From assembly GCF_020164455.1 (NCBI RefSeq), contig NZ_JAIQWW010000001.1, forward strand, positions 434,001 to 498,000: DNA of 64,000 nt, given 5' to 3'. The notes under the pieces are model-generated. The model made no database searches. It was given only the letters and a program-made list of their open reading frames with translations, and was not told the origin of the DNA. A program made the translations under genes and the position numbers. The stretch comes from Phyllobacterium chamaecytisi (GTDB taxonomy: Bacteria > Pseudomonadota > Alphaproteobacteria > Rhizobiales > Rhizobiaceae). Of this stretch, positions 1 through 64,000 are shown one piece after another. How positions within the stretch are numbered: the first letter of the stretch is position 1; each line of letters starts with the position of its first letter.

Positions 1-1397
1 GAGTTGTCGTAAACCTCGATGCGGCGCGGTGTTTTCTCCAGCCCGAAGGTCTCGGCCACGCCCTTGAGCAAGCGCGATTGCGATGACGTCTCTGCCAACT
101 GGCGGCCAAGGGCTTCGCGCGCATTGCTGAGAGCATGCTCGACCAGATCGCGTTTCTCGCCGCGCTGCGGAACTGTGATTGTGACCTTGCGATCCGATTT
201 CGCCGTCAGGGCAACGCCAAGCAATTCCTGATCTTCGACCGTTTCGGAAAGCATGATCAACGTCGGGCATGGCTTGTCATCATAGAACTGCGACAGGAAT
301 GCGCCGAGAACTTCGGCGCCCGAGAGCGACGAATCCGCCTTGGGATAATAGGCGCGGTTGCCCCAGTTCTGGCCGGTGCGGAAGAAAAACACCTGGATGC
401 AGGTCACGCCGCCATTTTGATAGATGGCGAAAACGTCGGCTTCCTCCACCGATTGCGGATTGATGCCCGAATGTGCCTGCACGTGCGACAACGCCGACAG
501 GCGGTCGCGATATACGGCTGCCCGCTCGAAATCGAGATCTGCTGAAGCCTCGCGCATCGCATCCGACAAATGCGTTTTCACTGCCTGGCTTTTTCCTGAG
601 AGAAACGCCTTGGTTTCGCTGACCAGTTCGTCGTAGTCCGCTTCGCTGATCTCTCCGGTGCATGGACCAGAACAGCGCTTGATCTGGTAGAGCAGGCAAG
701 GGCGCGTGCGGTTTTCATAGAACGAATCCGTGCAGGTACGCAGAAGGAATGCACGCTGCAGAGCATTGATCGTGCGCCCGACTGCCCCCGCCGATGCGAA
801 GGGTCCGAAATAATCGCCTTTGCTCGAGCGAGCGCCGCGATGCTTGAAAATTCCGGGTGCGAGCCGCCGATCAGTCTGCTTGGGTGCCGTGAGAAGGATA
901 TACGGAAACGACTTGTCGTCCCGCATCAGCACATTAAACCGCGGCCGCAAACGTTTGATCAGATTGGCTTCCAGAAGCAGCGCTTCTGTTTCTGTGCGGG
1001 TGACAACGAACTCCATTTTCATGGTTTCGCGGATCATCCGCGCGATGCGGTTATTGTGGCCCTGACCGCGGGCATAATTGGAAACACGCTTCTTAAGGCT
1101 GTGCGCTTTGCCCACATAAAGCACGTCGCCAGCCTCGTTGAACATGCGATAGACGCCCGGCTTGTTTGGCAAGCGCTTGACCAGCGCAGCGATCACATCG
1201 GCGCCGCTGGTTCCATCGCTGACGATCGTCGAATCCCATTCGATTGCACTGATCAGAGCCGCTACGTCCCGGACAGGTCCGTTGCTTTCCTCGATTGGTT
1301 CGTCCAGATCCTCACCAAGAGGCAAATCGATATCGTCTTCTTTCACATCGTCGGAAAGAAGCTGTTTTGGGCTGGATTGATTTGCCGGGTCGTTCAT
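1..1397 (-). CDS. uvrC: UvrABC system protein C (excinuclease subunit), partial
   Basis: UvrC makes the two incisions beside UvrB-bound DNA damage in nucleotide excision repair. The gene runs off the left edge, so about 465 N-terminal residues are seen of a family usually 600-680 long. The GIY-YIG nuclease domain is near residues 78-150 (GVY at 81-83, LYVGKA near 93-98). A cysteine-rich stretch (RTC, RPC, KRCSGPC) follows, then a UVR motif with [12 protein letters not shown]. An extra acidic tail of about 65 residues precedes the nuclease domain. The ATG at 1397 overlaps the stop of the upstream SDR gene as ATGA, so the two are probably co-transcribed. The C-terminal RNase H-like nuclease and HhH domains lie outside the window. 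Confidence 0.96.
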
Positions 1398-2209
1398 TCT
1401 GCTATTCCTGAAACATCCGGCGTCTGCCATGCCAGATGCTGCCCGCCATCGAGAGCGATCATTTGCCCCGTAATAGATGGTGTTTCCCACAGATAGCGGA
1501 TCGTACGGCCGAATTCTGACAGATCGGGCCCATGTTTCAAAAGGAGCGTGCTCACCTGCCGATCGAAGTCGGCCTGGCTCTGCCTGTCACTCGGCATGGT
1601 TGGCCCAGGTGCGATCCCGTTGACGCGGATCCGTGGTGCGAGAGCCTGGGCAAGCGTCTGCGTGGCAGTCCACAAAGCCGATTTGGACAAGGTATAGGAT
1701 ATGAATTTCGGCGTAAGCTTCCAGACACGCTGGTCGATCATATTGACCACCAGACCATCTTTGCCTGCTGGCAGCGCCGCTGCCATCGCATCCGCAAGCA
1801 GCACGGGTGCCTTGACATGGACGGCGAAATGCCGGTCCCAGATTGTGTCATCCGCCAGATTACCGATGCCGTCTTCCTGAAAAACCGAGGCATTGTTGAC
1901 CAGCAGTTGCACAGGCCCGAGTTGATCCTGTGCGTCGCGAACAAGGCGGCGCACTGCATTGCTGTCGGAGAGATCGGCCTGCACCACGCAGGCCGTGCCA
2001 CCCGCCGCATAAATATCCGTCAAAAGCTCTTCGCCCTCGTCGCGGGAATGATTGCAATGAATCGCCACGGCAAAGCCATGTGCAGCCAGATCCTTGACAA
2101 TTGCCTTGCCGATCCGCTTTGCGCCACCGGTTACAAGAACAACGGGCTGGTCAGTCTTCAAGTGCTGGACTCCTTCATGCGGCGATTCAGTCACGAATAT
2201 AGGGATCAC
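1394..2209 (-). CDS. Short-chain dehydrogenase/reductase (SDR), pteridine-reductase-like
   Basis: Predicted NAD(P)-dependent oxidoreductase of the classical SDR family, 271 residues. Visible motifs are the Rossmann glycine motif TGGAKRIG at residues 27-34, NNAS at 105-108 and the catalytic pair Y172-xxx-K176 in SYTLSK. The TGGAKRIG form and the C-terminal GPTMPS segment resemble FolM/pteridine-reductase-like SDRs, but the substrate cannot be told from sequence. About 20 residues precede the Rossmann fold, so the true start may be an internal one. Translation is coupled to uvrC by an ATGA overlap. Confidence 0.85.
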
Positions 2210-2664
2210 AGCATGAAAGCGCGAGAGTGAAAGGCCGCAACAGTGTCAGTAGTGAACAGATGCAATCGATCGTCGAAGTTCATCTGCGCCAATGCGGGTG
2301 CAGGTCGTATAGCAACACAACATCCTCCTGCAAGCCAAGTCGAATGCAAAACTTAAGCATCCATTAAGCGTAATATATTGCACTGCAATATCGAGAGACT
2401 TTCGACCAAATTTCTCTCAAATATCGATTGGCGTCTATTTTATCGGCTTACTTACTTGCTATTGAAATCATTGAAGAATTCGCGATGTTGCATAAAAAAC
2501 ACATCGCATTTCCGCCATTTTATCGACAGTTTCTTTTCACACTGCGGCGCAAGTGCCGCCACAATGCAAAGCGAATGTCTGCCCTGTCAAGCGGATGCAA
2601 TTCTTGGTTCTTCCCCCCAACCAGTGCCCGCTCCGTGTAAAAGAGTTTAAAAAAGGAGATTGCC
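2210..2664. other. Gene-free region upstream of omp25
   Basis: An AT-rich stretch of about 455 bases between the divergent SDR gene and omp25, with no convincing gene. It contains two inverted repeats: GCGATGT/ACATCGC (2482-2488 with 2501-2507) and GCGGC/GCCGC (2544-2548 with 2555-2559). These could sit in a long structured omp25 leader or mark a small RNA. The omp25 ribosome binding site AAGGAGA lies just before 2665. Confidence 0.6.
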
Positions 2665-3309
2665 ATGCGCACTCTTAAAACAACGATCCTCGCTACCGCG
2701 GCTGTGTTCACGCTCTCCGCTCCAGTATTCGCCGCCGACGCCATCCAGGAACAGCCACCTGCACCGGCTCCTATCGAAGCACCGGCTGCTGCTGATTGGT
2801 CCGGCGCTTACCTCGGCGCCTATGGCGGTTACGGCTGGAACAAGCACAAGACCGACGATTCTGGCAACATCAACGCCGACGGCTTCCAGGGCGGCGCTTA
2901 CGGTGGTTACAACTTCCAGAACGGCCAGTTCGTCTATGGTGGTGAAGCAGATCTCGGCTACTCCGGTGGCGACGAGACCCGTGGTGGCATCAAGGCGAAG
3001 CAGGGCGTAGAAGGCTCGGTTCGTGCTCGCGCCGGTATCGCACTTGATCCGGTTCTGTTGTACGGCACAGGCGGTCTCGCCGTGACGAACAGCAAACTGT
3101 CTTCGGATACGGGTAGTGACTCGAACACGCGCGTCGGCTGGACAGTTGGTGCCGGTGCCGAAGCCAAGTTCACGCAGAACATCGTAGGCCGCGTCGAATA
3201 TCGCTACAGCGATTACGGCAAGAAAGACTTCGACCTCGGCGGTCTTGACGACGTTTCCAGCAAGCTGACAACGAACGAGATTCGTGTCGGTGTTGGTTAC
3301 AAGTTCTAG
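2665..3309 (+). CDS. omp25: Outer membrane protein Omp25/Omp31 family
   Basis: A 214-residue outer membrane beta-barrel of the Omp25/Omp31 family, major surface proteins of Brucella and Ochrobactrum. A signal peptide covers about residues 1-23 with cleavage after VFA. The mature part is rich in Gly/Tyr repeats of alternating strands (WSGAYLGAYGGYGW, VEYRYSDYG) and ends in Phe (VGVGYKF), the usual C-terminal barrel signature. The start is supported by a strong AAGGAGA. The gene stands alone between a long leader and a strong terminator, as expected for a highly expressed single-gene unit. Confidence 0.93.
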   Translation: MRTLKTTILATAAVFTLSAPVFAADAIQEQPPAPAPIEAPAAADWSGAYLGAYGGYGWNKHKTDDSGNINADGFQGGAYGGYNFQNGQFVYGGEADLGYSGGDETRGGIKAKQGVEGSVRARAGIALDPVLLYGTGGLAVTNSKLSSDTGSDSNTRVGWTVGAGAEAKFTQNIVGRVEYRYSDYGKKDFDLGGLDDVSSKLTTNEIRVGVGYKF

Positions 3310-3326
3310 ACCACGACTGATTTGAA

Positions 3327-3361
3327 AAGAGCCGGGCAGGAAACTGCCCGGCTCTTTTTTG
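3327..3361 (+). terminator. Rho-independent terminator of omp25
   Basis: A perfect 13-bp stem, AAGAGCCGGGCAG (3327-3339) with CTGCCCGGCTCTT (3344-3356), has a GAAA tetraloop and is followed by a T run. It may also serve the convergent GST gene. Confidence 0.93.
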
Positions 3362-3364
3362 CTC

Positions 3365-3961
3365 TTATTTCGGCAGAAGGGCCGCCAAGTCAGGATGCAA
3401 TTCCTCGAAGCGCTTCTGCCAGCGCTTGAGCTTTGAGCGGCCTTTTTCCCATTTGCCTTCAAAACGCAGGCTTGCATAGGCGAGGGCAGCCGCAAGGGCG
3501 ATATGTCCGCCATGAATTTTCTTGCCGAGGCGCGGCGGTGCCGCGTTGAGGTGGTCGAGCACGCGGACTGCCTTGCCCCATTGGCGGTCGAGCCATGGCT
3601 GATGGATCTTCTCCTCCGGATGGAAGCGGCGCTCATAGACGTGCGCGAGCAGCACATCGCAAAGTCCGTCTGCAACCGATTCCAGTTGTTCGGCCTCAAG
3701 CCGTTTTTCGGCATTGCGCGGGAAGATCTTGTTCCCCGACATGCGGTTCAGATATTGCGTGATGACGCGGCTGTCGAAGATTGCCTTGCCGTCATCCAGA
3801 ATAAGCGTTGGAATCTTGCCGAGCGGATTGGCGCTGACCAGTTCCACGGGTTCCGCGTTGCTGTCCACCAGCACATTCTCGACAGGAACCCCCGCATAAA
3901 GCGCCGCCATGCGGACCTTGGTACTGTAGGGTGAGGCGGGGGAATAAAGAATTTTCGGCAC
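3365..3961 (-). CDS. Glutathione S-transferase family protein
   Basis: Predicted cytosolic GST-like enzyme. The N-terminal thioredoxin fold begins KILYSPASPYSTKVRMAA and contains the cis-proline segment KIPTLIL; an all-helical C-terminal domain follows. I place the start at the GTG at 3961 because GGGAG lies seven bases upstream and the protein then begins at the first strand of the fold (198 residues). An in-frame ATG at 4033 would add 24 residues that look unlike a GST. The substrate is unknown. It is convergent with omp25. Confidence 0.85.
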   Translation of the reverse strand: MPKILYSPASPYSTKVRMAALYAGVPVENVLVDSNAEPVELVSANPLGKIPTLILDDGKAIFDSRVITQYLNRMSGNKIFPRNAEKRLEAEQLESVADGLCDVLLAHVYERRFHPEEKIHQPWLDRQWGKAVRVLDHLNAAPPRLGKKIHGGHIALAAALAYASLRFEGKWEKGRSKLKRWQKRFEELHPDLAALLPK

Positions 3962-4043
3962 TGTGGACTCCCATTGATCGCGATTCGGTGCCGGAACCGT
4001 AAACCTGCCATTGGTTTTCGCAAAGAGCGGCATTTTCGCCTCA

Positions 4044-4784
4044 CTACTGCGCAGCAGGCATATCCACGGAGCGCCGCCGGCAAGAAGAACGTTCGACTTC
4101 AGGGCAGGGGCGGAAGTTCAGATCCTTGGTCAGGCAAACACGCACTTCCCGGAGATAGTCGCTGTCGCAGGTAACGGCGACACCGTCTTTGGCAAGTCCG
4201 GGATTAGCGGAAACAAAGGCCTGCTCCAGAACTTGCGGATTGATCGGCGCGCGCGATGTAGGTTGGCGGTAAGGGGCTGGAATCGCAACACGCTTTACCG
4301 CTTGGCGCATAACGGAGAAATAGTCCTGCTGGGTCAAGCCAGTGCAGGAGCCATGTTTGCGCCACTCATAGGTAACGAGGCCGGGCGATGGCATGATATC
4401 GGACAATTGTTTGGCTTGGGCGTAGGGAACGTTGCGCGGCTGCGACGTATCGCAATCCTGCGGATAGCCCCGTTCATATTGCGGCCAGAGCCCGTGCACG
4501 ACGAATCCGTAAGGCCGCCCTGACGAACATTGTTGCCGATTGGCGTTCGGGCCTTCCGCCGCGCAATAGCTGGGTGACCAGGAAAGCGCGAGCACATAGA
4601 AGTCGAAGCCCGTGCCGGAGGGCAGTGACGAGGGCTGCCCGGCTTGCCGTTCTATCGGCGTATCCGAAGAAGGTGCGATAGGAACGTTCTTCACCGGCGC
4701 ATTCTCTTCGCGCAGATAGGAAAGTATTGAAATGCCGATCAGAGCCGCAAACAGCGCATAGCGAGCCAGCTTACCGATCGGCAT
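4044..4784 (-). CDS. Ribonuclease T2 family protein
   Basis: Secreted or periplasmic RNase of the T2 family, which cleaves RNA through 2',3'-cyclic phosphates. The N-terminus is basic then hydrophobic (about residues 5-22), consistent with export. Both conserved active-site segments are intact: HGLWPQY at residues 97-103 and EWRKHGSC at 140-147, with the expected histidines, Glu and Lys. Several Cys suggest disulfides. At 246 residues it is of normal size. It lies 12 bases after a second secreted-protein gene on the same strand. Confidence 0.92.
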   Translation of the reverse strand: MPIGKLARYALFAALIGISILSYLREENAPVKNVPIAPSSDTPIERQAGQPSSLPSGTGFDFYVLALSWSPSYCAAEGPNANRQQCSSGRPYGFVVHGLWPQYERGYPQDCDTSQPRNVPYAQAKQLSDIMPSPGLVTYEWRKHGSCTGLTQQDYFSVMRQAVKRVAIPAPYRQPTSRAPINPQVLEQAFVSANPGLAKDGVAVTCDSDYLREVRVCLTKDLNFRPCPEVERSSCRRRSVDMPAAQ

Positions 4785-4796
4785 GCTTTGGCTTGA

Positions 4797-5243
4797 TTAG
4801 TAAAGGGTGCGGCAATTGCCGTTGTAGACGTGCCAGCGATCAAATCCGGAGACGCAGAATTCAACGTTATTGCCGATACCGACGAAACCTTGGCCTTCCT
4901 CGACCAGATACCAAACCGGACGTTGACCACCGTCCGAGAGATGTGCTGTCGCGCGGCAGTAATGGCGTGCCACGGCATCCATTTCCGGATCGCGGCTAGG
5001 CTCAAAGTGAGTCAAGCGCACGTCGGTGAAATCCTGGATCCCCACTTGAGGCAGATTTGGTACATGCCGTACCTGATAGGAAAACCTGTTGATGATGCGA
5101 TTGAGGACGCGTGCCTGCCCGCACGTATCGTCGTAACCGGGCCCGCTTTCCACATAGTCTGCGGCCCGCGCCGGAGCGGCAGCGGATGCCAGCGCGACGC
5201 CAACGGCGAAGCTTGCAGCAAGAAACGATGATACGCGTGTCAT
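4797..5243 (-). CDS. Secreted hypothetical protein
   Basis: A 148-residue protein with a clear Sec signal peptide (about residues 1-27, ending APARA-AD). The mature part has conserved-looking Cys at four or five positions and a DFTDVRLTHFEPSRDP stretch. I recognise no domain; it looks like a small periplasmic protein conserved in Rhizobiales. It is followed closely by the RNase T2 gene, so the two may form an operon. Confidence 0.75.
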   Translation of the reverse strand: MTRVSSFLAASFAVGVALASAAAPARAADYVESGPGYDDTCGQARVLNRIINRFSYQVRHVPNLPQVGIQDFTDVRLTHFEPSRDPEMDAVARHYCRATAHLSDGGQRPVWYLVEEGQGFVGIGNNVEFCVSGFDRWHVYNGNCRTLY

Positions 5244-5312
5244 AGGATCACTCTCCGTGAAATCTCGTTGGTCGCAATCTCAACCAGCCGTTGCCTTCGG
5301 TCAAGCGACAAG

Positions 5313-6161
5313 TTACTCGCCGCGTATCCATTCGAGCGTGAAACCTGCATTCTGTTCTTCACTGAGGATTTTCGACAACGCTGGCAGTACGATACGCAGT
5401 TCGTCATCGAGCGTAAAGGGCGGGTTGATGATGATCATGCCGGTGCCATCCAGCCGCGGTTCCGGCGAGGTTGAGCGAATCATGAGTTCGGTCCGCAATA
5501 TCTTGGGGATGCCGGTATCGTGCAGCGCGGCTACAAACCGCCGGACTTCCTGCCGGTCCTTGATTGGATACCACAAAGCGAAGGTTCCACCGGAAAAGCG
5601 CTTGTGTGCCCGCACCAGCCCATCGACGAGACGGTCGAATTCACCCGCCACCTCGAACGGCGGATCGACCAGGACAAGCCCGCGTTTTTCCTTTGGGGGC
5701 ACGTGTGCGCCGAGTGCCAGCCAGCCGTCCAGCTTGGTCACACGGACCTGAATGTCGCCCTCGAATATCTCGGCCAACAGCTCTGCATCTTCCGGATGCA
5801 ATTCCAGCGCGGAAAGCCGGTCCTGCCGGCGCAAAAGATGCCGCACGATCAGCGGCGATCCCGGATAGTGCCGCATCTCTCCATCCGCATTTTCGGCGCG
5901 TACGATATCGAGATAGGGCTGGATCAGTTCCGCAACCTTGGCATCGATCTTGGCGTCGAGCAGCCGTCCGACGCCGTTCTGCCACTCGCCGGTCTTCCCG
6001 GCTTCGACACCGCTGAGATCGTACCGGCCTATGCCCGCATGGGTATCGATAACGCGAAAGGCTTGCTCCTTGCGTTGGAGATAGAGCACAATTCGCGTCA
6101 GGATGATGTGTTTGACCACATCGGCGAAATTGCCGGCATGATAGGCGTGTCGGTAGTTCAT
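5313..6161 (-). CDS. rlmJ: 23S rRNA (adenine(2030)-N6)-methyltransferase
   Basis: RlmJ methylates A2030 of 23S rRNA with S-adenosylmethionine. The diagnostic N-terminus YRHAYHAGNFADVVKH is present, followed by the SAM-binding THAGIGRYDL region and the catalytic DPPF motif at residues 166-169. The length, 282 residues, is normal for the family. It is a single gene with no clear operon partners. Confidence 0.93.
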   Translation of the reverse strand: MNYRHAYHAGNFADVVKHIILTRIVLYLQRKEQAFRVIDTHAGIGRYDLSGVEAGKTGEWQNGVGRLLDAKIDAKVAELIQPYLDIVRAENADGEMRHYPGSPLIVRHLLRRQDRLSALELHPEDAELLAEIFEGDIQVRVTKLDGWLALGAHVPPKEKRGLVLVDPPFEVAGEFDRLVDGLVRAHKRFSGGTFALWYPIKDRQEVRRFVAALHDTGIPKILRTELMIRSTSPEPRLDGTGMIIINPPFTLDDELRIVLPALSKILSEEQNAGFTLEWIRGE

Positions 6162-6324
6162 GCTGGGCTTCTCTCATGACGCGGGCCCGGTCGCAAGCGG
6201 GCTTGGTACTTCATCATTTTCTTTGATGTTGAACTCCAGCTTATCGAATTTGCCATCCGACACAAATCTGTCATACAGCGCATCAGGCACACTCGTATCG
6301 CTGGCGTGCTGCGGGTGAGCAATA

Positions 6325-7167
6325 ATGTCCGGAACTGTCGTCCTCATCGTGCTGTTTGCAGCACTCATGCATGCAAGCTGGAATGCCGTTGTCAAATCTG
6401 AGGGCAACAAGTTCCTGAACACTGTTGTTGTCGTCACCTCTGCCGGCATCATAGCGGCAGTCTGCCTGCCATTTTTGACGCCACCAGCACGCGAAAGCTG
6501 GCCTTTCCTCGCTGCTTCCGGTGTCGCGCAGGTCATCTATCTTGCGCTGGTCGCGGCGGCGTATCGCAGCGGTGATATGAGCCAGGCTTATCCGATCATG
6601 CGCGGCACGGCGCCCTTGATCGTCGCCATCGCCAGCGGTCCGCTGATCGGCGAAGTGCTTTCCGTGCAAAAGTGGGCCGGAATCGCGTTGATCTGCGGCG
6701 GCGTCCTTGCGCTTGCGCTGGAATCGCGGCGGCGGGCCGGCTCAAATCGCGCCACCACGATCCTTGCGCTCATCAACGCGGTGGTGATTGCGTCCTACAC
6801 GCTGATCGACGGCGTCGGAGTTCGTCACTCGGGCGCTCCGGCTTCCTATACGATGTGGGTGTTTGTCCTGAATGCAGTGCCGCTGTTCGTCTGGACGACG
6901 GTCATGCGTCCGGGTGAATTGTGGCCGCATTTCCTCAAGCGAACGCGTCTCGCGACGATCGGCGGCGTAGGCACGCTTGGCTCCTACGGCCTTGCGCTTT
7001 GGGCCATGACCATGGCGCCGGTCGCCGCGGTTGCTGCGTTGCGGGAAACAGCGATCCTGTTTGCGGTGGCTATTTCGGCGTTCATCCTCAAGGAAAGCGT
7101 CGGGCCGAAGCGCCTTGCCGCCGTAGCTTTGATCGCAATGGGTGCCGCCGTCATGCGTCTGGCTTAA
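6325..7167 (+). CDS. EamA/DMT-family transporter
   Basis: A 280-residue inner membrane protein of the drug/metabolite transporter superfamily. About ten hydrophobic helices fall in two EamA repeats, roughly residues 1-135 and 145-280. The second repeat ends LAAVALIAMGAAVMRLA, a typical DMT terminus. It probably exports small metabolites; the substrate is unknown. Confidence 0.88.
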   Translation: MSGTVVLIVLFAALMHASWNAVVKSEGNKFLNTVVVVTSAGIIAAVCLPFLTPPARESWPFLAASGVAQVIYLALVAAAYRSGDMSQAYPIMRGTAPLIVAIASGPLIGEVLSVQKWAGIALICGGVLALALESRRRAGSNRATTILALINAVVIASYTLIDGVGVRHSGAPASYTMWVFVLNAVPLFVWTTVMRPGELWPHFLKRTRLATIGGVGTLGSYGLALWAMTMAPVAAVAALRETAILFAVAISAFILKESVGPKRLAAVALIAMGAAVMRLA

Positions 7168-7254
7168 ATTTTTGTAATCTACTGGCAAACATTGGATGTG
7201 CGCCCTATCTGCGGTTACGCATTTTGCTCGGGCCTATTCAGACTTGGATAAATC

Positions 7255-8052
7255 TTGGATATTTGCACCTTCTGGTTCGGTCCCTCGCTTCGTTTTGTTG
7301 ACCGAATATGTCTGGCATCAATGCTCCTGGCAGGGCATCGCGTAAAACTTTTTTCATATGGCGAGATTGATAATGTACCGGCTGGCGTCGAAATTCACGA
7401 TGCCGAGCAAATCCTTCCCCATCACACCTTCGCGCGAATCAACCCTAATTTTCCGGCTACGACACCCGGTGTTTCGATTCTCCAGTTCAGCGATCTGTTC
7501 CGGGTTATGTTGATGAAGTATGATCAGGGAGCCTGGCTTGATACGGATGTTTACCTGCTGAAGCCGTTTCTTCCATCCCCGGACAAGCCATATCTCGCGC
7601 ATGATACCCTGACGAGGCTAGGTGTTTCCGCACTGTATCTGCCAACAGGTAATCCTATCATCGGCGATTTTGTCGCCTATATCCAGGGAACCGAAGTTCT
7701 CCCCGATTGGCTCGGCTTTCACCGTCGGGTGATCAAGCCGGCCCTGGCCCGCTGGAATGGCAAAGAAGTCACGACGGCGATGATCGGCCATACTGTCTTT
7801 GGCAATGATGGCATCTCACGTCTGGCGCGCCGGCACGGTTTTTTCACAGATGCTGCACCGAAACAGAGTTTCTACTATTGGACGGGCCGGGATGCACTTC
7901 GCATATTTGACCCGAGATATGGCCTGGAACCGACACGTCACAAAGACTTCATCGGGTTCCATATTCACAAGAAAAAGCCAACAGACCTGCCTGCCGAACC
8001 CGGAAGTTTCTATCATTGGGCGATTGAAAGAGTGCAGCACCTGCTGAATTAA
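7255..8052 (+). CDS. Glycosyltransferase family 32-like protein
   Basis: A 265-residue sugar transferase with the GT32/Gly_transf_sug signature: a DLFRVMLMKYDQG helix followed by the metal and nucleotide-sugar binding DxD in WLDTDVY (D96, D98). It probably adds a sugar to a surface glycan or lipid. It follows the transporter gene after 87 bases and converges with a GST gene whose stop lies two bases away. Confidence 0.82.
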   Translation: MDICTFWFGPSLRFVDRICLASMLLAGHRVKLFSYGEIDNVPAGVEIHDAEQILPHHTFARINPNFPATTPGVSILQFSDLFRVMLMKYDQGAWLDTDVYLLKPFLPSPDKPYLAHDTLTRLGVSALYLPTGNPIIGDFVAYIQGTEVLPDWLGFHRRVIKPALARWNGKEVTTAMIGHTVFGNDGISRLARRHGFFTDAAPKQSFYYWTGRDALRIFDPRYGLEPTRHKDFIGFHIHKKKPTDLPAEPGSFYHWAIERVQHLLN

Positions 8053-8053
8053 A

Positions 8054-8701
8054 TCACTTCGGTACCATGTGGAAATAAGGTTTTGCTTCCTCGATGGCTC
8101 TTGCGAAGGATGGCCGATTCATCAGCCTTTCCAAATAACGCGATACGCTCGGATGTTCAGCTCCGAGCGGGAGATTGAGATTGGCATAGAAAAGTGCCGG
8201 TGAGGCGGAGCAATCGGCCAAGGTATATTGATCCCCAATGGCCCAGATACGGTCCTTCAGCCTGTCTTCCAGGACGCTATAAGCTGTCCGCAGCTTTGTG
8301 ACCGCTTCCTCCACCCCGAAGCCATCTTTTTTGCCTTCCGGCCGCAGCTTGTCCCCGACGATCTTCTGCATATGCGTGTGTACGTGTAGATCGAAGAACC
8401 GGTCAAACCAGCGCGCTTCATGTGCCATCTCGGGGTTGGTCGGCAGAAGTTGTTCCTTTCCTGGATAATGCAATTCCAGATACTCTATGATCGGTGTGGA
8501 CTCTGTAATGAGCCTGTCGCGAGCACCGTCTTGCAGTACCGGAAATTTCCTGATTGGCCACATCTCGGTGAAGCGAGCGTTTTCTTCCGGATCGCCGAAG
8601 TTGACCAGTTTTGCCTCGAAAGCCAGGTCCTTTTCGTAAAGCGCCGTCAGAACCTTCATACAATAGGACGATAGCGGGTGATAATACAGCTTCAACGACA
8701 T
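8054..8701 (-). CDS. Glutathione S-transferase family protein
   Basis: A 215-residue GST. The N-terminal thioredoxin fold has LYYHPLSSYCMKV and the glutathione-contact segments KFPVLQDG and ITESTPIIEYLE; a helical C-terminal domain with the conserved TLADCSASPAL motif follows. It carries a Cys rather than Ser/Tyr near the usual active-site position (SSYC). It is likely cytosolic, in detoxification or thiol chemistry. Confidence 0.88.
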   Translation of the reverse strand: MSLKLYYHPLSSYCMKVLTALYEKDLAFEAKLVNFGDPEENARFTEMWPIRKFPVLQDGARDRLITESTPIIEYLELHYPGKEQLLPTNPEMAHEARWFDRFFDLHVHTHMQKIVGDKLRPEGKKDGFGVEEAVTKLRTAYSVLEDRLKDRIWAIGDQYTLADCSASPALFYANLNLPLGAEHPSVSRYLERLMNRPSFARAIEEAKPYFHMVPK

Positions 8702-8825
8702 CTCATTCCTCCCATTACAATACTAAAGTAATTGCTTAACTATCAGGCGAGAACGCACGCGTCAAGCTTGTTACCACGACAAAAAGCAGCATTGTGACTG
8801 CCGGAATTTGCGCTAAGGATATCGC

Positions 8826-10937
8826 ATGAACAAACCTGTCCTGCTCCGCACGGGCCATTCCGCCTGTCCCCATGATTGCCCTTCGACCTGCGCCCTTGAC
8901 ATCGAGGTGCTCGATACGGGCCATATCGGCCGCGTGCGCGGTGCCAAGGAGAACAGCTACACGGCTGGCGTCATCTGCGCCAAGGTTGCCCGCTATGCCG
9001 AACGCATTCATCATCCTGAACGGCTGCTGAGGCCTGTCATACGTGGTGGCGCCAAGGGCGAGGGCGTATGGAAAGAGGCGAGCTGGGACGCGGCGCTCGA
9101 CCTGATCGCTGAACGGTTTCTGAAAGCGGAAGCCGAATACGGCTCCGAAAGCGTCTGGCCTTATTACTACGCCGGCACCATGGGTCTTGTGCAGCGCGAC
9201 TCCATCCATCGACTGCGCCACGCCAAGAAATATTCCAACCAGTTCGATAGCATCTGCACCAACCTGGCCTGGACCGGTTTCTTCGCCGGCACCGGCAAGC
9301 TCGGTGGTGTCGATCCGCGCGAGATGGCAAAGTCCGATTGCGTCGTGATCTGGGGCACCAATGCTGCAGCGACGCAGGTCAATGTCATGACCCATGCCGT
9401 CCGCGCCCGCAAGGATCGCGGCGCCAAGATCGTCGCCATCGACATCTATGAGACCGCCACTGTCCGGCAGGCGGATCTGGGGCTGGTCCTCAAGCCTGGA
9501 ACCGATGGTGCCTTCGCTTGCGCCGTCATGCATGTGCTGTTTCGCGATGGGCTTGCCGATTGGGACTATCTCAACGCCTATACCGACGATCCGAAGGGCC
9601 TCGAGCAACACTTGAAGGACCGTACTCCGGAATGGGCCGCTGCGATCACCGGCCTGACCATTGCCGAGATCGAAGAGTTTGCCCGGCTCGTCGGCACAAC
9701 CAAGCGGACATTCTTCCGTCTCGGCTACGGTTTTGCCCGCCAGCGCAACGGTGCGGTCAATATGCACGCGGCGCTGTCAATTCCGGCTGTTACCGGCGCC
9801 TGGAAGTATGAGGGCGGCGGCGGCTTCCATTCGAATTCAGGCATTTTCCGCATGGACAAGCGGGAAATAGAAGGCCGTGCATTTGTCGACCCATCCATCC
9901 GGCACATCGACCAATGCAAGATCGGTCCGGCGCTCACCGGCGATCCGGCCGCGCTTTATGGCGGCCCGCCGGTCATGGCGATGCTGGTACAAAACACCAA
10001 CCCCGCCAATGTCGCGCCGGAGCAGCGTCTGGTGAAACAGGGTATGCTGCGCGATGATCTGTTCATGGCCGTGCATGAGCAGTTCATGACCGACACCGCC
10101 AAACTCGCCGACGTTGTTCTACCGGCCACCATGTTCATGGAGCATGACGACATCTATCGCGGTGGCGGCCAGCAGCATATCGTCCTCGGCCCCAAGCTGA
10201 TCGATGGTCCGGGTGAAACACGGCCCAATCTATTTGTCATCAATGAACTGGCGAAACGCCTCGGTGTGGGTGATTTCCCCGGCTTCGATCTCGATGCGAA
10301 GACACTCATCGACAACATGATGGCAGCAAGCAATCTGCCCGGCTTCGACGTGCTCAAGGAAACCCGCTGGCTCGACATCCAGCCGGATTTCGAAACGGCG
10401 CATTATGAAAAAGGTTTCAGCTGGCCGGACGGCAAGTTCCGTTTCAAGCCGGACTGGACCAATGGTCCGTCACCCAACCGGCCGCCGCAATCAATGGGTC
10501 TGCAAGGTCCATTCGAAACATTGCCGCAATGGCCGGACTACTGGCAGGCAATCGAAATCGCCGACGAGAAGCACCCCTTCCGCCTGGCGACGTCTCCTGC
10601 GCATAATTTCCTGAACTCTACCTTCTCTGAAACCCCGACTTCGGTGGTCAAGGAGAGGCGGCCGGAGCTGCTTATCCATCCGGAAGATGCGGCCGAACTC
10701 GGTATCGAAGACGGCGCGCGCGTAGAGATAGGCAATGATCGCGGCGAAGTCGTTGTGCATGCGCGCATCCAGGCCGTAACCAAGCGCGGCGTGGTAATCT
10801 CTGAAGGCATCTTTGCCAATTCGGCTTTCGAGCGAGGCGAGGGCATCAATGTCCTGACCGGCGCCGATGCTCCAGCACCCAATGGTGGCGCTGCCTTCCA
10901 TGATAACAAGGTCTGGGTGCGGTTGGCAGTGGTATAG
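8826..10937 (+). CDS. Molybdopterin-dependent oxidoreductase
   Basis: A 703-residue enzyme of the DMSO-reductase/formate-dehydrogenase superfamily. The N-terminal 4Fe-4S motif is C14-x3-C18-x3-C22-x28-C51. Molybdopterin-binding segments follow (VVIWGTNAAATQVN, KPGTDGAFACAVMH), and the C-terminal cofactor domain contains TSPAHNFLNSTF and HPEDAAELGIEDG. There is no Tat signal, so it is probably cytoplasmic. No partner subunits are encoded nearby. The substrate cannot be assigned. Confidence 0.9.
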   Translation: MNKPVLLRTGHSACPHDCPSTCALDIEVLDTGHIGRVRGAKENSYTAGVICAKVARYAERIHHPERLLRPVIRGGAKGEGVWKEASWDAALDLIAERFLKAEAEYGSESVWPYYYAGTMGLVQRDSIHRLRHAKKYSNQFDSICTNLAWTGFFAGTGKLGGVDPREMAKSDCVVIWGTNAAATQVNVMTHAVRARKDRGAKIVAIDIYETATVRQADLGLVLKPGTDGAFACAVMHVLFRDGLADWDYLNAYTDDPKGLEQHLKDRTPEWAAAITGLTIAEIEEFARLVGTTKRTFFRLGYGFARQRNGAVNMHAALSIPAVTGAWKYEGGGGFHSNSGIFRMDKREIEGRAFVDPSIRHIDQCKIGPALTGDPAALYGGPPVMAMLVQNTNPANVAPEQRLVKQGMLRDDLFMAVHEQFMTDTAKLADVVLPATMFMEHDDIYRGGGQQHIVLGPKLIDGPGETRPNLFVINELAKRLGVGDFPGFDLDAKTLIDNMMAASNLPGFDVLKETRWLDIQPDFETAHYEKGFSWPDGKFRFKPDWTNGPSPNRPPQSMGLQGPFETLPQWPDYWQAIEIADEKHPFRLATSPAHNFLNSTFSETPTSVVKERRPELLIHPEDAAELGIEDGARVEIGNDRGEVVVHARIQAVTKRGVVISEGIFANSAFERGEGINVLTGADAPAPNGGAAFHDNKVWVRLAVV

Positions 10938-11020
10938 ACTTGTGACACTGTGGACGTGTTTTTAAAGCTTTGAAATTTTTTGATATCTAGACATTTTGAC
11001 AACTATGGTTTACAAAATTT

Positions 11021-11326
11021 GTGAAGAAATTTCAGGAAACAGAGGTATTTTCCTCGTGGTTTAAACAGTTACGAGATATTCGGGCGAGGGCCAGAATAAA
11101 CCAAAGGCTGCGCCGGTTCATGGCCGGGAATCCGGGAGATGTTAGGCCGGTAGGTGACGGCGTTAGCGAACTTAGAGTCAATTATGGTCCAGGCTATCGG
11201 GTCTATTTTCTGGAGCGGGGTGATGTGATCGTTATCCTGTTGTGTGGTGGCGACAAGAATACGCAAAATCGGGATATTAAAGCAGCAAAAGACTTAGCAC
11301 GAGAATTTAAAGGACGAAAACTATGA
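11021..11326 (+). CDS. Type II toxin, RelE/HigB-like addiction module killer protein
   Basis: A 101-residue basic protein of the RelE/ParE superfamily in the addiction-module killer subgroup. Features are FSSWFKQLRDIRARARINQRL, then GVSELRVNYGPGYRVYF and ILLCGGDKNTQNRDIKAAK. Related toxins cleave mRNA on ribosomes. The start is a GTG at 11021; no in-frame ATG precedes the domain. The gene is AT-richer than its neighbours, suggesting acquisition. The stop overlaps the antitoxin ATG by four bases. Confidence 0.88.
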   Translation: MKKFQETEVFSSWFKQLRDIRARARINQRLRRFMAGNPGDVRPVGDGVSELRVNYGPGYRVYFLERGDVIVILLCGGDKNTQNRDIKAAKDLAREFKGRKL

Positions 11327-11628
11327 TCAAATTACGTAAGTTTGATCCGGTACGTTACCTGGACTCCGAAGAAATGATCGAAGAATATTTACTGGCAGCA
11401 TGTGAGGAAGGTAGTTCTTCGGATATTGCCCGTACATTGGGGGACATCGCCCGAGCTCGTGGTATCACCGATCTTGCCCGCAAGACCGGACTTACCCGTC
11501 AAACGCTCTACAAAGCCTTGAGCGGCGAAGGCAATCCGGAATTGGCGACGATTACCAAAGTTGCTGAGGCTCTCGGATTTCGCCTATCCTTTGTCCGAAC
11601 ATCGAAAGACCAACAAGATGCCGCTTAG
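11323..11628 (+). CDS. Type II antitoxin, HigA-like HTH protein
   Basis: A 101-residue antidote partner of the preceding toxin. The helix-turn-helix DLARKTGLTRQTLYKALSG sits in the C-terminal half, with the NPELATITKVAEALG helix typical of addiction-module antidotes. The ATGA overlap means coupled translation. In this family the antitoxin binds the toxin and represses the shared promoter. Here the toxin gene comes first, as in higBA. Confidence 0.9.
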   Translation: MIKLRKFDPVRYLDSEEMIEEYLLAACEEGSSSDIARTLGDIARARGITDLARKTGLTRQTLYKALSGEGNPELATITKVAEALGFRLSFVRTSKDQQDAA

Positions 11629-11633
11629 TCAGG

Positions 11634-12251
11634 CTAGTCGGTAAAAACCGTCCGCCCGTCCTTCATCACAGCTTTGCCGCTTGCAACCAGCGCGAGCGCC
11701 CGCACATAGGTTTTGTGCTCCACTGACAGCACCCGTTCAGCGAGCGTGTCGGGCGTATCGCCGCTCTCCACCGGCACTGCCGTCTGCGCAATGATCGGCC
11801 CTTCGTCCGTGCCCGCAGTGACGAAATGCACCGTGCAGCCATGCACACGCATTCCGGCTTCGAGTACCTGCTCATGCGTGTGGAGGCCTTTGAACAGCGG
11901 CAGCAGGGAAGGATGGATATTGAGCATCTTTCCCTCCCACTCACTTACGAATTCCGGCGAGATAATTCTCATATAACCCGCAAGGCAGACGATATCGGCC
12001 TTTGCAGCCTGCAGCGCTTCGGAAACAGCCTTTTCATGCTCGCGCTTCGAGGGAAAATCGCGATGGGGAATGGCAAATGCTGGAATGCCTTGTGTCCGTG
12101 CTGTTTCCAGCCCGCGGGCATCTGTCTTGTTGGCGATAACCGCAACGATTTCCGCCGGATAGTCTGCGTTCTTTGCAGCTTCGATGAGCGCACTCATATT
12201 GGAGCCGCGCCCGGATATCAGGATGGCGACGCGTTTCCTCGGTGTGGTCAC
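11634..12251 (-). CDS. purN: Phosphoribosylglycinamide formyltransferase
   Basis: PurN formylates GAR to FGAR in purine synthesis using 10-formyl-tetrahydrofolate. Seen motifs are [12 protein letters not shown] near the start, the catalytic NIHPSLLP with its Asn and His, and [10 protein letters not shown] with the catalytic Asp. I place the start at the GTG at 12251, which overlaps the purM stop as GTGA and yields a normal 205-residue enzyme. An upstream ATG would add 50 out-of-character residues. It forms an operon with purM. Confidence 0.95.
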
Positions 12252-13333
12252 AGCGCCAGCGTGCCTTGATAGACGACCCCGGCATCGGTGCGTGCAACCA
12301 TCGTGCCCAGTCGCACAGGCTGTTCGCCCTGTGCTTCCAGGGCCGCAAACACCGCATTGACATTGTCGGGCGCGACCACGGCAATCATGCCGATACCGCA
12401 ATTAAAGGTCCGCAGCATTTCATCGCGCTCGACGCCGCCGGTCTTTGCCAGCCACGAAAACACGGGCGGAACCTTGATGGCCGACAAGTCGATGCTCGCC
12501 GTCAGGTTCTTGGGCAGCACGCGGGGAATATTGTCCGGGAACCCGCCGCCGGTAATATGCGCCAGTGCTTTGATCGCGTTGGTTTCGCGGATGGCGGCGA
12601 GCAACGGCTTCACATAGATTCGCGTCGGCGTCAGCAGGGCCTGCCCTAGCGTCGTGCCGGTCCTGAAAGGCGCGTCGGCATCCCAGCCAAGGCCCGAAAG
12701 TTCTACGATGCGCCGTACCAGCGAAAATCCGTTGGAGTGAACACCGGAAGAGGCGAGGCCGAGAATGACATCGCCCTCGGCAATGTCACCGGATGGCAGC
12801 AACTGATTGCGCTCAGCCGCGCCCACGGCAAAGCCGGCAAGGTCATAATCGCCATCGCGGTACATGCCCGGCATCTCCGCCGTTTCACCGCCGATCAGCG
12901 CACAACCGGCCTGCAGGCAGCCTTCGGCAATCCCGCTGACGATAGCCGCACCCTGATCCGGATCGAGCTTGCCGGTGGCAAAATAGTCGAGGAAGAACAG
13001 AGGCTCGGCGCCTTGCACGACGAGATCATTGACGCACATGGCGACGAGGTCGATGCCGACGGTGTCATGTACGCCTGCATCGATGGCGATCTTCAGCTTG
13101 GTGCCGACACCGTCATTAGCTGCCACCAGCACGGGATCGGTAAAACCTGCGGCCTTCAAGTCGAAAAGTCCGCCAAAACCACCGATTTCGCCATCGGCGC
13201 CCGGCCGGCGTGTCGAACGCACGATCGGCTTTATCTTTTCAACAAGCAGATTGCCGGCATCGATATCCACGCCCGCCTGCGCGTAGGTAAGGCCATTCTT
13301 GCCACCTTTGGCGGGCTCGTTCTTGGTATTCAT
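12248..13333 (-). CDS. purM: Phosphoribosylformylglycinamidine cyclo-ligase
   Basis: PurM closes the imidazole ring, converting FGAM to AIR with ATP. The 361-residue protein begins [24 protein letters not shown]. The ATP-binding [15 protein letters not shown] and the GVGTKLKIA segment are intact, as is the C-terminal half with [10 protein letters not shown]. The ATG at 13333 has GGAGC nearby; a 29-residue upstream extension is possible but unlikely. The stop overlaps the purN start, so translation is coupled. Confidence 0.96.
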
Positions 13334-13510
13334 GATCTGCTCCGGATTGTTGCCCGCGAAATGGCACGACTCTGGTCCTGCTGCAAGGTCTGAGTACCTC
13401 AAGGGCCAGGAAAACGCCATTTATCGACATCTTGCCAGCCGTTTGGGCTTGAGCACCACACCCATTCTCTCCATTTAGGCTAAGACACACTACTTAAGGA
13501 AGCGGACCAA

Positions 13511-14065
13511 GTGACAATTCCCAACTACATCACGATCTTCCGCTTCATTCTCGTTCCATTCATCGTAATGGCCTTGCTGTCCGGATATGTCGGAGCGGCG
13601 CTGATAGGCTTCGTTATCGCCGGCGTCTCCGACGGCATTGATGGTTTCATTGCACGGCGCTACAATCAAGGGTCAGAGCTCGGCGCCTATCTCGATCCCA
13701 TCGCCGACAAACTCCTCCTGGTTTCGCTGTTCGTGGTGCTTGGTTTTGTGAAGGAGTTGCCAGTCTGGCTGGTCGTCATTGTCGTTTCACGCGATATCTT
13801 CATAATCGGCGCCGTGCTCCTCGGTGCGGTCATCGGCAAACCGTTGGAAATGCATCCGCTGCTGGTGTCCAAGGCGAATACCGCGTTTCAGCTTGTCCTT
13901 GTCGCGGTCACACTGGCGGATATTGCATTTGATTTTTCACTCACCGGCAGTCGCATGGTATTAGTATGGATAGTTGCCCTCTTGACCGCAGCTTCCGCGA
14001 CTGCCTATCTCATGACGTGGACGAAACACATGGCGGGATATGAGCAAGAGCATAAGCAAGACTAA
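13511..14065 (+). CDS. CDP-alcohol phosphatidyltransferase, PgsA-like
   Basis: A 184-residue membrane enzyme that transfers a phosphatidyl group from CDP-diacylglycerol to an alcohol, most likely in phosphatidylglycerophosphate or cardiolipin-type phospholipid synthesis. The family metal-binding signature D-G-x2-A-R-x8-G-x3-D-x3-D is seen in SDGIDGFIARR and GAYLDPIADK. Several transmembrane helices follow. The start is a GTG at 13511. Its end overlaps the AI-2E transporter gene by 26 bases. Confidence 0.88.
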   Translation: MTIPNYITIFRFILVPFIVMALLSGYVGAALIGFVIAGVSDGIDGFIARRYNQGSELGAYLDPIADKLLLVSLFVVLGFVKELPVWLVVIVVSRDIFIIGAVLLGAVIGKPLEMHPLLVSKANTAFQLVLVAVTLADIAFDFSLTGSRMVLVWIVALLTAASATAYLMTWTKHMAGYEQEHKQD

Positions 14066-15227
14066 AACGGATCCTGTTCCGGTCGAAATTCCGGACAAGG
14101 ACATTCACGTCGATGTCCAGGTCACCACGCTTGGCGCAAGCGTACGCCGCCAAGCCGTGTTCTGGACAGGCGCGATGCTTTTCCTGGCGTTTTTCCTCTA
14201 CATCTTCTCATCGATCCTCCTGCCTTTTGTCGCGGGGCTTGTACTCGCCTATTTTCTTGATCCTGTCGCCGACCATCTGCAACGTCTCGGCCTGTCCCGT
14301 CTGCTGGCGACGATTGTCATCCTCGTCCTGTTTGTCGTCACCTTCGCGCTGCTGCTCATCATCCTCGTGCCTGTTCTGGCCTCGCAGATGAGCGATTTCA
14401 TCGTGCGTTTGCCGAGTTATGTATCGCGCCTGCAGGAACTCATCGCCAATCGCGACTCGCAATGGTTGAAGGATTTCATAGGTGTCGATGCGTCGGTCAT
14501 CCGCAGCAGCCTGGATTCGCTTCTCCAGCAAGGCGCCGGCTTCCTTACCACCCTGCTGCAGTCGATCTGGAGTTCTGGCAAAACCTTGATCGATGTCGTG
14601 GCGCTATTCGTCGTTACGCCTGTTGTGGCGTTTTATATGCTGCTCGACTGGGACCGCATGGTTACAGAGATCGACAAGCTCGTTCCTCGTGAACACGTCC
14701 ATACCGTTCGAGTCATAGCGCGCGACATGAACAAAGCCATCGCCGGTTTCGTTCGCGGGCAGGGTACGGTGTGTCTCCTTCTCGGTATCATATATGCGGT
14801 CGGCCTCACGGTTACCGGGCTGAACTTCGGGCTGCTGATCGGTCTCTTTGCCGGCCTGATCAGCTTCATTCCCTATGTCGGCTCGCTGGTCGGTCTGCTT
14901 TTGGCACTTGGCGTAGCGCTGGTGCAGTTCTGGCCTGACTATATCAATGTTCTCTATGTCGCTCTTGCGTTTGGCGTTGGACAGTTCATCGAGGGCAATA
15001 TCCTTCAGCCGAAACTCGTCGGCTCCTCCGTAGGCCTGCATCCCGTCTGGCTGATGTTTGCACTGTTCGCGTTTGGCTCGCTGCTTGGTTTCACAGGCAT
15101 GCTCATCGCCGTGCCGACCGCCGCCGCCGTCGGCGTTCTGGTGCGCTTCGTCATCCATCGCTATCAGCAATCCCCGCTCTACACAGGCGACTATCGCAAA
15201 AACGAGAAGACCAAAGAAATCAGATGA
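14040..15227 (+). CDS. AI-2E/PerM family transporter
   Basis: A 395-residue inner membrane protein of the AI-2E/PerM family, with seven to eight hydrophobic helices after a charged 35-residue N-terminus. Conserved features are FVAGLVLAYFLDPVADHL near the start and the family segments GLISFIPYVGSLVG and EGNILQPKLVGSSVGLHP. The transported substrate is uncertain. The start overlaps the upstream gene and the hda-like gene follows 34 bases later. Confidence 0.9.
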   Translation: MSKSISKTKTDPVPVEIPDKDIHVDVQVTTLGASVRRQAVFWTGAMLFLAFFLYIFSSILLPFVAGLVLAYFLDPVADHLQRLGLSRLLATIVILVLFVVTFALLLIILVPVLASQMSDFIVRLPSYVSRLQELIANRDSQWLKDFIGVDASVIRSSLDSLLQQGAGFLTTLLQSIWSSGKTLIDVVALFVVTPVVAFYMLLDWDRMVTEIDKLVPREHVHTVRVIARDMNKAIAGFVRGQGTVCLLLGIIYAVGLTVTGLNFGLLIGLFAGLISFIPYVGSLVGLLLALGVALVQFWPDYINVLYVALAFGVGQFIEGNILQPKLVGSSVGLHPVWLMFALFAFGSLLGFTGMLIAVPTAAAVGVLVRFVIHRYQQSPLYTGDYRKNEKTKEIR

Positions 15228-15261
15228 CAGTGCAGCGTTGCTGGCTGTATTTCATCGCTCC

Positions 15262-15954
15262 ATGACCGATGTAAGTACACCGCGCCAGCTGCCGCTCGAT
15301 CTCGGCCACGAACCGGGCTATTCCCGTGACGATCTTATCGTGTCCGCATCCAACATGGCTGCAGTGGATATTGTCGATCGCTGGCCGGGCTGGATATCGC
15401 CCATCGTCGTGTTGGCTGGTCCGACCGGCTCGGGCAAAACCCATCTTGCCGCCGTCTGGAAAGCGGAATCTGATGCCATCATTCTCGATGCGCAGAGCAT
15501 CGGTACCGCATCGGGCGAGAAGGGCCCATTCCTGATCGACGACATCGGCTCAGGACCGATCGACGAGTCCGGCCTTTTCCACCTGATCAACACTGTGCGC
15601 CAGAGCGGTTCCAGTCTGCTGATGACCTCGCGCAAATGGCCTGCCAACTGGCCTGTGACCTTGCCGGATCTCGCCTCCCGCCTGAAAGCGGCGACTACGG
15701 TAGAAATCGGCGAGCCGGACGACACGCTACTCGCGGGCGTCCTCTACAAGCTCTTCGCCGATCGGCAAATTGCTGTCGATCCCAATGTCATCAACTTCCT
15801 CGTCAGCCATATCGAGCGCTCGCTCTCCACGGCCAATCGCATTGTCGAGCGGCTGGACCGCGCTGCACTCGAAAAGAAATCGAGAATCACCCGCGCTCTT
15901 GCCGCCAGCGTTGTCACCGCGAGCGATGAGGGGCAGGCGGCGTTTGAGCTCTAG
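15262..15954 (+). CDS. hdaA: DnaA regulatory inactivator Hda/HdaA homologue
   Basis: A DnaA-family AAA+ protein of 230 residues without the DNA-binding domain. In Proteobacteria Hda-type proteins work with the sliding clamp to convert DnaA-ATP to DnaA-ADP. A clamp-binding-like QLPLDL lies near the N-terminus (MTDVSTPRQLPLDLG), then Walker A GPTGSGKTH and a Walker B-like FLIDDI. The ATG at 15262 places the clamp motif at residues 9-14 as usual; the frame is open further upstream but with no protein-like sequence. Confidence 0.9.
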   Translation: MTDVSTPRQLPLDLGHEPGYSRDDLIVSASNMAAVDIVDRWPGWISPIVVLAGPTGSGKTHLAAVWKAESDAIILDAQSIGTASGEKGPFLIDDIGSGPIDESGLFHLINTVRQSGSSLLMTSRKWPANWPVTLPDLASRLKAATTVEIGEPDDTLLAGVLYKLFADRQIAVDPNVINFLVSHIERSLSTANRIVERLDRAALEKKSRITRALAASVVTASDEGQAAFEL

Positions 15955-16056
15955 AGCAAGTCCAGCAAAGTGGGAACCGGTTTTGCGTCCGGAATTGCGT
16001 AAAAACAAAGAGTCAGAGCAATTCCGTGATTCGAGAAAAACGGAATTTCTCTAGTG
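15953..16056 (+). repeat. Rhizobiales-type interspersed repeat
   Basis: The sequence immediately after hdaA contains AGAGCAAGTCCAGCAAAGT, GGGAACCGGTTTTGCGTCCG and AACAAAGAGTCAGAGCA. I recognise this as the style of short interspersed intergenic elements common in Brucella, Ochrobactrum and Rhizobium genomes. It contains AATTCCG/CGGAATT inverted segments. It may fold as an mRNA 3' end. Confidence 0.65.
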
Positions 16057-16063
16057 CGCCTTA

Positions 16064-16444
16064 TCAATTCTGTTCAGGCAGCAGCGGCGCTCCCGGGCGA
16101 TAGAGCAGGATTGGCCGGATTTCATAAACGGCAGTCGGATTGGCGCGGCGCAGGTCGCGTGCGGCCGCAACGGCGTCCTCAAGCGTCGGGCAATCCACAA
16201 TGTAGAAGCCGAGCAACTGCTCTTTGGTCTCGGCAAAAGGGCCGTCAATGATCACGCCGGCGTCCTTGCCACGCAAGGTCACGGCGCGCTGCGTTGGACC
16301 AAGCCGTGCCGCCGGGCCCAAAAGCTTTTCGCGCACGAGGCGCTGATTGACCTCGAGCAGTTCGGCCATCAGCGCCGCGTCCTCCTCTTTGGTCCATGAT
16401 TCGACCACGTCCTCCTCGTGATAGGCCAAGATAGCATAGAACAC
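16064..16444 (-). CDS. YciI-like (DGPF-domain) protein
   Basis: A 126-residue protein of the YCII/DGPF family. The motif GVIIDGPFAETKEQLLGFYI is typical, with an N-terminal MFYAILAYH strand. Family members are often linked to sigma factors or act as small dimeric enzymes, but no partner is encoded here. Function unknown. Confidence 0.85.
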   Translation of the reverse strand: MFYAILAYHEEDVVESWTKEEDAALMAELLEVNQRLVREKLLGPAARLGPTQRAVTLRGKDAGVIIDGPFAETKEQLLGFYIVDCPTLEDAVAAARDLRRANPTAVYEIRPILLYRPGAPLLPEQN

Positions 16445-16529
16445 GTTTTATCCCTCCTTTGTATCGGTCAAACTTCGGCTAATCGGGCCTCAGAGTCCTT
16501 TTGGAAAGTCGCTGCGGCGAGGCATATGG

Positions 16530-16605
16530 TGCGGTTTTCGAGAACCGGAGCGCAGCGTACTTAAAGTACGTGAGCGCCGGAAGCACAGAAAATCGCGTCA
16601 GATGA
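16530..16605. repeat. Palindromic intergenic element
   Basis: A palindrome centred at 16563 with arms CGTACTT and AAGTACG, flanked by further complementary pieces (GAACCGGAGCGC against GAGCGCCGG, TTTTC against GAAAA). It looks like a dispersed Rhizobiales palindromic repeat and could act as a bidirectional terminator between the channel and YciI genes. Confidence 0.55.
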
Positions 16606-16634
16606 CCGCTGCAGTAGAGTTTCAAAATGGGCTC

Positions 16635-17453
16635 TCAGCCTTCACCCTCGTTTTCGATATTGACTATGGCTCCACAGGCTTTGCAATGCACTGCATCGGG
16701 ATCGTGCCGGCTTAGTCCGCAAGTCGAACATAGATAGCGAACTTTATTTGGCCGAAACAACACTTGGGCAAGGCGCAAGAACAGCGTTACGCCAAAAATC
16801 ATGATCGACACTGATATCAATCGGCCGCTCGTCCCCTCAAGCGTGATGTCTCCAAAACCCGTTGTGGTTAGGGCAGTGACGGTAAAATACAGCGCGTCGG
16901 CATAATTGGCGATCTCGGCATTGGTCCGGTGCTGCGTCTCGTAAACCACACCCGTCATGATGAACAGGAACACCAAAAGATTGAGGACGGCGATCAGCGC
17001 ATCCTCGTGCTGGCGCACAAACGGGAAGTCGACGCGCAGCCGGGCCAGAACCTGATAGGTGTGAAGTAACCGAAGGGTTCGAAGAATTCGTAGAAATCCG
17101 AAACCCTCACCAGAAAGAGGCGCAAGAAAAGAGAAAACGGCGGCAAAATCCGCAAGCGTAGAGGGTCGGAAGATTGACCGCATCGTCATCTCGCCGGTCG
17201 AAAAGCGGGCCACCAGATCGAGCAAAATAATCAGACCAATGCCAGTATCTGCCCATTCAACGACCTGGGTCCGCGGAAGGAAGGACGTGCCGATCACGAA
17301 CAGGACGGTGGCGATATCGAAAGCCAACAACGCATACCGGAACCGGTGTGCCCTGTTGGTGTTTCCCTCATACAGCTCCGATATCAACCTGCTCACGGCA
17401 ATCCTGTCATCGCGTTTAACCTGGTAAAACCATAAGGCAGAATTCGTTTGCAA
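16635..17453 (-). CDS. Voltage-gated-type potassium channel with C-terminal zinc ribbon
   Basis: A 272-residue inner membrane ion channel of the 6-TM type. Hydrophobic helices span about residues 40-175. The arginine-rich segment RILRTLRLLHTYQVLARLR at about 122-140 looks like an S4 voltage sensor, and TTTGFGD at 196-202 is a K+ selectivity filter. The C-terminus carries a four-Cys zinc ribbon (C242, C245, C257, C260), which is not a usual channel ending. Confidence 0.85.
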   Translation of the reverse strand: MQTNSALWFYQVKRDDRIAVSRLISELYEGNTNRAHRFRYALLAFDIATVLFVIGTSFLPRTQVVEWADTGIGLIILLDLVARFSTGEMTMRSIFRPSTLADFAAVFSFLAPLSGEGFGFLRILRTLRLLHTYQVLARLRVDFPFVRQHEDALIAVLNLLVFLFIMTGVVYETQHRTNAEIANYADALYFTVTALTTTGFGDITLEGTSGRLISVSIMIFGVTLFLRLAQVLFRPNKVRYLCSTCGLSRHDPDAVHCKACGAIVNIENEGEG

Positions 17454-17624
17454 ATACCATCAAACGAAAATTTTGCGAACAGAAGAGATGGACGTCAGTT
17501 CGAGGGCCATCAGCCGTCAGATGTGCTACAGTTACGTACTTGTTCATCGTGGATGCAGAATTCAGGATCGCCGGATACGGCTGTTTCGGCAGTAGGTAGG
17601 GCACTTGGGGAAGTGGAGCAGATC

Positions 17625-18206
17625 ATGACGATGTCATTGGATTCGGCCGCGGAGGTTTTCCGTGCGGCCATGCGGGAAACGGTCAAGCGGTACTCCTTGT
17701 GGTACCTCATTCAAGGTGCGCTTCTCGTCGTAGCAGGCGTCCTGGCGATCATCTATCCCATTATGTCGTCGGTGGCGGTCATCATCATGTTGGGCTGGCT
17801 GTTGATCATCAGTGGCGTTGCGCAGGGCATCAGCCTTGTGGGAGCACGGCACGTGCCGCACTTTTGGCTGCAACTCATCTCCGTCATCCTTGCCTTCCTT
17901 ATCGGCTTCCTCTTCCTGCGTGATCCCGCACAGGGCCTGCTGACGGTCACGCTTCTCCTGATCGTGTTCTTCATGATCGAAGGCATCTCAAAGATCGTCT
18001 TTGCGCTAACGATCCGTCCATTTCCCTATTGGGGCTGGGTGCTGGCCAGCGGGCTGATCGGTGTCCTGCTCTCTCTGGTGCTTTGGGCAAGCCTGCCGGT
18101 CACGGCGCTATGGCTCGTCGGATTGCTGCTCGGAATTCAACTGATCAGCGTTGGCGGTGCGCTTGCACGACTTGCCTGGCAGGTGCGGCGAAGCCCGACG
18201 ACTTGA
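17625..18206 (+). CDS. HdeD family membrane protein (DUF308)
   Basis: A 193-residue protein with about six transmembrane helices arranged as DUF308 repeats (GALLVVAGVLAIIYPIMSS, GLLLGIQLISVGGALA). E. coli HdeD is linked to acid resistance at high density. The start at 17625 has GGAG upstream and begins MTMSLDSAAEVF; the longer frame upstream is not protein-like and overlaps the divergent channel gene. Confidence 0.82.
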   Translation: MTMSLDSAAEVFRAAMRETVKRYSLWYLIQGALLVVAGVLAIIYPIMSSVAVIIMLGWLLIISGVAQGISLVGARHVPHFWLQLISVILAFLIGFLFLRDPAQGLLTVTLLLIVFFMIEGISKIVFALTIRPFPYWGWVLASGLIGVLLSLVLWASLPVTALWLVGLLLGIQLISVGGALARLAWQVRRSPTT

Positions 18207-18219
18207 GACGACTCAAATT

Positions 18220-18238
18220 CCCGCCACCCTTTGGCGGG
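18220..18238 (+). terminator. Hairpin after hdeD-like gene
   Basis: CCCGCCA (18220-18226) pairs with TGGCGGG (18232-18238) around a CCCTT loop. There is no T run, so termination efficiency is uncertain. Confidence 0.4.
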
Positions 18239-18359
18239 CTGGCGGACGAAGCTTCAGCATTCTCTCATCGATTTTCTGCGAGACGAAGCCACTTGATAAA
18301 GTGTATTAACAACTTTCGCGCCACTATGCCCGCTCTCGCTCTAGGCAACAGAGTTTTAT

Positions 18360-19361
18360 ATGTCAGATGTCCCGCTGCTCGAGTCCGCCGTCATTGCCCG
18401 CTTGAAAGCGGAGTTACAGGCTAAAGAATCCATAATCCGCGATCAGGCCACTGCACTGGAACACAGTCGCAAAATCTTTGCACGAGCGTCTGTCGCTGCC
18501 CGGATTGGTGTCTGGGAGTGCAGCCTTCCCGATGAGACATTGCATTGGACCGACGTGGTCTATGACATCTTTGACCTGCCGCGCGGGTCGAATCTTAATC
18601 GAAACGAGATCGTGGAATGCTATGCGGAGAATACTGCGAAAGAACTCCAGCGACGCCGCAGAAGAGCAATTGATGATCGCAGCGGCTTCGAGATGGATGC
18701 CGAAATCATAACGGTGCAGGGCAATCGCCGCTGGATACGAATTACTGCCACGGTTGAATCCGAAAATGACATACCTGTCCGCATTTTTGGTATGAAACAG
18801 GACATCACCGAGCAAAAGATTTTGTTGGACCGCACGCGATATCTGGCCGACTTCGACCTTTTGACCGGACTGGCCAATCGCAGCCAGTTCCAGATGAGAC
18901 TTGCAGATTTGTGTAAACCTGATGCCGGTCAAAGTCCGCGCGGCGCATTGCTCCTGATCGATCTCGATGGTTTCAAGATTATCAACGATAGCCTGGGGCA
19001 CCCCGTCGGCGATGAGTGCCTGAAAGAGGTCGCCAATCGCCTCCTTGCTTTATGTCACGAAACTGAGGTTGTAGCCCGAATTGGCGGCGACGAATTCGCC
19101 ATTTTGCTGGGATCCCAATTTGGGCAGGATGCGATTACAGACCTTGCACAGCGGATCGTCGGTTCTCTAAGCAAACCTTTGGAGTTTTTCGGTCAGTCAC
19201 CAAAGCTTGGGGCATCGGTGGGTATCGCGCTTATCGATGACTGTGTCCCGTCCGACGTCGTAAAGAATGCCGATACCGCCCTCTATGCTGCAAAAGCTGC
19301 GGGACGGAACACTTTTCAGGTTTTCGATCCGGCGCGCACTCCCAACGAAAAAGCTGCCTGA
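18360..19361 (+). CDS. PAS-GGDEF diguanylate cyclase
   Basis: A 333-residue cytoplasmic signalling protein. A short coiled-coil N-terminus (residues 8-35) is followed by a PAS-like fold (about 40-155) that ends in the PAC segment VRIFGMKQDITEQK. A GGDEF domain (about 165-325) follows with an intact RIGGDEF active-site loop, so cyclic-di-GMP synthesis is expected. No EAL domain and no membrane segment are seen. Confidence 0.92.
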   Translation: MSDVPLLESAVIARLKAELQAKESIIRDQATALEHSRKIFARASVAARIGVWECSLPDETLHWTDVVYDIFDLPRGSNLNRNEIVECYAENTAKELQRRRRRAIDDRSGFEMDAEIITVQGNRRWIRITATVESENDIPVRIFGMKQDITEQKILLDRTRYLADFDLLTGLANRSQFQMRLADLCKPDAGQSPRGALLLIDLDGFKIINDSLGHPVGDECLKEVANRLLALCHETEVVARIGGDEFAILLGSQFGQDAITDLAQRIVGSLSKPLEFFGQSPKLGASVGIALIDDCVPSDVVKNADTALYAAKAAGRNTFQVFDPARTPNEKAA

Positions 19362-19375
19362 ATTCCAGCAAGTAG

Positions 19376-20257
19376 TCAGCCTTCGGCGGCCAATTTGTCC
19401 TGGGTCTTCGTTTCGAAGTCACTGGCATCGTGACGCTCACGCAACTGGGTCGAAGGTTCACCCGATGTGCGATTGACCATCCGGCCGCGCTTTACTGTCG
19501 GACGTTCGTCGATCTGGTTGGCCCAACGCACCACGTTCTTGTATTCCTGCACCTGCAGGAATTCCGCGCCGTCATAAAGCCGGCCTTTGACCAGTCCGCC
19601 ATACCATGGCCAGACGGCAATGTCGGCAATGGTGTACTCGCTGCCTCCCAAATACTCGCTTTCCGCGAGGCGACGGTCGAGCACATCGAGCTGGCGTTTG
19701 GTTTCCATGGCAAATCGGTCGATCGCATATTCGATCTTGGTCGGCGCGTAGGCGTAGAAATGGCCGAACCCGCCTCCCAGATAGGGTGCGCTGCCCATCT
19801 GCCAAAACAGCCATGACAGGCATTCGGCGCGCGCCGCTGTTTCCGTCGGAAGGAGCGCGCCGAATTTCTCGGCGAGATAAACGAGGATAGAACCGGATTC
19901 GAAAACCCGGATGGGTTTCGGGCCACTGCGATCCACCAGAGCGGGTATTTTGGAGTTTGGGTTGATCGCGACAAAACCGCTACCGAACTGGTCACCGTCA
20001 TTGATATTGATCAACCAGGCATCGTACTCCGCGCCCCGGTGGCCAAGCGCCAGCAGCTCTTCGAGCATGATCGTAACCTTCACACCATTCGGCGTACCCT
20101 GAGAATAGAGCTGAAGCGGATGGCGGCCAATCGGCAGGTCTTTCTCATGTGTCGGTCCTGCGATCGGCCGGTTGATATTTGCGAAGCGACCTCCGCTCTC
20201 TTTAGTCCAGGCCCAGACCTTCGGCGGCGTATAATCGTTGGAAGCACTCATTTGCAA
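19376..20257 (-). CDS. yghU: Glutathione-dependent disulfide-bond oxidoreductase YghU-like
   Basis: A 293-residue GST-superfamily protein of the YghU/Nu-class type. Characteristic segments are PIGRHPLQLYSQGTPNGVKV, AEYDAWLININDGDQFG and NSKIPALVD, then FWQMGSAPYLGGGFGHFY in the helical domain. YghU of E. coli has disulfide reductase activity with two bound glutathiones. The N-terminal extension of about 40 residues before the thioredoxin fold is normal for this group. Confidence 0.92.
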   Translation of the reverse strand: MQMSASNDYTPPKVWAWTKESGGRFANINRPIAGPTHEKDLPIGRHPLQLYSQGTPNGVKVTIMLEELLALGHRGAEYDAWLININDGDQFGSGFVAINPNSKIPALVDRSGPKPIRVFESGSILVYLAEKFGALLPTETAARAECLSWLFWQMGSAPYLGGGFGHFYAYAPTKIEYAIDRFAMETKRQLDVLDRRLAESEYLGGSEYTIADIAVWPWYGGLVKGRLYDGAEFLQVQEYKNVVRWANQIDERPTVKRGRMVNRTSGEPSTQLRERHDASDFETKTQDKLAAEG

Positions 20258-20559
20258 ACTCCGGGGATTCGATGGTGAATTGCGTTGACCATCGATCTAG
20301 CCTTATTGCTCGTGATGACTAGACGAAAAGGTCAACTTTTGTGGTTCCTGACTTCACTTTTCTGTCAAGTCGCCACCTGATCGGCCGGGAAGCCGATCGT
20401 TGACTATCGGCCAAACAAGTGAGGTTTGCAATTTATGCGGGACTTTTGGCGTCACATGTTGCCTTTGCAAACCATTCGTTCGGTTTTCTGCTTTTTTCGT
20501 GTTTTGAGCTATTGCGTTCTCAGGCCAATATCTCTAGGGACAGCAGCGTCAACAAAGGA
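20258..20559. other. Intergenic stretch before the tRNA-Pro remnant
   Basis: About 300 bases without a gene. A possible tRNA promoter lies just before the tRNA: TTGAGC near 20504 with AATATC about 17 bases downstream. Nothing else is supported. Confidence 0.4.
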
Positions 20560-20605
<46 letters not shown>

Positions 20606-20633
20606 GTCCACCCGAATTGCTCTTTAATTCCAA

Positions 20634-21761
20634 TCACTTGCGGTTTGCTTTTTTCTTGGTGGGATTTTTGGTGGGACTCGCTGCCTCCAACCCGGCGCGC
20701 AAGTCTTCATGTGTAACGTGGGCATAGCGGCTCGTGGTTTTGATATCCGTATGGCCGAGCAGCAACTGCGCCTGCTTGAGATTGCCAGTCGCGCGCACCA
20801 GGCGGGTGGCAGCGGTATGGCGGTTATCGTGGAACCGATAGCCCTTGAACGACCGTCCAGCCTTCTCGCAACGTTCCTTCGTGCGCCGCCATTCTGTCTT
20901 CAACCCGTTATAGGTGATCGGATAGCGCGCATCCTTTGTGCGACCGTCGCGGGTGCGCACGGCCACATAGGTGAAGACGGCCGTCGGATGGTCATCCTTT
21001 AAAGACCACAAGAGATCATAGACGGCTTTGGTCATGGGGATGGTTCGTTCCTTCTTGAGCCCATCCTTGCCCTTTCCCCATACCGTGAAGTCGCGTGTAT
21101 GGAAGCGAACGTCGGTCCATTCAAGCCCTACAACCTCCTCGAGGCGGACGCCGGTCAGGAGCGTGAAGCGCACGGACGGTGCATAATCGCCGCGCAAGAT
21201 GGTCATCAGAAAAGCTTCCTGATCGGGGCTGGCTTCGGTCTTAATGACCTCTTCGGCCAGCATGAACTTCTTCCATTCGATGTCCTCGACAGGGACCTTC
21301 CAAACCTTCTTGGCCTCGAGCATCATCATGCGAAAGTATTCGGTATGCCGGTTCACGGTCGAATTGGCTGGTCTGGTTCCACGTGTGGTGAGCATGCCGC
21401 GGCGCTTCGCAACGAGTTTGGTTACGATCGCATTGTCTATCTTGGTGATAGGTAGATCTGGTCCGCCTTCGATGTTGTTGGCAATCCAGATCAGATAGCG
21501 TTCGGCATCGAGGCTGTTGGCGTGGAATGCCGCGCGCTCTTCATAGAACTTGGCGGCAGCCTCGGCGATGGATATTTCCTTGGCGGGTTTGACGGCCTTC
21601 GCCTCGTCTTTGAATTCGGCCCTTAGCCGGTCTTTTTCGGCTTTTTCAAATTTGTCAGCCTCTCGTTTGTCATGGCATCCCGTCGTGCCAGAAAATCGAT
21701 GGCCCTTGAACTGGAAGTCGTAGCTGTACGGCTCGCCCTCGCGCTTCCTGTAGACGGACAT
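20634..21761 (-). CDS. int: Tyrosine recombinase (phage integrase)
   Basis: A 375-residue integrase that would insert and excise the prophage at tRNA-Pro. There is an N-terminal arm-binding-like region, a SAM-like core-binding domain about 65-165, and a catalytic domain with the first Arg in TGVRLEEVVGL, HDNRHTAATR (H-x-x-R) and LLGHTDIKTTSRYAHV with the nucleophilic Tyr. It lies beside the attachment site. The upstream excisionase-like gene overlaps its first 139 bases. Confidence 0.95.
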   Translation of the reverse strand: MSVYRKREGEPYSYDFQFKGHRFSGTTGCHDKREADKFEKAEKDRLRAEFKDEAKAVKPAKEISIAEAAAKFYEERAAFHANSLDAERYLIWIANNIEGGPDLPITKIDNAIVTKLVAKRRGMLTTRGTRPANSTVNRHTEYFRMMMLEAKKVWKVPVEDIEWKKFMLAEEVIKTEASPDQEAFLMTILRGDYAPSVRFTLLTGVRLEEVVGLEWTDVRFHTRDFTVWGKGKDGLKKERTIPMTKAVYDLLWSLKDDHPTAVFTYVAVRTRDGRTKDARYPITYNGLKTEWRRTKERCEKAGRSFKGYRFHDNRHTAATRLVRATGNLKQAQLLLGHTDIKTTSRYAHVTHEDLRAGLEAASPTKNPTKKKANRK

Positions 21762-21943
21762 TCCTGCCTCTTCCTTCGTTCAATGAATTCCTGAAGGTCC
21801 TCTTCAGTGTAACGACGCCACTCACGCTTCATGCCGTTGCCGACATTGACATACCTAATGTGGCCAGACAGCGTGAGTGCCGTCAACTGCTTGTACGAGA
21901 TTGCCAACTCTCTCGCGGCTTCCTGCGGTGTCAATAGAGCCAT
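21623..21943 (-). CDS. Excisionase-like HTH protein
   Basis: A 106-residue small DNA-binding protein. The N-terminal half (TPQEAARELAISYKQLTALTLSGHIRYV, then EWRRYTEEDLQEFIERR) has the winged-helix MerR/excisionase pattern, fitting a recombination directionality factor or a simple regulator. The ATG at 21943 has GGGAG upstream. The C-terminal 46 codons overlap the start of int in another frame and are low in complexity (Ser/Thr/Arg). Translational coupling with int is likely. Confidence 0.75.
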   Translation of the reverse strand: MALLTPQEAARELAISYKQLTALTLSGHIRYVNVGNGMKREWRRYTEEDLQEFIERRKRQECPSTGSARASRTATTSSSRAIDFLARRDAMTNERLTNLKKPKKTG

Positions 21944-22224
21944 CAGACGTACTCCCAACCGCTATGATCGCCGTGCTCGGCACACTTCTGACGGACGTCC
22001 TCGGCTTCCGGCGTATCGCCATAATCGAAATCGCCGCAAATAATGCACTGGTGAACATCGACAGAGCAGCCGCAATCACGGTCGCAACCGGCGTTACAAC
22101 CACCGTAGAATTTCCAGGTATGGCCGTTGGCGATGCACTGAGAGAAGTCGCGAGGCTTCACGCCTTCGCCGGCAGCTTCTTTCAGACGGTAAAACTCTTC
22201 CTCGGATATAGAGACGGTGCTCAT
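21943..22224 (-). CDS. Hypothetical Cys-rich phage protein
   Basis: A 93-residue protein with ten Cys, including CNAGCDRDCGC and CIICGDFDYG, plus His, suggesting zinc binding. Family not recognised. Its stop overlaps the excisionase-like start by one base (TGATG). Confidence 0.65.
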   Translation of the reverse strand: MSTVSISEEEFYRLKEAAGEGVKPRDFSQCIANGHTWKFYGGCNAGCDRDCGCSVDVHQCIICGDFDYGDTPEAEDVRQKCAEHGDHSGWEYV

Positions 22225-22775
22225 TTGCCGCCTCCTCTAGCAGCGCGGGCGGCGCGGAAGTCAGAAGGGCCGAACCAATCGCATATGCGGTCGTTTAACG
22301 GAGCCTCATGTGTCCATCCGTTTTCGTCCACCCAGTTTTCCCAGTCTCGCACGAACGGCTGTAGCGCCTTCAACGCCTCGTCTCGCTGGCGTTCTGCGAG
22401 TTCAAGGCGCGATTGAATATCAGTCCGCTTCTCTCTGGCTTTAGCCATAAATTCCTTTGTGAACTCGTCTATATCCCTGAAGGTAGTGTTAGGGTCTCTC
22501 GCCAGCCATTCGCTCTCTGCCCATTCAAAAGCTGCGTCACGTTCTTCGGTGGCATCTGCCTCATCGTTTGCCCATTGAAACGATGTGGCTTTCCACTTCT
22601 CGCTCTCCGCCTCTGCCTTCTCCACGCGCTGTATAAGGTGGGTGAGTTCGGTGGCGTCGGAACGGATGCGGGCGATGAGGGAGAGGACAACGCTGTCACC
22701 CCAACAATCATCCCAATCATCATCGCACTGGGATGCCCAATCGGTAATCTGTGCGTCTGTCGCAGGCCTAGTCAT
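22221..22775 (-). CDS. Hypothetical coiled-coil phage protein
   Basis: A 184-residue acidic protein. Residues about 35-140 are charged and helical (RVEKAEAESEKWK, LELAERQRDEALKALQ) and probably form a coiled coil. The layout resembles small accessory early proteins of phages. ATGA overlaps join it to both neighbours. Confidence 0.65.
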   Translation of the reverse strand: MTRPATDAQITDWASQCDDDWDDCWGDSVVLSLIARIRSDATELTHLIQRVEKAEAESEKWKATSFQWANDEADATEERDAAFEWAESEWLARDPNTTFRDIDEFTKEFMAKAREKRTDIQSRLELAERQRDEALKALQPFVRDWENWVDENGWTHEAPLNDRICDWFGPSDFRAARAARGGGK

Positions 22776-23620
22776 GGCTTGGGTTCCAGTGCATCTGCGA
22801 TGAGCGGGATAATATCGTTTCGTATTTCTGAAGCGGACAACATCGCGGCGCGACCGATCTCATCGTCTTGGCTTTTCACCGCCTGAACGGCTTTCATCCA
22901 ATGCGCTGTTAGCGCTACTCGGATTTGTTGCAGCGCTGCCCGCTCCACCGCCTCCCCGCTTATCTGCTCTGAGGGGGAGGAGTGAATGTAGAGGGGCATT
23001 TTCATCCCATATTGCGGCAACGGGATTGTAGACAGACTTATATCTGCACCATCCTCAGTTAGCGCGCGAATGTCAGCCTCGCAGGCATATGCCACAGCCC
23101 TGCTTATCTGCTCGGTGGAAGGGCGGGAGTTGAGAGCCGTGATGTGATTATATATCGATTTCCATGTATCTATCTCAGCCTGCAATACCGCGCATTCAGA
23201 TTGGAGACGTTCAATTTCAGCGATCTGAAGTGTTTTGGTCGATTTGCATTCATCGCATGTGTCTGTCTGCCATTCATCGGCGCGCATTTGGTATGGTTTC
23301 AGTACCTTGCCGGAACCGTTGCATGCATCGCAGATGATCTGATTGGGATATTCAACTGTACCCCCCTCCAGCCGTTCACCTTGTCCGTCACAATCTGCGC
23401 AAGGCGTCGGATATTCCTGAACGGGCTGCACCTTGTTGTAGGAACGCTTGCCGTCCTTAAACACCCACCGGCGCTCCACTAACTCCCCGCTTATCTGCTC
23501 GCCTTCCGGTTTGAGGGTGGAGAGGAGGGCGACGGCTTCTGCGAACAGGTCACCGACGTACGTTCCCGCGTGCATCTCGGACATAACCGACATTTGACGG
23601 ATGGTCTTCGCCTTATCCAT
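22772..23620 (-). CDS. Hypothetical protein with DnaJ-type zinc fingers
   Basis: A 282-residue protein. The N-terminal half has CxxCxGxG-like repeats (CADCDGQG, CDACNGSGKV) and CDECKSTK, as in the DnaJ zinc domain, followed by a coiled coil (IAEIERLQSECAVLQAEI). No J-domain is present. The segments EQISGELVERRW and EQISGEAVERAA look like an internal repeat. Function unknown. Confidence 0.65.
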   Translation of the reverse strand: MDKAKTIRQMSVMSEMHAGTYVGDLFAEAVALLSTLKPEGEQISGELVERRWVFKDGKRSYNKVQPVQEYPTPCADCDGQGERLEGGTVEYPNQIICDACNGSGKVLKPYQMRADEWQTDTCDECKSTKTLQIAEIERLQSECAVLQAEIDTWKSIYNHITALNSRPSTEQISRAVAYACEADIRALTEDGADISLSTIPLPQYGMKMPLYIHSSPSEQISGEAVERAALQQIRVALTAHWMKAVQAVKSQDDEIGRAAMLSASEIRNDIIPLIADALEPKP

Positions 23621-24071
23621 TTTGGGCTTCCCCTTCCTTGAGAAGGGCGCGGAGAGCTTGTGCGGCTTTCTTGGCCGCGTTCACTCGTTCGACCTTTTTG
23701 TCGAAGTCTCCATCGCCATTGAATGCCTCGACAGCATCGAAATACTCAACAAAAACCCGTATCGTGTCGTTGTGGGCAACAACAGCCACATCGCCCGGCC
23801 CTGCATATCGCCAACCGTCTATGCCGTCGCCAACAATGATTACTGGTGTGGGCTGGCCTACCGGTTTGAGGGCGGCGCGTATCTGCTGTTCATAATCGCG
23901 CACCAGATTTAGCCCGCTGGATGCAGCTATATTTCGGTACGTCTCAGCCCTCACATAGAGACCAGCGGCAACGGCCTTGTCATGCTCTCGAATAGCCTTA
24001 GCCATCCGGTCAAACCATTCGGCCGCGCCCCAATGGTCACAGATCTCGAATAGATCTATTGGATTTGTCAT
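23613..24071 (-). CDS. Hypothetical phage protein
   Basis: A 152-residue protein beginning MTNPIDLFEICDHWGAAEWF, with a central VIIVGDGIDGWRYAGPGDVAVVAH segment and a Lys/Ala-rich helical end. Not recognised. The ATG at 24071 overlaps the upstream stop (ATGA). Confidence 0.65.
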   Translation of the reverse strand: MTNPIDLFEICDHWGAAEWFDRMAKAIREHDKAVAAGLYVRAETYRNIAASSGLNLVRDYEQQIRAALKPVGQPTPVIIVGDGIDGWRYAGPGDVAVVAHNDTIRVFVEYFDAVEAFNGDGDFDKKVERVNAAKKAAQALRALLKEGEAQNG

Positions 24072-25132
24072 GATTGCACCTTCAGGGCTGCGGTGAGGGC
24101 TGCGCGTCCAGCATCTGTGATCTCCCACGGCGTTGGGGTGGGAGGGCCATCTGAGGGAAGTTCATCCTCTGTAGGACGGGCAAATCCGGCCCTCCCCAGG
24201 TCACGGAGCGCAGCAAGCTCAGTTATGCGCGTGCTGGCGTGATCGGAAAGCCCAATCCATCTAGAAGCAGTGCCGCGCTTTAGCAGGATGATATGAGTAG
24301 GAAGAAGCTCCAGCACACTCAATGGCTCGGTTGCTCCTTGTGCTGGAGTTGGCCCCCATTCGTCGCCGAAGTGCTTGCGCAAGATGTTGCAGAGAACGGA
24401 TTGCACGTCGCCGTCCAAGGTCTCGGTTGCGGCGTCCCAGGTGATGATCCGCGGGTCCACGTTGAGAACCTTGCAGAGCTGTTCCATCACAAAATCTACG
24501 CCAGCATTCCAGCGATCATCTAGCGCTGGATCGACGCGCCAATCTGCCACCGCCACCTCAGCGGGGGCTGCCGCGCCAGCGGATTTGGAAGTTTCGATGT
24601 AATCGGCAACCGTGCGCAATAGCTTGACTGTGCCCTCTGTATCTTTCAGGTAAGCTGCATCAGCACGTGACCGAAGAACCCACGGCCAGTCTATCCGACC
24701 ATCTTCCACCTCAGCAGGTGCTATGGGGGTAAGGGCGCGGAGTTTGGCCTTGGCTTTGACTGCAATCTCATCACCACCAACCCTGAATTCCATGGCGCGA
24801 GAAATGCGATCCTGAACTTCGGCCATTGTTGGCGGCGTGGTCCCCGGCTTTGATATGCCGTGCAAAGCGTTGAAGTGCAGTCCTTCGATGGCCTCGACCT
24901 CAATGCAGAAGTCGTTGGCAGGATCAGGGTGATGACCGAAAAGGCCCAAAGTTTCCATGGTAGGCTCCTCGGTTGGCACCATTGGGGAAACTGCGGAGAG
25001 GGCGTATTCTACAAACTGCTCGTACGTCATCAGGGCGTGGTCTGGCAAATCTTCTGGTGAAGTCAAATCGTCGGGGTTAGCGTCACAAAAGCTGACCCAA
25101 GCATCACGAAGCGCTTTCTCGATCTGGCTCAT
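24068..25132 (-). CDS. Hypothetical phage protein
   Basis: A 354-residue acidic protein of unknown family. A central DRWNAGVDFVMEQLCKVLNVDP helix and the C-terminal TPTPWEITDAGRAALTAA segment (winged-helix-like ending) stand out. It is coupled by ATGA at both ends within the leftward operon. Confidence 0.65.
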   Translation of the reverse strand: MSQIEKALRDAWVSFCDANPDDLTSPEDLPDHALMTYEQFVEYALSAVSPMVPTEEPTMETLGLFGHHPDPANDFCIEVEAIEGLHFNALHGISKPGTTPPTMAEVQDRISRAMEFRVGGDEIAVKAKAKLRALTPIAPAEVEDGRIDWPWVLRSRADAAYLKDTEGTVKLLRTVADYIETSKSAGAAAPAEVAVADWRVDPALDDRWNAGVDFVMEQLCKVLNVDPRIITWDAATETLDGDVQSVLCNILRKHFGDEWGPTPAQGATEPLSVLELLPTHIILLKRGTASRWIGLSDHASTRITELAALRDLGRAGFARPTEDELPSDGPPTPTPWEITDAGRAALTAALKVQS

Positions 25133-26157
25133 AGCTCTTCATCCTTGAGAAGCGCGCGGGCATCAGCAATGATCTTGTCGAGTTCTTTGAGGCCAGCGTA
25201 TCCGTTGTAGCTGTTAACGGGAAAATCTTTGTCCCATTTCACAAGCCGCGAGAGTAACCCCGACTCTCTCGCGGCAGTTACTTGGGGCACGTATTCAGGC
25301 AAAGGAGAGTGCTTAGGCTTTGCCGCCTGCTTTGCACGAATCTTCTCCACCTTGGTCCAGATGCGAGTGAGTTCGGTTTCGCCAGCCTCATGCATATCGA
25401 GGCCGTGAGCGAGGCAGAAGGCTGCAAGCGTAACCATTACGCCGCCTACCTCTTGTGATGGTTCACCCTTTGGACGGGAATATGTGTATTCCTCCAGGAA
25501 GCTAAGGCGCTCGCGCGGATATCCAACTGACTGCAAAAGCTCGAATAGTTCTTCTGCCAGACGGTCGCCGCGCTCCAGTTGATCGTCGCTGATTTCTTGA
25601 CCGAAGCATGCCATCATCCAGGGCTGGACTCGCTGCTGGAAAGTCGCCTCAGTGGGTGCTTCATAGGCTTCGTCTGCCGAAACAATACGCTGGTACTCAA
25701 CACCGTTAGGAGCGCGAACTGTTTGAGAAACGCGACCATCAAGTGTGTCGGCCTGCTCGATGACCATCTCTGCGGGCAAAAGGGCGGTGGCGAGTTCATC
25801 GAATGCTTTGTGCATGTCGCCCATCGTTGGATAGCTGATAGTAATCCGGTGTTTCCCATCCCCGCTTTCTTGGAGACAAAAGCCCGTCCTGAACGTCGCA
25901 AACTTGTCGCTCACCGTCCCTACTGTGGACGGGGAAAGGGCTGCGAAGACATAGACGGTCATGCCATCTTCGAAGTATTCGCCGCAAACAATGTCTTTAT
26001 GCTTCGCACGGTCGAACCGTTCCTCGACCAGAACGCCATGCTTCAAGCCTAGTTCTTGGATCGTGCCGCCGTCAGCGTCGTGACCTTCGAAGGCAATTCG
26101 ACAAATATTCTTGCCGAATGCTTCCCATCCTGTGGATGGTTCTATTGGTGTGTTCAT
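25129..26157 (-). CDS. MazG-like nucleotide pyrophosphohydrolase domain protein
   Basis: A 342-residue protein. The C-terminal half (about 185-290) has the MazG-like all-alpha NTP pyrophosphohydrolase pattern: ERGDRLAEELFELLQSVG with EExxE-type metal ligands, then GEPSQEVGGVMVTLAAFC. This is like dATP/dGTP diphosphohydrolases of phages. The N-terminal half is a separate conserved domain (RIAFEGHDADGG). It may adjust nucleotide pools or alarmones. Start at 26157 by ATGA overlap. Confidence 0.75.
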   Translation of the reverse strand: MNTPIEPSTGWEAFGKNICRIAFEGHDADGGTIQELGLKHGVLVEERFDRAKHKDIVCGEYFEDGMTVYVFAALSPSTVGTVSDKFATFRTGFCLQESGDGKHRITISYPTMGDMHKAFDELATALLPAEMVIEQADTLDGRVSQTVRAPNGVEYQRIVSADEAYEAPTEATFQQRVQPWMMACFGQEISDDQLERGDRLAEELFELLQSVGYPRERLSFLEEYTYSRPKGEPSQEVGGVMVTLAAFCLAHGLDMHEAGETELTRIWTKVEKIRAKQAAKPKHSPLPEYVPQVTAARESGLLSRLVKWDKDFPVNSYNGYAGLKELDKIIADARALLKDEEL

Positions 26158-26423
26158 TGCAGAATCCTCCCGGCGTAGGCGGCTTTGAGCGCTTCCAAGT
26201 TGGGAAAGCATTTGCCACGCGCCCATTCGATAATGGCCCGATAGCCGGGGTTGCCGGCGGCCTCGTATCTATCGACGCCTTCAAACCATTTCTTTTCATC
26301 TGGCATTTCGAACAGCATATTCCGGCAATGCGGGCAGCACGGAAGGCCGTCTCGGTTTCCTACTTTGTCAATGCCGTCCCACCATGTGCAGCGGGCCCCA
26401 TAGGGGATTCGGGTATCTTTCAT
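26154..26423 (-). CDS. Hypothetical small protein with Cys pairs
   Basis: An 89-residue protein beginning MKDTRIPYGARCTWWDGI and containing CCPHCRN, so possibly a zinc ribbon. Conserved-looking Trp residues. Family unknown. Confidence 0.65.
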   Translation of the reverse strand: MKDTRIPYGARCTWWDGIDKVGNRDGLPCCPHCRNMLFEMPDEKKWFEGVDRYEAAGNPGYRAIIEWARGKCFPNLEALKAAYAGRILQ

Positions 26424-26818
26424 GGCTGGATGCTCCTGAACAGTTTGCGCGGCGGCAAGGATTTGGAACTCGGCGCGTGCACCTTCTCGGCCTTGCGAAA
26501 GCCAGGTGACTTGATCTGGCCTTTCGCCCGTTTCATACCGAGGTGCTTTTCCTCGCGGCTTTTAGCCTTTGCGATAACAGCGACATCGATTTTTGTTTTC
26601 GATTTGTGGCAGCATTCGACACCGAGCAGCTGACCATCGTCGGCCGTCAGCTTGCGGCTCTTCTCGATCTCAAGGCCATCCGGCTTGATGTGGTCGACGT
26701 GATACGGCTTCTTGCCGAGGATCAGCCCGCAGCCTTCACAGAAGACGCCGTGAACCGGATGCATTGCCCGCTTCACGATCTGGGCATAGACGGTCTTTGT
26801 GAACTCGCGCCGGGCCAT
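26420..26818 (-). CDS. HNH endonuclease
   Basis: A 132-residue nuclease. CEGCGLILGKKPYHVDHIKPDG gives the Cys pair and the HNH His-Asp-His core, followed by LLGVECCHKSKT with the second zinc pair and C-terminal His. The tail is very basic. The start at 26818 overlaps the upstream stop (TAATG). It may nick or cut DNA in phage recombination or packaging. Confidence 0.82.
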   Translation of the reverse strand: MARREFTKTVYAQIVKRAMHPVHGVFCEGCGLILGKKPYHVDHIKPDGLEIEKSRKLTADDGQLLGVECCHKSKTKIDVAVIAKAKSREEKHLGMKRAKGQIKSPGFRKAEKVHAPSSKSLPPRKLFRSIQP

Positions 26819-27234
26819 TATGCAGCCCTCACTTTTGAGCGCTTCATAAAATCGCCGAACTTGAGTTCGCTCCAGCAATCCGAAACTTCGAGGTAGTAGC
26901 TATACCGCGCTGCTGATCTGGACTTCGCTGGCACGATGCGGGTGTAACCATCGAACTCAACAACGAACGCCTTCCAAGGTTGTTCTTGCTTCGCCAGATA
27001 GTCGGACAAAGCCCAACGTCCGGTTTCGGTCACGGCGAAATATGCCATGTCGTCACGCTGGCCGAGCTTTTCCCAATTGGGGGAGGCGCTGAACTCGGCC
27101 TGCTTTGTTCCCGAGCTTGTGGCGAAATAATTCCGGTGCGATTCGAGAAGAGGGAAGATGGGTCGACCTAATGCATGATCGATATGGTCTATGCTCTTAT
27201 CGTGGAGGTACCGGTTGACGCTCGGATTGTTCAT
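26818..27234 (-). CDS. Hypothetical phage protein
   Basis: A 138-residue protein starting MNNPSVNRYLHDKSIDHIDHALGRP. It has a middle segment AYFAVTETGRWALSDYLAK, like small winged-helix or phage-conserved proteins, and a basic end. Function unknown. ATGA overlap with the upstream gene. Confidence 0.68.
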   Translation of the reverse strand: MNNPSVNRYLHDKSIDHIDHALGRPIFPLLESHRNYFATSSGTKQAEFSASPNWEKLGQRDDMAYFAVTETGRWALSDYLAKQEQPWKAFVVEFDGYTRIVPAKSRSAARYSYYLEVSDCWSELKFGDFMKRSKVRAA

Positions 27235-27590
27235 GCTGCGGCCCTCGCTTGTTTGCGAACGGTCTTGATCAGCTTGCCGCCCACCTTGAAGACGCGAACG
27301 ATCTTGGCTTTCTCGCACTCGAATGAATGATTGCCGACGCCGTCAGGATCCGGGACAACTGCACCTATTGGCTCGACCTCGTAAACTCTGCCACGGATGT
27401 CAGTGTGCAGGCAGGCGCAGATGAATGCAGCTTCCATGTTCGTGGTGACGTAGACGCGATCCCGTCGGCAAACCGCGCCAGCGCCATAGGATGCAGTCGA
27501 AGGAGCTCCGGTTTTCTCCGGCGGCAAGACGTGTTGTCCCACACGCAACCCACCGAAGCCGCCATGGTAGTATTTGACGGCTTCCATCAC
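27231..27590 (-). CDS. Arr-like ADP-ribosyltransferase
   Basis: A 119-residue protein whose layout matches rifampicin ADP-ribosyltransferase Arr. It opens with a YYHGG motif and L-x-x-G-x-x-LPP, has RVYVTTNMEAAFICAC in the middle and RVYEVEPIGAVVPDPDG near the end, then SFECEKAKIVRVF. Arr transfers ADP-ribose from NAD+ to a hydroxyl on the drug; related phage ARTs target host proteins. The real target here is unknown. The assignment rests on motif order, not on a search. Confidence 0.65.
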   Translation of the reverse strand: MMEAVKYYHGGFGGLRVGQHVLPPEKTGAPSTASYGAGAVCRRDRVYVTTNMEAAFICACLHTDIRGRVYEVEPIGAVVPDPDGVGNHSFECEKAKIVRVFKVGGKLIKTVRKQARAAA

Positions 27591-27865
27591 TCTTTCCCTT
27601 CCATGCGATCGAAGAACTCGCGATCTTCGTTCCGGATGTCGCGGAGATGGTCAGGATCCGGTTCTGCCTTGACCGGCTCGCCTTTGCACCAATCACAAAC
27701 CCGCTCGCATAGATCACAGCCGCCCTCGGGATCGACGCAGCCAATCTCGTCTAAGCAGCAGTAGATGACACCTTCGCCAGCGCAGTTTGAACAGTATTCA
27801 TCGATCTCGCGATCATCATCTGGGCTCGCGAGCTTCCATTCGTCATAACCTGGCAAGCCCGTCAT
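27587..27865 (-). CDS. Hypothetical Cys-rich zinc-finger-like protein
   Basis: A 92-residue acidic protein with Cys clusters (CSNCAGEGVIYCC, CDLCERVCDWCKG) resembling DnaJ-type or ring-like zinc modules. Start at 27865 by ATGA overlap. Function unknown. Confidence 0.65.
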   Translation of the reverse strand: MTGLPGYDEWKLASPDDDREIDEYCSNCAGEGVIYCCLDEIGCVDPEGGCDLCERVCDWCKGEPVKAEPDPDHLRDIRNEDREFFDRMEGKE

Positions 27866-28539
27866 GCCGCCACCTCGTCGATGTTCTGCTTGATGACGTC
27901 GAAGGAGACAGCGACAACCCACGGGTTAGCGTCAGCAGCACTAGCGCCGTTAATGTTGCCCCAAAGGGCGAAATAGGCGTCGGATGCCGTCTTAAAACCT
28001 TCGTCGTCGCAGCCGTCGTAAAAGTACCGATGGGCGGTCTCTTCGACGTGAACTCCGCCGGCACAATGCGCGCCTATGATGACGTTCTCGCACGCAATGC
28101 CTTCTGCCAAAGCATCGGCTTCGCTGCAATCCTGCAGACGCTCTATGCGAACATCGGTAACGATCAGAGTAAGGCGTGACACAATTCGGCGCATGAACAA
28201 CGATGGCCGCCAGCGTAGGGCTTCCGGTTGGACGCTATCCGCGCGGTAATAGACATGTCTGCGAAGATCGGGGCAGGCATGGATATCGTCTTCATTGTCA
28301 CCAACCAGCGCGTGGGTCTCTTTCACCCAGAGCCGGTCGCCAATCTCAAAGCGAACTGGAACCTTTGCCAAGCAACCGGTGTTGGAGGCGATGGCATAGA
28401 TACCGTCGTCGCCAAGCTCCATGTCTAGGACGCCAGTCGACCATTTCGGGGCTTTGATAATCCGGCGCGTCTGGAACTTGCGGCCGTCAAGCAGTGCGCG
28501 AACCATAGGAGCGCTGAACAGGGTAGGACGGTCGGTCAT
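27862..28539 (-). CDS. ASCH-domain phage protein
   Basis: A 225-residue protein with the widespread phage N-terminus LFSAPMVRALLDGRKFQTRR and the ASCH-like pattern GDRLWVKETHAL then RIVSRLTLIVTDVRIERLQD. ASCH domains are thought to bind RNA or modified nucleosides. Some annotation pipelines call these morphogenetic proteins without proof. Start at 28539 by ATGA overlap. Confidence 0.78.
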   Translation of the reverse strand: MTDRPTLFSAPMVRALLDGRKFQTRRIIKAPKWSTGVLDMELGDDGIYAIASNTGCLAKVPVRFEIGDRLWVKETHALVGDNEDDIHACPDLRRHVYYRADSVQPEALRWRPSLFMRRIVSRLTLIVTDVRIERLQDCSEADALAEGIACENVIIGAHCAGGVHVEETAHRYFYDGCDDEGFKTASDAYFALWGNINGASAADANPWVVAVSFDVIKQNIDEVAA

Positions 28540-29351
28540 TGGATACCTCCGATGCGTTCGCCAACGCGCTTTTGAAACCACAATGCGGGCGGCTGATACG
28601 GCAACGGATTCTGCGTCATGTAGACGCCGACAAAGTCCGGATAATCATCGACAGTAACAATCGTCGGCAGTGGTTCGCCGGTAGCCGATTGACTGTGGCG
28701 GTGAAAAACCGATGCAGCTTTTTGCCGTACTTCTGCTATCCGATTTGGAATGCGGGTAAACAGTGCCTGAACATCCGGATGGACGATGCTGAAGCCCGAT
28801 GTTTGAAGCGGGCTGGCCAGCGCCCTTTCGAGCGGACCTCTCCAATTTACGGGAGTGCCGTCCGTCCATTTGTAATCGCGGCCGATATGGTAGGATTTGC
28901 CGCATTCCATCGTGCTGTAGAGCGCAGGGTGGAATTCATCATCCTCTTCTGCCCAATCGGGGTGGCGCATTTTCGGCACCACGTGAGCTCCAACAGAATA
29001 CGCATAGACTATGCTTGGCTGCGCCCATTCTGGAAGCGGGCAAAAGTATTGCCCGCCGCAATACCCCATATGAATGGGTTCTGGAGGTTGGCAGGCCTTG
29101 AACATGTCGTCCGGTATGCCAAGCGTCATAGGGGCGCTGCAGGTGCCGTCCGGATCGCGAAACACTGCCATAGCGTGAGCGCTGACTGCCGCCACGATAG
29201 CGCCGCCTTCGGCGCATGGCTCGACGACTATGGTGTCAAAGTATCGTTCATTTTCCGGACGCCGAGAATGCTGAACGATTGGTTGGAGCATCCATAAAAT
29301 ATCGGATCGGAAACCGGCAAACCCGAATTTCGGCTTTTCAGTATCAGCCAT
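28536..29351 (-). CDS. Hypothetical protein, possibly sliding-clamp-like
   Basis: A 271-residue protein. The N-terminal third (FDTIVVEPCAEGGAIVAAVS, AHAMAVFRDPDG) alternates strands and turns like a DnaN-type clamp module, but the match is by feel only. The rest is aromatic-rich and unrecognised. Confidence 0.6.
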   Translation of the reverse strand: MADTEKPKFGFAGFRSDILWMLQPIVQHSRRPENERYFDTIVVEPCAEGGAIVAAVSAHAMAVFRDPDGTCSAPMTLGIPDDMFKACQPPEPIHMGYCGGQYFCPLPEWAQPSIVYAYSVGAHVVPKMRHPDWAEEDDEFHPALYSTMECGKSYHIGRDYKWTDGTPVNWRGPLERALASPLQTSGFSIVHPDVQALFTRIPNRIAEVRQKAASVFHRHSQSATGEPLPTIVTVDDYPDFVGVYMTQNPLPYQPPALWFQKRVGERIGGIQ

Positions 29352-30348
29352 GGTTCACCTCCGGAAATGCATCGTGGGTAACACCGTCGAGCAAACGGCC
29401 GGAGAGTTTCTTGCCGGCGCGGATCATGCTGTGATCAGGATCAAGATCGTCGCACCACATTGGGCGATCCCAATACTGCCACTCTTCACCATCCCATTCG
29501 GCCCACTGATATCGGCTAATCTCCGGATTATCGGGCAGATCGACGGCGCCAAGCTGCGGTGCCCATTCACCGTTCTGTTTGTGGTGATAGGCGAGACCAT
29601 GAGCGAGGCTCTGATCCCGGATAGAGCGCAGCCAGTCGGGATGCGTAGGACGTGCCTTGTGTCCTCCCTGGTCGGTTTCTCCGCCGCTGATCCACCATCC
29701 GATGGCGGGTAATTTTGGCCATCCATCGGCGCCGATCTTCAGCCCGCTCGCCTCATAGTGTTCGCCTTCGGAAAGCCGCTGCGGATAGGGATCGCCGGTC
29801 ATCCATGGCGACAGGTCGCCGAGATCCCCAAGTAGTGGTTCGCAACTGGCGAAAAGGAATAGAGGACGGAGGCCCGCGGCAACGACCATATGAGGCAGGT
29901 TCGTTTCGACGCGCTGCCTATCCTCGATCGAGGTTCCGAAAGCGATGTTGGATGGCATGAAACCTACGATCTTCACCATCTTGACGATGTTCTGTGGGCG
30001 CTTGGTAAGCAGCAACCAGACAAGGTTTGGTGTTGCGCGGATCAGGTCGAACAGATCGCGGCGCCATTCCGGCGGCACCTGATTGTCGAACACATCAGCC
30101 AGGGAGGCGCAGAACACGAATGGCCGAGTTCCATCGGTCTCGGCTTGCCGGTTCCATTTCAGCGGCTGCTTCCAGTTTGCCGGCGCAGTCCTGACCCGTT
30201 CGCCGTGAGGTCCCCATCGGACCTTGCCATAGCGCTTATCCATCAAGGCTTCGGCGTAGCAGCCATCGCAAGCCGGTGAGACTTTGGTGCAACCCATCCA
30301 CGGATTGAAGGTATGGGTAGCCCAAGAGATTGCTGTGTTCTCGGCCAT
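29344..30348 (-). CDS. DUF5131 (phage Gp37/Gp68-type) protein
   Basis: A 334-residue protein of a family common in phages. The N-terminus holds ISWATHTFNPWMGCTKVSP and a closely spaced Cys set (C-x6-C-x2-C in CTKVSPACDGCYA) that resembles a radical-SAM cluster site. LLLTKRPQNIVKMV and WWISGGETDQGG follow. The role is unknown. I use the ATG at 30348 (GGGAAG upstream), which overlaps the preceding small gene's stop as TGATG. Confidence 0.85.
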   Translation of the reverse strand: MAENTAISWATHTFNPWMGCTKVSPACDGCYAEALMDKRYGKVRWGPHGERVRTAPANWKQPLKWNRQAETDGTRPFVFCASLADVFDNQVPPEWRRDLFDLIRATPNLVWLLLTKRPQNIVKMVKIVGFMPSNIAFGTSIEDRQRVETNLPHMVVAAGLRPLFLFASCEPLLGDLGDLSPWMTGDPYPQRLSEGEHYEASGLKIGADGWPKLPAIGWWISGGETDQGGHKARPTHPDWLRSIRDQSLAHGLAYHHKQNGEWAPQLGAVDLPDNPEISRYQWAEWDGEEWQYWDRPMWCDDLDPDHSMIRAGKKLSGRLLDGVTHDAFPEVNHG

Positions 30349-30524
30349 CAGTTTGCTTCCCAATTTTCAGCGGAGAGAACGCGATCTAGATAGCGCGCCA
30401 AAGCTGGCTCGCGCATCGCATCAAGCCGGAGCTGTTCGTGCTTGGCCGCCTGCTTTTCGATGAACTCGGCAAGGCGGGCTTTGGACCGGCGGACATGGCT
30501 CGGGGCGTAGAGGGCGGAGGTCAT
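30348..30524 (-). CDS. Small hypothetical protein (58 aa)
   Basis: A short gene beginning MTSALYAPSHVRRSKARLAE with a basic helical body (FIEKQAAKHEQLRLDA). It is supported mainly by position: ATGA overlap with the upstream gene and TGATG overlap with the DUF5131 gene, the operon's usual spacing. Confidence 0.7.
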   Translation of the reverse strand: MTSALYAPSHVRRSKARLAEFIEKQAAKHEQLRLDAMREPALARYLDRVLSAENWEAN

Positions 30525-30820
30525 GCTGTCACCGGAACGAAAGCAGCCTCAAATTCTTCCACCTTTTCCATGTCGGCCTGGTAGAACACGCAGTGGTCGT
30601 TTCGATCCCAAACGACAATGGGATGTTTCATGGACTTGCACGCAGGGCCGCCGATTTCGATTTGCAAGGCAGCACGAAAGGCTTTGATGGTGTTCTCTCG
30701 CGAGTGGTCGCAGCCGATAACGACAAAGCCGCCGCCTGACATGCTGTGCATGGTGTCGCCTTCCGGCAGCAGAGCTTCTGCTTGTTCTGGCGTAAGGATA
30801 ATCTGAATATCGTCGTTCAT
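30521..30820 (-). CDS. Hypothetical phage protein
   Basis: A 99-residue protein starting MNDDIQIILTPEQAEALLPEG. Not recognised. Coupled by ATGA to both neighbours. Confidence 0.65.
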   Translation of the reverse strand: MNDDIQIILTPEQAEALLPEGDTMHSMSGGGFVVIGCDHSRENTIKAFRAALQIEIGGPACKSMKHPIVVWDRNDHCVFYQADMEKVEEFEAAFVPVTA

Positions 30821-31515
30821 GCTGAGATCCTCGTTTGATTGGCCCAGGCTTCGAAGGCTTCGCGATCACCGTTGCAGCACGTGTATTCGGGCTTGACCGG
30901 CCCTATGAATGGACTGCGCCACTGGTGCATCGGTTCGTTCCTGCTGTAATGAGCAGGCGCGATCTGCATGCCGGGGAATTTGAAAGAGATGACTACTTGC
31001 CCCCAATGCCAGGCGCCCTTGTCCATCGTGACATAGGCGTGGTGGTGGCCGCGGTATTTGTCTGGCTCGTTGTCGCAGAACTCAGCATCCGGGAAGCGCT
31101 TCAACACGACGGCCTTATAGGCCCCGATGGCAAGCTGCTCCTGTTCCTTCCGCTTCGCTGCGCGTTTCATCGATTTCCATTTGCAGCGCGCGCAACAATA
31201 AACCGAGGTGGCCTGAGTTCCGATCACACCCTCGACGGGCAAGCCTTCTTCGTCGAGCCAATCCTCATCGATCTTTGCGCCACAGCCTTGGCATTCGAAG
31301 TGCCAGCCATGTGCGATCATCACGGAAATCGTGGGGTCTTGGTTCTCGGCGAATCTGTCGGCCCATGGCGCCCGACGACACGAGACGTAGGCGAATTCGC
31401 CACCGGCATATTCGTTTGCACCATGTCGGCGCGCTGTCACGGCATGCCTGGCAAAGACGATCCCGCCCGTGTTGTCATCGGTTTCGGTTACGGCAAAGGC
31501 TTTGAGCGCGCTCAT
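30817..31515 (-). CDS. Hypothetical protein with Cys pairs
   Basis: A 232-residue protein. FECQGCGAKID and YCCARCKWK form two Cys pairs that could hold a zinc ion. The AVTETDDNTGGIVFARHAV opening looks like a phage-conserved domain. Function unknown. Confidence 0.65.
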   Translation of the reverse strand: MSALKAFAVTETDDNTGGIVFARHAVTARRHGANEYAGGEFAYVSCRRAPWADRFAENQDPTISVMIAHGWHFECQGCGAKIDEDWLDEEGLPVEGVIGTQATSVYCCARCKWKSMKRAAKRKEQEQLAIGAYKAVVLKRFPDAEFCDNEPDKYRGHHHAYVTMDKGAWHWGQVVISFKFPGMQIAPAHYSRNEPMHQWRSPFIGPVKPEYTCCNGDREAFEAWANQTRISA

Positions 31516-32027
31516 GCTGCCTCGCTTCTGGCCGTAGCGCCACGCTCGACACCCAGAAGGTCATCGATGAAGTTGAGAACGGCTTCCTTGGACTTCTGAA
31601 ACTCCGCGGCGCCCATGGCCTTCATCGACTGGCTCTTCGCCGTCATGACATGAACAACACAGTTGAGCGGAACGACCACGCAATAATCATGCAGGGGGCG
31701 GATGAAAGCGGCTACGCGCTCGGCTTCCTTTTTGTTGGCGCAGACAATCGAGCGCTCGTCACGAAACCCGGTGCGGATCAGCGCCTTTTTGCGCAGGTGT
31801 TCGACCGTCGGATACTCGCCGAGCATGGAGTCGTGCAGGTTATCGAAACCGTTCTTGACCGAAGCAAAGTAGTGATTATGCGAAACATCGGAACGTTCGC
31901 GATGCTCGACCAGCTTGTAATGCTCGCCGACAACGAAGTGTTTATCAGCCATGGTCTTGTTGAAATGGCTGGACGGGCGGAACGCGCCGTCGCCTTCATA
32001 CTGGAATGAGATCGGAGGGATGTTCAT
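31512..32027 (-). CDS. Conserved phage hypothetical protein
   Basis: A 171-residue protein containing FVVGEHYKLVEHRERSDVSH, HYFASVKNGFDNL and KALIRTGFRDERSIVC. I recognise this layout from other Rhizobiales phages, where it has no known function. Coupled within the operon. Confidence 0.7.
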   Translation of the reverse strand: MNIPPISFQYEGDGAFRPSSHFNKTMADKHFVVGEHYKLVEHRERSDVSHNHYFASVKNGFDNLHDSMLGEYPTVEHLRKKALIRTGFRDERSIVCANKKEAERVAAFIRPLHDYCVVVPLNCVVHVMTAKSQSMKAMGAAEFQKSKEAVLNFIDDLLGVERGATARSEAA

Positions 32028-32503
32028 GGGGCTGTCTCCAGCGCTTTGGCATCTTCGAAATTGACGATGCGCCGGGTCGAACCTGTCTCGCCATCGAGCT
32101 TTACAGTGTACTTGGCCGGTCCATACTCATAGACACCATCAATGGTGCCTTGCGCGTCGCCTTTAAAGGTCTTGATCGAGACGCGGGCGCCGATCGGCAA
32201 TGGTGGCTGGATATTGTTCTCAACAGCCCAAGCCTTCTGTGCTTTTTCCACTTCGATGCTGATCTCGTAGGAATAGCCGTCGAGAATTGATGCCATATCG
32301 AGATTGCAGTCCCAGTGCGCGCGGCGATCGAGATCCTTGGCCAACTCGTAACCGTCCGCAGAATCCCCGCCGTACTGCGCAAGATCGTTGGCATGTTGAT
32401 CGACCGCGTTAGCTTCGATGTGACCGGCCTTCACGAGGCGCGCGGCTATCACGGCAGCTGCGGCGAGGCGCATCTCATCATTTACTTTTGGGCGTTCTGT
32501 CAT
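32024..32503 (-). CDS. Hypothetical phage protein
   Basis: A 159-residue protein beginning MTERPKVNDEMRLAAAAVIA. The C-terminal half has PLPIGARVSIKTFKGDAQGTI, which looks like a small SH3/KOW-like barrel. Function unknown. Confidence 0.65.
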   Translation of the reverse strand: MTERPKVNDEMRLAAAAVIAARLVKAGHIEANAVDQHANDLAQYGGDSADGYELAKDLDRRAHWDCNLDMASILDGYSYEISIEVEKAQKAWAVENNIQPPLPIGARVSIKTFKGDAQGTIDGVYEYGPAKYTVKLDGETGSTRRIVNFEDAKALETAP

Positions 32504-32546
32504 TGTCCTAAACCTTTCCGGGGCATTCGCGCCCCTTGTCTGGTTG

Positions 32547-33587
32547 CTAAGCCGTCACGCGCTCGTAGGCGCGTTGCATGATGTCAACGAGGCTTTCCCA
32601 ATCGGGCGGGAAGAACGTCTCCTGCAGGTGAGCAAACTCGCAACGAAGCTCTTCCCAATCGCCTTCGTCCCGGACGCACGCAAAGCGGGTCTCAGCATCC
32701 TTCAGAACATCGTCCGGATTGGTGAAATCCTGCTTGGCAGGCTGTTGTTTCGATGGTGACGGTGGTGTGAGGTCCATCGTCTGCTGATCATCATCGGTTG
32801 CGATTTGAGCTTCTTCGATCTCGGTTTCGCCTTCATCATCGCCGTGATCATTGTCGAAGCCGTTGTCAGGGATAGGATCGATACCGCTCGGCTTCGTCGG
32901 CGAGGGCGGGATTAACGACGTCGCGGCCTGTTCCGGCTCGAAAATCTCGCCAGCGATCTCGCGGGCTTCATATTCGTCTGTGATACCGCCGAGGACGTCG
33001 GCAAAGAGCTCTCGCAAGCAGTAGCCAGCGGCGCGCCATTGCTGCATGCGCTGCGGATAGCGAAACCATGGCGCCTCGTTCGGCACATCACTCCACTGCT
33101 TCGTGTTCCAGTCCTGCTTTTTGACGAAGGGGCGCTCATCCCAAAGGCCAGCGCGCTTTGCGTCGGCGATCGAGAACTCTACCCGCTTCTGTTCGCCGGT
33201 ATCGGCACGCTTGGCCTCACACCAGCCGACGCCTCTCGCTTCGTCATATCCGGTGCGGATATAAGCAGCTTTCTTCGAGCGTCGCGCGACATTGATGATG
33301 CCATCGCCATAAAGCGCAGGTTTCCCGCCGATGACGGTGAAGCTGCGCAAAGCAACCATGGGAGGCAAGCCAAGCTCGGCGCCGGCCATGATGGCGATAG
33401 CAACAGCGCTGACCGCATCATTGCCCGTCTTTTTGCCGACGAGAGCCTTCGGTGCCAAACCGGCCGATACGACCATTGTCGACACGCGCCAGATTTCCTC
33501 AATTGACTGAGGAACGATCGCGTTCACGGATCCGCCAACCATCAATGCTGGCGGTCTGCTGTCTGGCATTTGTGTAACGGCGTTCAT
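32547..33587 (-). CDS. recT: RecT family single-strand annealing protein
   Basis: A 346-residue recombinase of the RecT family, which anneals complementary DNA strands in phage recombination. The core (residues about 25-215) has GKKTGNDAVSAVAIAIMAGA, ELGLPPMVALRSFTVIGGKP and ALYGDG, then WFRYPQRMQQWRAAGYCLRE. The C-terminal third is acidic and disordered-looking. No exonuclease partner such as RecE is seen next to it. Confidence 0.92.
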   Translation of the reverse strand: MNAVTQMPDSRPPALMVGGSVNAIVPQSIEEIWRVSTMVVSAGLAPKALVGKKTGNDAVSAVAIAIMAGAELGLPPMVALRSFTVIGGKPALYGDGIINVARRSKKAAYIRTGYDEARGVGWCEAKRADTGEQKRVEFSIADAKRAGLWDERPFVKKQDWNTKQWSDVPNEAPWFRYPQRMQQWRAAGYCLRELFADVLGGITDEYEAREIAGEIFEPEQAATSLIPPSPTKPSGIDPIPDNGFDNDHGDDEGETEIEEAQIATDDDQQTMDLTPPSPSKQQPAKQDFTNPDDVLKDAETRFACVRDEGDWEELRCEFAHLQETFFPPDWESLVDIMQRAYERVTA

Positions 33588-33862
33588 GGCATGACCTCTG
33601 CGATTGACGCCTTCAAGTCGTCGATGAATTTCCGAAGACTGATGACGGATTTTTCGTTTCCCTTGATGGGATAGATGTGAGCGTACAGGCCCTCACCGAG
33701 GGTGCCGCGCAGTTGCTGAAGGTGCCAATCGACACTTTTCAGCGACTGCTCCAAGGTATTGATGCGCGAAATTGCACTCTGCATATTCGCCGCTGCGCTC
33801 TTCATGGCAGCAACAGCGGCCTTTTCCTTTGCGATCTGATCGTCGGTTTTTTCGGCATTCAT
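33584..33862 (-). CDS. Small coiled-coil hypothetical protein
   Basis: A 92-residue protein starting MNAEKTDDQIAKEKAAVAAM. Helical for its first 60 residues, then GTLGEGLYAHIYPIKGNEKS. The start at 33862 has AGGAG nine bases upstream; a longer in-frame reading is not protein-like. Stop overlaps recT start (ATGA). Confidence 0.68.
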   Translation of the reverse strand: MNAEKTDDQIAKEKAAVAAMKSAAANMQSAISRINTLEQSLKSVDWHLQQLRGTLGEGLYAHIYPIKGNEKSVISLRKFIDDLKASIAEVMP

Positions 33863-33875
33863 TTCGGTGAAACTC

Positions 33876-34205
33876 CTACTGATCGACGTCGTCGAAGATT
33901 GAGCGGTTGCCATGCTCGTCGAGCATTGTCCCGTCGCGTGAGAAGACTGGAAAGCCGTTGGGATGTTTTGTCGCTCGCTGATCGTCGGTGCGCACGTCCT
34001 CTGAGACAAAGCGAAGGACGAACCGTTCGGCGCGGTCGGATTCGGTCTTGATCTCAACGATGGTGGCTTTGGTTTCGCCACGGCTGGTTGCGACGTAAAC
34101 CTTCTGTCCGACCTCAACGGGAATGTCGGAGAAGAAGTCGTACAAGTTCGGGCTAAAGCCGAATTTGACGGCGACGATCGTGCGATGTGCGAGGGCGTCG
34201 CTCAT
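33876..34205 (-). CDS. Hypothetical phage protein
   Basis: A 109-residue protein with a beta-rich middle (VEVGQKVYVATSRGETKATIV), possibly a small OB or SH3-like fold. Function unknown. Confidence 0.65.
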   Translation of the reverse strand: MSDALAHRTIVAVKFGFSPNLYDFFSDIPVEVGQKVYVATSRGETKATIVEIKTESDRAERFVLRFVSEDVRTDDQRATKHPNGFPVFSRDGTMLDEHGNRSIFDDVDQ

Positions 34206-35233
34206 GCCGCCCTCTTTTCTTCGAAGCGCTCGACACCGTCGAGTTCATGACCTGCGCGGATGGCGCGGTTGGCAAGCTGCTCGACAAGGGCCTTCATTTC
34301 AGGGTGATCCTTCAAGGCAATCAGCGCCTTGTCGTAATCGGCGATACGAGCGGAAACGAACGTGCGCAGCGCCAATTTGGAACCGGTACGACCGGCCGTG
34401 ACGTTGCGAGCCTGCGCTTCCTTGTCCGCCTCGGCGGCAAGCTTGGCCAGACGTTCGGCATCAGCCTTTGCAGCCTCGTCGACCGGATCATTCGGGTTGG
34501 AAGAGATGTTTTGCGCAGCGCGCGCAGCCTCATCAGCGTCGCGCCTGGCCCTGTCGGCTTCCTCGCGTGCCTTGCGTTGGCGTTCCTGTTCCAGGCGATC
34601 CTGCTCGTTAAGATAGGCGTCCGAGGCGCGCTTGATCCTTGTGGACAGGAGTTTCGGCTCCTCCTTCAGATCCCGCCACTTCTCATCGACACGACGGCCT
34701 TCGTCGAGGCTCGGCTGCTTGTCGACCTTGTGCAGGCTAGTCGCTTTGGTGCCGATGGCAGTAAGGCGCTTTGCCCAGACGGCGGCCTTGTCAGCTTGCT
34801 CCCGCGTGGTGATAGGGGTCTTGAGAAAGTTCTCCGCGATTTCCTTGTCGCTCTCGAACTCTGCTTTCAACGCCTCGAACGGATCGGAAGGCACATTAGT
34901 CAGAACCTGCGTTGGCTCCGGTTCGCGCGGCCATGGTTTGCCGGTGCGCACTGCCTGGTAGGTCTCTTCCGAGATCGGATTGCGGCAAGCATACGTCCAG
35001 ACGGTATCTGCTTCCGTGAGCTTGCCATCAACGAGGCAAATGAGTTTGCCCTTCGGATCGATCCAGATGGCGACTGTCTGCCACGGTCCATCCTTGGAGG
35101 AGCGGCGGCGGAAGAAACCGGACTTGGGATCAGCCTCCGAAACGCCGAGAGTTTTCATATGCTCGCGGGAAAGCTCGCCGCAATCACCAACGAGTTCCAA
35201 TGCTTTGAAATACCATGCGTAGGGATCAGTCAT
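34202..35233 (-). CDS. Large coiled-coil phage protein
   Basis: A 343-residue protein. The first 100 residues form an unrecognised domain (AWYFKALELVGDCGELSREH). The middle (about 200-270) is Ala/Glu/Arg-rich coiled coil (RLEQERQRKAREEADRARRD). The C-terminal domain ends GHELDGVERFEEKRAA. It sits near recT and may be a recombination or DNA-bound accessory, but this is only context. Confidence 0.65.
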   Translation of the reverse strand: MTDPYAWYFKALELVGDCGELSREHMKTLGVSEADPKSGFFRRRSSKDGPWQTVAIWIDPKGKLICLVDGKLTEADTVWTYACRNPISEETYQAVRTGKPWPREPEPTQVLTNVPSDPFEALKAEFESDKEIAENFLKTPITTREQADKAAVWAKRLTAIGTKATSLHKVDKQPSLDEGRRVDEKWRDLKEEPKLLSTRIKRASDAYLNEQDRLEQERQRKAREEADRARRDADEAARAAQNISSNPNDPVDEAAKADAERLAKLAAEADKEAQARNVTAGRTGSKLALRTFVSARIADYDKALIALKDHPEMKALVEQLANRAIRAGHELDGVERFEEKRAA

Positions 35234-35406
35234 TACGCTACTTCCTTCCGTTCAAAAACTGTGTGGTAGACATGCTTGAGTGCAGCGCGAACGCGGTCAT
35301 CCGGCTCGTTAAGCAGTCGTTTTTCGATGTGTCCGAGCGCATCTTCGCGGGAAAGCCGCTCGATGATGGCGAGATCGGAGGCGATGCAGATCTGAGCGGC
35401 GGTCAC
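35233..35406 (-). CDS. Small hypothetical protein (57 aa), GTG start
   Basis: A short gene reading VTAAQICIASDLAIIERLSR and ending VYHTVFERKEVA. It fills the gap between its neighbours with GTGA and TAATG overlaps, the pattern of the whole operon. Function unknown. Confidence 0.65.
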   Translation of the reverse strand: MTAAQICIASDLAIIERLSREDALGHIEKRLLNEPDDRVRAALKHVYHTVFERKEVA

Positions 35407-35882
35407 GATGGGTCACCGTCTAATACGTGCCGGAGATCGCTATGTGTCTGTTCAAAGTCGTGGTGGAGGATGGCTGTGCCGCCTTCCTTGACCCATGCCT
35501 TGGTGTTGCGTTCGAAGTCATCGATGAGGATGTCGCCAGGCGCGTGCATGAACAGCGGCTTGTTCGTTCCGCCCATGACTGGCAGGACCAAAACATCACC
35601 TGACAGGTGCCTTCGTACCCATGCACGCTTCTGTTTGGCGACATGCTGATAGTTCGACTTTGGACATGCAGTGAGAATGATCGGCCGCATCCAAAACACT
35701 TGGCGGAAGAAGTCATAAGCACCTTCGCAGAGCGGCATATCCAAGAAGTACGAGGGATGCGCGTTGATGGTCGACCACATGTCATCATCAGCGAGACTGC
35801 GATGATCCAAATTGAAGGTCGCCGGGAAGTGCTTGTCGAAATCAGCCATGACGCCGTCAAGATCGAGATAAAGGCGTCTCAT
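35403..35882 (-). CDS. 5'(3')-deoxyribonucleotidase-like HAD phosphatase
   Basis: A 159-residue HAD-superfamily enzyme of the NT5C type, which removes phosphate from nucleoside monophosphates. The nucleophile motif LDLDGVMADFD is at residues 6-16, the second motif is in IILTACP, and the acidic motif ILIDDF near residue 118 binds Mg. It likely shapes nucleotide pools for phage DNA. Confidence 0.85.
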   Translation of the reverse strand: MRRLYLDLDGVMADFDKHFPATFNLDHRSLADDDMWSTINAHPSYFLDMPLCEGAYDFFRQVFWMRPIILTACPKSNYQHVAKQKRAWVRRHLSGDVLVLPVMGGTNKPLFMHAPGDILIDDFERNTKAWVKEGGTAILHHDFEQTHSDLRHVLDGDPS

Positions 35883-36073
35883 GCCGCAACCTCGTCAGCC
35901 ATGATGCGGAGAGTGATCCTGCGGACCATCATCCAGCCTTCATAAGCATCGTATGTGCCGATGTAGTCGCCGTTCTTGGCGAACCAGTCACGCTTGCCTT
36001 CGACCCGTGATGGCTGGTGACGGATGGCCAGGATGGCGAGGGCGATCGAAAGATTCTTTTCAGCGGTGCTCAT
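35879..36073 (-). CDS. Small hypothetical protein (64 aa)
   Basis: Starts MSTAEKNLSIALAILAIRHQ; the middle has DWFAKNGDYIGTYDAYEGW. ATGA overlaps on both sides. Function unknown. Confidence 0.6.
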   Translation of the reverse strand: MSTAEKNLSIALAILAIRHQPSRVEGKRDWFAKNGDYIGTYDAYEGWMMVRRITLRIMADEVAA

Positions 36074-36312
36074 TTCGCACCTGCCTTCGCGTCCAGAACA
36101 CGGCGCTCGGCGTACCAGCCGACCGTCATGCAATTTTCGATTTGAACGCCGTATCCTTGGCCGGTAGTCGACCAGACGTGCTGTTCCATACACTTATCGT
36201 TCGCATCCATCAGGGAGGCGGTTTCGTATACGAAGCCGTTTGCACAGCCGGACAGGAACATGGATGAGAGGATGACGCCGAGCGTCACTCCGGTGAGAAG
36301 GGCGCGGTTCAT
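36070..36312 (-). CDS. Small predicted lipoprotein
   Basis: An 80-residue protein with a signal sequence and lipobox LSGC at about residues 20-23, so a membrane-anchored lipoprotein is likely. Three further Cys follow. Phage lipoproteins made from early operons are sometimes linked to superinfection exclusion, but nothing here proves it. Confidence 0.68.
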   Translation of the reverse strand: MNRALLTGVTLGVILSSMFLSGCANGFVYETASLMDANDKCMEQHVWSTTGQGYGVQIENCMTVGWYAERRVLDAKAGAK

Positions 36313-36659
36313 GATGCCACCGCCAGTTCTTCGGGATCGACCGGCAGTTCTTCGACTTTGACCGGATCCGGATCAACGCGGACAACCTTGCTGATCCACC
36401 ACGTCGCGTAATTCCCGTCGCCAAACGACACCCACGCATGATCGTCTTCTATGGCAAGCACCGTGGCTGTACCGGTGCCACTATCAGCCCACACCGTGTC
36501 ACCAACCTCGATGCGAGGATGGAGCATTTTCACATTGCCCAGTGGCGCATAGGTTTCGCCAAATCTGGGGATGTCTATTTTGACGGCATCCGCACCGTGG
36601 TAATCACTTGCGACCACTGCTTGGACAAGCACGACATCGCCTTTTCTAAATTTGGTCAT
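36309..36659 (-). CDS. Hypothetical protein with KOW-like strands
   Basis: A 116-residue protein with two similar segments (KFRKGDVVLVQAVVA and IEVGDTVWADSGTGTATV) of the KOW/SH3-barrel type and an acidic tail. Function unknown. Confidence 0.62.
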   Translation of the reverse strand: MTKFRKGDVVLVQAVVASDYHGADAVKIDIPRFGETYAPLGNVKMLHPRIEVGDTVWADSGTGTATVLAIEDDHAWVSFGDGNYATWWISKVVRVDPDPVKVEELPVDPEELAVAS

Positions 36660-36663
36660 GGGA

Positions 36664-37107
36664 TCAATCTCCGCTGTCGACGGTCATGTTGAGACCGCAA
36701 TGTTTGCAGGAACCGGGATGCCAGCCGCGACCGTGGTTCGCGCCGGGAGCGTCAACCTTTTCGTGTTTGCAGATCGCAAACCGAAGAACGATTGGTGTCG
36801 GAATGCTCTTCTTGGCATCCTGGTCGTACCGGCTGCCGCCATAAATGACCGCGTACCCGGTGCCGTCGAAGGTTCCCTGACCGCCCATAGAAACGGGGCT
36901 CAGGAAGAACTGCGTCCATTGCTTACGTCCAGCATCCCGGCCCTCATTACGGAGAGCCCATCCCCATTTCGGGGTCATGCTGTGTCCGCCAGAGGCGAGG
37001 TTGTTCAGGAACATGAGAGGTTCGGCTTCCTCGGTATTGGGGAGGGGAACCTTGCCTTCGACGATCGGCAATAGATCGCTCTCGATCGTGTATGCGCGCT
37101 GGCTCAT
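36664..37107 (-). CDS. Hypothetical phage protein
   Basis: A 147-residue protein with a CKHCG pair near the end and CKHEK before it, suggesting a zinc site. GYAVIYGGSRYDQDAKK is its most distinct segment. Function unknown. Confidence 0.65.
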   Translation of the reverse strand: MSQRAYTIESDLLPIVEGKVPLPNTEEAEPLMFLNNLASGGHSMTPKWGWALRNEGRDAGRKQWTQFFLSPVSMGGQGTFDGTGYAVIYGGSRYDQDAKKSIPTPIVLRFAICKHEKVDAPGANHGRGWHPGSCKHCGLNMTVDSGD

Positions 37108-37217
37108 TGATCCACCTGCCCGAGCGCTGCTTCACGTGTCTTGAGCGCGCTTCCAATGCTGCCGAGAACGACAGTGGTGAAGCCAAGCAGGGCGACAACG
37201 GCTACGAGGAAGCTCAT
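37104..37217 (-). CDS. Tiny membrane protein (37 aa)
   Basis: Reads MSFLVAVVALLGFTTVVLGS followed by a short charged tail. One transmembrane helix. ATGA overlaps on both sides support that it is a real gene. Function unknown. Confidence 0.65.
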   Translation of the reverse strand: MSFLVAVVALLGFTTVVLGSIGSALKTREAALGQVDQ

Positions 37218-37459
37218 GCTGCACCGCCAGTCGCAGAACCTGAATGCTCAAGGAATGTTTCGAGATTGCCGACGAAGCCCTTGAGCTCGCGAACGTAATC
37301 GTTGAACCTGTTAGCATCACCGGGCTTGCTGAGGTCGAAGCCGCGATAGGCAGCCTTCATCTCATCGAACTTCTTGCACGAAACCTCGAAGGCCTCTTCG
37401 GCGCATGTGCCAGCGTGCATAAACCTGCCGCCGTGGTTGTACGGTGTCTTAGCGCTCAT
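37214..37459 (-). CDS. Small hypothetical protein
   Basis: An 81-residue, largely helical protein (CAEEAFEVSCKKFDEMKAAY). Function unknown. The gene overlaps both neighbours. Confidence 0.62.
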   Translation of the reverse strand: MSAKTPYNHGGRFMHAGTCAEEAFEVSCKKFDEMKAAYRGFDLSKPGDANRFNDYVRELKGFVGNLETFLEHSGSATGGAA

Positions 37460-37890
37460 CAGATTGCCCTCGACTTGAAGCCATTGCAGATGATGTGCGT
37501 CTCACGAGCCAGAAGCTCGCCTACGTCGCGCATGTGACCAAGCAGAGCGTACTGCTCGACCATCTGTTCAGCGGCTTTACGGTTGAGAGGGATCAGCGCT
37601 TCGAGCTGCTGATAGACGGTCCAGCAATCGCGCGGCAGCTTTGCCAGAGCGACTGCCGTTTCCAGATCGCCGGTCAGGTTGGCATGGTCTGTGAAGAGGG
37701 CCGATGCGGTGTTGCTGTAGCTCGTCCGTACCCAAAACGAAGGCTTGCCTTCAGCGGCTGCTTTGCATGCGTACCGCTTTGAATTGGTGTCAGGATAGTT
37801 GCGCAGCGCGTCACCGATGCTCTCGATGATGAAGCCGGTTTCGGCTGCAACTTCGTCTGGCGTCCTGAACTCGTGGTTGATGATGTTCAT
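37459..37890 (-). CDS. First gene of the leftward early operon, hypothetical
   Basis: A 143-residue protein beginning MNIINHEFRTPDEVAAETGF, with a helical C-terminal half. Function unknown. GGAG lies nine bases before its ATG. As the first gene after the left operator-controlled promoter it should be made earliest. Confidence 0.7.
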   Translation of the reverse strand: MNIINHEFRTPDEVAAETGFIIESIGDALRNYPDTNSKRYACKAAAEGKPSFWVRTSYSNTASALFTDHANLTGDLETAVALAKLPRDCWTVYQQLEALIPLNRKAAEQMVEQYALLGHMRDVGELLARETHIICNGFKSRAI

Positions 37891-37929
37891 CGTGTGATCT
37901 CCAAGCCGTTGATTGGCTCTATGTCGATC

Positions 37930-37957
37930 ACATTAGCGGGAAATTTCCCGAAGTCAA
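37930..37957 (-). promoter_or_regulatory. Leftward early promoter (PL-like)
   Basis: On the minus strand TTGACT (37957-37952) and TAATGT (37935-37930) are 16 bases apart, with an operator in the spacer. It would drive the 17-kb leftward operon. Confidence 0.6.
37937..37950. promoter_or_regulatory. Operator OL1
   Basis: Perfect palindrome CGGGAAATTTCCCG lying between the -35 and -10 of the leftward promoter. Confidence 0.82.
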
Positions 37958-37965
37958 CACGGATT

Positions 37966-37979
37966 TGGGAAAAAACCCG
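37966..37979. promoter_or_regulatory. Operator OL2
   Basis: TGGGAAAAAACCCG, an imperfect copy of the same site, between the two divergent promoters. Confidence 0.75.
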
Positions 37980-37988
37980 AAATTGATA

Positions 37989-38017
37989 TTGTGACTTCGG
38001 GAACAATCCCGTACAAT
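37989..38017 (+). promoter_or_regulatory. Promoter of the small HTH gene
   Basis: TTGTGA (37989-37994) and TACAAT (38012-38017) have a 17-base spacer that contains an operator. The expected start of transcription is at or within a base of the ATG at 38024. Confidence 0.6.
37998..38011. promoter_or_regulatory. Operator OL3
   Basis: CGGGAACAATCCCG, inside the spacer of the promoter for the HTH gene at 38024. Confidence 0.82.
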
Positions 38018-38023
38018 TAAGGA

Positions 38024-38353
38024 ATGGATGAGGGTGATGGTGTCAATGGTAATGGACGGCGAAGCGCTTTTCTGCGGTCGCGTGACCTATGGATTGATTA
38101 TGTTAATCAGCACCATATGTTGAGCCATGCCACGGCACGCATCGGAATCTTCATAGCACTGCGTATGACAAGTAAAAACCCCACTACACAATGGACGGTG
38201 GAGAAATTAGCCCGAACTTTGCATGTCAGCACCAAGACTGTGACTGACGCTACCCTACGGCTGGAGCGCCTTGGGTTAATGAGGGTGAAGCGAAGTAAAC
38301 ACGCGGGAAATGAATACAGCATCCGACTGCCGGGAAAATTGGATACGTTCTAG
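38024..38353 (+). CDS. Small winged-helix regulator in the immunity region
   Basis: A 109-residue protein. TQWTVEKLARTLHVSTKTVTD followed by LRLERLGLMRVKRS is a clear winged helix-turn-helix. It is transcribed toward the repressor gene (convergent) from an operator-containing promoter, so it may be a second switch protein (CII- or Cro-like role). The ATG appears leaderless, although AAGGA touches it directly. Confidence 0.72.
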   Translation: MDEGDGVNGNGRRSAFLRSRDLWIDYVNQHHMLSHATARIGIFIALRMTSKNPTTQWTVEKLARTLHVSTKTVTDATLRLERLGLMRVKRSKHAGNEYSIRLPGKLDTF

Positions 38354-38423
38354 CTACGTATCCAAACCCGTTGGTTTAGGGCTTTGCCGATCTTAGATCA
38401 AATGTATTAGTCGAGCTCTAAGT

Positions 38424-39107
38424 TCACTTTCCAGGGATTGGGGTAGGGCGATAGCCGCCTGTTACCACACCCTTGATGATGACTTCAGTGGTCTCGTCTC
38501 CGTCGATCGGGATAGGCTGCCATTTGTCGTTGGAGCTCTTCGGTACCAGAAAGAATTGCTCTCCGGTGCGCTCGATAGCCTTTACGGTGATCTCAACGAA
38601 CTGACCCCCGCCCATACGACGCTCGACGTGGACACGCATGCCACTCGCTATTTCAACGCCAGCATCCCAGTAATCAACGCACGTAACGTAGGTTCCGTCT
38701 GGGTATTCGAGATCCATAGAGTCCCCGCGGACTAGTAATGCATATTGTCTAGCTCTCGGAAATCTCGGGTCTCTCGCGACGGGGATATGATGCGGTTCTT
38801 GTTCACCTTCAAACACAGTTACTTCCAACCAGGTACCAGCGTTAATTTCGGATATGACGGGAAGTCCTACAACCGGGATCTCGACAGTCTCAACATTATC
38901 ATCGTTCGCCCCCAACAGAAATTCGGTTGAGGTCTTTAATGCTTCAGCTAGCTTTGCGAGATTTTCAGCGCTCGGACTTTTAGTTTTCCCTCTGAGTATA
39001 TCACGAACGAAACTGGCGCCCAACCCGGCAGCTTTAGCAGCTTGTAGAGCGTTGAGGCCAAGGTGGTCCATGCGTTGCCGCACTCTTTTTTGCAATGACG
39101 AATCCAT
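38424..39107 (-). CDS. Phage repressor, LexA/CI-type with S24 peptidase domain
   Basis: A 227-residue repressor. The N-terminal HTH spans about residues 5-65 (NALQAAKAAGLGASFVRDIL). The C-terminal S24-like domain has INAGTWLEV (cleavage-region position), RGDSMDLEYPDGTYV with the catalytic Ser, and MRVHVERR where the catalytic Lys usually lies; a Lys is not obvious there, so self-cleavage needs testing. It presumably binds the CGGGA-N4-TCCCG operators. I use the ATG at 39107, which fits a leaderless start; 39119 is an alternative. Confidence 0.88.
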   Translation of the reverse strand: MDSSLQKRVRQRMDHLGLNALQAAKAAGLGASFVRDILRGKTKSPSAENLAKLAEALKTSTEFLLGANDDNVETVEIPVVGLPVISEINAGTWLEVTVFEGEQEPHHIPVARDPRFPRARQYALLVRGDSMDLEYPDGTYVTCVDYWDAGVEIASGMRVHVERRMGGGQFVEITVKAIERTGEQFFLVPKSSNDKWQPIPIDGDETTEVIIKGVVTGGYRPTPIPGK

Positions 39108-39114
39108 GGCATCT

Positions 39115-39143
39115 ATCATACTTTTGGGAAAAATCACGTCCAT
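39115..39143 (-). promoter_or_regulatory. Repressor promoter (PRM-like)
   Basis: On the minus strand a good -10 TATGAT (39120-39115) has only a weak -35 ATGGAC (39143-39138), 17 bases away. A weak -35 is typical of activated repressor promoters. Expected transcript start is at 39107-39109, at the repressor ATG. Confidence 0.5.
39125..39138. promoter_or_regulatory. Operator OR3 (degenerate)
   Basis: TGGGAAAAATCACG keeps one good half-site only. It lies in the spacer of the repressor promoter, the place where low-affinity binding would give autorepression. Confidence 0.55.
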
Positions 39144-39157
39144 CGGGAATGATCCCG
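39144..39157. promoter_or_regulatory. Operator OR2
   Basis: CGGGAATGATCCCG, between the repressor and Cro-side promoters. Confidence 0.82.
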
Positions 39158-39167
39158 AAGTTTGTGG

Positions 39168-39196
39168 TTGACACATTTGGGAAATTTCCCGATAGT
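39168..39196 (+). promoter_or_regulatory. Rightward early promoter (PR-like)
   Basis: TTGACA (39168-39173) and GATAGT (39191-39196) with a 17-base spacer that contains an operator. It would drive the cro-like gene and the whole rightward operon. Confidence 0.7.
39178..39191. promoter_or_regulatory. Operator OR1
   Basis: TGGGAAATTTCCCG, between -35 and -10 of the rightward promoter. Confidence 0.8.
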
Positions 39197-39203
39197 GCCG
39201 GGC

Positions 39204-39440
39204 ATGAGCACGAGCACTGAAATCACCAAAGAAGACATCCGGTCATACCTGTTGCAACGCGCCCAGGCGTACGCCGACACGATAGACCGTAAGCTTTCGT
39301 TTGTTTCCCAGCAAGCTGTCAGCGATAGCAAGTTTCTGGACCATGTGAGGAACGGTGGGAACTTCACCATCGTCACATACCAGAAGGTCATTGACTGGAT
39401 CGATGAGCAGGAACGCGTTTCCGCTGGTGAAGCAGCATGA
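39204..39440 (+). CDS. Cro-like DNA-binding protein
   Basis: A 78-residue protein beginning MSTSTEITKEDIRSYLLQRA. The segment LSFVSQQAVSDSKFLDHVRN then GGNFTIVTYQKVIDWIDEQ is an HTH of the type found in rhizobial phage Cro-like proteins. It is the first gene after the rightward promoter. The ATG at 39204 lacks a ribosome binding site and matches the expected transcription start. Confidence 0.75.
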   Translation: MSTSTEITKEDIRSYLLQRAQAYADTIDRKLSFVSQQAVSDSKFLDHVRNGGNFTIVTYQKVIDWIDEQERVSAGEAA

Positions 39441-39880
39441 GTGCCGAGGCGGAAGTCAAAGCATTTATCGATCGTATCCTTCGCCTCAAGGAAGAGGGCG
39501 CGACGCGGCAAGAAGTGAAGGCTGCCTACGCAGGCCTTTCCGGCGATCAAAAAAATTATGTCGGTCTGATGGTTCGGCAGGAATGGCAAAGGCGCCAAGG
39601 ATGGCGCGTCTATTTCGCAGCCTTCCCAAAGTCCGGACTGATCAAGATTGGCATTTCCAAGAATGTCGAAAAGCGGCTGCGCGATCTTTCGAAGATCAAG
39701 GGAGAGGAAGCTGAGCTTCTTTTCGATTTCCCTGGAATGTTCCCTCTGGAGGGTTGGTACCACGCTGTCTTTCACGACTGGCGCGTTGTCGGAGAGTGGT
39801 TCGCCCTCAATGACCTGACGCTTGCCAAGGTCGATGAACTTCGACGGAACGGCCCCGCGATAAAGATGGAGGCCGCATAG
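39437..39880 (+). CDS. T5orf172/MUG113-domain protein
   Basis: A 147-residue protein. The second half (VYFAAFPKSGLIKIGISKNV, EKRLRDL and the ending EGWYHAVFHDWRVVGEWF) matches the T5orf172 domain, a GIY-YIG-related fold. A helical N-terminus precedes it. A second protein with this domain is encoded at 42667. Role unknown, possibly DNA binding or nicking. Confidence 0.8.
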   Translation: MSAEAEVKAFIDRILRLKEEGATRQEVKAAYAGLSGDQKNYVGLMVRQEWQRRQGWRVYFAAFPKSGLIKIGISKNVEKRLRDLSKIKGEEAELLFDFPGMFPLEGWYHAVFHDWRVVGEWFALNDLTLAKVDELRRNGPAIKMEAA

Positions 39881-41260
39881 ATGATCACGCGTAAAAGCCT
39901 CGCTGATGAGATCGACACATACGACCAGTCCATCGCTGATCTCAATGACAGCAAGAAGGATTGCTTCGACGCTTACCGCGATCAACTCTTCGCAGCTGGT
40001 GTGCTGAAAGAGAACGTTCGCAAAGAGATCGTCGCCGTCAAGGCAGCTATCCGCCGCCGTCGCGCCGTCCAGAAGAACGAAATCGAAGTCGAGGAAAAGG
40101 ACGCCCTCATCGATGAAATCTTCGACGAGATCAATCAGCGTTCCCGTGCGCCGCGCACACACGTAGAAAACACACGAGAATTTCCGGTTGATCGGGAAGC
40201 TCGGCGTAAGCAGCGCATGTCCGAGAGCATGGACGATAATATAGCGCTCTCTGCGGAAATGGTTGCCGATGGCTTGATTTCGGAAGAGGCACACGCTGAG
40301 AACATCGCGCTGTCCAATGCCGTTGCTCGTAAATATGGCAATGGACCCCTCGACGGACAAATCGATCCCAAGCTTGCCCATACCATCGTAACCGGCTTGC
40401 AGACCGAAGCGGGTCGCGCCGCGCTGATCACAGCCGTCGATATCATGATCGCACGTGAAGAGCGCATAGACCCGGACACCGGCGAAATCCTCGGCGATGT
40501 AGGCGAGGGACAGGAAGCCCAAAGCAGTGACGTGGAAGCGGACCCTGCCAACGCAGGAGGCGACGATGTAGATCGCAGCGCATTGCGCGCCAGCAGCGCC
40601 GTGGAAGTCGGCGCAACAAATTCGCCGGAAACGGCACACCAAGTCCCAGCGCAGGACGGCGGCGGCACGGCTACCGGCGAAAGCCCTAGCGATAAGTCCA
40701 ATGCGGCGCGACCAGCATCTGTAGATGCTCAACCGAACGTCGAGGGGATAGCGGGACAGGCTATCAATCCGGGCGTGACGGGTGGCGAGAGTGCCACAAC
40801 CAATTCGCCGGAAACGGCAAACGAGATGGACCGCGACGTGCTTAGTGGTGGCTTGCCCGCCAATGCCGTGCCAGCGGAAAACGCCCGTAAGGCAATCCCG
40901 GAAACGGAAGACGGTAGCGTGAGCCATGCTGGCGCGGATGAAAGCTCCGCAACCAATTCTGAGACTACCCCTGACCCGCACACCCCAGCGGCTGACGACG
41001 GCCAGCCGGGCATACACTGCTCTTCTCCCGCGAGCGCAAAATACGATGGACTCCCATCCATCGTCGGTCAGGACCGCGAAAGCGGTGTTAATCATACGGG
41101 TTCGAAAGAAGAGCAAGCCGTCGACCAATTCACACCACCAGCATTCCTGCAAAAGCCGGTCAACCTCCGGCCTGATTGCCAGCATCCGAGCGCTTGCGCC
41201 GGTTACGGCTCGCATCAGTGCCATGCCTGCACCAAAGCGGCGCAAGAGGTGGCAGCATGA
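39881..41260 (+). CDS. GapR-like N-terminal domain with long disordered tail
   Basis: A 459-residue acidic protein. Residues about 5-60 (LADEIDTYDQSIADLNDSKK and KEIVAVKAAIRRRR) resemble GapR/DUF2312, a DNA-overtwisting nucleoid protein of Alphaproteobacteria. From about residue 205 the chain is low-complexity and contains recurring NSPETA-like pieces (ATNSPETAHQ, TTNSPETANE, ATNSETTPD). It ends with a Cys/His cluster (CQHPSACAGYGSHQCHAC). The fusion is unusual. Confidence 0.6.
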   Translation: MITRKSLADEIDTYDQSIADLNDSKKDCFDAYRDQLFAAGVLKENVRKEIVAVKAAIRRRRAVQKNEIEVEEKDALIDEIFDEINQRSRAPRTHVENTREFPVDREARRKQRMSESMDDNIALSAEMVADGLISEEAHAENIALSNAVARKYGNGPLDGQIDPKLAHTIVTGLQTEAGRAALITAVDIMIAREERIDPDTGEILGDVGEGQEAQSSDVEADPANAGGDDVDRSALRASSAVEVGATNSPETAHQVPAQDGGGTATGESPSDKSNAARPASVDAQPNVEGIAGQAINPGVTGGESATTNSPETANEMDRDVLSGGLPANAVPAENARKAIPETEDGSVSHAGADESSATNSETTPDPHTPAADDGQPGIHCSSPASAKYDGLPSIVGQDRESGVNHTGSKEEQAVDQFTPPAFLQKPVNLRPDCQHPSACAGYGSHQCHACTKAAQEVAA

Positions 41261-41793
41261 GTACGGTTCGCATCCCGCTCACACGCGGCTTCCATGCGGT
41301 TGTTGACGCTGATGATTTTCACTTGGTTGAAGGGTACATCTGGCAGGCAAGCTATAGGTCCGGTCTCATTTATGCTTCGAGACGGGAGGGTAGCCAAACT
41401 ATCTACATGCACCGGGTAATCCTGGGCATAACGGATGAGCGGCTCGTCGACCATGCCGACAAGAATGGACTGAACAATCGCCGATACAATCTGCGCGAAG
41501 CAACCCGGCCGCAGAACATTGCAAACAGCGGACCTCACAAGACGAATGCCTCCGGCTTTAAAGGTGTTTCCTTTGACAAGGAGCGTCGACTTTGGAAAGC
41601 GCAGATCAACGCCAAACTCATTGGCCGTTTTGCATCGCCGGAAGAAGCTGCGCTCGCATATGATGACCGAGCCTTCGCGGCTTGGGGTGTATTCGCTTAC
41701 CTCAATCAAGATCATTGTCCAAACCTCTGTGCGAAACGCATGCTCGATCTCGGGATCGAGGACCTGATTGCAGTTGAAAGCGAGGTCGCATGA
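41257..41793 (+). CDS. HNH endonuclease with AP2 DNA-binding domain
   Basis: A 178-residue homing-type nuclease. The HNH core is MHRVILGITDERLVDHADKN with NRRYNLREA after it. The AP2-like domain follows (SGFKGVSFDKERRLWKAQI, then IGRFASPEEAALAYDDRA). Such proteins are mobile within phage genomes. The start overlaps the preceding stop (ATGA). Confidence 0.9.
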   Translation: MSTVRIPLTRGFHAVVDADDFHLVEGYIWQASYRSGLIYASRREGSQTIYMHRVILGITDERLVDHADKNGLNNRRYNLREATRPQNIANSGPHKTNASGFKGVSFDKERRLWKAQINAKLIGRFASPEEAALAYDDRAFAAWGVFAYLNQDHCPNLCAKRMLDLGIEDLIAVESEVA

Positions 41794-41802
41794 CCGTCGC
41801 GG

Positions 41803-41835
41803 TAAAAAAACTGGCAGCCGCCCGTAGGTGCTGCC
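41803..41835 (-). terminator. Leftward rho-independent terminator
   Basis: Read on the minus strand, GGCAGC (41835-41830) and GCTGCC (41818-41813) form a hairpin followed by A-G and a seven-T run (41810-41804). It would end the leftward gene at 41883-42203 inside the rightward operon. Confidence 0.75.
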
Positions 41836-41882
41836 AAGTTATTCAGGACGCAGTTTCCCTTCGGAACGTCGTGGCTTTTGCC

Positions 41883-42203
41883 TCACTTGATCTGCTTTTC
41901 TGTCCTGAAATTCTCGTTGTCGTGTCCCGCCAGGCTGCATCCGCTGTTTCGGATGCGAGCGCGGACGTCCAGCTTGATAACCATGCCGCTCGCCACGTCC
42001 TCCCGGCTTTGAGCGGTGACGGCCACAGAGGGTGCGACATCCTCTGTGGCCTCTTTACTCGCCTTTGCGCGGGACAGGATGCGCTCGGCGAGAAGTCCTA
42101 TCGAATTCCAGTCATCAACCTCGTGATCCCCATCGTGTTGGTTGCTGCTGGCTTCTTCGTCAGTCTGTTTCAGTTCGTTTTTCTGGCTCGGTTGATCCGT
42201 CAT
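41883..42203 (-). CDS. Leftward accessory (moron) gene, hypothetical
   Basis: A 106-residue hydrophilic protein (MTDQPSQKNELKQTDEEASS, DDWNSIGLLAERILSRAKAS). It lies opposite to its neighbours and is followed by its own terminator. A rightward reading over the same bases (from 41790) has an unlikely composition. No good ribosome binding site or promoter is obvious, so confidence is moderate. Function unknown. Confidence 0.5.
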   Translation of the reverse strand: MTDQPSQKNELKQTDEEASSNQHDGDHEVDDWNSIGLLAERILSRAKASKEATEDVAPSVAVTAQSREDVASGMVIKLDVRARIRNSGCSLAGHDNENFRTEKQIK

Positions 42204-42231
42204 GAGATCAATTTAGCCAAGGAATTCAAGC

Positions 42232-42666
42232 ATGACGTTGTCAAAAAACGAGCATCACGTTGTCAAATTGAAATCGGAGCCGGAAGTCGTGAGTAGGGCC
42301 GAAATAGCCAGTAGCTACGTCAACCGCATGGTTGATGTCGAGAGCCGTGGTTGGGGCGATGTGTACCCGGCCATGGAACGTTTGGGGCGCCGGTACCGGC
42401 TCTCCAAGTGGACGCTTAATCATCTGAGGAAACACCGCGCAAAGACGGTCGATGACGGCACATTTCAGCGCATTCGATCGGCATACCTCCATTTCTGCGA
42501 GCAGCAAATTTCAAATCTTCAGCACGAATTAGAACTCGAAAGGTCGGTCCACCCAGATGCTCATATGGAGGATTTTGAGCGCGAGGCTTCGCAGCTTTTG
42601 GCGAAGGTTCGTGAAGCGAAGAAAACAGCGAAAAGCGCCGAAACCGGAACGCAGGGAGGATCATAA
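42232..42666 (+). CDS. Hypothetical phage protein, HTH-like
   Basis: A 144-residue basic protein. The segment DVYPAMERLGRRYRLSKWTLNHLRKHR suggests a helix-turn-helix; a coiled coil follows (QQISNLQHELELERSV). AAGGAA lies before the ATG. Function unknown, but I recall similar proteins in rhizobial phages. Confidence 0.68.
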   Translation: MTLSKNEHHVVKLKSEPEVVSRAEIASSYVNRMVDVESRGWGDVYPAMERLGRRYRLSKWTLNHLRKHRAKTVDDGTFQRIRSAYLHFCEQQISNLQHELELERSVHPDAHMEDFEREASQLLAKVREAKKTAKSAETGTQGGS

Positions 42667-43242
42667 ATGACAGTCTATTTCGCCAAGGCAAACAATCTGG
42701 TGAAGATTGGCCACGCGGAAGATGTGCAGCGCCGCCTTGCGGCTCTGGCAGCCTCATTTATCGACGGCATTGAGTTGGTTGCTCAATGCGATGGCGGGAA
42801 AGACGTAGAAGCCGCCTTCCATGCGATGTTCTCGGATTCTAAGGTCGAGGGCGAGTGGTTTGCCAATTCCCCCTTGATGGAAGCAACGATTTCCAAGCTC
42901 GCGCACAACGTTGGCGAGCGCAGGTTCTTCGGTGGTCAGCCCAAACTCATAGTTCGGTGTGTTGAGGCCAATCTGGCGAAGGCACTAATCAACAACCTGT
43001 TCGAAGCTGGTCTCTGGTCTGTCTCCAAGAACCTAGAAGCCGTTTATCACAAGCTCGCCGCTCTCAACCCCGAATGGAGCCGTCGCCGAGTGCGATCCAT
43101 TTGGAATGGCGAAACTCGGAACATCAATTTCAGCGAGGTTGTCGATCTAGCCGCAGCGTCAAGCCTCACGCCTTATCAACTGGCGAAGATGATAGTCGAT
43201 TCCAATGAACCTCAGGCTCAAGACGCCGAGGTGGCGGCATGA
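42667..43242 (+). CDS. Second T5orf172-domain protein
   Basis: A 191-residue protein. The N-terminal domain (VYFAKANNLVKIGHAEDVQR, EAAFHAMFSDSKVEGEWF) matches T5orf172 as in the protein at 39437. The C-terminal 100 residues are helical with an HTH-like end (LTPYQLAKMIVDSNE). It immediately precedes the methyltransferase, overlapping it by four bases. Confidence 0.75.
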   Translation: MTVYFAKANNLVKIGHAEDVQRRLAALAASFIDGIELVAQCDGGKDVEAAFHAMFSDSKVEGEWFANSPLMEATISKLAHNVGERRFFGGQPKLIVRCVEANLAKALINNLFEAGLWSVSKNLEAVYHKLAALNPEWSRRRVRSIWNGETRNINFSEVVDLAAASSLTPYQLAKMIVDSNEPQAQDAEVAA

Positions 43243-45128
43243 ACCGCCCATTGATCATCGATTCTTTTGCAGGGGGCGGCGGTGCTTCCACCGGTATTGA
43301 AATGGCGCTTGGCCGTTCGCCGGACATCGCCATCAACCATAACCCGGCTGCGCTCGCCATGCACGAGGCGAACCATCCGCAAACGATGCATCTCTCAGAG
43401 AACATCTACAAGGTCGACCCGCTCGATTATGTGGCTGGCAAGCATGTCGGTCTGGCTTGGTTTTCGCCGGACTGCAAGCACTTCTCGAAGGCCAAGGGCG
43501 GCAAGCCAGTCGAGCGCAACATTCGCGACCTGGCGTGGATCGTTGTCCTTTGGGGACGCCGTGCCAAGCCGGATGTCATCTTCCTCGAGAATGTCGAAGA
43601 GTTCCGCGAATGGGGACCGCTGATCGAAACAGATCGTGGTCTGATGCCGGATCCTGACGCAAAGGGCCATACCTTCGAGCAATGGTGCAAGGCGCTGCGC
43701 AGCCTCGGCTATAAGATCGAATGGCGGGAGTTGCGGGCCTGCGACTTCGGCGCTCCAACGATCCGAAAGCGGTTCTTCCTCATCGCCCGTCGCGACGGCA
43801 AAAAGATCGTCTGGCCTAATCCTACTCATGGAAAGCCGACTGATCCCGAAGTCATTTCCGGCAAGAAGTTGCCTTGGCGCACAGCTGCCGAGATTATCGA
43901 TTGGTCGATTCCCTGCCCGTCCATCTTCGATACCTCGGAACAGATCATGACAAAGCATGGATTGCGCGCTGTCCGCCCGCTTGCGCCAGCGACGATGTCG
44001 AGAACCGCACGCGGCTTAAAGCGATACGTGCTGGACGCTGCCCGTCCCTTTCTGGTCAACCTCACCCACGGCGCACGGCTCGAATCCGTCGACGAGCCTT
44101 TCAATACGATCACCGGAGCCCATCGCGGTGAAAAGTCCGTTATCGCGCCTTCGTTAATTTCAGTGGCGCACGGATATAGCGGCGGTCGCCGCGAGTATCC
44201 GCTGACTGATCCTATGGCAACGGTTACAAGCGGCGGCATAAGCCACGCTGTCATCGCGCCGGTTCTCACAGCCGGACAACACGGCGGGTCTAATCGCTCC
44301 GTCGAAGATCCCCACCACACCATCACCGCCAGCAAGAAAGACCAGAACGCGATAATCGTTCCCCATCTTTCAAAGTTGTATGGCAAATCGGATGCGCAGA
44401 CCGTTGAAGGGCCAGCACATACGATAGCAACAAGGGGCAAGTCTGCCCTCGTGTCCGCCTTCGTGGCGCAGCACAACAATGACAGCCGTCGCGACGGCGG
44501 GGTTAATCCCGGCCGCGCAATGCATGAGCCGTTGTCGACCGTCACACAGACCGGATCGCAGCAAGGCGTCATCGCAGCATCGCTCATGAGCCTCAAGGGA
44601 TCAGATCGGCGAGATAGCGACATGGACGAACCTCATCCAACAGTGCTTGCCGGCGGACGGCATTCGGCGCTCGTGACCCCGTTCATGACGAAATACTACG
44701 GCACTGGCGACGGTGCTCGAGTCGACGAACCGGCACACACCGTTACGATGAAAGATCGCTTTGCCTTCGTCGAGGGTGAGGTCGCACCGCCACCGCTGAC
44801 CGATGACCAGATCACCCGGGCGCACGCTGTAGCCGACTTTATGCGCGAGCATGGTTTCTGGGATGAGCGCGAGGTCGTCACTGTCACGATCGGCGGCGAC
44901 CTTTACACGATCGTCGATATAGGAATGCGCATGCTCACGCCGCGCGAGTTGTTCGGCGCGCAAGGCTTTCCACCAAACTACATCATTGACCCAATCTACA
45001 ATGGCAAGCCGCTTTCGAAGAGTGATCAGATTGGCTGTTGCGGCAATTCCGTTTCCCCGCCCATGGCCGCTGCGCTTGTTGGTGCGAACTGTTCTGACCT
45101 CATTGAATATCGCGAGGCTGCCGAATGA
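43239..45128 (+). CDS. C5 cytosine DNA methyltransferase with repeated recognition domain
   Basis: A 629-residue DNA (cytosine-5) methyltransferase. Motif I is DSFAGGGGAS (8-17), the catalytic Cys79 lies in FSPDCKHFSK (SPDC instead of the usual PPCQ), motif VI is LENVEEF, motif VIII RELRACDFGAPTIRKRF, and motif X GNSVSPPMAAALV near the end. Between VIII and IX, residues about 275-520 hold seven degenerate repeats built on the pattern xxDEPxxTIT...AVIAPxL. No restriction partner is encoded beside it, so host-restriction evasion or regulation is likely. Confidence 0.9.
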   Translation: MNRPLIIDSFAGGGGASTGIEMALGRSPDIAINHNPAALAMHEANHPQTMHLSENIYKVDPLDYVAGKHVGLAWFSPDCKHFSKAKGGKPVERNIRDLAWIVVLWGRRAKPDVIFLENVEEFREWGPLIETDRGLMPDPDAKGHTFEQWCKALRSLGYKIEWRELRACDFGAPTIRKRFFLIARRDGKKIVWPNPTHGKPTDPEVISGKKLPWRTAAEIIDWSIPCPSIFDTSEQIMTKHGLRAVRPLAPATMSRTARGLKRYVLDAARPFLVNLTHGARLESVDEPFNTITGAHRGEKSVIAPSLISVAHGYSGGRREYPLTDPMATVTSGGISHAVIAPVLTAGQHGGSNRSVEDPHHTITASKKDQNAIIVPHLSKLYGKSDAQTVEGPAHTIATRGKSALVSAFVAQHNNDSRRDGGVNPGRAMHEPLSTVTQTGSQQGVIAASLMSLKGSDRRDSDMDEPHPTVLAGGRHSALVTPFMTKYYGTGDGARVDEPAHTVTMKDRFAFVEGEVAPPPLTDDQITRAHAVADFMREHGFWDEREVVTVTIGGDLYTIVDIGMRMLTPRELFGAQGFPPNYIIDPIYNGKPLSKSDQIGCCGNSVSPPMAAALVGANCSDLIEYREAAE

Positions 45129-45227
45129 GCGACAATCCTGACACGGTCAGCCCTTTGCATACCGCTATCGGCGTGTGCCTGGCACTCGTCGCCCGCTCAA
45201 CTCGATCTGTTCGGCGGTGCGGCATGA

Positions 45228-45413
45228 TCATTTTTCGGCAGGATATTTCTCCAAAAGCTGCATCATGGCGTCAAGCCACTCGGGTATCGCACGATCTCCC
45301 GACTTCCATCGGCGCATTGTCCGGGCATCAACCCGTACTCGGCGCGCCAACGGAGATTGCCAATCGTGGCCGTATAGTCCCATCGCACGAATTTCCAACT
45401 CAGATGGCGTCAT
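45228..45413 (-). CDS. Small HTH protein in a leftward unit
   Basis: A 61-residue protein: MTPSELEIRAMGLYGHDWQS then PLARRVRVDARTMRRWKSGDR and a short tail. The middle is a clear HTH of the kind seen in small alphaproteobacterial regulators. It is second in a leftward pair and may regulate the pair's promoter. Confidence 0.78.
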   Translation of the reverse strand: MTPSELEIRAMGLYGHDWQSPLARRVRVDARTMRRWKSGDRAIPEWLDAMMQLLEKYPAEK

Positions 45414-45625
45414 TGCGTAATGGTATCAACAAAAGGGATGTTGAACTGTTTCGCGTACTTGCTGGCTTGCTTACGCATAGACGGAAGTGCGTCACCCGTC
45501 TTGAACGGAACAGACTCCATGACGGTGTAACCGTTTTCGGTCTGAGGTGCATCAATTCTAAGCTGAATGTACCCGTTCAAGAGCTCAAGCGTGATTTTTG
45601 TGGGGGTGAGAGGCCGGTAGTTCAT
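45410..45625 (-). CDS. Small hypothetical protein in a leftward unit
   Basis: A 71-residue protein starting MNYRPLTPTKITLELLNGYI. Its ATG has AAGGAA upstream and follows a strong promoter. The stop overlaps the HTH gene start (ATGA). Function unknown; a moron, perhaps expressed in the lysogen. Confidence 0.72.
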   Translation of the reverse strand: MNYRPLTPTKITLELLNGYIQLRIDAPQTENGYTVMESVPFKTGDALPSMRKQASKYAKQFNIPFVDTITQ

Positions 45626-45653
45626 TTCGCAATTTCCTTGTTTCGTTACCATC

Positions 45654-45682
45654 AATATAGGGCCAATGGTCCTATGTGTCAA
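45654..45682 (-). promoter_or_regulatory. Strong leftward promoter of the moron pair
   Basis: On the minus strand TTGACA (45682-45677) and TATATT (45659-45654) have an exact 17-base spacer. The spacer contains GGACCATTGGCCC, a partly symmetric sequence that could be an operator. Confidence 0.82.
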
Positions 45683-45708
45683 CGACTATTTTCCGGGGAA
45701 ATTGCGGC

Positions 45709-45819
45709 ATGAACGACGATCTGAAGCCATGGGAAGTGTACGTCACCCTGTTTCTCGTCTCCCTGCTCATCGGGATCGTTGTCCTCGGCTTCATGTCCAT
45801 GGGTGAGGTGCCGGTATGA
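45709..45819 (+). CDS. Tiny membrane protein (36 aa)
   Basis: Reads MNDDLKPWEVYVTLFLVSLL then IGIVVLGFMSMGEVPV. One transmembrane helix with a short cytoplasmic head. GGGGAA precedes the ATG and the stop overlaps the helicase-methylase start (ATGA). Function unknown. Confidence 0.7.
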   Translation: MNDDLKPWEVYVTLFLVSLLIGIVVLGFMSMGEVPV

Positions 45820-48320
45820 GCTACGTCGATTTCCTCAAGAACAAGGTTCGGCTCGCTCCTGTTTCCGGATTCGAGATATCGGATGATGAAGTCAATCCGA
45901 TCCTCAAGTCGCATCAGGCGGCCATCGTCAAATGGGCGGTTCGTGGCGGCAAGCGCGCGATCTTCGCTGCGTTCGGCCTAGGCAAGTCTGTAATCCAGAT
46001 TGAAGTGCTGCGCATCGTCTCGAAGAAGGCCAAGGGCAGGGGATTGATTGTTCTCCCGCTCGGCGTACGGCAAGAGTTCCGCCGCGACGGCCGGATGCTT
46101 GGTGTCGAGATAAAGTTCATTCGCAGCATTGCGGAAGCGGGCGAAACCGGGCTCTACATGACCAACTATGAAACGGTCAGAGACGGCAAGATCGATCCGA
46201 ACGACTTCATTGCCGTCACTCTCGATGAAGCATCGGTGCTTCGCTCCTACGGCTCAAAAACCTATCAGACCTTCCTCACGCTGTTCGATGGCGTCCGGTA
46301 CCGCTTTGTTGCGACGGCAACACCAAGCCCGAACCGCTACAAGGAACTGATCCATTATGCTGGCTTCCTTGGCATCATGGACACTGGTCAGGCGCTGACC
46401 CGGTTCTTTCAGCGGGACAGCACGCAGGCGAACAATCTCACGCTCTATCCGCACAAGGAAAAGGAATTCTGGCTCTGGCTTAATTCCTGGGCGATCTTCC
46501 TGCAACGACCTTCCGATCTCGGATATTCCGATGAAGGCTACAGCCTCCCGCCGTTCAAGGTCATCTATCACGAAGTGCAGTCCGATATCGCTGACGGCGG
46601 TATCGATCGCGACGGTCAGTCAGCCTTGTTCAAGGATACTGCCATTGGTGTTGTGTCAGCTTCGAAGGAGAAGCGCGACACGCTCGAGGCTCGTATCGCA
46701 GCGATGCAATCCATTCTCGCCGCGGCGCCGGCAGATCATTTCATCATCTGGCATGACCTCGAGGATGAACGCCGCGCCATTGAGAAGGCGGTACCTGGAT
46801 CAATCTCAATCTATGGAACGCAGGATCTCGACAAGCGCGAACAGTCGATAGTCGATTTTAGCGACGGCAAGTTCCAGCATCTCGCCGCAAAGCCGGTGAT
46901 TGCAGGATCCGGCTGCAACTTCCAGCGCCATTGCCACAAGGCCATTTTCCTCGGCATCGGCTTCAAGTTCAACGACTTCATTCAGGCGCTGCACCGGATT
47001 TACCGGTTCCTGCAAACCGAACAGGTCGAAATTCACATCATCTACGCCGAGAGCGAGCGCGAAGTGCTGCGGACTCTGCAGGGCAAGTGGGAGGCGCATA
47101 ATCGCATGGTCGAGAACATGAGTGAAATCATCCGGGCCCATGGTCTGGACAAGCTTTCGGCCGCTGATGTGCTGACCCGTTCCATCGGTGTCGAACGGAT
47201 CGAGGCGAAGGGCGATGGCTGGCTGGTTGCGAACAATGATTGCGTCGCTGAAGCGCAGTCCATGGCGGACAACTCCGTCGACATGATCGTCACGTCAATC
47301 CCGTTCTCAAACCACTATGAATATACGCCGAGCTATAACGACTTCGGCCATACCGACAGCGATGCGCATTTCTTTGAGCAAATGGACTTTCTTACGCCGG
47401 AGCTCCTGCGCATCCTGAAGCCCGGCCGGATATACGCCTGCCACACCAAAGACCGGATCATGTTCGGCAACGTCACCGGCATGGGAATGCCGACGGTCAA
47501 TCCGTTCCACGCCAAGACGATGTTTCACACCATGTCACACGGCTTCGCCTACATGGGGATGATCACGATCAATACCGACGTCGTTCGGGAGAACAACCAA
47601 ACCTACCGGCTGGGATGGACGGAAAATTGCAAGGACGGTACCAAGATGGGCGTCGGCTCGCCTGAGTACGTCCTGCTGTTCCGCAAGCTGCCTTCAGACA
47701 CGTCGAAGGCCTATGCCGATGATCGCGTAGCGAAAGACAAGGAAGATTACACCAGGGCCCGCTGGCAGGTCGATGCACATGCGTTCTGGCGTTCATCTGG
47801 CGACCGGCTGCTCACACCCGATGAGCTGGCGTCCATGGGCCCCGATCTTCTTGCCAAGGCCTTCACCGAATGGACGCTCAAGAACGTCTACGACTATGAA
47901 ACCCATATCCGCATAGGCGAGGCACTGGAGCTCCGTGGCGCGCTTCCGTCATCCTTCATGAGTTTGGCACCCGGAGCGCATGACGACTTCACCTGGCACG
48001 ATGTAAACCGGATGCGGACGCTCAATGGCGACCAGACCAAGAAGGGTTTGGAAAATCATATATGCCCTCTCCAGTTCGATATCGTCGACCGGCTGATCAA
48101 GCGGTATTCGAATGAGGGCGATCTCGTATTCGATCCATTCGGCGGCCTGTTCACCGTGCCGTATCGTGCGCTGAAGCTGAAACGCCGCGGTCGCGCCTCC
48201 GAACTCAATCCCGGCTATTTCCTCGACGGTATCAAATACCTTGAGGCTATGGAGCGGGAAGTTTCGACACCAACCATGTTCGATATCTTCGAGACCAAGC
48301 ACTTGGAGGCAGCCGAGTGA
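45816..48320 (+). CDS. SF2 helicase fused to an N4/N6 DNA methyltransferase
   Basis: An 834-residue fusion. The N-terminal half is an SF2/SNF2-like helicase: Walker A GLGKS (54-58), LDEAS (136-140), TATPSPN (167-173) and the late motif ALHRIYRF. The C-terminal half (about 465-820) is a beta-class amino-methyltransferase with motif IV before motif I: TSIPF (493-497) in place of the usual (D/S/N)PP(Y/F), and FDPFGG (772-777). It may modify adenine or N4-cytosine while moving on DNA. Similar fusions occur in phages. Confidence 0.85.
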   Translation: MSYVDFLKNKVRLAPVSGFEISDDEVNPILKSHQAAIVKWAVRGGKRAIFAAFGLGKSVIQIEVLRIVSKKAKGRGLIVLPLGVRQEFRRDGRMLGVEIKFIRSIAEAGETGLYMTNYETVRDGKIDPNDFIAVTLDEASVLRSYGSKTYQTFLTLFDGVRYRFVATATPSPNRYKELIHYAGFLGIMDTGQALTRFFQRDSTQANNLTLYPHKEKEFWLWLNSWAIFLQRPSDLGYSDEGYSLPPFKVIYHEVQSDIADGGIDRDGQSALFKDTAIGVVSASKEKRDTLEARIAAMQSILAAAPADHFIIWHDLEDERRAIEKAVPGSISIYGTQDLDKREQSIVDFSDGKFQHLAAKPVIAGSGCNFQRHCHKAIFLGIGFKFNDFIQALHRIYRFLQTEQVEIHIIYAESEREVLRTLQGKWEAHNRMVENMSEIIRAHGLDKLSAADVLTRSIGVERIEAKGDGWLVANNDCVAEAQSMADNSVDMIVTSIPFSNHYEYTPSYNDFGHTDSDAHFFEQMDFLTPELLRILKPGRIYACHTKDRIMFGNVTGMGMPTVNPFHAKTMFHTMSHGFAYMGMITINTDVVRENNQTYRLGWTENCKDGTKMGVGSPEYVLLFRKLPSDTSKAYADDRVAKDKEDYTRARWQVDAHAFWRSSGDRLLTPDELASMGPDLLAKAFTEWTLKNVYDYETHIRIGEALELRGALPSSFMSLAPGAHDDFTWHDVNRMRTLNGDQTKKGLENHICPLQFDIVDRLIKRYSNEGDLVFDPFGGLFTVPYRALKLKRRGRASELNPGYFLDGIKYLEAMEREVSTPTMFDIFETKHLEAAE

Positions 48321-49531
48321 CGATGCAACCGACACTGTTCGAAGGGTCGAAGCGCCTCGTTTATGACGACGCTATCGAACTGACTTTGCAGTCGATGCAA
48401 GCATATGGCCCCGAACATGAAAATTGGGGCATTGCTTGGTCAGGCGGCAAGGATAGTTCTGCCACCCTGACGCTGATCATTCACTTGATTGACGTAGGCA
48501 AACTGAAGCCACCGAAGAGCCTGACCGTGTTCTATGCCGACACGAGGCTCGAGCTTCCACCGCTGGCGATAGCGGCCGAGCGGATCATGGAACAACTAGC
48601 GGCGCGCGGCATCCGATGCGAGGTCGTTCGCGCACCGCTGGATAAGCGGTTCATGGTCTATATTCTCGGCCGCGGCGTTCCGCCTCCGAACAACAACACC
48701 CTCCGTTGGTGCACGCGTCAGATCAAGATCGATCCTATGGCCGCAGCGCTCGAGGCTCGCATCAATGAGTTTGACGGCAAAATTCTGATGATTACCGGCG
48801 TCCGCGAAGGCGAAAGCGCCATCCGCGACAAGCGCATCACCATGTCGTGTGGCAAAGACGGCGCCGAATGCGGGCAGGGCTGGTATCAGGAAGTTCTGCC
48901 GAACGCCAAAGGCATCCGTGGTCGTATTGCTACTCTCGCGCCGCTGCTCCATTGGCGCGTCTGCAACATATGGGATTGGTTGCGCATCTATGCTCCGATG
49001 ATCGAATATGGCGGATGGTTCACTGCAGCCATTGCCGACGCCTATGGTGGCGACGAGGCGGAAGAGAAGAATGCTCGAACCGGTTGCGCCGGCTGTCCAC
49101 TGGCTTCGAAAGACATGGCGCTTGATACCATCGTGGCGATGCCAGCATGGTCACATCTGGCCCCGCTGAAGCGCTTGAAGCCTCTTTGGCGGAAACTGCG
49201 CGAGCCTGAGAACCGACTGCGTAAGGCTGGCCTGGAGCGGCTGAAGAATGGGTCCGTTGCCGCCAATCCTCAACGCATGGGACCGTTGACCTTCGAAGCG
49301 CGACTGATGGGCCTTGAGACGGTTCTATCTATCCAGGCGGAGTGCAACGCGGAAGCTATCCGGCTCGGCCGCCCGCTTCTCGACATTCTCAATCCCGAAG
49401 AGGAAGAGCGGATCCGTGAACTGATCGCCGCTGAGACTTGGCCACAGGGTTGGGACGGTGACGAACCGACCGCTGACACTCCGATGGACACGATCTTTGC
49501 AGACGGCTCCGTTCAGCCGCTGTTTCTGTGA
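48317..49531 (+). CDS. PAPS-reductase-family protein, DndC-like
   Basis: A 404-residue PP-loop ATPase. SGGKDSS at 42-48 is the PP-loop; NTLRWCTRQIKIDP, ITGVREGES and TGCAGCPLASKD give Cys positions like the Fe-S cluster ligands of DndC. DndC helps put sulfur into the DNA backbone, while other family members reduce PAPS or modify tRNA. No DndA, B, D or E genes are seen nearby. The exact reaction is unknown; its overlap with the methylase gene suggests a joint task. Confidence 0.75.
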   Translation: MTMQPTLFEGSKRLVYDDAIELTLQSMQAYGPEHENWGIAWSGGKDSSATLTLIIHLIDVGKLKPPKSLTVFYADTRLELPPLAIAAERIMEQLAARGIRCEVVRAPLDKRFMVYILGRGVPPPNNNTLRWCTRQIKIDPMAAALEARINEFDGKILMITGVREGESAIRDKRITMSCGKDGAECGQGWYQEVLPNAKGIRGRIATLAPLLHWRVCNIWDWLRIYAPMIEYGGWFTAAIADAYGGDEAEEKNARTGCAGCPLASKDMALDTIVAMPAWSHLAPLKRLKPLWRKLREPENRLRKAGLERLKNGSVAANPQRMGPLTFEARLMGLETVLSIQAECNAEAIRLGRPLLDILNPEEEERIRELIAAETWPQGWDGDEPTADTPMDTIFADGSVQPLFL

Positions 49532-49541
49532 GGGGTGGATT

Positions 49542-50210
49542 ATGAAACACTCTCGATCATCTGCAGAATGGGAAATCCGCGATGCGCTCGTGACGTATTG
49601 CCGGGCATCAATGCCGACCGGCCGGATCGTGCATGAACTCAACACCAGCGGGCAGGGAAGTTGCCGAGCAGACCTTGCAGTGATTGAACCGGACTATCTC
49701 ACTCTATTCGAGATCAAATCGCAGAAAGACACGCTCAAACGGCTTCCCGAGCAATCCAAGGCCTTCGAGGCGTGCAGTCATGAGTTCATTATTTGCGCCC
49801 ATACCAAGCACTTCATCTTTGAAGAGACAGAGCACTATACCTGTCCCGTGAAGCGGTTAAATGCTGACGGTTTTGCATGGAGAGATGACCATGTTTGGGA
49901 ATACCCAGAGCCGCCGAAATATACCGGCCTAGGTGATTTCCGGTGGAAGCTTCGCCGCAACGATCAGTGGAAAAAAGGCAGGCCGTTTGAACCGCGGGCA
50001 TTGTCTATGCTGTCCATGCTTTGGCAGGAAGAGCTTGTAAACATCTGCCATGCCCATCGCATCGCCGTCACAACCCGCGCCACGATCCCGGTCTGCATCA
50101 AGGAAATCACCTGGCACATGACCGGGCAGGAAATCTGCAAAGCAGTATGCAGGGCGTTGCGAGCCAGAACATTCACTGAAGCTGATGCTCCGATGATGGT
50201 GGCAGCGTGA
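49542..50210 (+). CDS. PD-(D/E)XK-type nuclease-like protein
   Basis: A 222-residue protein. SCRADLAVIEPDYLTLFEIK gives an Asp and the E-x-K of a restriction-endonuclease-like fold, followed by EQSKAFEAC. The C-terminal half is basic. The frame is open further upstream, but the ATG at 49542, 11 bases after the previous stop, starts a sensible protein. It may process DNA in replication or degrade host DNA. Confidence 0.68.
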   Translation: MKHSRSSAEWEIRDALVTYCRASMPTGRIVHELNTSGQGSCRADLAVIEPDYLTLFEIKSQKDTLKRLPEQSKAFEACSHEFIICAHTKHFIFEETEHYTCPVKRLNADGFAWRDDHVWEYPEPPKYTGLGDFRWKLRRNDQWKKGRPFEPRALSMLSMLWQEELVNICHAHRIAVTTRATIPVCIKEITWHMTGQEICKAVCRALRARTFTEADAPMMVAA

Positions 50211-50569
50211 GAATGACATCTGCCGAGTTCCGCCAGATGGCAACAGCAAAGCCAACCAAGTATGGCAATGAGCCTGTTTGGATCGATGGCATTCGCTTTG
50301 ACAGCAAAGCCGAGGGCAAGCGCTATTGCGAATTGAAGCTCTTGCAGGCCGCCGGTGAGATTGCTGATCTGGAGTTGCAGCCCAAGTTCAAACTGATCGT
50401 CAATGACGTAGAGGTCTGCACCTATATCGGCGACTTCCGTTATTGGCACAATCATTCCAAGACGCGTGTTTGCGAGGATGTGAAAGGGGTTTCCACACCT
50501 GCTTTCCGTCTAAAGGCAAAGCTGTTTCGTGCCGTCTTTGGCTATGAAATCGTTCTGGTGAAGTCATGA
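50207..50569 (+). CDS. DUF1064 nuclease-like protein
   Basis: A 120-residue DUF1064 protein. FDSKAEGKRYCELKLLQAAG, YIGDFRYW and CEDVKG match a PD-(D/E)XK layout, as in phage Holliday-junction resolvase-like proteins. The start is GTG at 50207 (GTGA overlap) or ATG two codons later. Confidence 0.85.
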   Translation: MRMTSAEFRQMATAKPTKYGNEPVWIDGIRFDSKAEGKRYCELKLLQAAGEIADLELQPKFKLIVNDVEVCTYIGDFRYWHNHSKTRVCEDVKGVSTPAFRLKAKLFRAVFGYEIVLVKS

Positions 50570-51603
50570 CCAGCGCTGCCGTGCGTCTCACCCAGATCGA
50601 CGGAAAGCTGCCGAACCTTGCTTTGATGAAGCTTGCTCACTGGCACAAGTCACGGGGGGATGACGTAATTTTCACCAAGCATATCGAGCGCGACCTATAC
50701 GAGCCCGAGTATCATCGGGTCTATGGCTCTGCCATATTCTCCTATAGCGCAGATCGTGTTGCCCTTTTCAAGGAACAGTTCCCTTCTGCCATTATTGGAG
50801 GGACATGGAACCTTTCCACCCTGACCACCGTCGAAGAGATGATTGGCCAGGACGAATACGAACACTACGATTATTCGATCTATCCGACCTTTGACGCGTC
50901 GATCGGCTTCACACAGCGCGGTTGCCGGCTGAAATGCGGCTTCTGTGTCGTTCAGAAGAAGGAAGGCAAACCGCGTTCGGTCAATACCATCGCTGATATT
51001 TGGCGCGGCGGTTCCTATCCGAAGCATCTGCATCTGCTCGACAATGACTTCTTCGGCCAACCCGAGGATCAATGGCGGGCCCGGCTCAATGAGATACTGG
51101 ACGGCGGCTTTAAGGTTTGCCTGAACCAGGGAATAAACATCCGTCTGATCACAGAGGAAGCCGCTCAAGCGATTGCGACTGTTCCCTACTACGACGACAG
51201 CTTTAAGTACCGACGCCTCTACACGGCTTGGGATAACCTCAGGGATGAGAAGATATTCATGCGCGGTGTGGAGCGCCTAAATAGCGCGGGCGTGCCTCCG
51301 TCTCATCTCATGGTCTATATGCTGGTGGGTTTCGATAAATCCGAAACATGGGAACGGCTGTTCTACCGGTTCAACAAAATGGTCGCCCTCGGCATCCGCC
51401 CTTATCCGATGATCTTCGGCGATCGAGGAAAGACCCTTCCACTCGGAGGCGTCAACGCTCCGATCGCGGATCGAACCCTTGGTGAGTTTCAGCGGTGGGT
51501 GATCCGCAAAGCATATAATTTCGTTCCATTCGAATCCTATGACGTGAACGCCCGCGGAACCTTGGCGCCTGGACAGGGAAATTTGTTCGAGGTGGCCGCA
51601 TGA
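50566..51603 (+). CDS. Radical SAM protein
   Basis: A 345-residue enzyme. The radical SAM cluster site is RGCRLKCGFC (C-x3-C-x2-C) near residue 123. The preceding 110 residues resemble a cobalamin-binding-like fold without an obvious His ligand. LHLLDNDFFGQ and GINIRLITEEAAQAI continue the barrel. Substrate unknown. Overlaps tie it to the DUF1064 gene before and the replication gene after. Confidence 0.88.
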   Translation: MTSAAVRLTQIDGKLPNLALMKLAHWHKSRGDDVIFTKHIERDLYEPEYHRVYGSAIFSYSADRVALFKEQFPSAIIGGTWNLSTLTTVEEMIGQDEYEHYDYSIYPTFDASIGFTQRGCRLKCGFCVVQKKEGKPRSVNTIADIWRGGSYPKHLHLLDNDFFGQPEDQWRARLNEILDGGFKVCLNQGINIRLITEEAAQAIATVPYYDDSFKYRRLYTAWDNLRDEKIFMRGVERLNSAGVPPSHLMVYMLVGFDKSETWERLFYRFNKMVALGIRPYPMIFGDRGKTLPLGGVNAPIADRTLGEFQRWVIRKAYNFVPFESYDVNARGTLAPGQGNLFEVAA

Positions 51604-52214
51604 GCAAGAACCCTTGGATACGATTTTTTCCCTCGGATTGGCTTGGTGGAACGCGTGGCATGAGCGCTGTTGAGACCGGCGTTTACATCACGCTGATCAT
51701 GACGATGTACGAGCGTGGCGAGCCAATTCCAGAGGATCACGCCCGTCTGGCTCGGCTCTGCGGAGCGTCAAATTCTGCCTTCAAATCCGCTCTCGAAACC
51801 CTCGTTTCGGAGGGAAAGATCGTCCGCGTCGTGGCTGGTCTGTGGAATGAACGTGTCGAAAAAGAGCAAGTCTACCTCTCGGAAAAGTCAGAGGTAGGAT
51901 TTCAGGCCGCAAAAGCCAGATGGACGAAAACCAAACAAAAACAAAGGCCGAAAGATGCAGATGCAATGCGTTCGCAATGCGATGGCAATGCCATTCCAGA
52001 AGCCAGAAGCCATATAGAAAAACCTACCAGTTTTTCTGAGCGCGCAAGCGCGCGAAAACCGAATGGATTTGTCCATATTCGGAAATCAACAGATGCAGCA
52101 CTTTCACTCATCCAGGAGCTCAAGGAACATGAACAATTCGGAGAAGATCGAGGCGACAAAGTCATTGACCAAACTGTTCGGGAGCTTCCCGCAATCGCCC
52201 ATGTCAGATCCTGA
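51600..52214 (+). CDS. DUF1376-like replication protein
   Basis: A 204-residue protein with the DUF1376 opening WIRFFPSDWLGGTRGMSAVE and GVYITLIMTMYERGEPIPED, then a winged-helix-like region (LARLCGASNSAFKSALETLV). Such proteins resemble phage replication initiators or helicase loaders. The C-terminal half is basic and variable. Confidence 0.82.
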   Translation: MSKNPWIRFFPSDWLGGTRGMSAVETGVYITLIMTMYERGEPIPEDHARLARLCGASNSAFKSALETLVSEGKIVRVVAGLWNERVEKEQVYLSEKSEVGFQAAKARWTKTKQKQRPKDADAMRSQCDGNAIPEARSHIEKPTSFSERASARKPNGFVHIRKSTDAALSLIQELKEHEQFGEDRGDKVIDQTVRELPAIAHVRS

Positions 52215-52431
52215 CCTGCAGCTTCGTGCTTACCTCGATGCTGTCGAGGACTTCGAGTGCATCGACGTGCTGGCAGCCGTAGAGCGGTTTCGTCAGGGCG
52301 AGGTCAAGGAGGTCAACAAGGCCTATTGCCCGTCCACAGCTCAGCTCTGCGATGAGGTTCGGTACCGGAAGCAGATGCGGGAAATCATGGCCCGTGCCGG
52401 CATGAAGCCGGGACAGGCAGTAATTCAGTAG
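52129..52431 (+). CDS. Hypothetical replication-associated protein
   Basis: A 100-residue protein starting MNNSEKIEATKSLTKLFGSF. It includes LRAYLDAVEDFECIDVLAAV, a pattern found in small phage helicase-loader-like proteins. The start at 52129 has AAGGAAC upstream and overlaps the DUF1376 gene by 86 bases. Confidence 0.6.
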   Translation: MNNSEKIEATKSLTKLFGSFPQSPMSDPDLQLRAYLDAVEDFECIDVLAAVERFRQGEVKEVNKAYCPSTAQLCDEVRYRKQMREIMARAGMKPGQAVIQ

Positions 52432-52442
52432 GAGTGCGTTGC

Positions 52443-52769
52443 ATGGAACATGCAGAGAGTTCAGTAATGGCCAGCATCGAGGAGAGGGCAGATCGCATCA
52501 TCGCGGTTAGCCCGGCGCTGGCGAGGGAAATAGCGCGACGGTTTCATGTGGAGCCGTCAGGACTCACCCATCGCCAATCCGAGGCGTTGGCGTTCCTCAG
52601 AAATTTTCAGGCCACGCATGGTGTTGCCCCAACATACAGCGAAGCGGCTGAAGCTCTTGGCGTATCAAAAACAGCAGCGTTCCACATGATCCATCGACTG
52701 GAGAAGCGCGGTCACATCCGCATGCTTTCCAATCAATGCAGGTCGATCGCGTTCATCGAAGCAGCATAG
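52443..52769 (+). CDS. LexA-type DNA-binding domain protein
   Basis: A 108-residue protein that ends with a LexA N-terminal-like winged helix: THRQSEALAFLRNFQATHGV, APTYSEAAEALGVSKTAAFH, MIHRLEKRGHIRML. There is no peptidase domain. AGGAG lies eight bases before the ATG. It may repress or activate late or replication genes. Confidence 0.78.
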   Translation: MEHAESSVMASIEERADRIIAVSPALAREIARRFHVEPSGLTHRQSEALAFLRNFQATHGVAPTYSEAAEALGVSKTAAFHMIHRLEKRGHIRMLSNQCRSIAFIEAA

Positions 52770-52818
52770 ACCACGGGGAGGCGACGCCCCGAACATTTAA
52801 CGGACAGGACAGGACACA

Positions 52819-53400
52819 ATGGAAGCGGTGATTGACAAAGACAAGCATTGGTACGTGGTGAGAACCAACGTGAAGAGCGAGGAAAAGGCCTTTGCGAACA
52901 TCCGCAAGGCCGGATACGACACGTATTATCCTCGTCGACGGGTTGAGGTGCAGAATCGACGCACCCATACCTATAAAACGCTCGAAAACCCTTTGATGCC
53001 GCGATACCTATTCGTCGCTTTCTATGTCAGGGACAAGAGCTTCTATCGGGTGACTTGCTGCGACGGTGTCGAATGCATCCTTGGTGTTGATGGCCGTCCC
53101 ATCCAGGTATCTGCCAATAATGTGGAAAAGATTTACCTGGCTGAAATCGACATGAAGTTCGACGATACCCGAGCTGCGAGAATACATCGGCAAGAAGAGT
53201 TGGCATCAGAGAAGGAAAACACAGCGATGCAGTTTCCGGCCGGGCGCAATGTCTTTGTCACAGAAAAGGGAAATCCTTTTGCTACGTTCGGCGGTGTTGT
53301 TGAGGAAGTCACCAAATCCGGCAAGGTCATTGCACTGATAGAACTATTCGGGCGCATGACGGCGGTTCAGTTTGATGGTAAGCAATTGACACCAGCTTAG
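52819..53400 (+). CDS. NusG-like transcription factor (phage antiterminator candidate)
   Basis: A 193-residue NusG paralogue. The NGN domain spans about 10-105 (HWYVVRTNVKSEEKAFANIR, PLMPRYLFVAF) and the C-terminal KOW domain about 135-193 (GRNVFVTEKGNPFATFGGVV). NusG-family proteins ride RNA polymerase; specialised paralogues act as antiterminators. Placed last in the early region before tRNA and late genes, it may let transcription pass the terminators that follow. Confidence 0.85.
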   Translation: MEAVIDKDKHWYVVRTNVKSEEKAFANIRKAGYDTYYPRRRVEVQNRRTHTYKTLENPLMPRYLFVAFYVRDKSFYRVTCCDGVECILGVDGRPIQVSANNVEKIYLAEIDMKFDDTRAARIHRQEELASEKENTAMQFPAGRNVFVTEKGNPFATFGGVVEEVTKSGKVIALIELFGRMTAVQFDGKQLTPA

Positions 53401-53413
53401 GTGGAGGCTTTCC

Positions 53414-53587
53414 ATGAAAGACCCGAGAGAACTGGCAGCGCGTGCGCTGTGTCGAAAGGCCGGTAATCCAGAGAATACAAAGTTCGAAGGCAAGCCGATG
53501 TGGACGTCTTATCTCGATGAAGTTGAGACCGTGCTCGCCGCCGTGAATTATGACGAGCTCGTTGCTTCCTTGGCAAAGAAAGCATAA
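53414..53587 (+). CDS. Small hypothetical protein (57 aa)
   Basis: Begins MKDPRELAARALCRKAGNPE and ends ELVASLAKKA. GGAGG lies seven bases before the ATG. It lies 13 bases after the NusG-like gene. Function unknown; similar short proteins follow other phage early genes. Confidence 0.72.
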   Translation: MKDPRELAARALCRKAGNPENTKFEGKPMWTSYLDEVETVLAAVNYDELVASLAKKA

Positions 53588-53633
53588 TAGGTAGATATCC
53601 CCAGTATCTTGATAAAAATCCTTTTGTGTAGGA

Positions 53634-53668
53634 CGCAAATCAGTATATACGCGCATATGTGATTTGCG
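53634..53668. promoter_or_regulatory. Inverted repeat with AT-rich centre before the tRNA
   Basis: Perfect 9-base arms CGCAAATCA (53634-53642) and TGATTTGCG (53660-53668) flank GTATATACGCGCATATG. A -10-like TATATA lies inside with CTTTTG 17 bases upstream, so it could be a regulated late promoter as well as a hairpin. Confidence 0.45.
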
Positions 53669-53764
53669 CTGCCGCCGGACCTTAGTCATCGGGAACACTC
53701 GCCGGGCGCCTGGGAAGAGCTTCACGGCTTCCCGCCATGGAAAGCTATTCACCAAATTCAGTGT

Positions 53765-53841
53765 GTCGGAGTGGAGCAGTCTGGTAGCTCGTCAGGTTCA
53801 TAACCTGAAGGTCGCAGGTTCGAATCCTGTCTCCGCAACCA
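53765..53841 (+). tRNA. tRNA-Met (CAT), initiator-like, CCA encoded
   Basis: A 77-base tRNA with a D-arm (GGAGCAGTCTGGTAGCTCG) nearly identical to bacterial tRNA-fMet, anticodon loop TTCATAA, T-loop TTCGAAT and a 3' CCA in the DNA. Bases 1 and 2 (G, T) do not pair with 72 and 71 (A, C); lack of pairing at 1:72 is the hallmark of initiator tRNAs. Only two of the three usual G-C pairs at the bottom of the anticodon stem are kept (the third is A-T). Confidence 0.88.
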
Positions 53842-53892
53842 ATTGCCCGGTAGTGCTGCTGGAAAATGCAGATAGACCTCGACCGGGTAAGT

Positions 53893-53940
53893 GCCGCCAC
53901 CCATTGACCGCAGTCTATGCGATAGGGTGGCGGCCTTTCC
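53893..53940 (+). terminator. Terminator-like hairpin after the tRNA
   Basis: A 10-bp stem GCCGCCACCC (53893-53902) with GGGTGGCGGC (53925-53934), containing an inner CGCA/TGCG hairpin, followed by CTTTCC. The short T run makes termination only partial. Confidence 0.65.
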
Positions 53941-54420
53941 ATTCTTGCAGTCGGGTCTGGCCAATCCATCCGCCAAGACGTGCAAGGTCTCGTGGCCCGC
54001 GAGCGATAAAGGAACGGGCGAGCGCATGCCGGGCGTGCTTCTGTTGAGAAGCGATACGGGCGCCAGCGGGTCAGTGGCCTTCTCGTTTGGTGGCACCCTT
54101 GGAAGAGGTCTCCATGGCGGTAGGATCCCGCCCTGTCTGGCGAGAGACGGTAAACCTCGCATAGTTCCCAGCGCCGGCACACACCCCGGCTCACCTTCAT
54201 TTCGTTTCCGGTAAATCGGGATGCGGGGACATCAGGAACCGGCAGGTAAGTGCGCTCCCACAGGAGGCCAGAAGCCTGATAGCGAGGCGCGGAACGGGTA
54301 TCATACCGGTCTACGGCGTGGAGTGGGGAAGCCCCAGTCTCGAAGTTTCGCCACATGGTGGCAGGGATGGCCAGTAATCGCGGATCAGAATGCCGTGGTG
54401 AATACCATCCCAATCTGTCC
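53941..54420 (+). ncRNA. Candidate large structured phage RNA with a 16S-rRNA-like module
   Basis: About 480 bases without a credible gene, between the tRNA terminator hairpin and the terminator at 54422. Many local hairpins are visible: GCTTCT/AGAAGC with a GTTG loop (54037-54052), GGCGG/CCGCC (54116-54132), TGGGG/CCCCA (54324-54336) and a 3' domain closed by GGGATGG/CCATCCC (54364-54411). The last one carries a 16S helix-43-like sequence. Location beside a phage tRNA is typical of giant phage RNAs such as GOLLD and ROOL, but I cannot say it is one. Strand is inferred from the rRNA sense and the terminator. Confidence 0.6.
54368..54411 (+). ncRNA. 16S rRNA helix 43-like segment
   Basis: Matches bases roughly 1340-1388 (E. 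coli numbering) of 16S rRNA: CAGTAATCG, GGATCAGAATGCC and GGTGAATAC appear in order with the same spacing. By hand against remembered E. coli 16S, 37 of 44 positions agree. The helix 43 stem is kept by changes on both sides (CGCGG with CCGTG, where E. coli has CGTGG with CCACG). The similarity stops at TCCC. Confidence 0.8.
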
Positions 54421-54421
54421 G

Positions 54422-54442
54422 CCCCGCCTTGTGCGGGGCTTT
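54422..54442 (+). terminator. Terminator before the small late genes
   Basis: CCCCGC (54422-54427) and GCGGGG (54433-54438) with a CTTGT loop, followed by CTTT. It would end the preceding RNA. Confidence 0.65.
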
Positions 54443-54457
54443 CATTGGAGAGCAGTG

Positions 54458-54637
54458 ATGAACGCGTGCAACTGCATCGGCCCTCAAAACGGCAATCCAC
54501 TCTGCCCCTGCATGATGCGCGGCGTCACCGTTGAAAACGGGCGTTATGTCCAGAAGACAGATCTCGGTCCCGCACCTGCAGAGGTAGGCGGGAAATCATG
54601 GCTCACCCGTCAACCTGCGAAAAGGAAACTGACATGA
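54458..54637 (+). CDS. Small Cys-rich hypothetical protein (59 aa)
   Basis: Begins MNACNCIGPQNGNPLCPCMM, with Cys pairs, and ends in a basic tail. GGAGAG lies before the ATG. Function unknown. Its stop overlaps the next start (ATGA). Confidence 0.68.
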   Translation: MNACNCIGPQNGNPLCPCMMRGVTVENGRYVQKTDLGPAPAEVGGKSWLTRQPAKRKLT

Positions 54638-54843
54638 CTACGACTGTAATCGTTAAGGCAAATCACGGCTGGCCGGTTGATGTAACGCCACGCGATCCAA
54701 AGACGGGCGAAGCGTTGGATCACTATCCGACACAGCGCGTCGAGCCAAACACCGAACGCATGGTCCACGTTCACTCGGGTATGGATCTGCTTATTCATGA
54801 AGTCCAGCCGGACGAAATCAAAAGCGACGACGACGGCGCTTAA
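54634..54843 (+). CDS. Small hypothetical phage protein (69 aa)
   Basis: Begins MTTTVIVKANHGWPVDVTPR and has an acidic end (EIKSDDDGA). All-beta by appearance. Start at 54634 by ATGA overlap. Function unknown. Confidence 0.7.
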   Translation: MTTTVIVKANHGWPVDVTPRDPKTGEALDHYPTQRVEPNTERMVHVHSGMDLLIHEVQPDEIKSDDDGA

Positions 54844-54926
54844 CACCATCCCCCGCACCTCATAGTGCGCTTGCGGCGGCCTTTCGGGTCGCCGTTCTCA
54901 TTTCACCAACCCGAAAGGAACCAAGC
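54844..54926 (+). terminator. Short intergenic with a hairpin
   Basis: GGCGGCC and GGTCGCC around CTTTC (near 54874-54893) form a hairpin followed by GTTCTCATTT. Weak terminator at best. CCGAAAGGAACC before 54927 holds the next gene's ribosome binding site. Confidence 0.4.
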
Positions 54927-55232
54927 ATGCGAATGTTTCGAAGTATCATGTTCTGCAGTCTGGCAATGTTTGCCGCTGCCATCATTTATGTGACGCCCTC
55001 CAGTGCGGAATATCACCGCTCAGATGCTGGAATCTACAGCCTGGCATTCACCGACTTCGACTATATGGCTCCGCTGGCCGTGCACATTGATGTGGAACGC
55101 CTCGCTGTTGTCCATGCCGATGATCCCATGAAATTGGTCAAATCGCGAAGTATCGGCATTCTCAAGCCGGTCTATCAGGCTTCGCTCATCACCGACGGTC
55201 AGAACCTCATCGATCTTCGAATGCGCTGCTAG
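54927..55232 (+). CDS. Exported hypothetical protein
   Basis: A 101-residue protein with a signal peptide (about 1-27, ending SSAEY). No domain recognised. AAAGGAA precedes the ATG. It could act in the cell envelope during lysis or exclusion, but nothing specific supports this. Confidence 0.65.
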   Translation: MRMFRSIMFCSLAMFAAAIIYVTPSSAEYHRSDAGIYSLAFTDFDYMAPLAVHIDVERLAVVHADDPMKLVKSRSIGILKPVYQASLITDGQNLIDLRMRC

Positions 55233-55335
55233 CGTCTCTAAATCGAGCCGGGTGCCACAACGCGCCCGGTTCTTCCGATGTTCATCTCTGCTTCCTCGAA
55301 TCGAGGACGAAGAAATTAACATAGGGGTTTCAATC

Positions 55336-55524
55336 ATGGGTGATATCGGCGGTGCATTCAAAATGCTCCTGATAGTTGCATGCTTCGGTCTCGCCTTCAT
55401 CGGCTCAATGGCTGTTAGCGCACTCGTGGCCATATTCGCTCCTGTCAGCATCTTCTATGCAATTGGCTTTGCTTTGCTCGTTAGCACGCTCGCCAGCTTC
55501 TACGTTTCGGCAAAGGTGCAGTGA
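55336..55524 (+). CDS. Small membrane protein with two TM helices, holin-like
   Basis: A 62-residue protein starting MGDIGGAFKMLLIVACFGLA. Two hydrophobic helices with a short turn (IGSMAVSALVAIFAPVSIF) make it a possible holin by size and topology. No endolysin gene is adjacent, so this stays a guess. A longer in-frame reading upstream is not protein-like. Confidence 0.6.
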   Translation: MGDIGGAFKMLLIVACFGLAFIGSMAVSALVAIFAPVSIFYAIGFALLVSTLASFYVSAKVQ

Positions 55525-55904
55525 TGATCAATCGGGTACGTCGCAAGCCAGGTGGAGAAGTTCGCCAGCAAATCCGCGAAGCTATCCTTGCAGATTATAC
55601 CGCAGGTGTTCCGGTTGGTGAGATTGCTCAACGCCACAACGTCTCGGGTAGCTATCCTACGATTTTGGCTCGGCGCCATGGATTGACGCGTCGATCGAAT
55701 GAAGTGACCAAGGCAATCAAGGCTGCAAAGATTGCCAAGCGCGAAGCGGAAAATGCTCCAGCGCCAAAGGTAGCCGCGCCTTGTCCGGTCAATGAAGTTC
55801 TTCGCCTGTCCGCCAAAGGAATAGGCATTTCAGCTATCGGTGCTTTGCTTCGCTGCTCATACCGCGATGTGATGGCAGCCCTGGATATGGGAGAGACAGC
55901 ATGA
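55521..55904 (+). CDS. HTH-domain phage protein
   Basis: A 127-residue basic protein. IREAILADYTAGVPVGEIAQ then RHNVSGSYPTILARRHGLTR is a helix-turn-helix like those of transposases and small terminases; a second HTH-like piece is VLRLSAKGIGISAIGALLRC. The GTG at 55521 overlaps the previous stop; ATG follows as the next codon. Confidence 0.72.
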   Translation: MMINRVRRKPGGEVRQQIREAILADYTAGVPVGEIAQRHNVSGSYPTILARRHGLTRRSNEVTKAIKAAKIAKREAENAPAPKVAAPCPVNEVLRLSAKGIGISAIGALLRCSYRDVMAALDMGETA

Positions 55905-56161
55905 ACCGGCGCTCACTCCTCGCATTCATCGGCCTTGCTCCCATTGCTGGAGTAGCGGCTGCGCTGCCACGGCCGGCAGACCCGGTGAAACTCGCTGGTA
56001 CCGGCGGTCGTGAGGTGAAATTTACCTTCCCACCCAATCCCGAGGCGGATGATTATCTCAAGCAATACTTGCATGAGTGCTACGGCAATCGACGGCCGTT
56101 CATTTTCAAGGATGGTGTTTTGGTGCTGGAGAATGCTCGCATCAACGATATCTACCGGTAG
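55901..56161 (+). CDS. Exported hypothetical protein with twin-arginine-like start
   Basis: An 86-residue protein beginning MNRRSLLAFIGLAPIAGVAA, a short RR plus hydrophobic signal. The rest is not recognised (LKQYLHECYGNRRPFIFKDG). ATGA overlap with the previous gene. Confidence 0.68.
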   Translation: MNRRSLLAFIGLAPIAGVAAALPRPADPVKLAGTGGREVKFTFPPNPEADDYLKQYLHECYGNRRPFIFKDGVLVLENARINDIYR

Positions 56162-56166
56162 ATCGC

Positions 56167-56796
56167 ATGTTCATGTCCCGTCCCATACCCCCGGAGAGCA
56201 TCACGTCCATTGATGCCAGGATAACCTTTGCTCCGGCTCCTGAATTGGTCGAGTGGGCAAGGGCTACCTTCATTGAGGATGATGGCAAGTTGCACAACCC
56301 AGATCACTTCCATTTGCAGTCGGCTTCCATCGGCATGCTCTGGACCAACGTGAGCAACAGCCGCAAAGGCCGTCGCATCGTCGGTCAATGTGAAGAGGGT
56401 CAGCCATCCGGCATGATGGGCAAATGGGGCAAGGCTCGGGCGGAAGAGCAGATCATCGGATGGTTCGGTCACGTGCCGGATTTCATTCTGACCTTCGAGG
56501 CTGAATACGCCATGTCCTGCAGTGATGCTGAATTCTGCGCACTGGTTGAGCACGAGCTGTATCACGCTGCGCAAGAGACTGATCCTTTCGGTGCCCCGAA
56601 GTTCCGTAAGTCGACAGGACTGCCAGCATATACCCTGAGAGGACACGACATCGAGGAGTTCATCGGTGTTGTCCGTCGTTATGGGGCAGATGCTTCACAT
56701 GTTCGCGCACTGGTCGATGCAGCCAATGCAGGGCCAGAGATCGCCAATGTCCGTATCGCTCATGCATGCGGTACCTGTCAGTTGCGTGCCGCTTGA
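56167..56796 (+). CDS. Putative phage metallopeptidase
   Basis: A 209-residue protein with a zinc-peptidase core: CALVEHELYHAAQETDPFG supplies HExxH, and GHDIEEFIGVVRRYG follows with further acidic residues. It matches the phage metallopeptidase family found near terminase genes. The C-terminal CGTCQ may also bind metal. The substrate is unknown. Start is at 56167 or 56173; the stretch before is the previous gene. Confidence 0.8.
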   Translation: MFMSRPIPPESITSIDARITFAPAPELVEWARATFIEDDGKLHNPDHFHLQSASIGMLWTNVSNSRKGRRIVGQCEEGQPSGMMGKWGKARAEEQIIGWFGHVPDFILTFEAEYAMSCSDAEFCALVEHELYHAAQETDPFGAPKFRKSTGLPAYTLRGHDIEEFIGVVRRYGADASHVRALVDAANAGPEIANVRIAHACGTCQLRAA

Positions 56797-56821
56797 TTGC
56801 TTGATGGATACTTGATCGACC

Positions 56822-57286
56822 ATGGCCAAGGGAAAATTGTCAGTCGAGCAGCAAACCTTCGTTGTTCAGTCGCTTGCATGCTTCGACACTCCGATGGTTG
56901 TCGTCGCTGCACTCAAGAAGGACTTCAACGTCGTCGTCAGCGCACAGGCCGTAGAGGTTTACGATCCGAACAAGCGGGCTGGTCGGAAACTGTCAATGCG
57001 GTGGCGGGCACTGTTCGAAGAGACGCGTAAGACTTTCCTCGCGGATACTGCGACGATCGCGATCTCTCATCGCGCTGTTCGTTTGCGTGCTCTCCAGCGT
57101 ATGGCGGACAAGGCTGAGACGCAGGGAAACATGGTCCTCGCATCATCGCTGCTAAAGCAGGCTGCTGAAGAAGTTGGCGGATCGTACACCAACCGGCGCG
57201 AACTGACCGGGAAGGATGGAAAGGACCTACCGACGGCGGTGCCAGCGGTGACGATATTCCAGTTGCCCGATAATGGCAGGAGCTAG
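56822..57286 (+). CDS. Terminase small subunit-like protein (DUF2280)
   Basis: A 154-residue protein directly before the large terminase. The start (GKLSVEQQTFVVQSLACFDT) and the HTH-like middle (VVAALKKDFNVVVSAQAVEV) fit DUF2280 proteins, which take the small-terminase position in many phages. It would recognise phage DNA for packaging. Overlaps terL by 14 bases. Confidence 0.8.
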   Translation: MAKGKLSVEQQTFVVQSLACFDTPMVVVAALKKDFNVVVSAQAVEVYDPNKRAGRKLSMRWRALFEETRKTFLADTATIAISHRAVRLRALQRMADKAETQGNMVLASSLLKQAAEEVGGSYTNRRELTGKDGKDLPTAVPAVTIFQLPDNGRS

Positions 57287-58667
57287 CGCAGGGCAGGTCG
57301 CCCAAACCATCATCCGGCCGCAAGCGGGACCACAGACGACATTCCTCGCTTCTCCGGCTGATATTGCTATCTATGGCGGATCGGCAGGAGGCGGCAAGAC
57401 GTGGGCGCTTCTCATGGAGCCGCTGCGCCATGTGGCCAATCCACAGTTCGGTGCAGTGTTCTTTCGGCGCACCACGGTGCAGGTCAGAAACGAGGGCGGT
57501 CTTTGGGACGAGAGTGAAAAGCTCTACCCGCTCATGGGGGCGCAACCGAAGGAACATAACCTTCAGTGGAAGTTCCCTTCCGGTTCGGCTCTTTCGTTTG
57601 CTCACCTCGAGCATGACAAGACCGTACGCAACTGGCAGGGCTCGCAGATCCCGCTGCTCTGCTTCGATGAGTTGACGCACTTCAGCGCGAAGCAGTTCTG
57701 GTACATGGTTTCGCGTAACCGCTCGATGAGCGGCGTTCGCGGGTATATCAGGGCAACTTGCAATCCTGATGCTGATAGTTGGGTCGCTGGCTTCATTTCG
57801 TGGTGGATCAACCAGGACACCGGATTTGCCATTCCAGAACGTGCCGGCATCCTGCGTTGGTTCGTGCGCATTGGTGATGCGATCATCTGGGCCGATCAAC
57901 CACAGGATCTTGCAGACTACAGACAGCCAGACGGGACACCAATCCCGCCGAAGTCTGTCACGTTCATTCCGGCCAAGCTGACCGATAACGCCGCGCTCAT
58001 GGCGGCTGATCCCGGCTACATGGCCAACCTCATGGCTCTGCCAACGGTAGAGCGGGAACGCCTACTCGGCGGCAACTGGAAAATTCGCCCCGCCGCTGGT
58101 CTCTACTTCCAGCGCGCTTGGTGTCAGGTCGTTGATGCTCTTCCGACGGACATCACTTGGATACGCGGATGGGACTTGGCAGGAACGCCGAAGATCGAAG
58201 GTAACGACCCGGATTGGACGTGCGGTACCAAGATGGGCAAGACACGGGATGGTCGGTATTTCATTGCCGATCACCGCAGGGACAGAACAAGCCCGGCCGG
58301 TGTCGAGCGCATGATCAAGAACACGGCTGATGCAGACGGCACGAACGTCCGTATTTCATTGCCGCAGGATCCGGGGCAGGCGGGCAAGAGCCAGGTCGCA
58401 ACACTGACCAAGCTGCTCGCTGGCTACAATGTCCGGTCATCTCCCGAATCCGGTGACAAGATCACTCGTTTCGGCGGGTTTTCGGCACAGGCTGAAGCCG
58501 GGAACGTCTTCGTTCTTCGCGGTAACTGGAATGAGACTTGGTTCACAGAGCTCGAAAGCTTCCCTGAAGCCGAACATGACGATGATGCAGACAGCACGAG
58601 CCGAGCCTTCAACGCCCTGTTGGATGGCTCTACCGCGGCTTTGTTTGGCACGTATGGAAATCGATAA
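57273..58667 (+). CDS. terL: Terminase large subunit
   Basis: A 464-residue packaging motor. ATPase domain: Walker A GGSAGGGKT (35-43), Walker B LLCFDEL, coupling motif RATCNPD. Nuclease domain: WDLAGTP and later acidic residues (PEAEHDDDADS). It is shorter than many terminases but has both domains. The stop overlaps the portal start by one base (TAATG). Confidence 0.95.
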   Translation: MAGASAGQVAQTIIRPQAGPQTTFLASPADIAIYGGSAGGGKTWALLMEPLRHVANPQFGAVFFRRTTVQVRNEGGLWDESEKLYPLMGAQPKEHNLQWKFPSGSALSFAHLEHDKTVRNWQGSQIPLLCFDELTHFSAKQFWYMVSRNRSMSGVRGYIRATCNPDADSWVAGFISWWINQDTGFAIPERAGILRWFVRIGDAIIWADQPQDLADYRQPDGTPIPPKSVTFIPAKLTDNAALMAADPGYMANLMALPTVERERLLGGNWKIRPAAGLYFQRAWCQVVDALPTDITWIRGWDLAGTPKIEGNDPDWTCGTKMGKTRDGRYFIADHRRDRTSPAGVERMIKNTADADGTNVRISLPQDPGQAGKSQVATLTKLLAGYNVRSSPESGDKITRFGGFSAQAEAGNVFVLRGNWNETWFTELESFPEAEHDDDADSTSRAFNALLDGSTAALFGTYGNR

Positions 58668-60187
58668 TGACCGATAAGCAACCCAACGCGACGAGCAGTG
58701 ATTTTGACGCCATGAGTTCGTACTGGACCATGGTGTCAACGATCCTTGCCGGCGCGGATGCCATGCGTAAGGCCAAGCAGTATCTGCCGAAGTTCCCGAA
58801 CGAGACAGAGACCGATTACGAGTTCCGTCGCAAGAACAGCAAGTTCACCAATATCTTTCGTGATATCGTTGAGAACCTGGCAGCGAAGCCTTTCTCAAAG
58901 GAAGTCGCGCTTGGCGACAAGGTTACAGAGCGGATCAAGACCCTTGCCGAGAACATCACCGGGCAGGGGGACAGCCTGCATGTTTTTGCGGCTAATACCT
59001 TCTTCCATGGCATTTCCTACGCCGTTGACTGGATCCTTGTCGACTATACCAAGAACGTTCCTGCCAACGTCACGGTTCAGCAGGAGAAGGAACTCGGCGC
59101 CCGTCCGTATTGGGTACGGGTACCGGCGCAGAACTTGATTGCAGCCTATTCCGAGATGGTGGGCGGCGTTGAGACCTTCGTCCATGTCCGCATCAAGGAA
59201 GATGCGACGGAACGTGACGGCTATGGCGAAAAGACGGTTGAGCGGGTCCGCGTCCTCAATCGTGAGTTGACCCGCGATGAAAAGGGCGAGGTGATCTCCG
59301 CCGCTGATGCAACGTGGGAAGTCTGGGAAAAGCAGAAGGATGCAGCCGGCAAGGAAACTTGGGCTTCGGTCGGTGCTGGCCCGATCACGATCAAGGAAAT
59401 CCCGCTTGTCCCGTTCCTCACCGGTCGACGCCTCGGTCATTCATGGCAGGTCGTTCCGCCGCTTCAGGATGCGGCCGATCTCCAGATTGAGCACTATCAG
59501 CAAGAGTCTGGCCTGAAGTACGCCAAGGAGTTGACCTGCTTCCCGATGCTCGCCGGTAACGGTGTGTCTCCGGCCATGGGCGAAGATGGCAAGCCGCTTG
59601 CCGTCCCGGTCGGTCCGAAGTCGGTTTTGTACGCTCCGGCCAATGGCGCTGGCGACCATGGCGAGTGGAAGTTCATCGAGCCATCGGCTCAATCCCTTAA
59701 GTTCCTTGCCGATGATGTGAAGGAGACGGGCCAGCAGCTTCGTGAGCTTGGTCGCCAGCCGCTGACCGCTCAGACCGGCAATCTCACTGTGGTTACGACC
59801 GTGTTTGCCGCCCAGAAGGGTAACAGCGCGATCCAGGCATGGGCCCTGAACCTCAAGGATGCGCTTGAGAACGCAATGCGGCTGACCGCGCTATGGTTGA
59901 ACGAGGAAGTCGAGGCCGAAGTCACGGTGCACACCGATTTCGACGTCGAGACAGACAGCGTCGAAGGGATGAAAGTCGTTCTCGAAATGAAGAAGGACAG
60001 CCTGATCTCGCGCACCGCGTCTATCACGGAAGCCAAGCGCCGCAACATCCTGTCGCCTGAATATGACGGTGAAGCCGACATGGAACTCATTCTCGAGGAA
60101 GTGCCGGGCGAGGATACCGAGGCCGATATCACTGGATCGCAGACACCTCCGACCAAGCAGCCGATCATTCCGGCACAAACCGTATAG
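58667..60187 (+). CDS. Portal protein (DUF4055)
   Basis: A 506-residue portal of the DUF4055 type, forming the DNA entry ring in the capsid. Recognised from WTMVSTILAGADAMRKAKQY, FRRKNSKFTNIFRDIVENLA and the C-terminal helical region (LGRQPLTAQTGNLTVVT). Position right after terL supports this. The tail is disordered and Pro/Thr-rich. Confidence 0.9.
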   Translation: MTDKQPNATSSDFDAMSSYWTMVSTILAGADAMRKAKQYLPKFPNETETDYEFRRKNSKFTNIFRDIVENLAAKPFSKEVALGDKVTERIKTLAENITGQGDSLHVFAANTFFHGISYAVDWILVDYTKNVPANVTVQQEKELGARPYWVRVPAQNLIAAYSEMVGGVETFVHVRIKEDATERDGYGEKTVERVRVLNRELTRDEKGEVISAADATWEVWEKQKDAAGKETWASVGAGPITIKEIPLVPFLTGRRLGHSWQVVPPLQDAADLQIEHYQQESGLKYAKELTCFPMLAGNGVSPAMGEDGKPLAVPVGPKSVLYAPANGAGDHGEWKFIEPSAQSLKFLADDVKETGQQLRELGRQPLTAQTGNLTVVTTVFAAQKGNSAIQAWALNLKDALENAMRLTALWLNEEVEAEVTVHTDFDVETDSVEGMKVVLEMKKDSLISRTASITEAKRRNILSPEYDGEADMELILEEVPGEDTEADITGSQTPPTKQPIIPAQTV

Positions 60188-60195
60188 GAACCGCC

Positions 60196-60483
60196 ATGTC
60201 ATTCGAAACCAAGAAGGTATTCACCGGGACCGGCGTGTCTGACTCGGTCTACATGGCCAAGGGCCTTGCCAAGATCAGCGGAACGTTCGTCGGTACGGTC
60301 GGCATTGAAGTGGATGTGCTTGGCGATGGCGTGTTTGCACCTGTCGTGGACATGACAGGCGCAGCGGTCGCTTTGACTGCGCCCGGTGCTATCAAGATCG
60401 ATAATGGTGTCGGTGCCTTCGTGCGGCTGTCCTGCACAGCATTTACATCCGGTACGATCACTGGCGGGTTGCGCGGTCAATGA
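60196..60483 (+). CDS. Small structural protein candidate
   Basis: A 95-residue beta-rich protein (VYMAKGLAKISGTFVGTVGI, DNGVGAFVRLSCTAFTSGTI). It lies between portal and the large glycosidase-like protein and looks like a head decoration or stopper protein. Not recognised with certainty. Confidence 0.65.
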   Translation: MSFETKKVFTGTGVSDSVYMAKGLAKISGTFVGTVGIEVDVLGDGVFAPVVDMTGAAVALTAPGAIKIDNGVGAFVRLSCTAFTSGTITGGLRGQ

Positions 60484-62474
60484 TCATCGATCCGATCGCA
60501 GCACCACTGGCCAGAGTGATCGGTCGAAGTGTCGGCAGCGATAGCGTTGCACTGCCTGACCTTGTCGCTGACTTCACCATAACGATTGGTGCGGAAGCGG
60601 CAGCGCCAACCTATCTCGGGGCGGGCGCTGTCGGCGCCACCACGTCAGTCACGACAATCACCCCAGCGCTTGCCGCTGGAATGGCTGCAAACGACATCAT
60701 CGTCCTGCAGGCTGTTTGCCTTGGGTCGAACACGGCATTCGATCTGCCGACCGGCTACACGCTGATATCTGACTTCAATGTCGGTTCGCATCGCGTCGCA
60801 TGGTGGTGGAAGCGTCATACCGGAACGGAATCTGCTGTTGCCGTCGTCAATACCGGCAGGACATCGACAAACCTTCTTGCTGCACAGTCCAGCGCCCGCC
60901 GCGGCTGCATCACGACTGGCACGCCATACGAAGCGCTCAACACGGCGCTGCAAGCCGCTGCCTCGGTTGTATCGGGTGTAGCCGTCACCTCCTCCGGATG
61001 GCGCCGCCTGGCAGAACAGAACATTCAGCGCCTTGGTGCGAATACTGCGTCGACACCTTCATTGCCATGGCTGGAAAACCTCGATCAGGGAACAAGCGGC
61101 GGCGGTGGTTGCCGTTTCTATATCGCCACGTCGACGCTGGACTTCGCCGAGACCGTCCCGGCAACCGATATCGCAGGCGCTAACGTGATCTATGGTGCTA
61201 TCGGACTGGCTTGGAAGGGTGTTGCACCTGAAATCACGGTCTCGCCTGCGAAGACGCAACGGCGCGGTCTCTGGGTATGGGACTACTCAACGGTCATTGC
61301 GACGACCAATGAGAAGAACATTCTGCTCAATGAGTGCGTGAATAGCTCGATCACCGATCTCTATTGCTTCACCACGGCAGCTCTGGTCACGGCCAATGCG
61401 GCGGCGATGCGCAGTTTCAATGCCCAAGCCAATGCCTTGGGGATCCGTGTCTGGGGATTGGATGGTGATCGCGGTCACTTCTCCGACGGCGACGGCTTCG
61501 GCTTCATGTTCGCTAACATTGATGCTGTGATCGCGTTCAATGCGGCTTCGACCACGGCGCAGAAGTTCTGCGGCTTCCAGATCGACAACGAACCGCCTGA
61601 CACCGGCATATACACGACGTTCCACAACGGGATTGCGAGTTCTGTCCTGAGTGCGGTGTCCGGTGGCGTCTGGCAGGCCACACAAGCGCTTGATCGTGAG
61701 TTCCTGATGCGTGATTGGGTGTCGATGCATAGCCAATGCAAACAGCGTTGCGCCACTGCCGGTCTGCTGTTCGGCTCTGCGTTGCCGACATGGGTTGATG
61801 ATTATTTCGGCGAACCCATCACCTGTACCTATGATCATGGTGACGGTGCCGGTGCGATAGCCCAGAACGTGTTCCTGCACATCGCCCGTTATACCGACGT
61901 CATCGCCTCGATGTCCTATGTCACCACGGCGTCGAACCTGATTGATCGGGTCAGATACGAGACCGGCAAGAGCAATCAGATGGTTCCGCCAACCCAGATC
62001 GGCATGTCGATCGAGAGCGCTGTTGGCGTCGGCTCCGGCACTTCCTACGGTGACACGGCTGGAAAGCAGACGAAAGCCGCTGCCCTGGCTGATCTCACCA
62101 CGGCAGTTGCCATGTATTCCGGCGATCCGGCGGTTAACTGGACAAACCTGCATGATTGGGCGGGATGGAAGGCATTGAGCCCTGCATCGGTCAATACGGC
62201 CACGCCGACACCGACATCAGCGCCGAGTGCCGAGACGGTCTATCCCATTCAGTCCAAGCGGACCGCGAGAGGAACGATATCGCTCTCCGCCTCGACTGTT
62301 TCCGAAGCCGCTGCCGTCGATATCGCTGTTGGTACGTTGAGCGGCGGTTCGGGTCACGTCCTGCGATATGATCCCGGCCGGTTCTTCAAGATCGTATCGG
62401 GAGAGCTTCGGGTCGCGCGCCGGCCTATCAAACCCGGCAGCTACGCCATTCAGGTCTCGGCCCGAGCCTCGTAG
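60480..62474 (+). CDS. Large virion protein with glycosidase-like barrel
   Basis: A 664-residue protein in three parts. Residues about 35-250 are a Ser/Thr/Gly-rich beta domain. About 258-570 looks like a TIM-barrel glycoside hydrolase (RRGLWVWDYSTVIATTNEKN, IRVWGLDGDRG, FCGFQIDNEPPDTG with candidate acid residues). About 590-664 is a cadherin-like beta module. It may bind or cut surface glycan, but its place between portal and scaffold is unusual. No family name is claimed. Confidence 0.68.
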   Translation: MIIDPIAAPLARVIGRSVGSDSVALPDLVADFTITIGAEAAAPTYLGAGAVGATTSVTTITPALAAGMAANDIIVLQAVCLGSNTAFDLPTGYTLISDFNVGSHRVAWWWKRHTGTESAVAVVNTGRTSTNLLAAQSSARRGCITTGTPYEALNTALQAAASVVSGVAVTSSGWRRLAEQNIQRLGANTASTPSLPWLENLDQGTSGGGGCRFYIATSTLDFAETVPATDIAGANVIYGAIGLAWKGVAPEITVSPAKTQRRGLWVWDYSTVIATTNEKNILLNECVNSSITDLYCFTTAALVTANAAAMRSFNAQANALGIRVWGLDGDRGHFSDGDGFGFMFANIDAVIAFNAASTTAQKFCGFQIDNEPPDTGIYTTFHNGIASSVLSAVSGGVWQATQALDREFLMRDWVSMHSQCKQRCATAGLLFGSALPTWVDDYFGEPITCTYDHGDGAGAIAQNVFLHIARYTDVIASMSYVTTASNLIDRVRYETGKSNQMVPPTQIGMSIESAVGVGSGTSYGDTAGKQTKAAALADLTTAVAMYSGDPAVNWTNLHDWAGWKALSPASVNTATPTPTSAPSAETVYPIQSKRTARGTISLSASTVSEAAAVDIAVGTLSGGSGHVLRYDPGRFFKIVSGELRVARRPIKPGSYAIQVSARAS

Positions 62475-62574
62475 CAGTCACACCACATTTTCGAATTGGC
62501 CTGCCAGCGGATGTTGGCGGGCGAACGGGCGGGATTGCCCATAGCAAGAGGCCGGATGGCCGGAAAGACCTGAC

Positions 62575-63372
62575 ATGAAACTCAAACTGATCACCATCGA
62601 CGGCAAGACTTTTGCCGAAATTCAGGATGGCAAGCCCATCTATGTGCATGAAGATGGCAAGGAAGCGGCATTCGACGCTCCAACGACCGTCGCCACGATA
62701 TCGCGCCTGAACGGCGAAGCCAAAACGCATCGTGAGGCCAAAGAGGCTGCCGAGGCGAAACTGAAGGTGTTCGAAGGCATCGAGGATGGCGACGCTGCCC
62801 GCAAGGCGCTCGAAACCGTCAAGAACCTGAAGGATGGCGAACTGGTCACAGCCGGCAAGGTTGAAGAAATCAAGGCTGCGGCGAAGAAGGCCGCGGAAGA
62901 GCAGGTCGCACAAGCAGCCAAAGCCAGTGGCGAGCAGATCAAGACACTGGAAGGCGAGCGCGACAAACTTCGCGATGACCTGTACGGCGAAAAGATCGGC
63001 GGAGCATTCTCGCGGTCGAAGTTCATCAGCGAAAAGGTCGCTATCCCTGCCGATCTGCTTCAGTCCCAGTTCGGTGGCCGTTTCAAGGTCGAGGATGGCA
63101 AGACCGTTGCCTATGACGCCTCCGGCAACAAGATCTATTCCCGCAGCAAGCCTGGCGAGATTGCCGAGTTTGATGAAGCGCTCGAAACCATCATCGATGG
63201 TTATGCCCACCGCGACGCTATCCTCAAGGGTACCGGGAACAGCGGTACGGGCTCAAAGGGAACCGGAACCAATAACAACGGTACCAAGCAAATCGGCCGC
63301 GCCGAGTTTGACGGTCTCGATCCTGCGAGCCGCGCAGCCAAGATGAAAGAAGGTTTCACCGTAACCGAGTGA
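62575..63372 (+). CDS. Capsid scaffold protein
   Basis: A 265-residue protein with a long helical, Ala/Lys/Glu-rich middle (KAAAKKAAEEQVAQAAKASG), a C-terminal globular part (RSKFISEKVAIPADLLQSQF) and a Gly/Thr-rich linker near the end. This layout, right before the coat gene, is typical of scaffold proteins that shape the prohead. Confidence 0.85.
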   Translation: MKLKLITIDGKTFAEIQDGKPIYVHEDGKEAAFDAPTTVATISRLNGEAKTHREAKEAAEAKLKVFEGIEDGDAARKALETVKNLKDGELVTAGKVEEIKAAAKKAAEEQVAQAAKASGEQIKTLEGERDKLRDDLYGEKIGGAFSRSKFISEKVAIPADLLQSQFGGRFKVEDGKTVAYDASGNKIYSRSKPGEIAEFDEALETIIDGYAHRDAILKGTGNSGTGSKGTGTNNNGTKQIGRAEFDGLDPASRAAKMKEGFTVTE

Positions 63373-63479
63373 ACCTGACCTGATCCAATTTGCCGCGACC
63401 CGGATAGGTGGCGGTGTTCCGGGCTGGATAGCCCAACCAACCCCAAAACATCGCCATTTAGCCACGAAAGGGCTCCCAG

Positions 63480-64000
63480 ATGTCTAATACCATCACGGGT
63501 CTATTCCCGACCCTCTACAATGCACTCGACGTCGTATCCCGCGAACTGGTCGGCTTCATCCCGGCTGTTTCCTCGGATATGACATTCGAGCGCGCCGCAG
63601 TCGGCCAGACTGTCATTTCTCCCGTGGCACCGGCCGCGACTGCCACCGACATCACTCCCGGCGTTACGCCTCCGGATGATGGCGATCAGACCATCGGCAA
63701 TGTGTCGATGACCATCACCAAGGCCCGCCGCGTTCCTGTCCGCTGGAATGGTGAGCAGAAACTCGCCCTCGACAACAACGGTGCCAGCTACAACGTCATC
63801 CTGCGCGATCAGTTCGCCCAGGCCATGCGTACGCTGTGCAACGAAGTGGAAGGCGATCTTGCTGCCCTTCACGTCAATGCTTCCCGCGCCTATGGCACGG
63901 CCGGCACCACACCGTTCGCAACGAACCTTGCCGATACTGCCCAGGTCCGCAAGATCCTTTCGGACAACGGTGCGCCGCTCAGCGACCTGCAGTTGGTCAT
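63480..64000 (+). CDS. Major capsid protein, P22 coat-like, partial
   Basis: The first 173 residues of a coat protein, cut by the right edge. It begins MSNTITGLFPTLYNALDVVS, contains GFIPAVSSDMTFERAAVGQT and RRVPVRWNGEQKLALDNNGA, and matches the P22 gp5-like HK97-fold family. AAAGGG precedes the ATG. Preceded by scaffold as expected. Confidence 0.9.
   Translation, partial: MSNTITGLFPTLYNALDVVSRELVGFIPAVSSDMTFERAAVGQTVISPVAPAATATDITPGVTPPDDGDQTIGNVSMTITKARRVPVRWNGEQKLALDNNGASYNVILRDQFAQAMRTLCNEVEGDLAALHVNASRAYGTAGTTPFATNLADTAQVRKILSDNGAPLSDLQLV

Follow-up and report, generated by a model that had tools for sequence, protein, structure and literature searches.

The locus analysed here raises the question of why a prophage carries a segment that reads like helix 43 (h43) of 16S rRNA: is it a stray piece of host rRNA or an RNA domain that phages maintain, and what might recognise it? 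The window, i.e. the whole 64-kb stretch of Phyllobacterium chamaecytisi DNA that was analysed, holds this segment in an RNA locus situated after a NusG-like antiterminator gene and before the terminase genes (Table 1).

Table 1. Features of the prophage RNA locus, in window coordinates
Feature	Position	Strand	Evidence and remarks
NusG-like phage transcription antiterminator gene	52819..53400	+	Pfam NusG 8.4e-17; PHROG antiterminator 1.1e-22
tRNA-Met(CAU), initiator (fMet) type	53765..53841	+	ARAGORN; A at 72, non-Watson-Crick 1:72 (own reading)
Hairpin element of ~100 nt, terminator-like hairpin at its end	53845..53944	+	82-86% matches to Sinorhizobium meliloti replicons
5' domain of the large RNA	53943..54200	+	Common to the window, L002, L021 and L027
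Conserved core of 152 positions	54201..54352	+	Model R1, 160.9 bits; over 20 sequences, pairing in 99.6% of 693 cells, with 5/35 pairs changed on both sides
Small GCC...GGC hairpin between core and module	54350..54362	+	Sequence; corresponds to the hairpin with which 3' units begin in other members
h43 module	54364-54411	+	Closing stem 54364-54370 x 54405-54411; helix 54377-54383 x 54393-54399; model R3, 72.1 bits (the window being 1 of the 8 sequences from which R3 was built)
Intrinsic terminator ending the locus	54421..54439	+	Pair probabilities 0.8-0.95

Match of the module to 16S rRNA

Local alignment paired the module with the h43 segment of 16S rRNA over 48 gap-free columns, with 42/48 identities to Acinetobacter, 40/48 to Salmonella (both counted by hand from the alignments) and 41/48 to Sinorhizobium. 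The preliminary description had counted 37 of 44 bases at 54368-54411 against an E. coli-like sequence; this count was right, and the match extends over 54364-54411. The local score against 16S was 66, the maximum among 1000 dinucleotide shuffles of the region was 36 (Gumbel p 1.3e-11), and the rest of the window, taken in 600-base pieces, scored no higher than 32. Within 53750-54450, only the h43 segment and the tRNA-Met matched a Rhizobium rrn operon. The module is homologous to h43 of 16S rRNA. The Rfam search proposed earlier matched the bacterial SSU model (RF00177) to 54324-54412 with 18.8 bits (E 0.011), below the gathering score of 50 that a complete SSU rRNA gene would exceed, and returned neither GOLLD nor ROOL.

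The 7-bp closing stem described earlier was exact, with a pair probability of about 0.94 when 53943-54446 was folded, and both helices of the module had pair probabilities of about 0.9 within this 504-nt RNA. The 48-mer also folded alone (z -3.18). A Sinorhizobium 16S differed from the module at 7 of the 48 positions, including a C/A difference in the loop. The claim that the module departs from the usual alphaproteobacterial form therefore held against this sequence but not in general, since the A variant also occurred in the 16S-like match of a same-family genome (G752). Four of the 7 differences fell in the closing stem and raised its Watson-Crick pairs from 5/7 to 7/7, a gain seen in 765 of 400001 random trials (1992 with G-U counted) and modest by itself. 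In 16S numbering, A1339 is replaced by G in the module, and the closing stem takes up positions 1337-1343. With the bases concerned changed or paired, the idea that the module copies the P-site contact was rejected.

A large RNA with a conserved core

In the reading favoured here, which as a whole we place a little below an even chance, the stretch that contains the module would be transcribed behind the initiator-type tRNA as a non-coding RNA of the prophage, about 500 nt long and with the module ending its 3' stem. The locus had been described as gene-free, hairpin-rich and bounded by terminators. An intrinsic terminator does end it, but 53842-54446 as a whole was not more stable than shuffled sequences (z -1.45), and a tRNA lies at 53765-53841. 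A 251-codon frame on the minus strand spans the locus; a coding reading was ruled out by the gaps among 4 full-length homologues, 31 of 33 of which were not multiples of three, and by the part of the frame that is antisense to the tRNA. The large RNA had no Rfam match.

Loci with the core were gathered with BLAST, patterns and models. Not counting duplicate contigs, the core was confirmed by model R1 at 27 places with more than 90 bits, 25 of them distinct (the duplicates L015, L017, L019, L030, L034, L038 and L088 are outside the counts). Twenty of the 25 distinct loci were aligned, leaving out L004, L010, L011, L029 and L035, and gave a covariation score of 0.157, compared with at most 0.040 when partners were slid; two of five shuffle measures showed little or no gain (both-sided pairs, 18/500; further pair types, 494/500). 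Folding of single sequences mostly missed the core (z 0.02), so its structure rests on covariation, which argues for a structured phage RNA as had been proposed.

Core loci with a named organism are Rhizobiales, by their record titles or by the known placement of the organism. The core was found in 2 of 397 genomes of the order, one of them doubtful, and by the family pattern search in 6 of 394, 4 of which were confirmed, the window included; the core is therefore rare. Many core loci came from IMG/VR, some keeping terminase synteny; the plasmid loci L002 and L004 had no annotated phage gene nearby. Partial synteny with the window locus was seen in L013, L016, L018/L088 and L026. Starting from the window's terminase, the core was present in 1 of 80 loci kept (of 241), some of which were too short upstream to show it. 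In L013, L014, L026 and L029, weak relatives of the antiterminator (23-25% identity) lay upstream of the core, no more than about 1.4 kb away.

Several candidates for membership were set aside: L045 reads as coding sequence, L025 (an Acidobacteria contig) and L036 appeared chance-like, L033 had no R1 match, and L032 is doubtful at 28.7 bits. L126 (6265-6305) and L127 have the family's 5' element alone, without the core, before a gene that looks HNH-like by eye, and were not counted as members. A 5S-like module suspected by eye in L028 had no Rfam match. Neighbouring prophage genes at 45816-51603 of the window encode a DNA methylase, part of which weakly resembles SNF2, together with a protein like PAPS reductase and a radical SAM protein.

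tRNAs and 3' ends of the family

A tRNA was found near the core in 19 of the 25 distinct loci (within 700 nt upstream and 450 nt downstream, less at contig ends). CAU tRNAs occurred at 11 loci, all with A72 by our own reading. Over 76 nt, the window tRNA showed 89.5% identity to a tRNA-Met of Rhizobium that lies about 4 kb past the tRNA-Ala of an rrn operon, where the end of that operon is expected. By our own reading, the mismatches G1.A72 and U2.C71 were common to the initiator-type tRNAs of the window (53765-53841), L002, L011 and L021; the Rhizobium tRNA differs from these in having C1/G2. The element of about 100 nt that follows the tRNA in the window has a copy on pSymB lying between genes (own reading) and is absent from L002, where the tRNA adjoins the large RNA. 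This element may form a boundary between the tRNA and the large RNA, and could be a small RNA of the host that the phage carries.

Downstream of the core, 24 loci had sequence that could be classified by our own reading: tRNA-Thr(UGU) in 7, an immediate terminator-like hairpin in 4, a fused tRNA-Met in 1, a unit opening with the GCC hairpin and bearing other tips in 8, the h43 module in 1 (the window), and an unclear arrangement in 3. The tRNA-Thr started no more than 2 bases from the core end in L009, L013, L016, L023, L024, L027 and L035, so that tRNA 5' processing would set the 3' end of the RNA there. Members sharing the window's 5' domain (L002, L021 and L027) were without the module. With only one of 24 members carrying it, h43 mimicry is not the general function of this RNA family. 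An rRNA origin of the 3' tips of the other 24 distinct loci was rejected, their best 16S score being at most 29 compared with 66 in the window, and BLAST of 4 of them showed no evident rRNA. Tandem 3' units opening with a TTCGCC...GGC hairpin were seen by eye in L003 (8190-8510) and L018 (10750-11196, minus strand), with tips varying between similar closing stems.

The same module at other phage loci

The 32-nt module recurred, with other stems closing it, at seven further distinct phage loci: 4 IMG/VR contigs, a Microcystis phage, and Brevundimonas and Caulobacter jumbo phages. A pattern with 20 fixed bases inside the module and the closing stem left free, searched against viral contigs, gave L145-L149, of which 4 were distinct (the stretches of L148 and L149 are identical), each module on its own stem; the columns fixed by the pattern are no evidence of conservation in these loci. 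Earlier h43 patterns with more fixed bases had given 0 matches.

The remaining loci were hand-picked, between annotated genes, from weak BLAST rows obtained with the L147 and L181 modules as queries (E 2 for L181, 0.1 for L179/L180 and 6 for L183), other weak rows being left aside; L181 was also matched at E 5e-7 with the L145 module as query. Model R2 gave 59.6 bits for the Microcystis phage (L181), 37.7 for the Brevundimonas phages (L179/L180) and 56.4 for the Caulobacter phage CcrSC (L183), with E values of 1e-14, 1.3e-8 and 2.7e-15, respectively, for the small stretches searched. Because R2 scored rRNA controls at 50.5-54.7 bits, its bits alone cannot part these loci from rRNA; it is the phage setting and the changes within the helix that tell them apart. 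Model R3, which was built from the 8 modules and matches them by construction, scored them at 60-78 bits, 5 rRNA controls at 51-57 bits, and each of the other core-family loci of the 25-locus set at less than 13 bits. BLAST statistics were the same for Papperlapapp and 7 further records of Caulobacter phages, which are outside the counts. A match in VpKK5 (L182) was chance-like (10.3 bits with R2), and L076 was rejected at 20.5 bits.

The core family was absent from all 9 module loci besides the window (R1 at most 6.2 bits), which places 7 of the 8 modules outside the window's RNA family. Among 297 genomes of the order and 367 of the class, only the window's own copy exceeded 56 bits; these searches used strict filters, much rRNA seemed to be missing or masked in the genomes, and matches scoring 34-55 bits were assigned to rRNA on their score alone, so that a module like that of L179 could hide among them.

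The surroundings of the module bear on the possibility that it is a cis operator, in which free uS7 would bind the h43-like hairpin of a phage transcript and control translation or stability of the neighbouring gene. Such an action of uS7 on its own str mRNA has been reported (PMC10931766). In L147 the distance from the end of the aligned module to an ATG is 31 nt (read by eye); in L183, 33 nt separate that end from the portal gene, which is annotated, and in L148 a possible start follows the module shortly (by eye). In the window, however, a terminator stands between the module and the next gene; in L179 the nearest downstream annotated gene is 238 nt away on the opposite strand, and in L146 a tRNA follows. 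We consider cis control unlikely on balance. The positions taken together, ahead of a portal gene, next to a tRNA and terminal in a large RNA, would fit a decoy or anchor acting in trans and a cis operator alike.

At L146, positions 190-600 of the minus strand had no evident gene and contained the module followed by tRNA-Met(CAU), with no core-family match; this is perhaps a second RNA of similar make-up. A 466-nt gap without annotated genes (L179, 2814-3279) follows the spanin genes of the Brevundimonas jumbo phage and contains the module, and may be another large phage RNA.

Covariation and constancy of the module

In the gap-free alignment of the 8 distinct modules, 11 of 15 pairs were changed on both sides, 90.8% of 120 cells were paired, and the covariation score was 0.633, compared with at most 0.145 when partners were slid (0/500 shuffles). 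With the first 5 modules, 4 of which came from the pattern that left the stem free, 6 of 8 closing-stem pairs changed on both sides (score 0.553, at most 0.173 slid). The h43 helix was 96.4% paired, with both-sided changes in 4 of its 7 pairs; these stem from L179, L181 and L183, all found by BLAST, and are mostly compensating, with one A.C mismatch each in L181 and L183. AGUA, AUCAG, UG, two CG steps and GAAU were invariant, being partly fixed by the pattern, and 7 of 9 loop positions were constant. Helix, loop and junction strands were kept under substitution in the 8 modules. Position 1345 in 16S numbering is C in 7 of the 8 modules and T in the 7 16S rows compared.

The innermost closing-stem position was unpaired in 4 of the 8 modules, L179 had only 4 of 8 closing-stem positions paired, and the closing stems of L145 and L181 were nearly the same; owing to the likeness of the latter two and the half stem of L179, the 8 modules do not represent 8 independent stems. 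The counts leave out L149 and L180 and refer to a small set selected non-blindly.

These data bear directly on the reading of the module as an inert, recent insertion of a host rRNA fragment. It could be argued from the closeness of the 16S match, from the occurrence of the same loop variant in the 16S-like match of G752, and from the fact that within the RNA family only the window member carries the module. Recurrence on covarying stems, to which the repaired closing stem of the window adds modestly, largely refutes it, and we regard it as very improbable. The idea of an h43 mimic fared better in that seven further loci keep the module on differing, covarying stems; it did not extend to the RNA family, with 1 of 24 members, nor fully to L179. 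Varying stems together with a mostly constant loop and junction strands would be the signature of an RNA read by a partner that recognises h43.

A different account of the constant loop is an assembly block. The module would then join RNA to RNA by kissing through the self-complementary GAUC at the loop start, as in multimeric ornate RNAs, and its likeness to h43 would reflect descent and not functional mimicry. Kissing loops partly hold the complexes of GOLLD, ROOL and OLE together (PMC12286853), and the constancy of 7 of the 9 loop positions would suit this account, although L148 has AAUC for GAUC. However, AGUA and GAAU vary no more than the loop does, a constancy that loop kissing alone does not need, and 7 of the 8 modules lie outside the window's RNA family. 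This reading appears somewhat less likely still than cis control.

Proposed function

We tentatively propose that the prophage RNA module is a phage-maintained mimic that presents the h43 surface to a component of the 30S subunit, with uS7 as the first candidate; this seems a serious possibility, if not quite a probable one. Most of the h43 loop is retained in the module, as are AGUA and GAAU, the strands that face the junction; one varying stem replaces the rest of the three-way junction, so that the module would fold alone. The h43 surface would then be offered to the host 30S component, presumably uS7; the RNA, with any linked tRNA, might be held on free uS7 or on assembling 30S heads, or uS7 might be drawn away. 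Transcription of the RNA, uS7 as its partner and a benefit to the phage are all assumed in this scheme. It has been reported that uS7 touches H43 early and that its site covers the H28/H29/H43 junction; the full site also includes the H29/H30/H41/H42 junction (PMC13004024). No counterpart of the latter is present in the module, and binding may therefore be weaker or different.

The same conserved surface might instead serve as decoy or bait for another reader of h43, such as uS9, uS13, an rRNA-modifying or assembly factor, or a nuclease of the host or a rival phage directed against 16S rRNA. The carrier phages infect Brevundimonas, Microcystis and Caulobacter, which would be compatible with such a target; against it, no such factor was identified in this analysis and no paper on one was found among titles and abstract beginnings. 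We consider it improbable, with only an inert insertion being less likely.

Comparison with known systems

Compared with h43 in 16S rRNA (RF00177), the putative uS7-directed module shares the loop, the helix and the AGUA and GAAU strands. It differs in its presence in phage genomes and in having a single other stem close it where h43 would join h28 and h29. The uS7 operator in str mRNA is likewise a non-rRNA RNA resembling the 16S site of uS7, through which the protein represses str mRNA (PMC10931766); unlike that operator, the module is borne by phages and not by rpsL-rpsG, lies in or beside non-coding RNA, and has uS7 as a candidate partner.

The large RNA resembles GOLLD (RF02032) and ROOL in lying near tRNAs, here often tRNA-Met. 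Many of its copies lie in phages or prophages, but the annotation of the plasmid loci L002 and L004 shows no such setting. A conserved 3' part and a variable 5' part, as reported for GOLLD (PMC12286853), were also observed: a tRNA was present at 19 of 25 loci, the core in 25 and the window's 5' domain in 4. The likeness is in setting, not in sequence. GOLLD and ROOL gave no match in cmscan of window positions 53000-55500 (E<=1), of 14 loci (E<=5), or in Rfam scans of L145-L149 and L179-L181 (E<=1). At E<=10 the GOLLD model had no match in any of 12 genomes or records, and none above the cut-off in 14 control genomes either, so that this search had no positive control. Identity with a known large RNA of these two classes was rejected, as the models do not match. 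Binding of GOLLD to ribosomes has been reported from pull-downs, with tRNAs as a possible cargo, and OLE, also a large RNA, has been proposed to sequester the small-subunit protein RpsU (PMC12286853). Unlike the present case, no rRNA-like module is described for OLE in the passages of that paper, and the locus had no Rfam OLE match.

Implications

A broader view would be that widely different phages keep an RNA domain imitating the uS7/h43 corner of the 30S head, and that the prophage RNAs linked to initiator tRNAs seize ribosomal parts or steer translation initiation; we think this rather doubtful as a whole, less likely than the proposed mimic itself. Ribosomal-protein operons are known to contain RNA elements that imitate binding sites of rRNA; for phages, none was found described among the titles, abstract beginnings and passages covered. 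The recurrence of the h43 hairpin in phages of different hosts suggests, on comparative grounds, that phages imitate part of the small subunit. That the hairpin covaries and is found in phages of Caulobacter, Brevundimonas and Microcystis as well as in a rhizobial prophage points to a small-subunit target common to the hosts. As to what large phage RNAs close to tRNAs might do, the module suggests a candidate partner. If the proposal is true, mimicry of ribosomal RNA would be a phage strategy.
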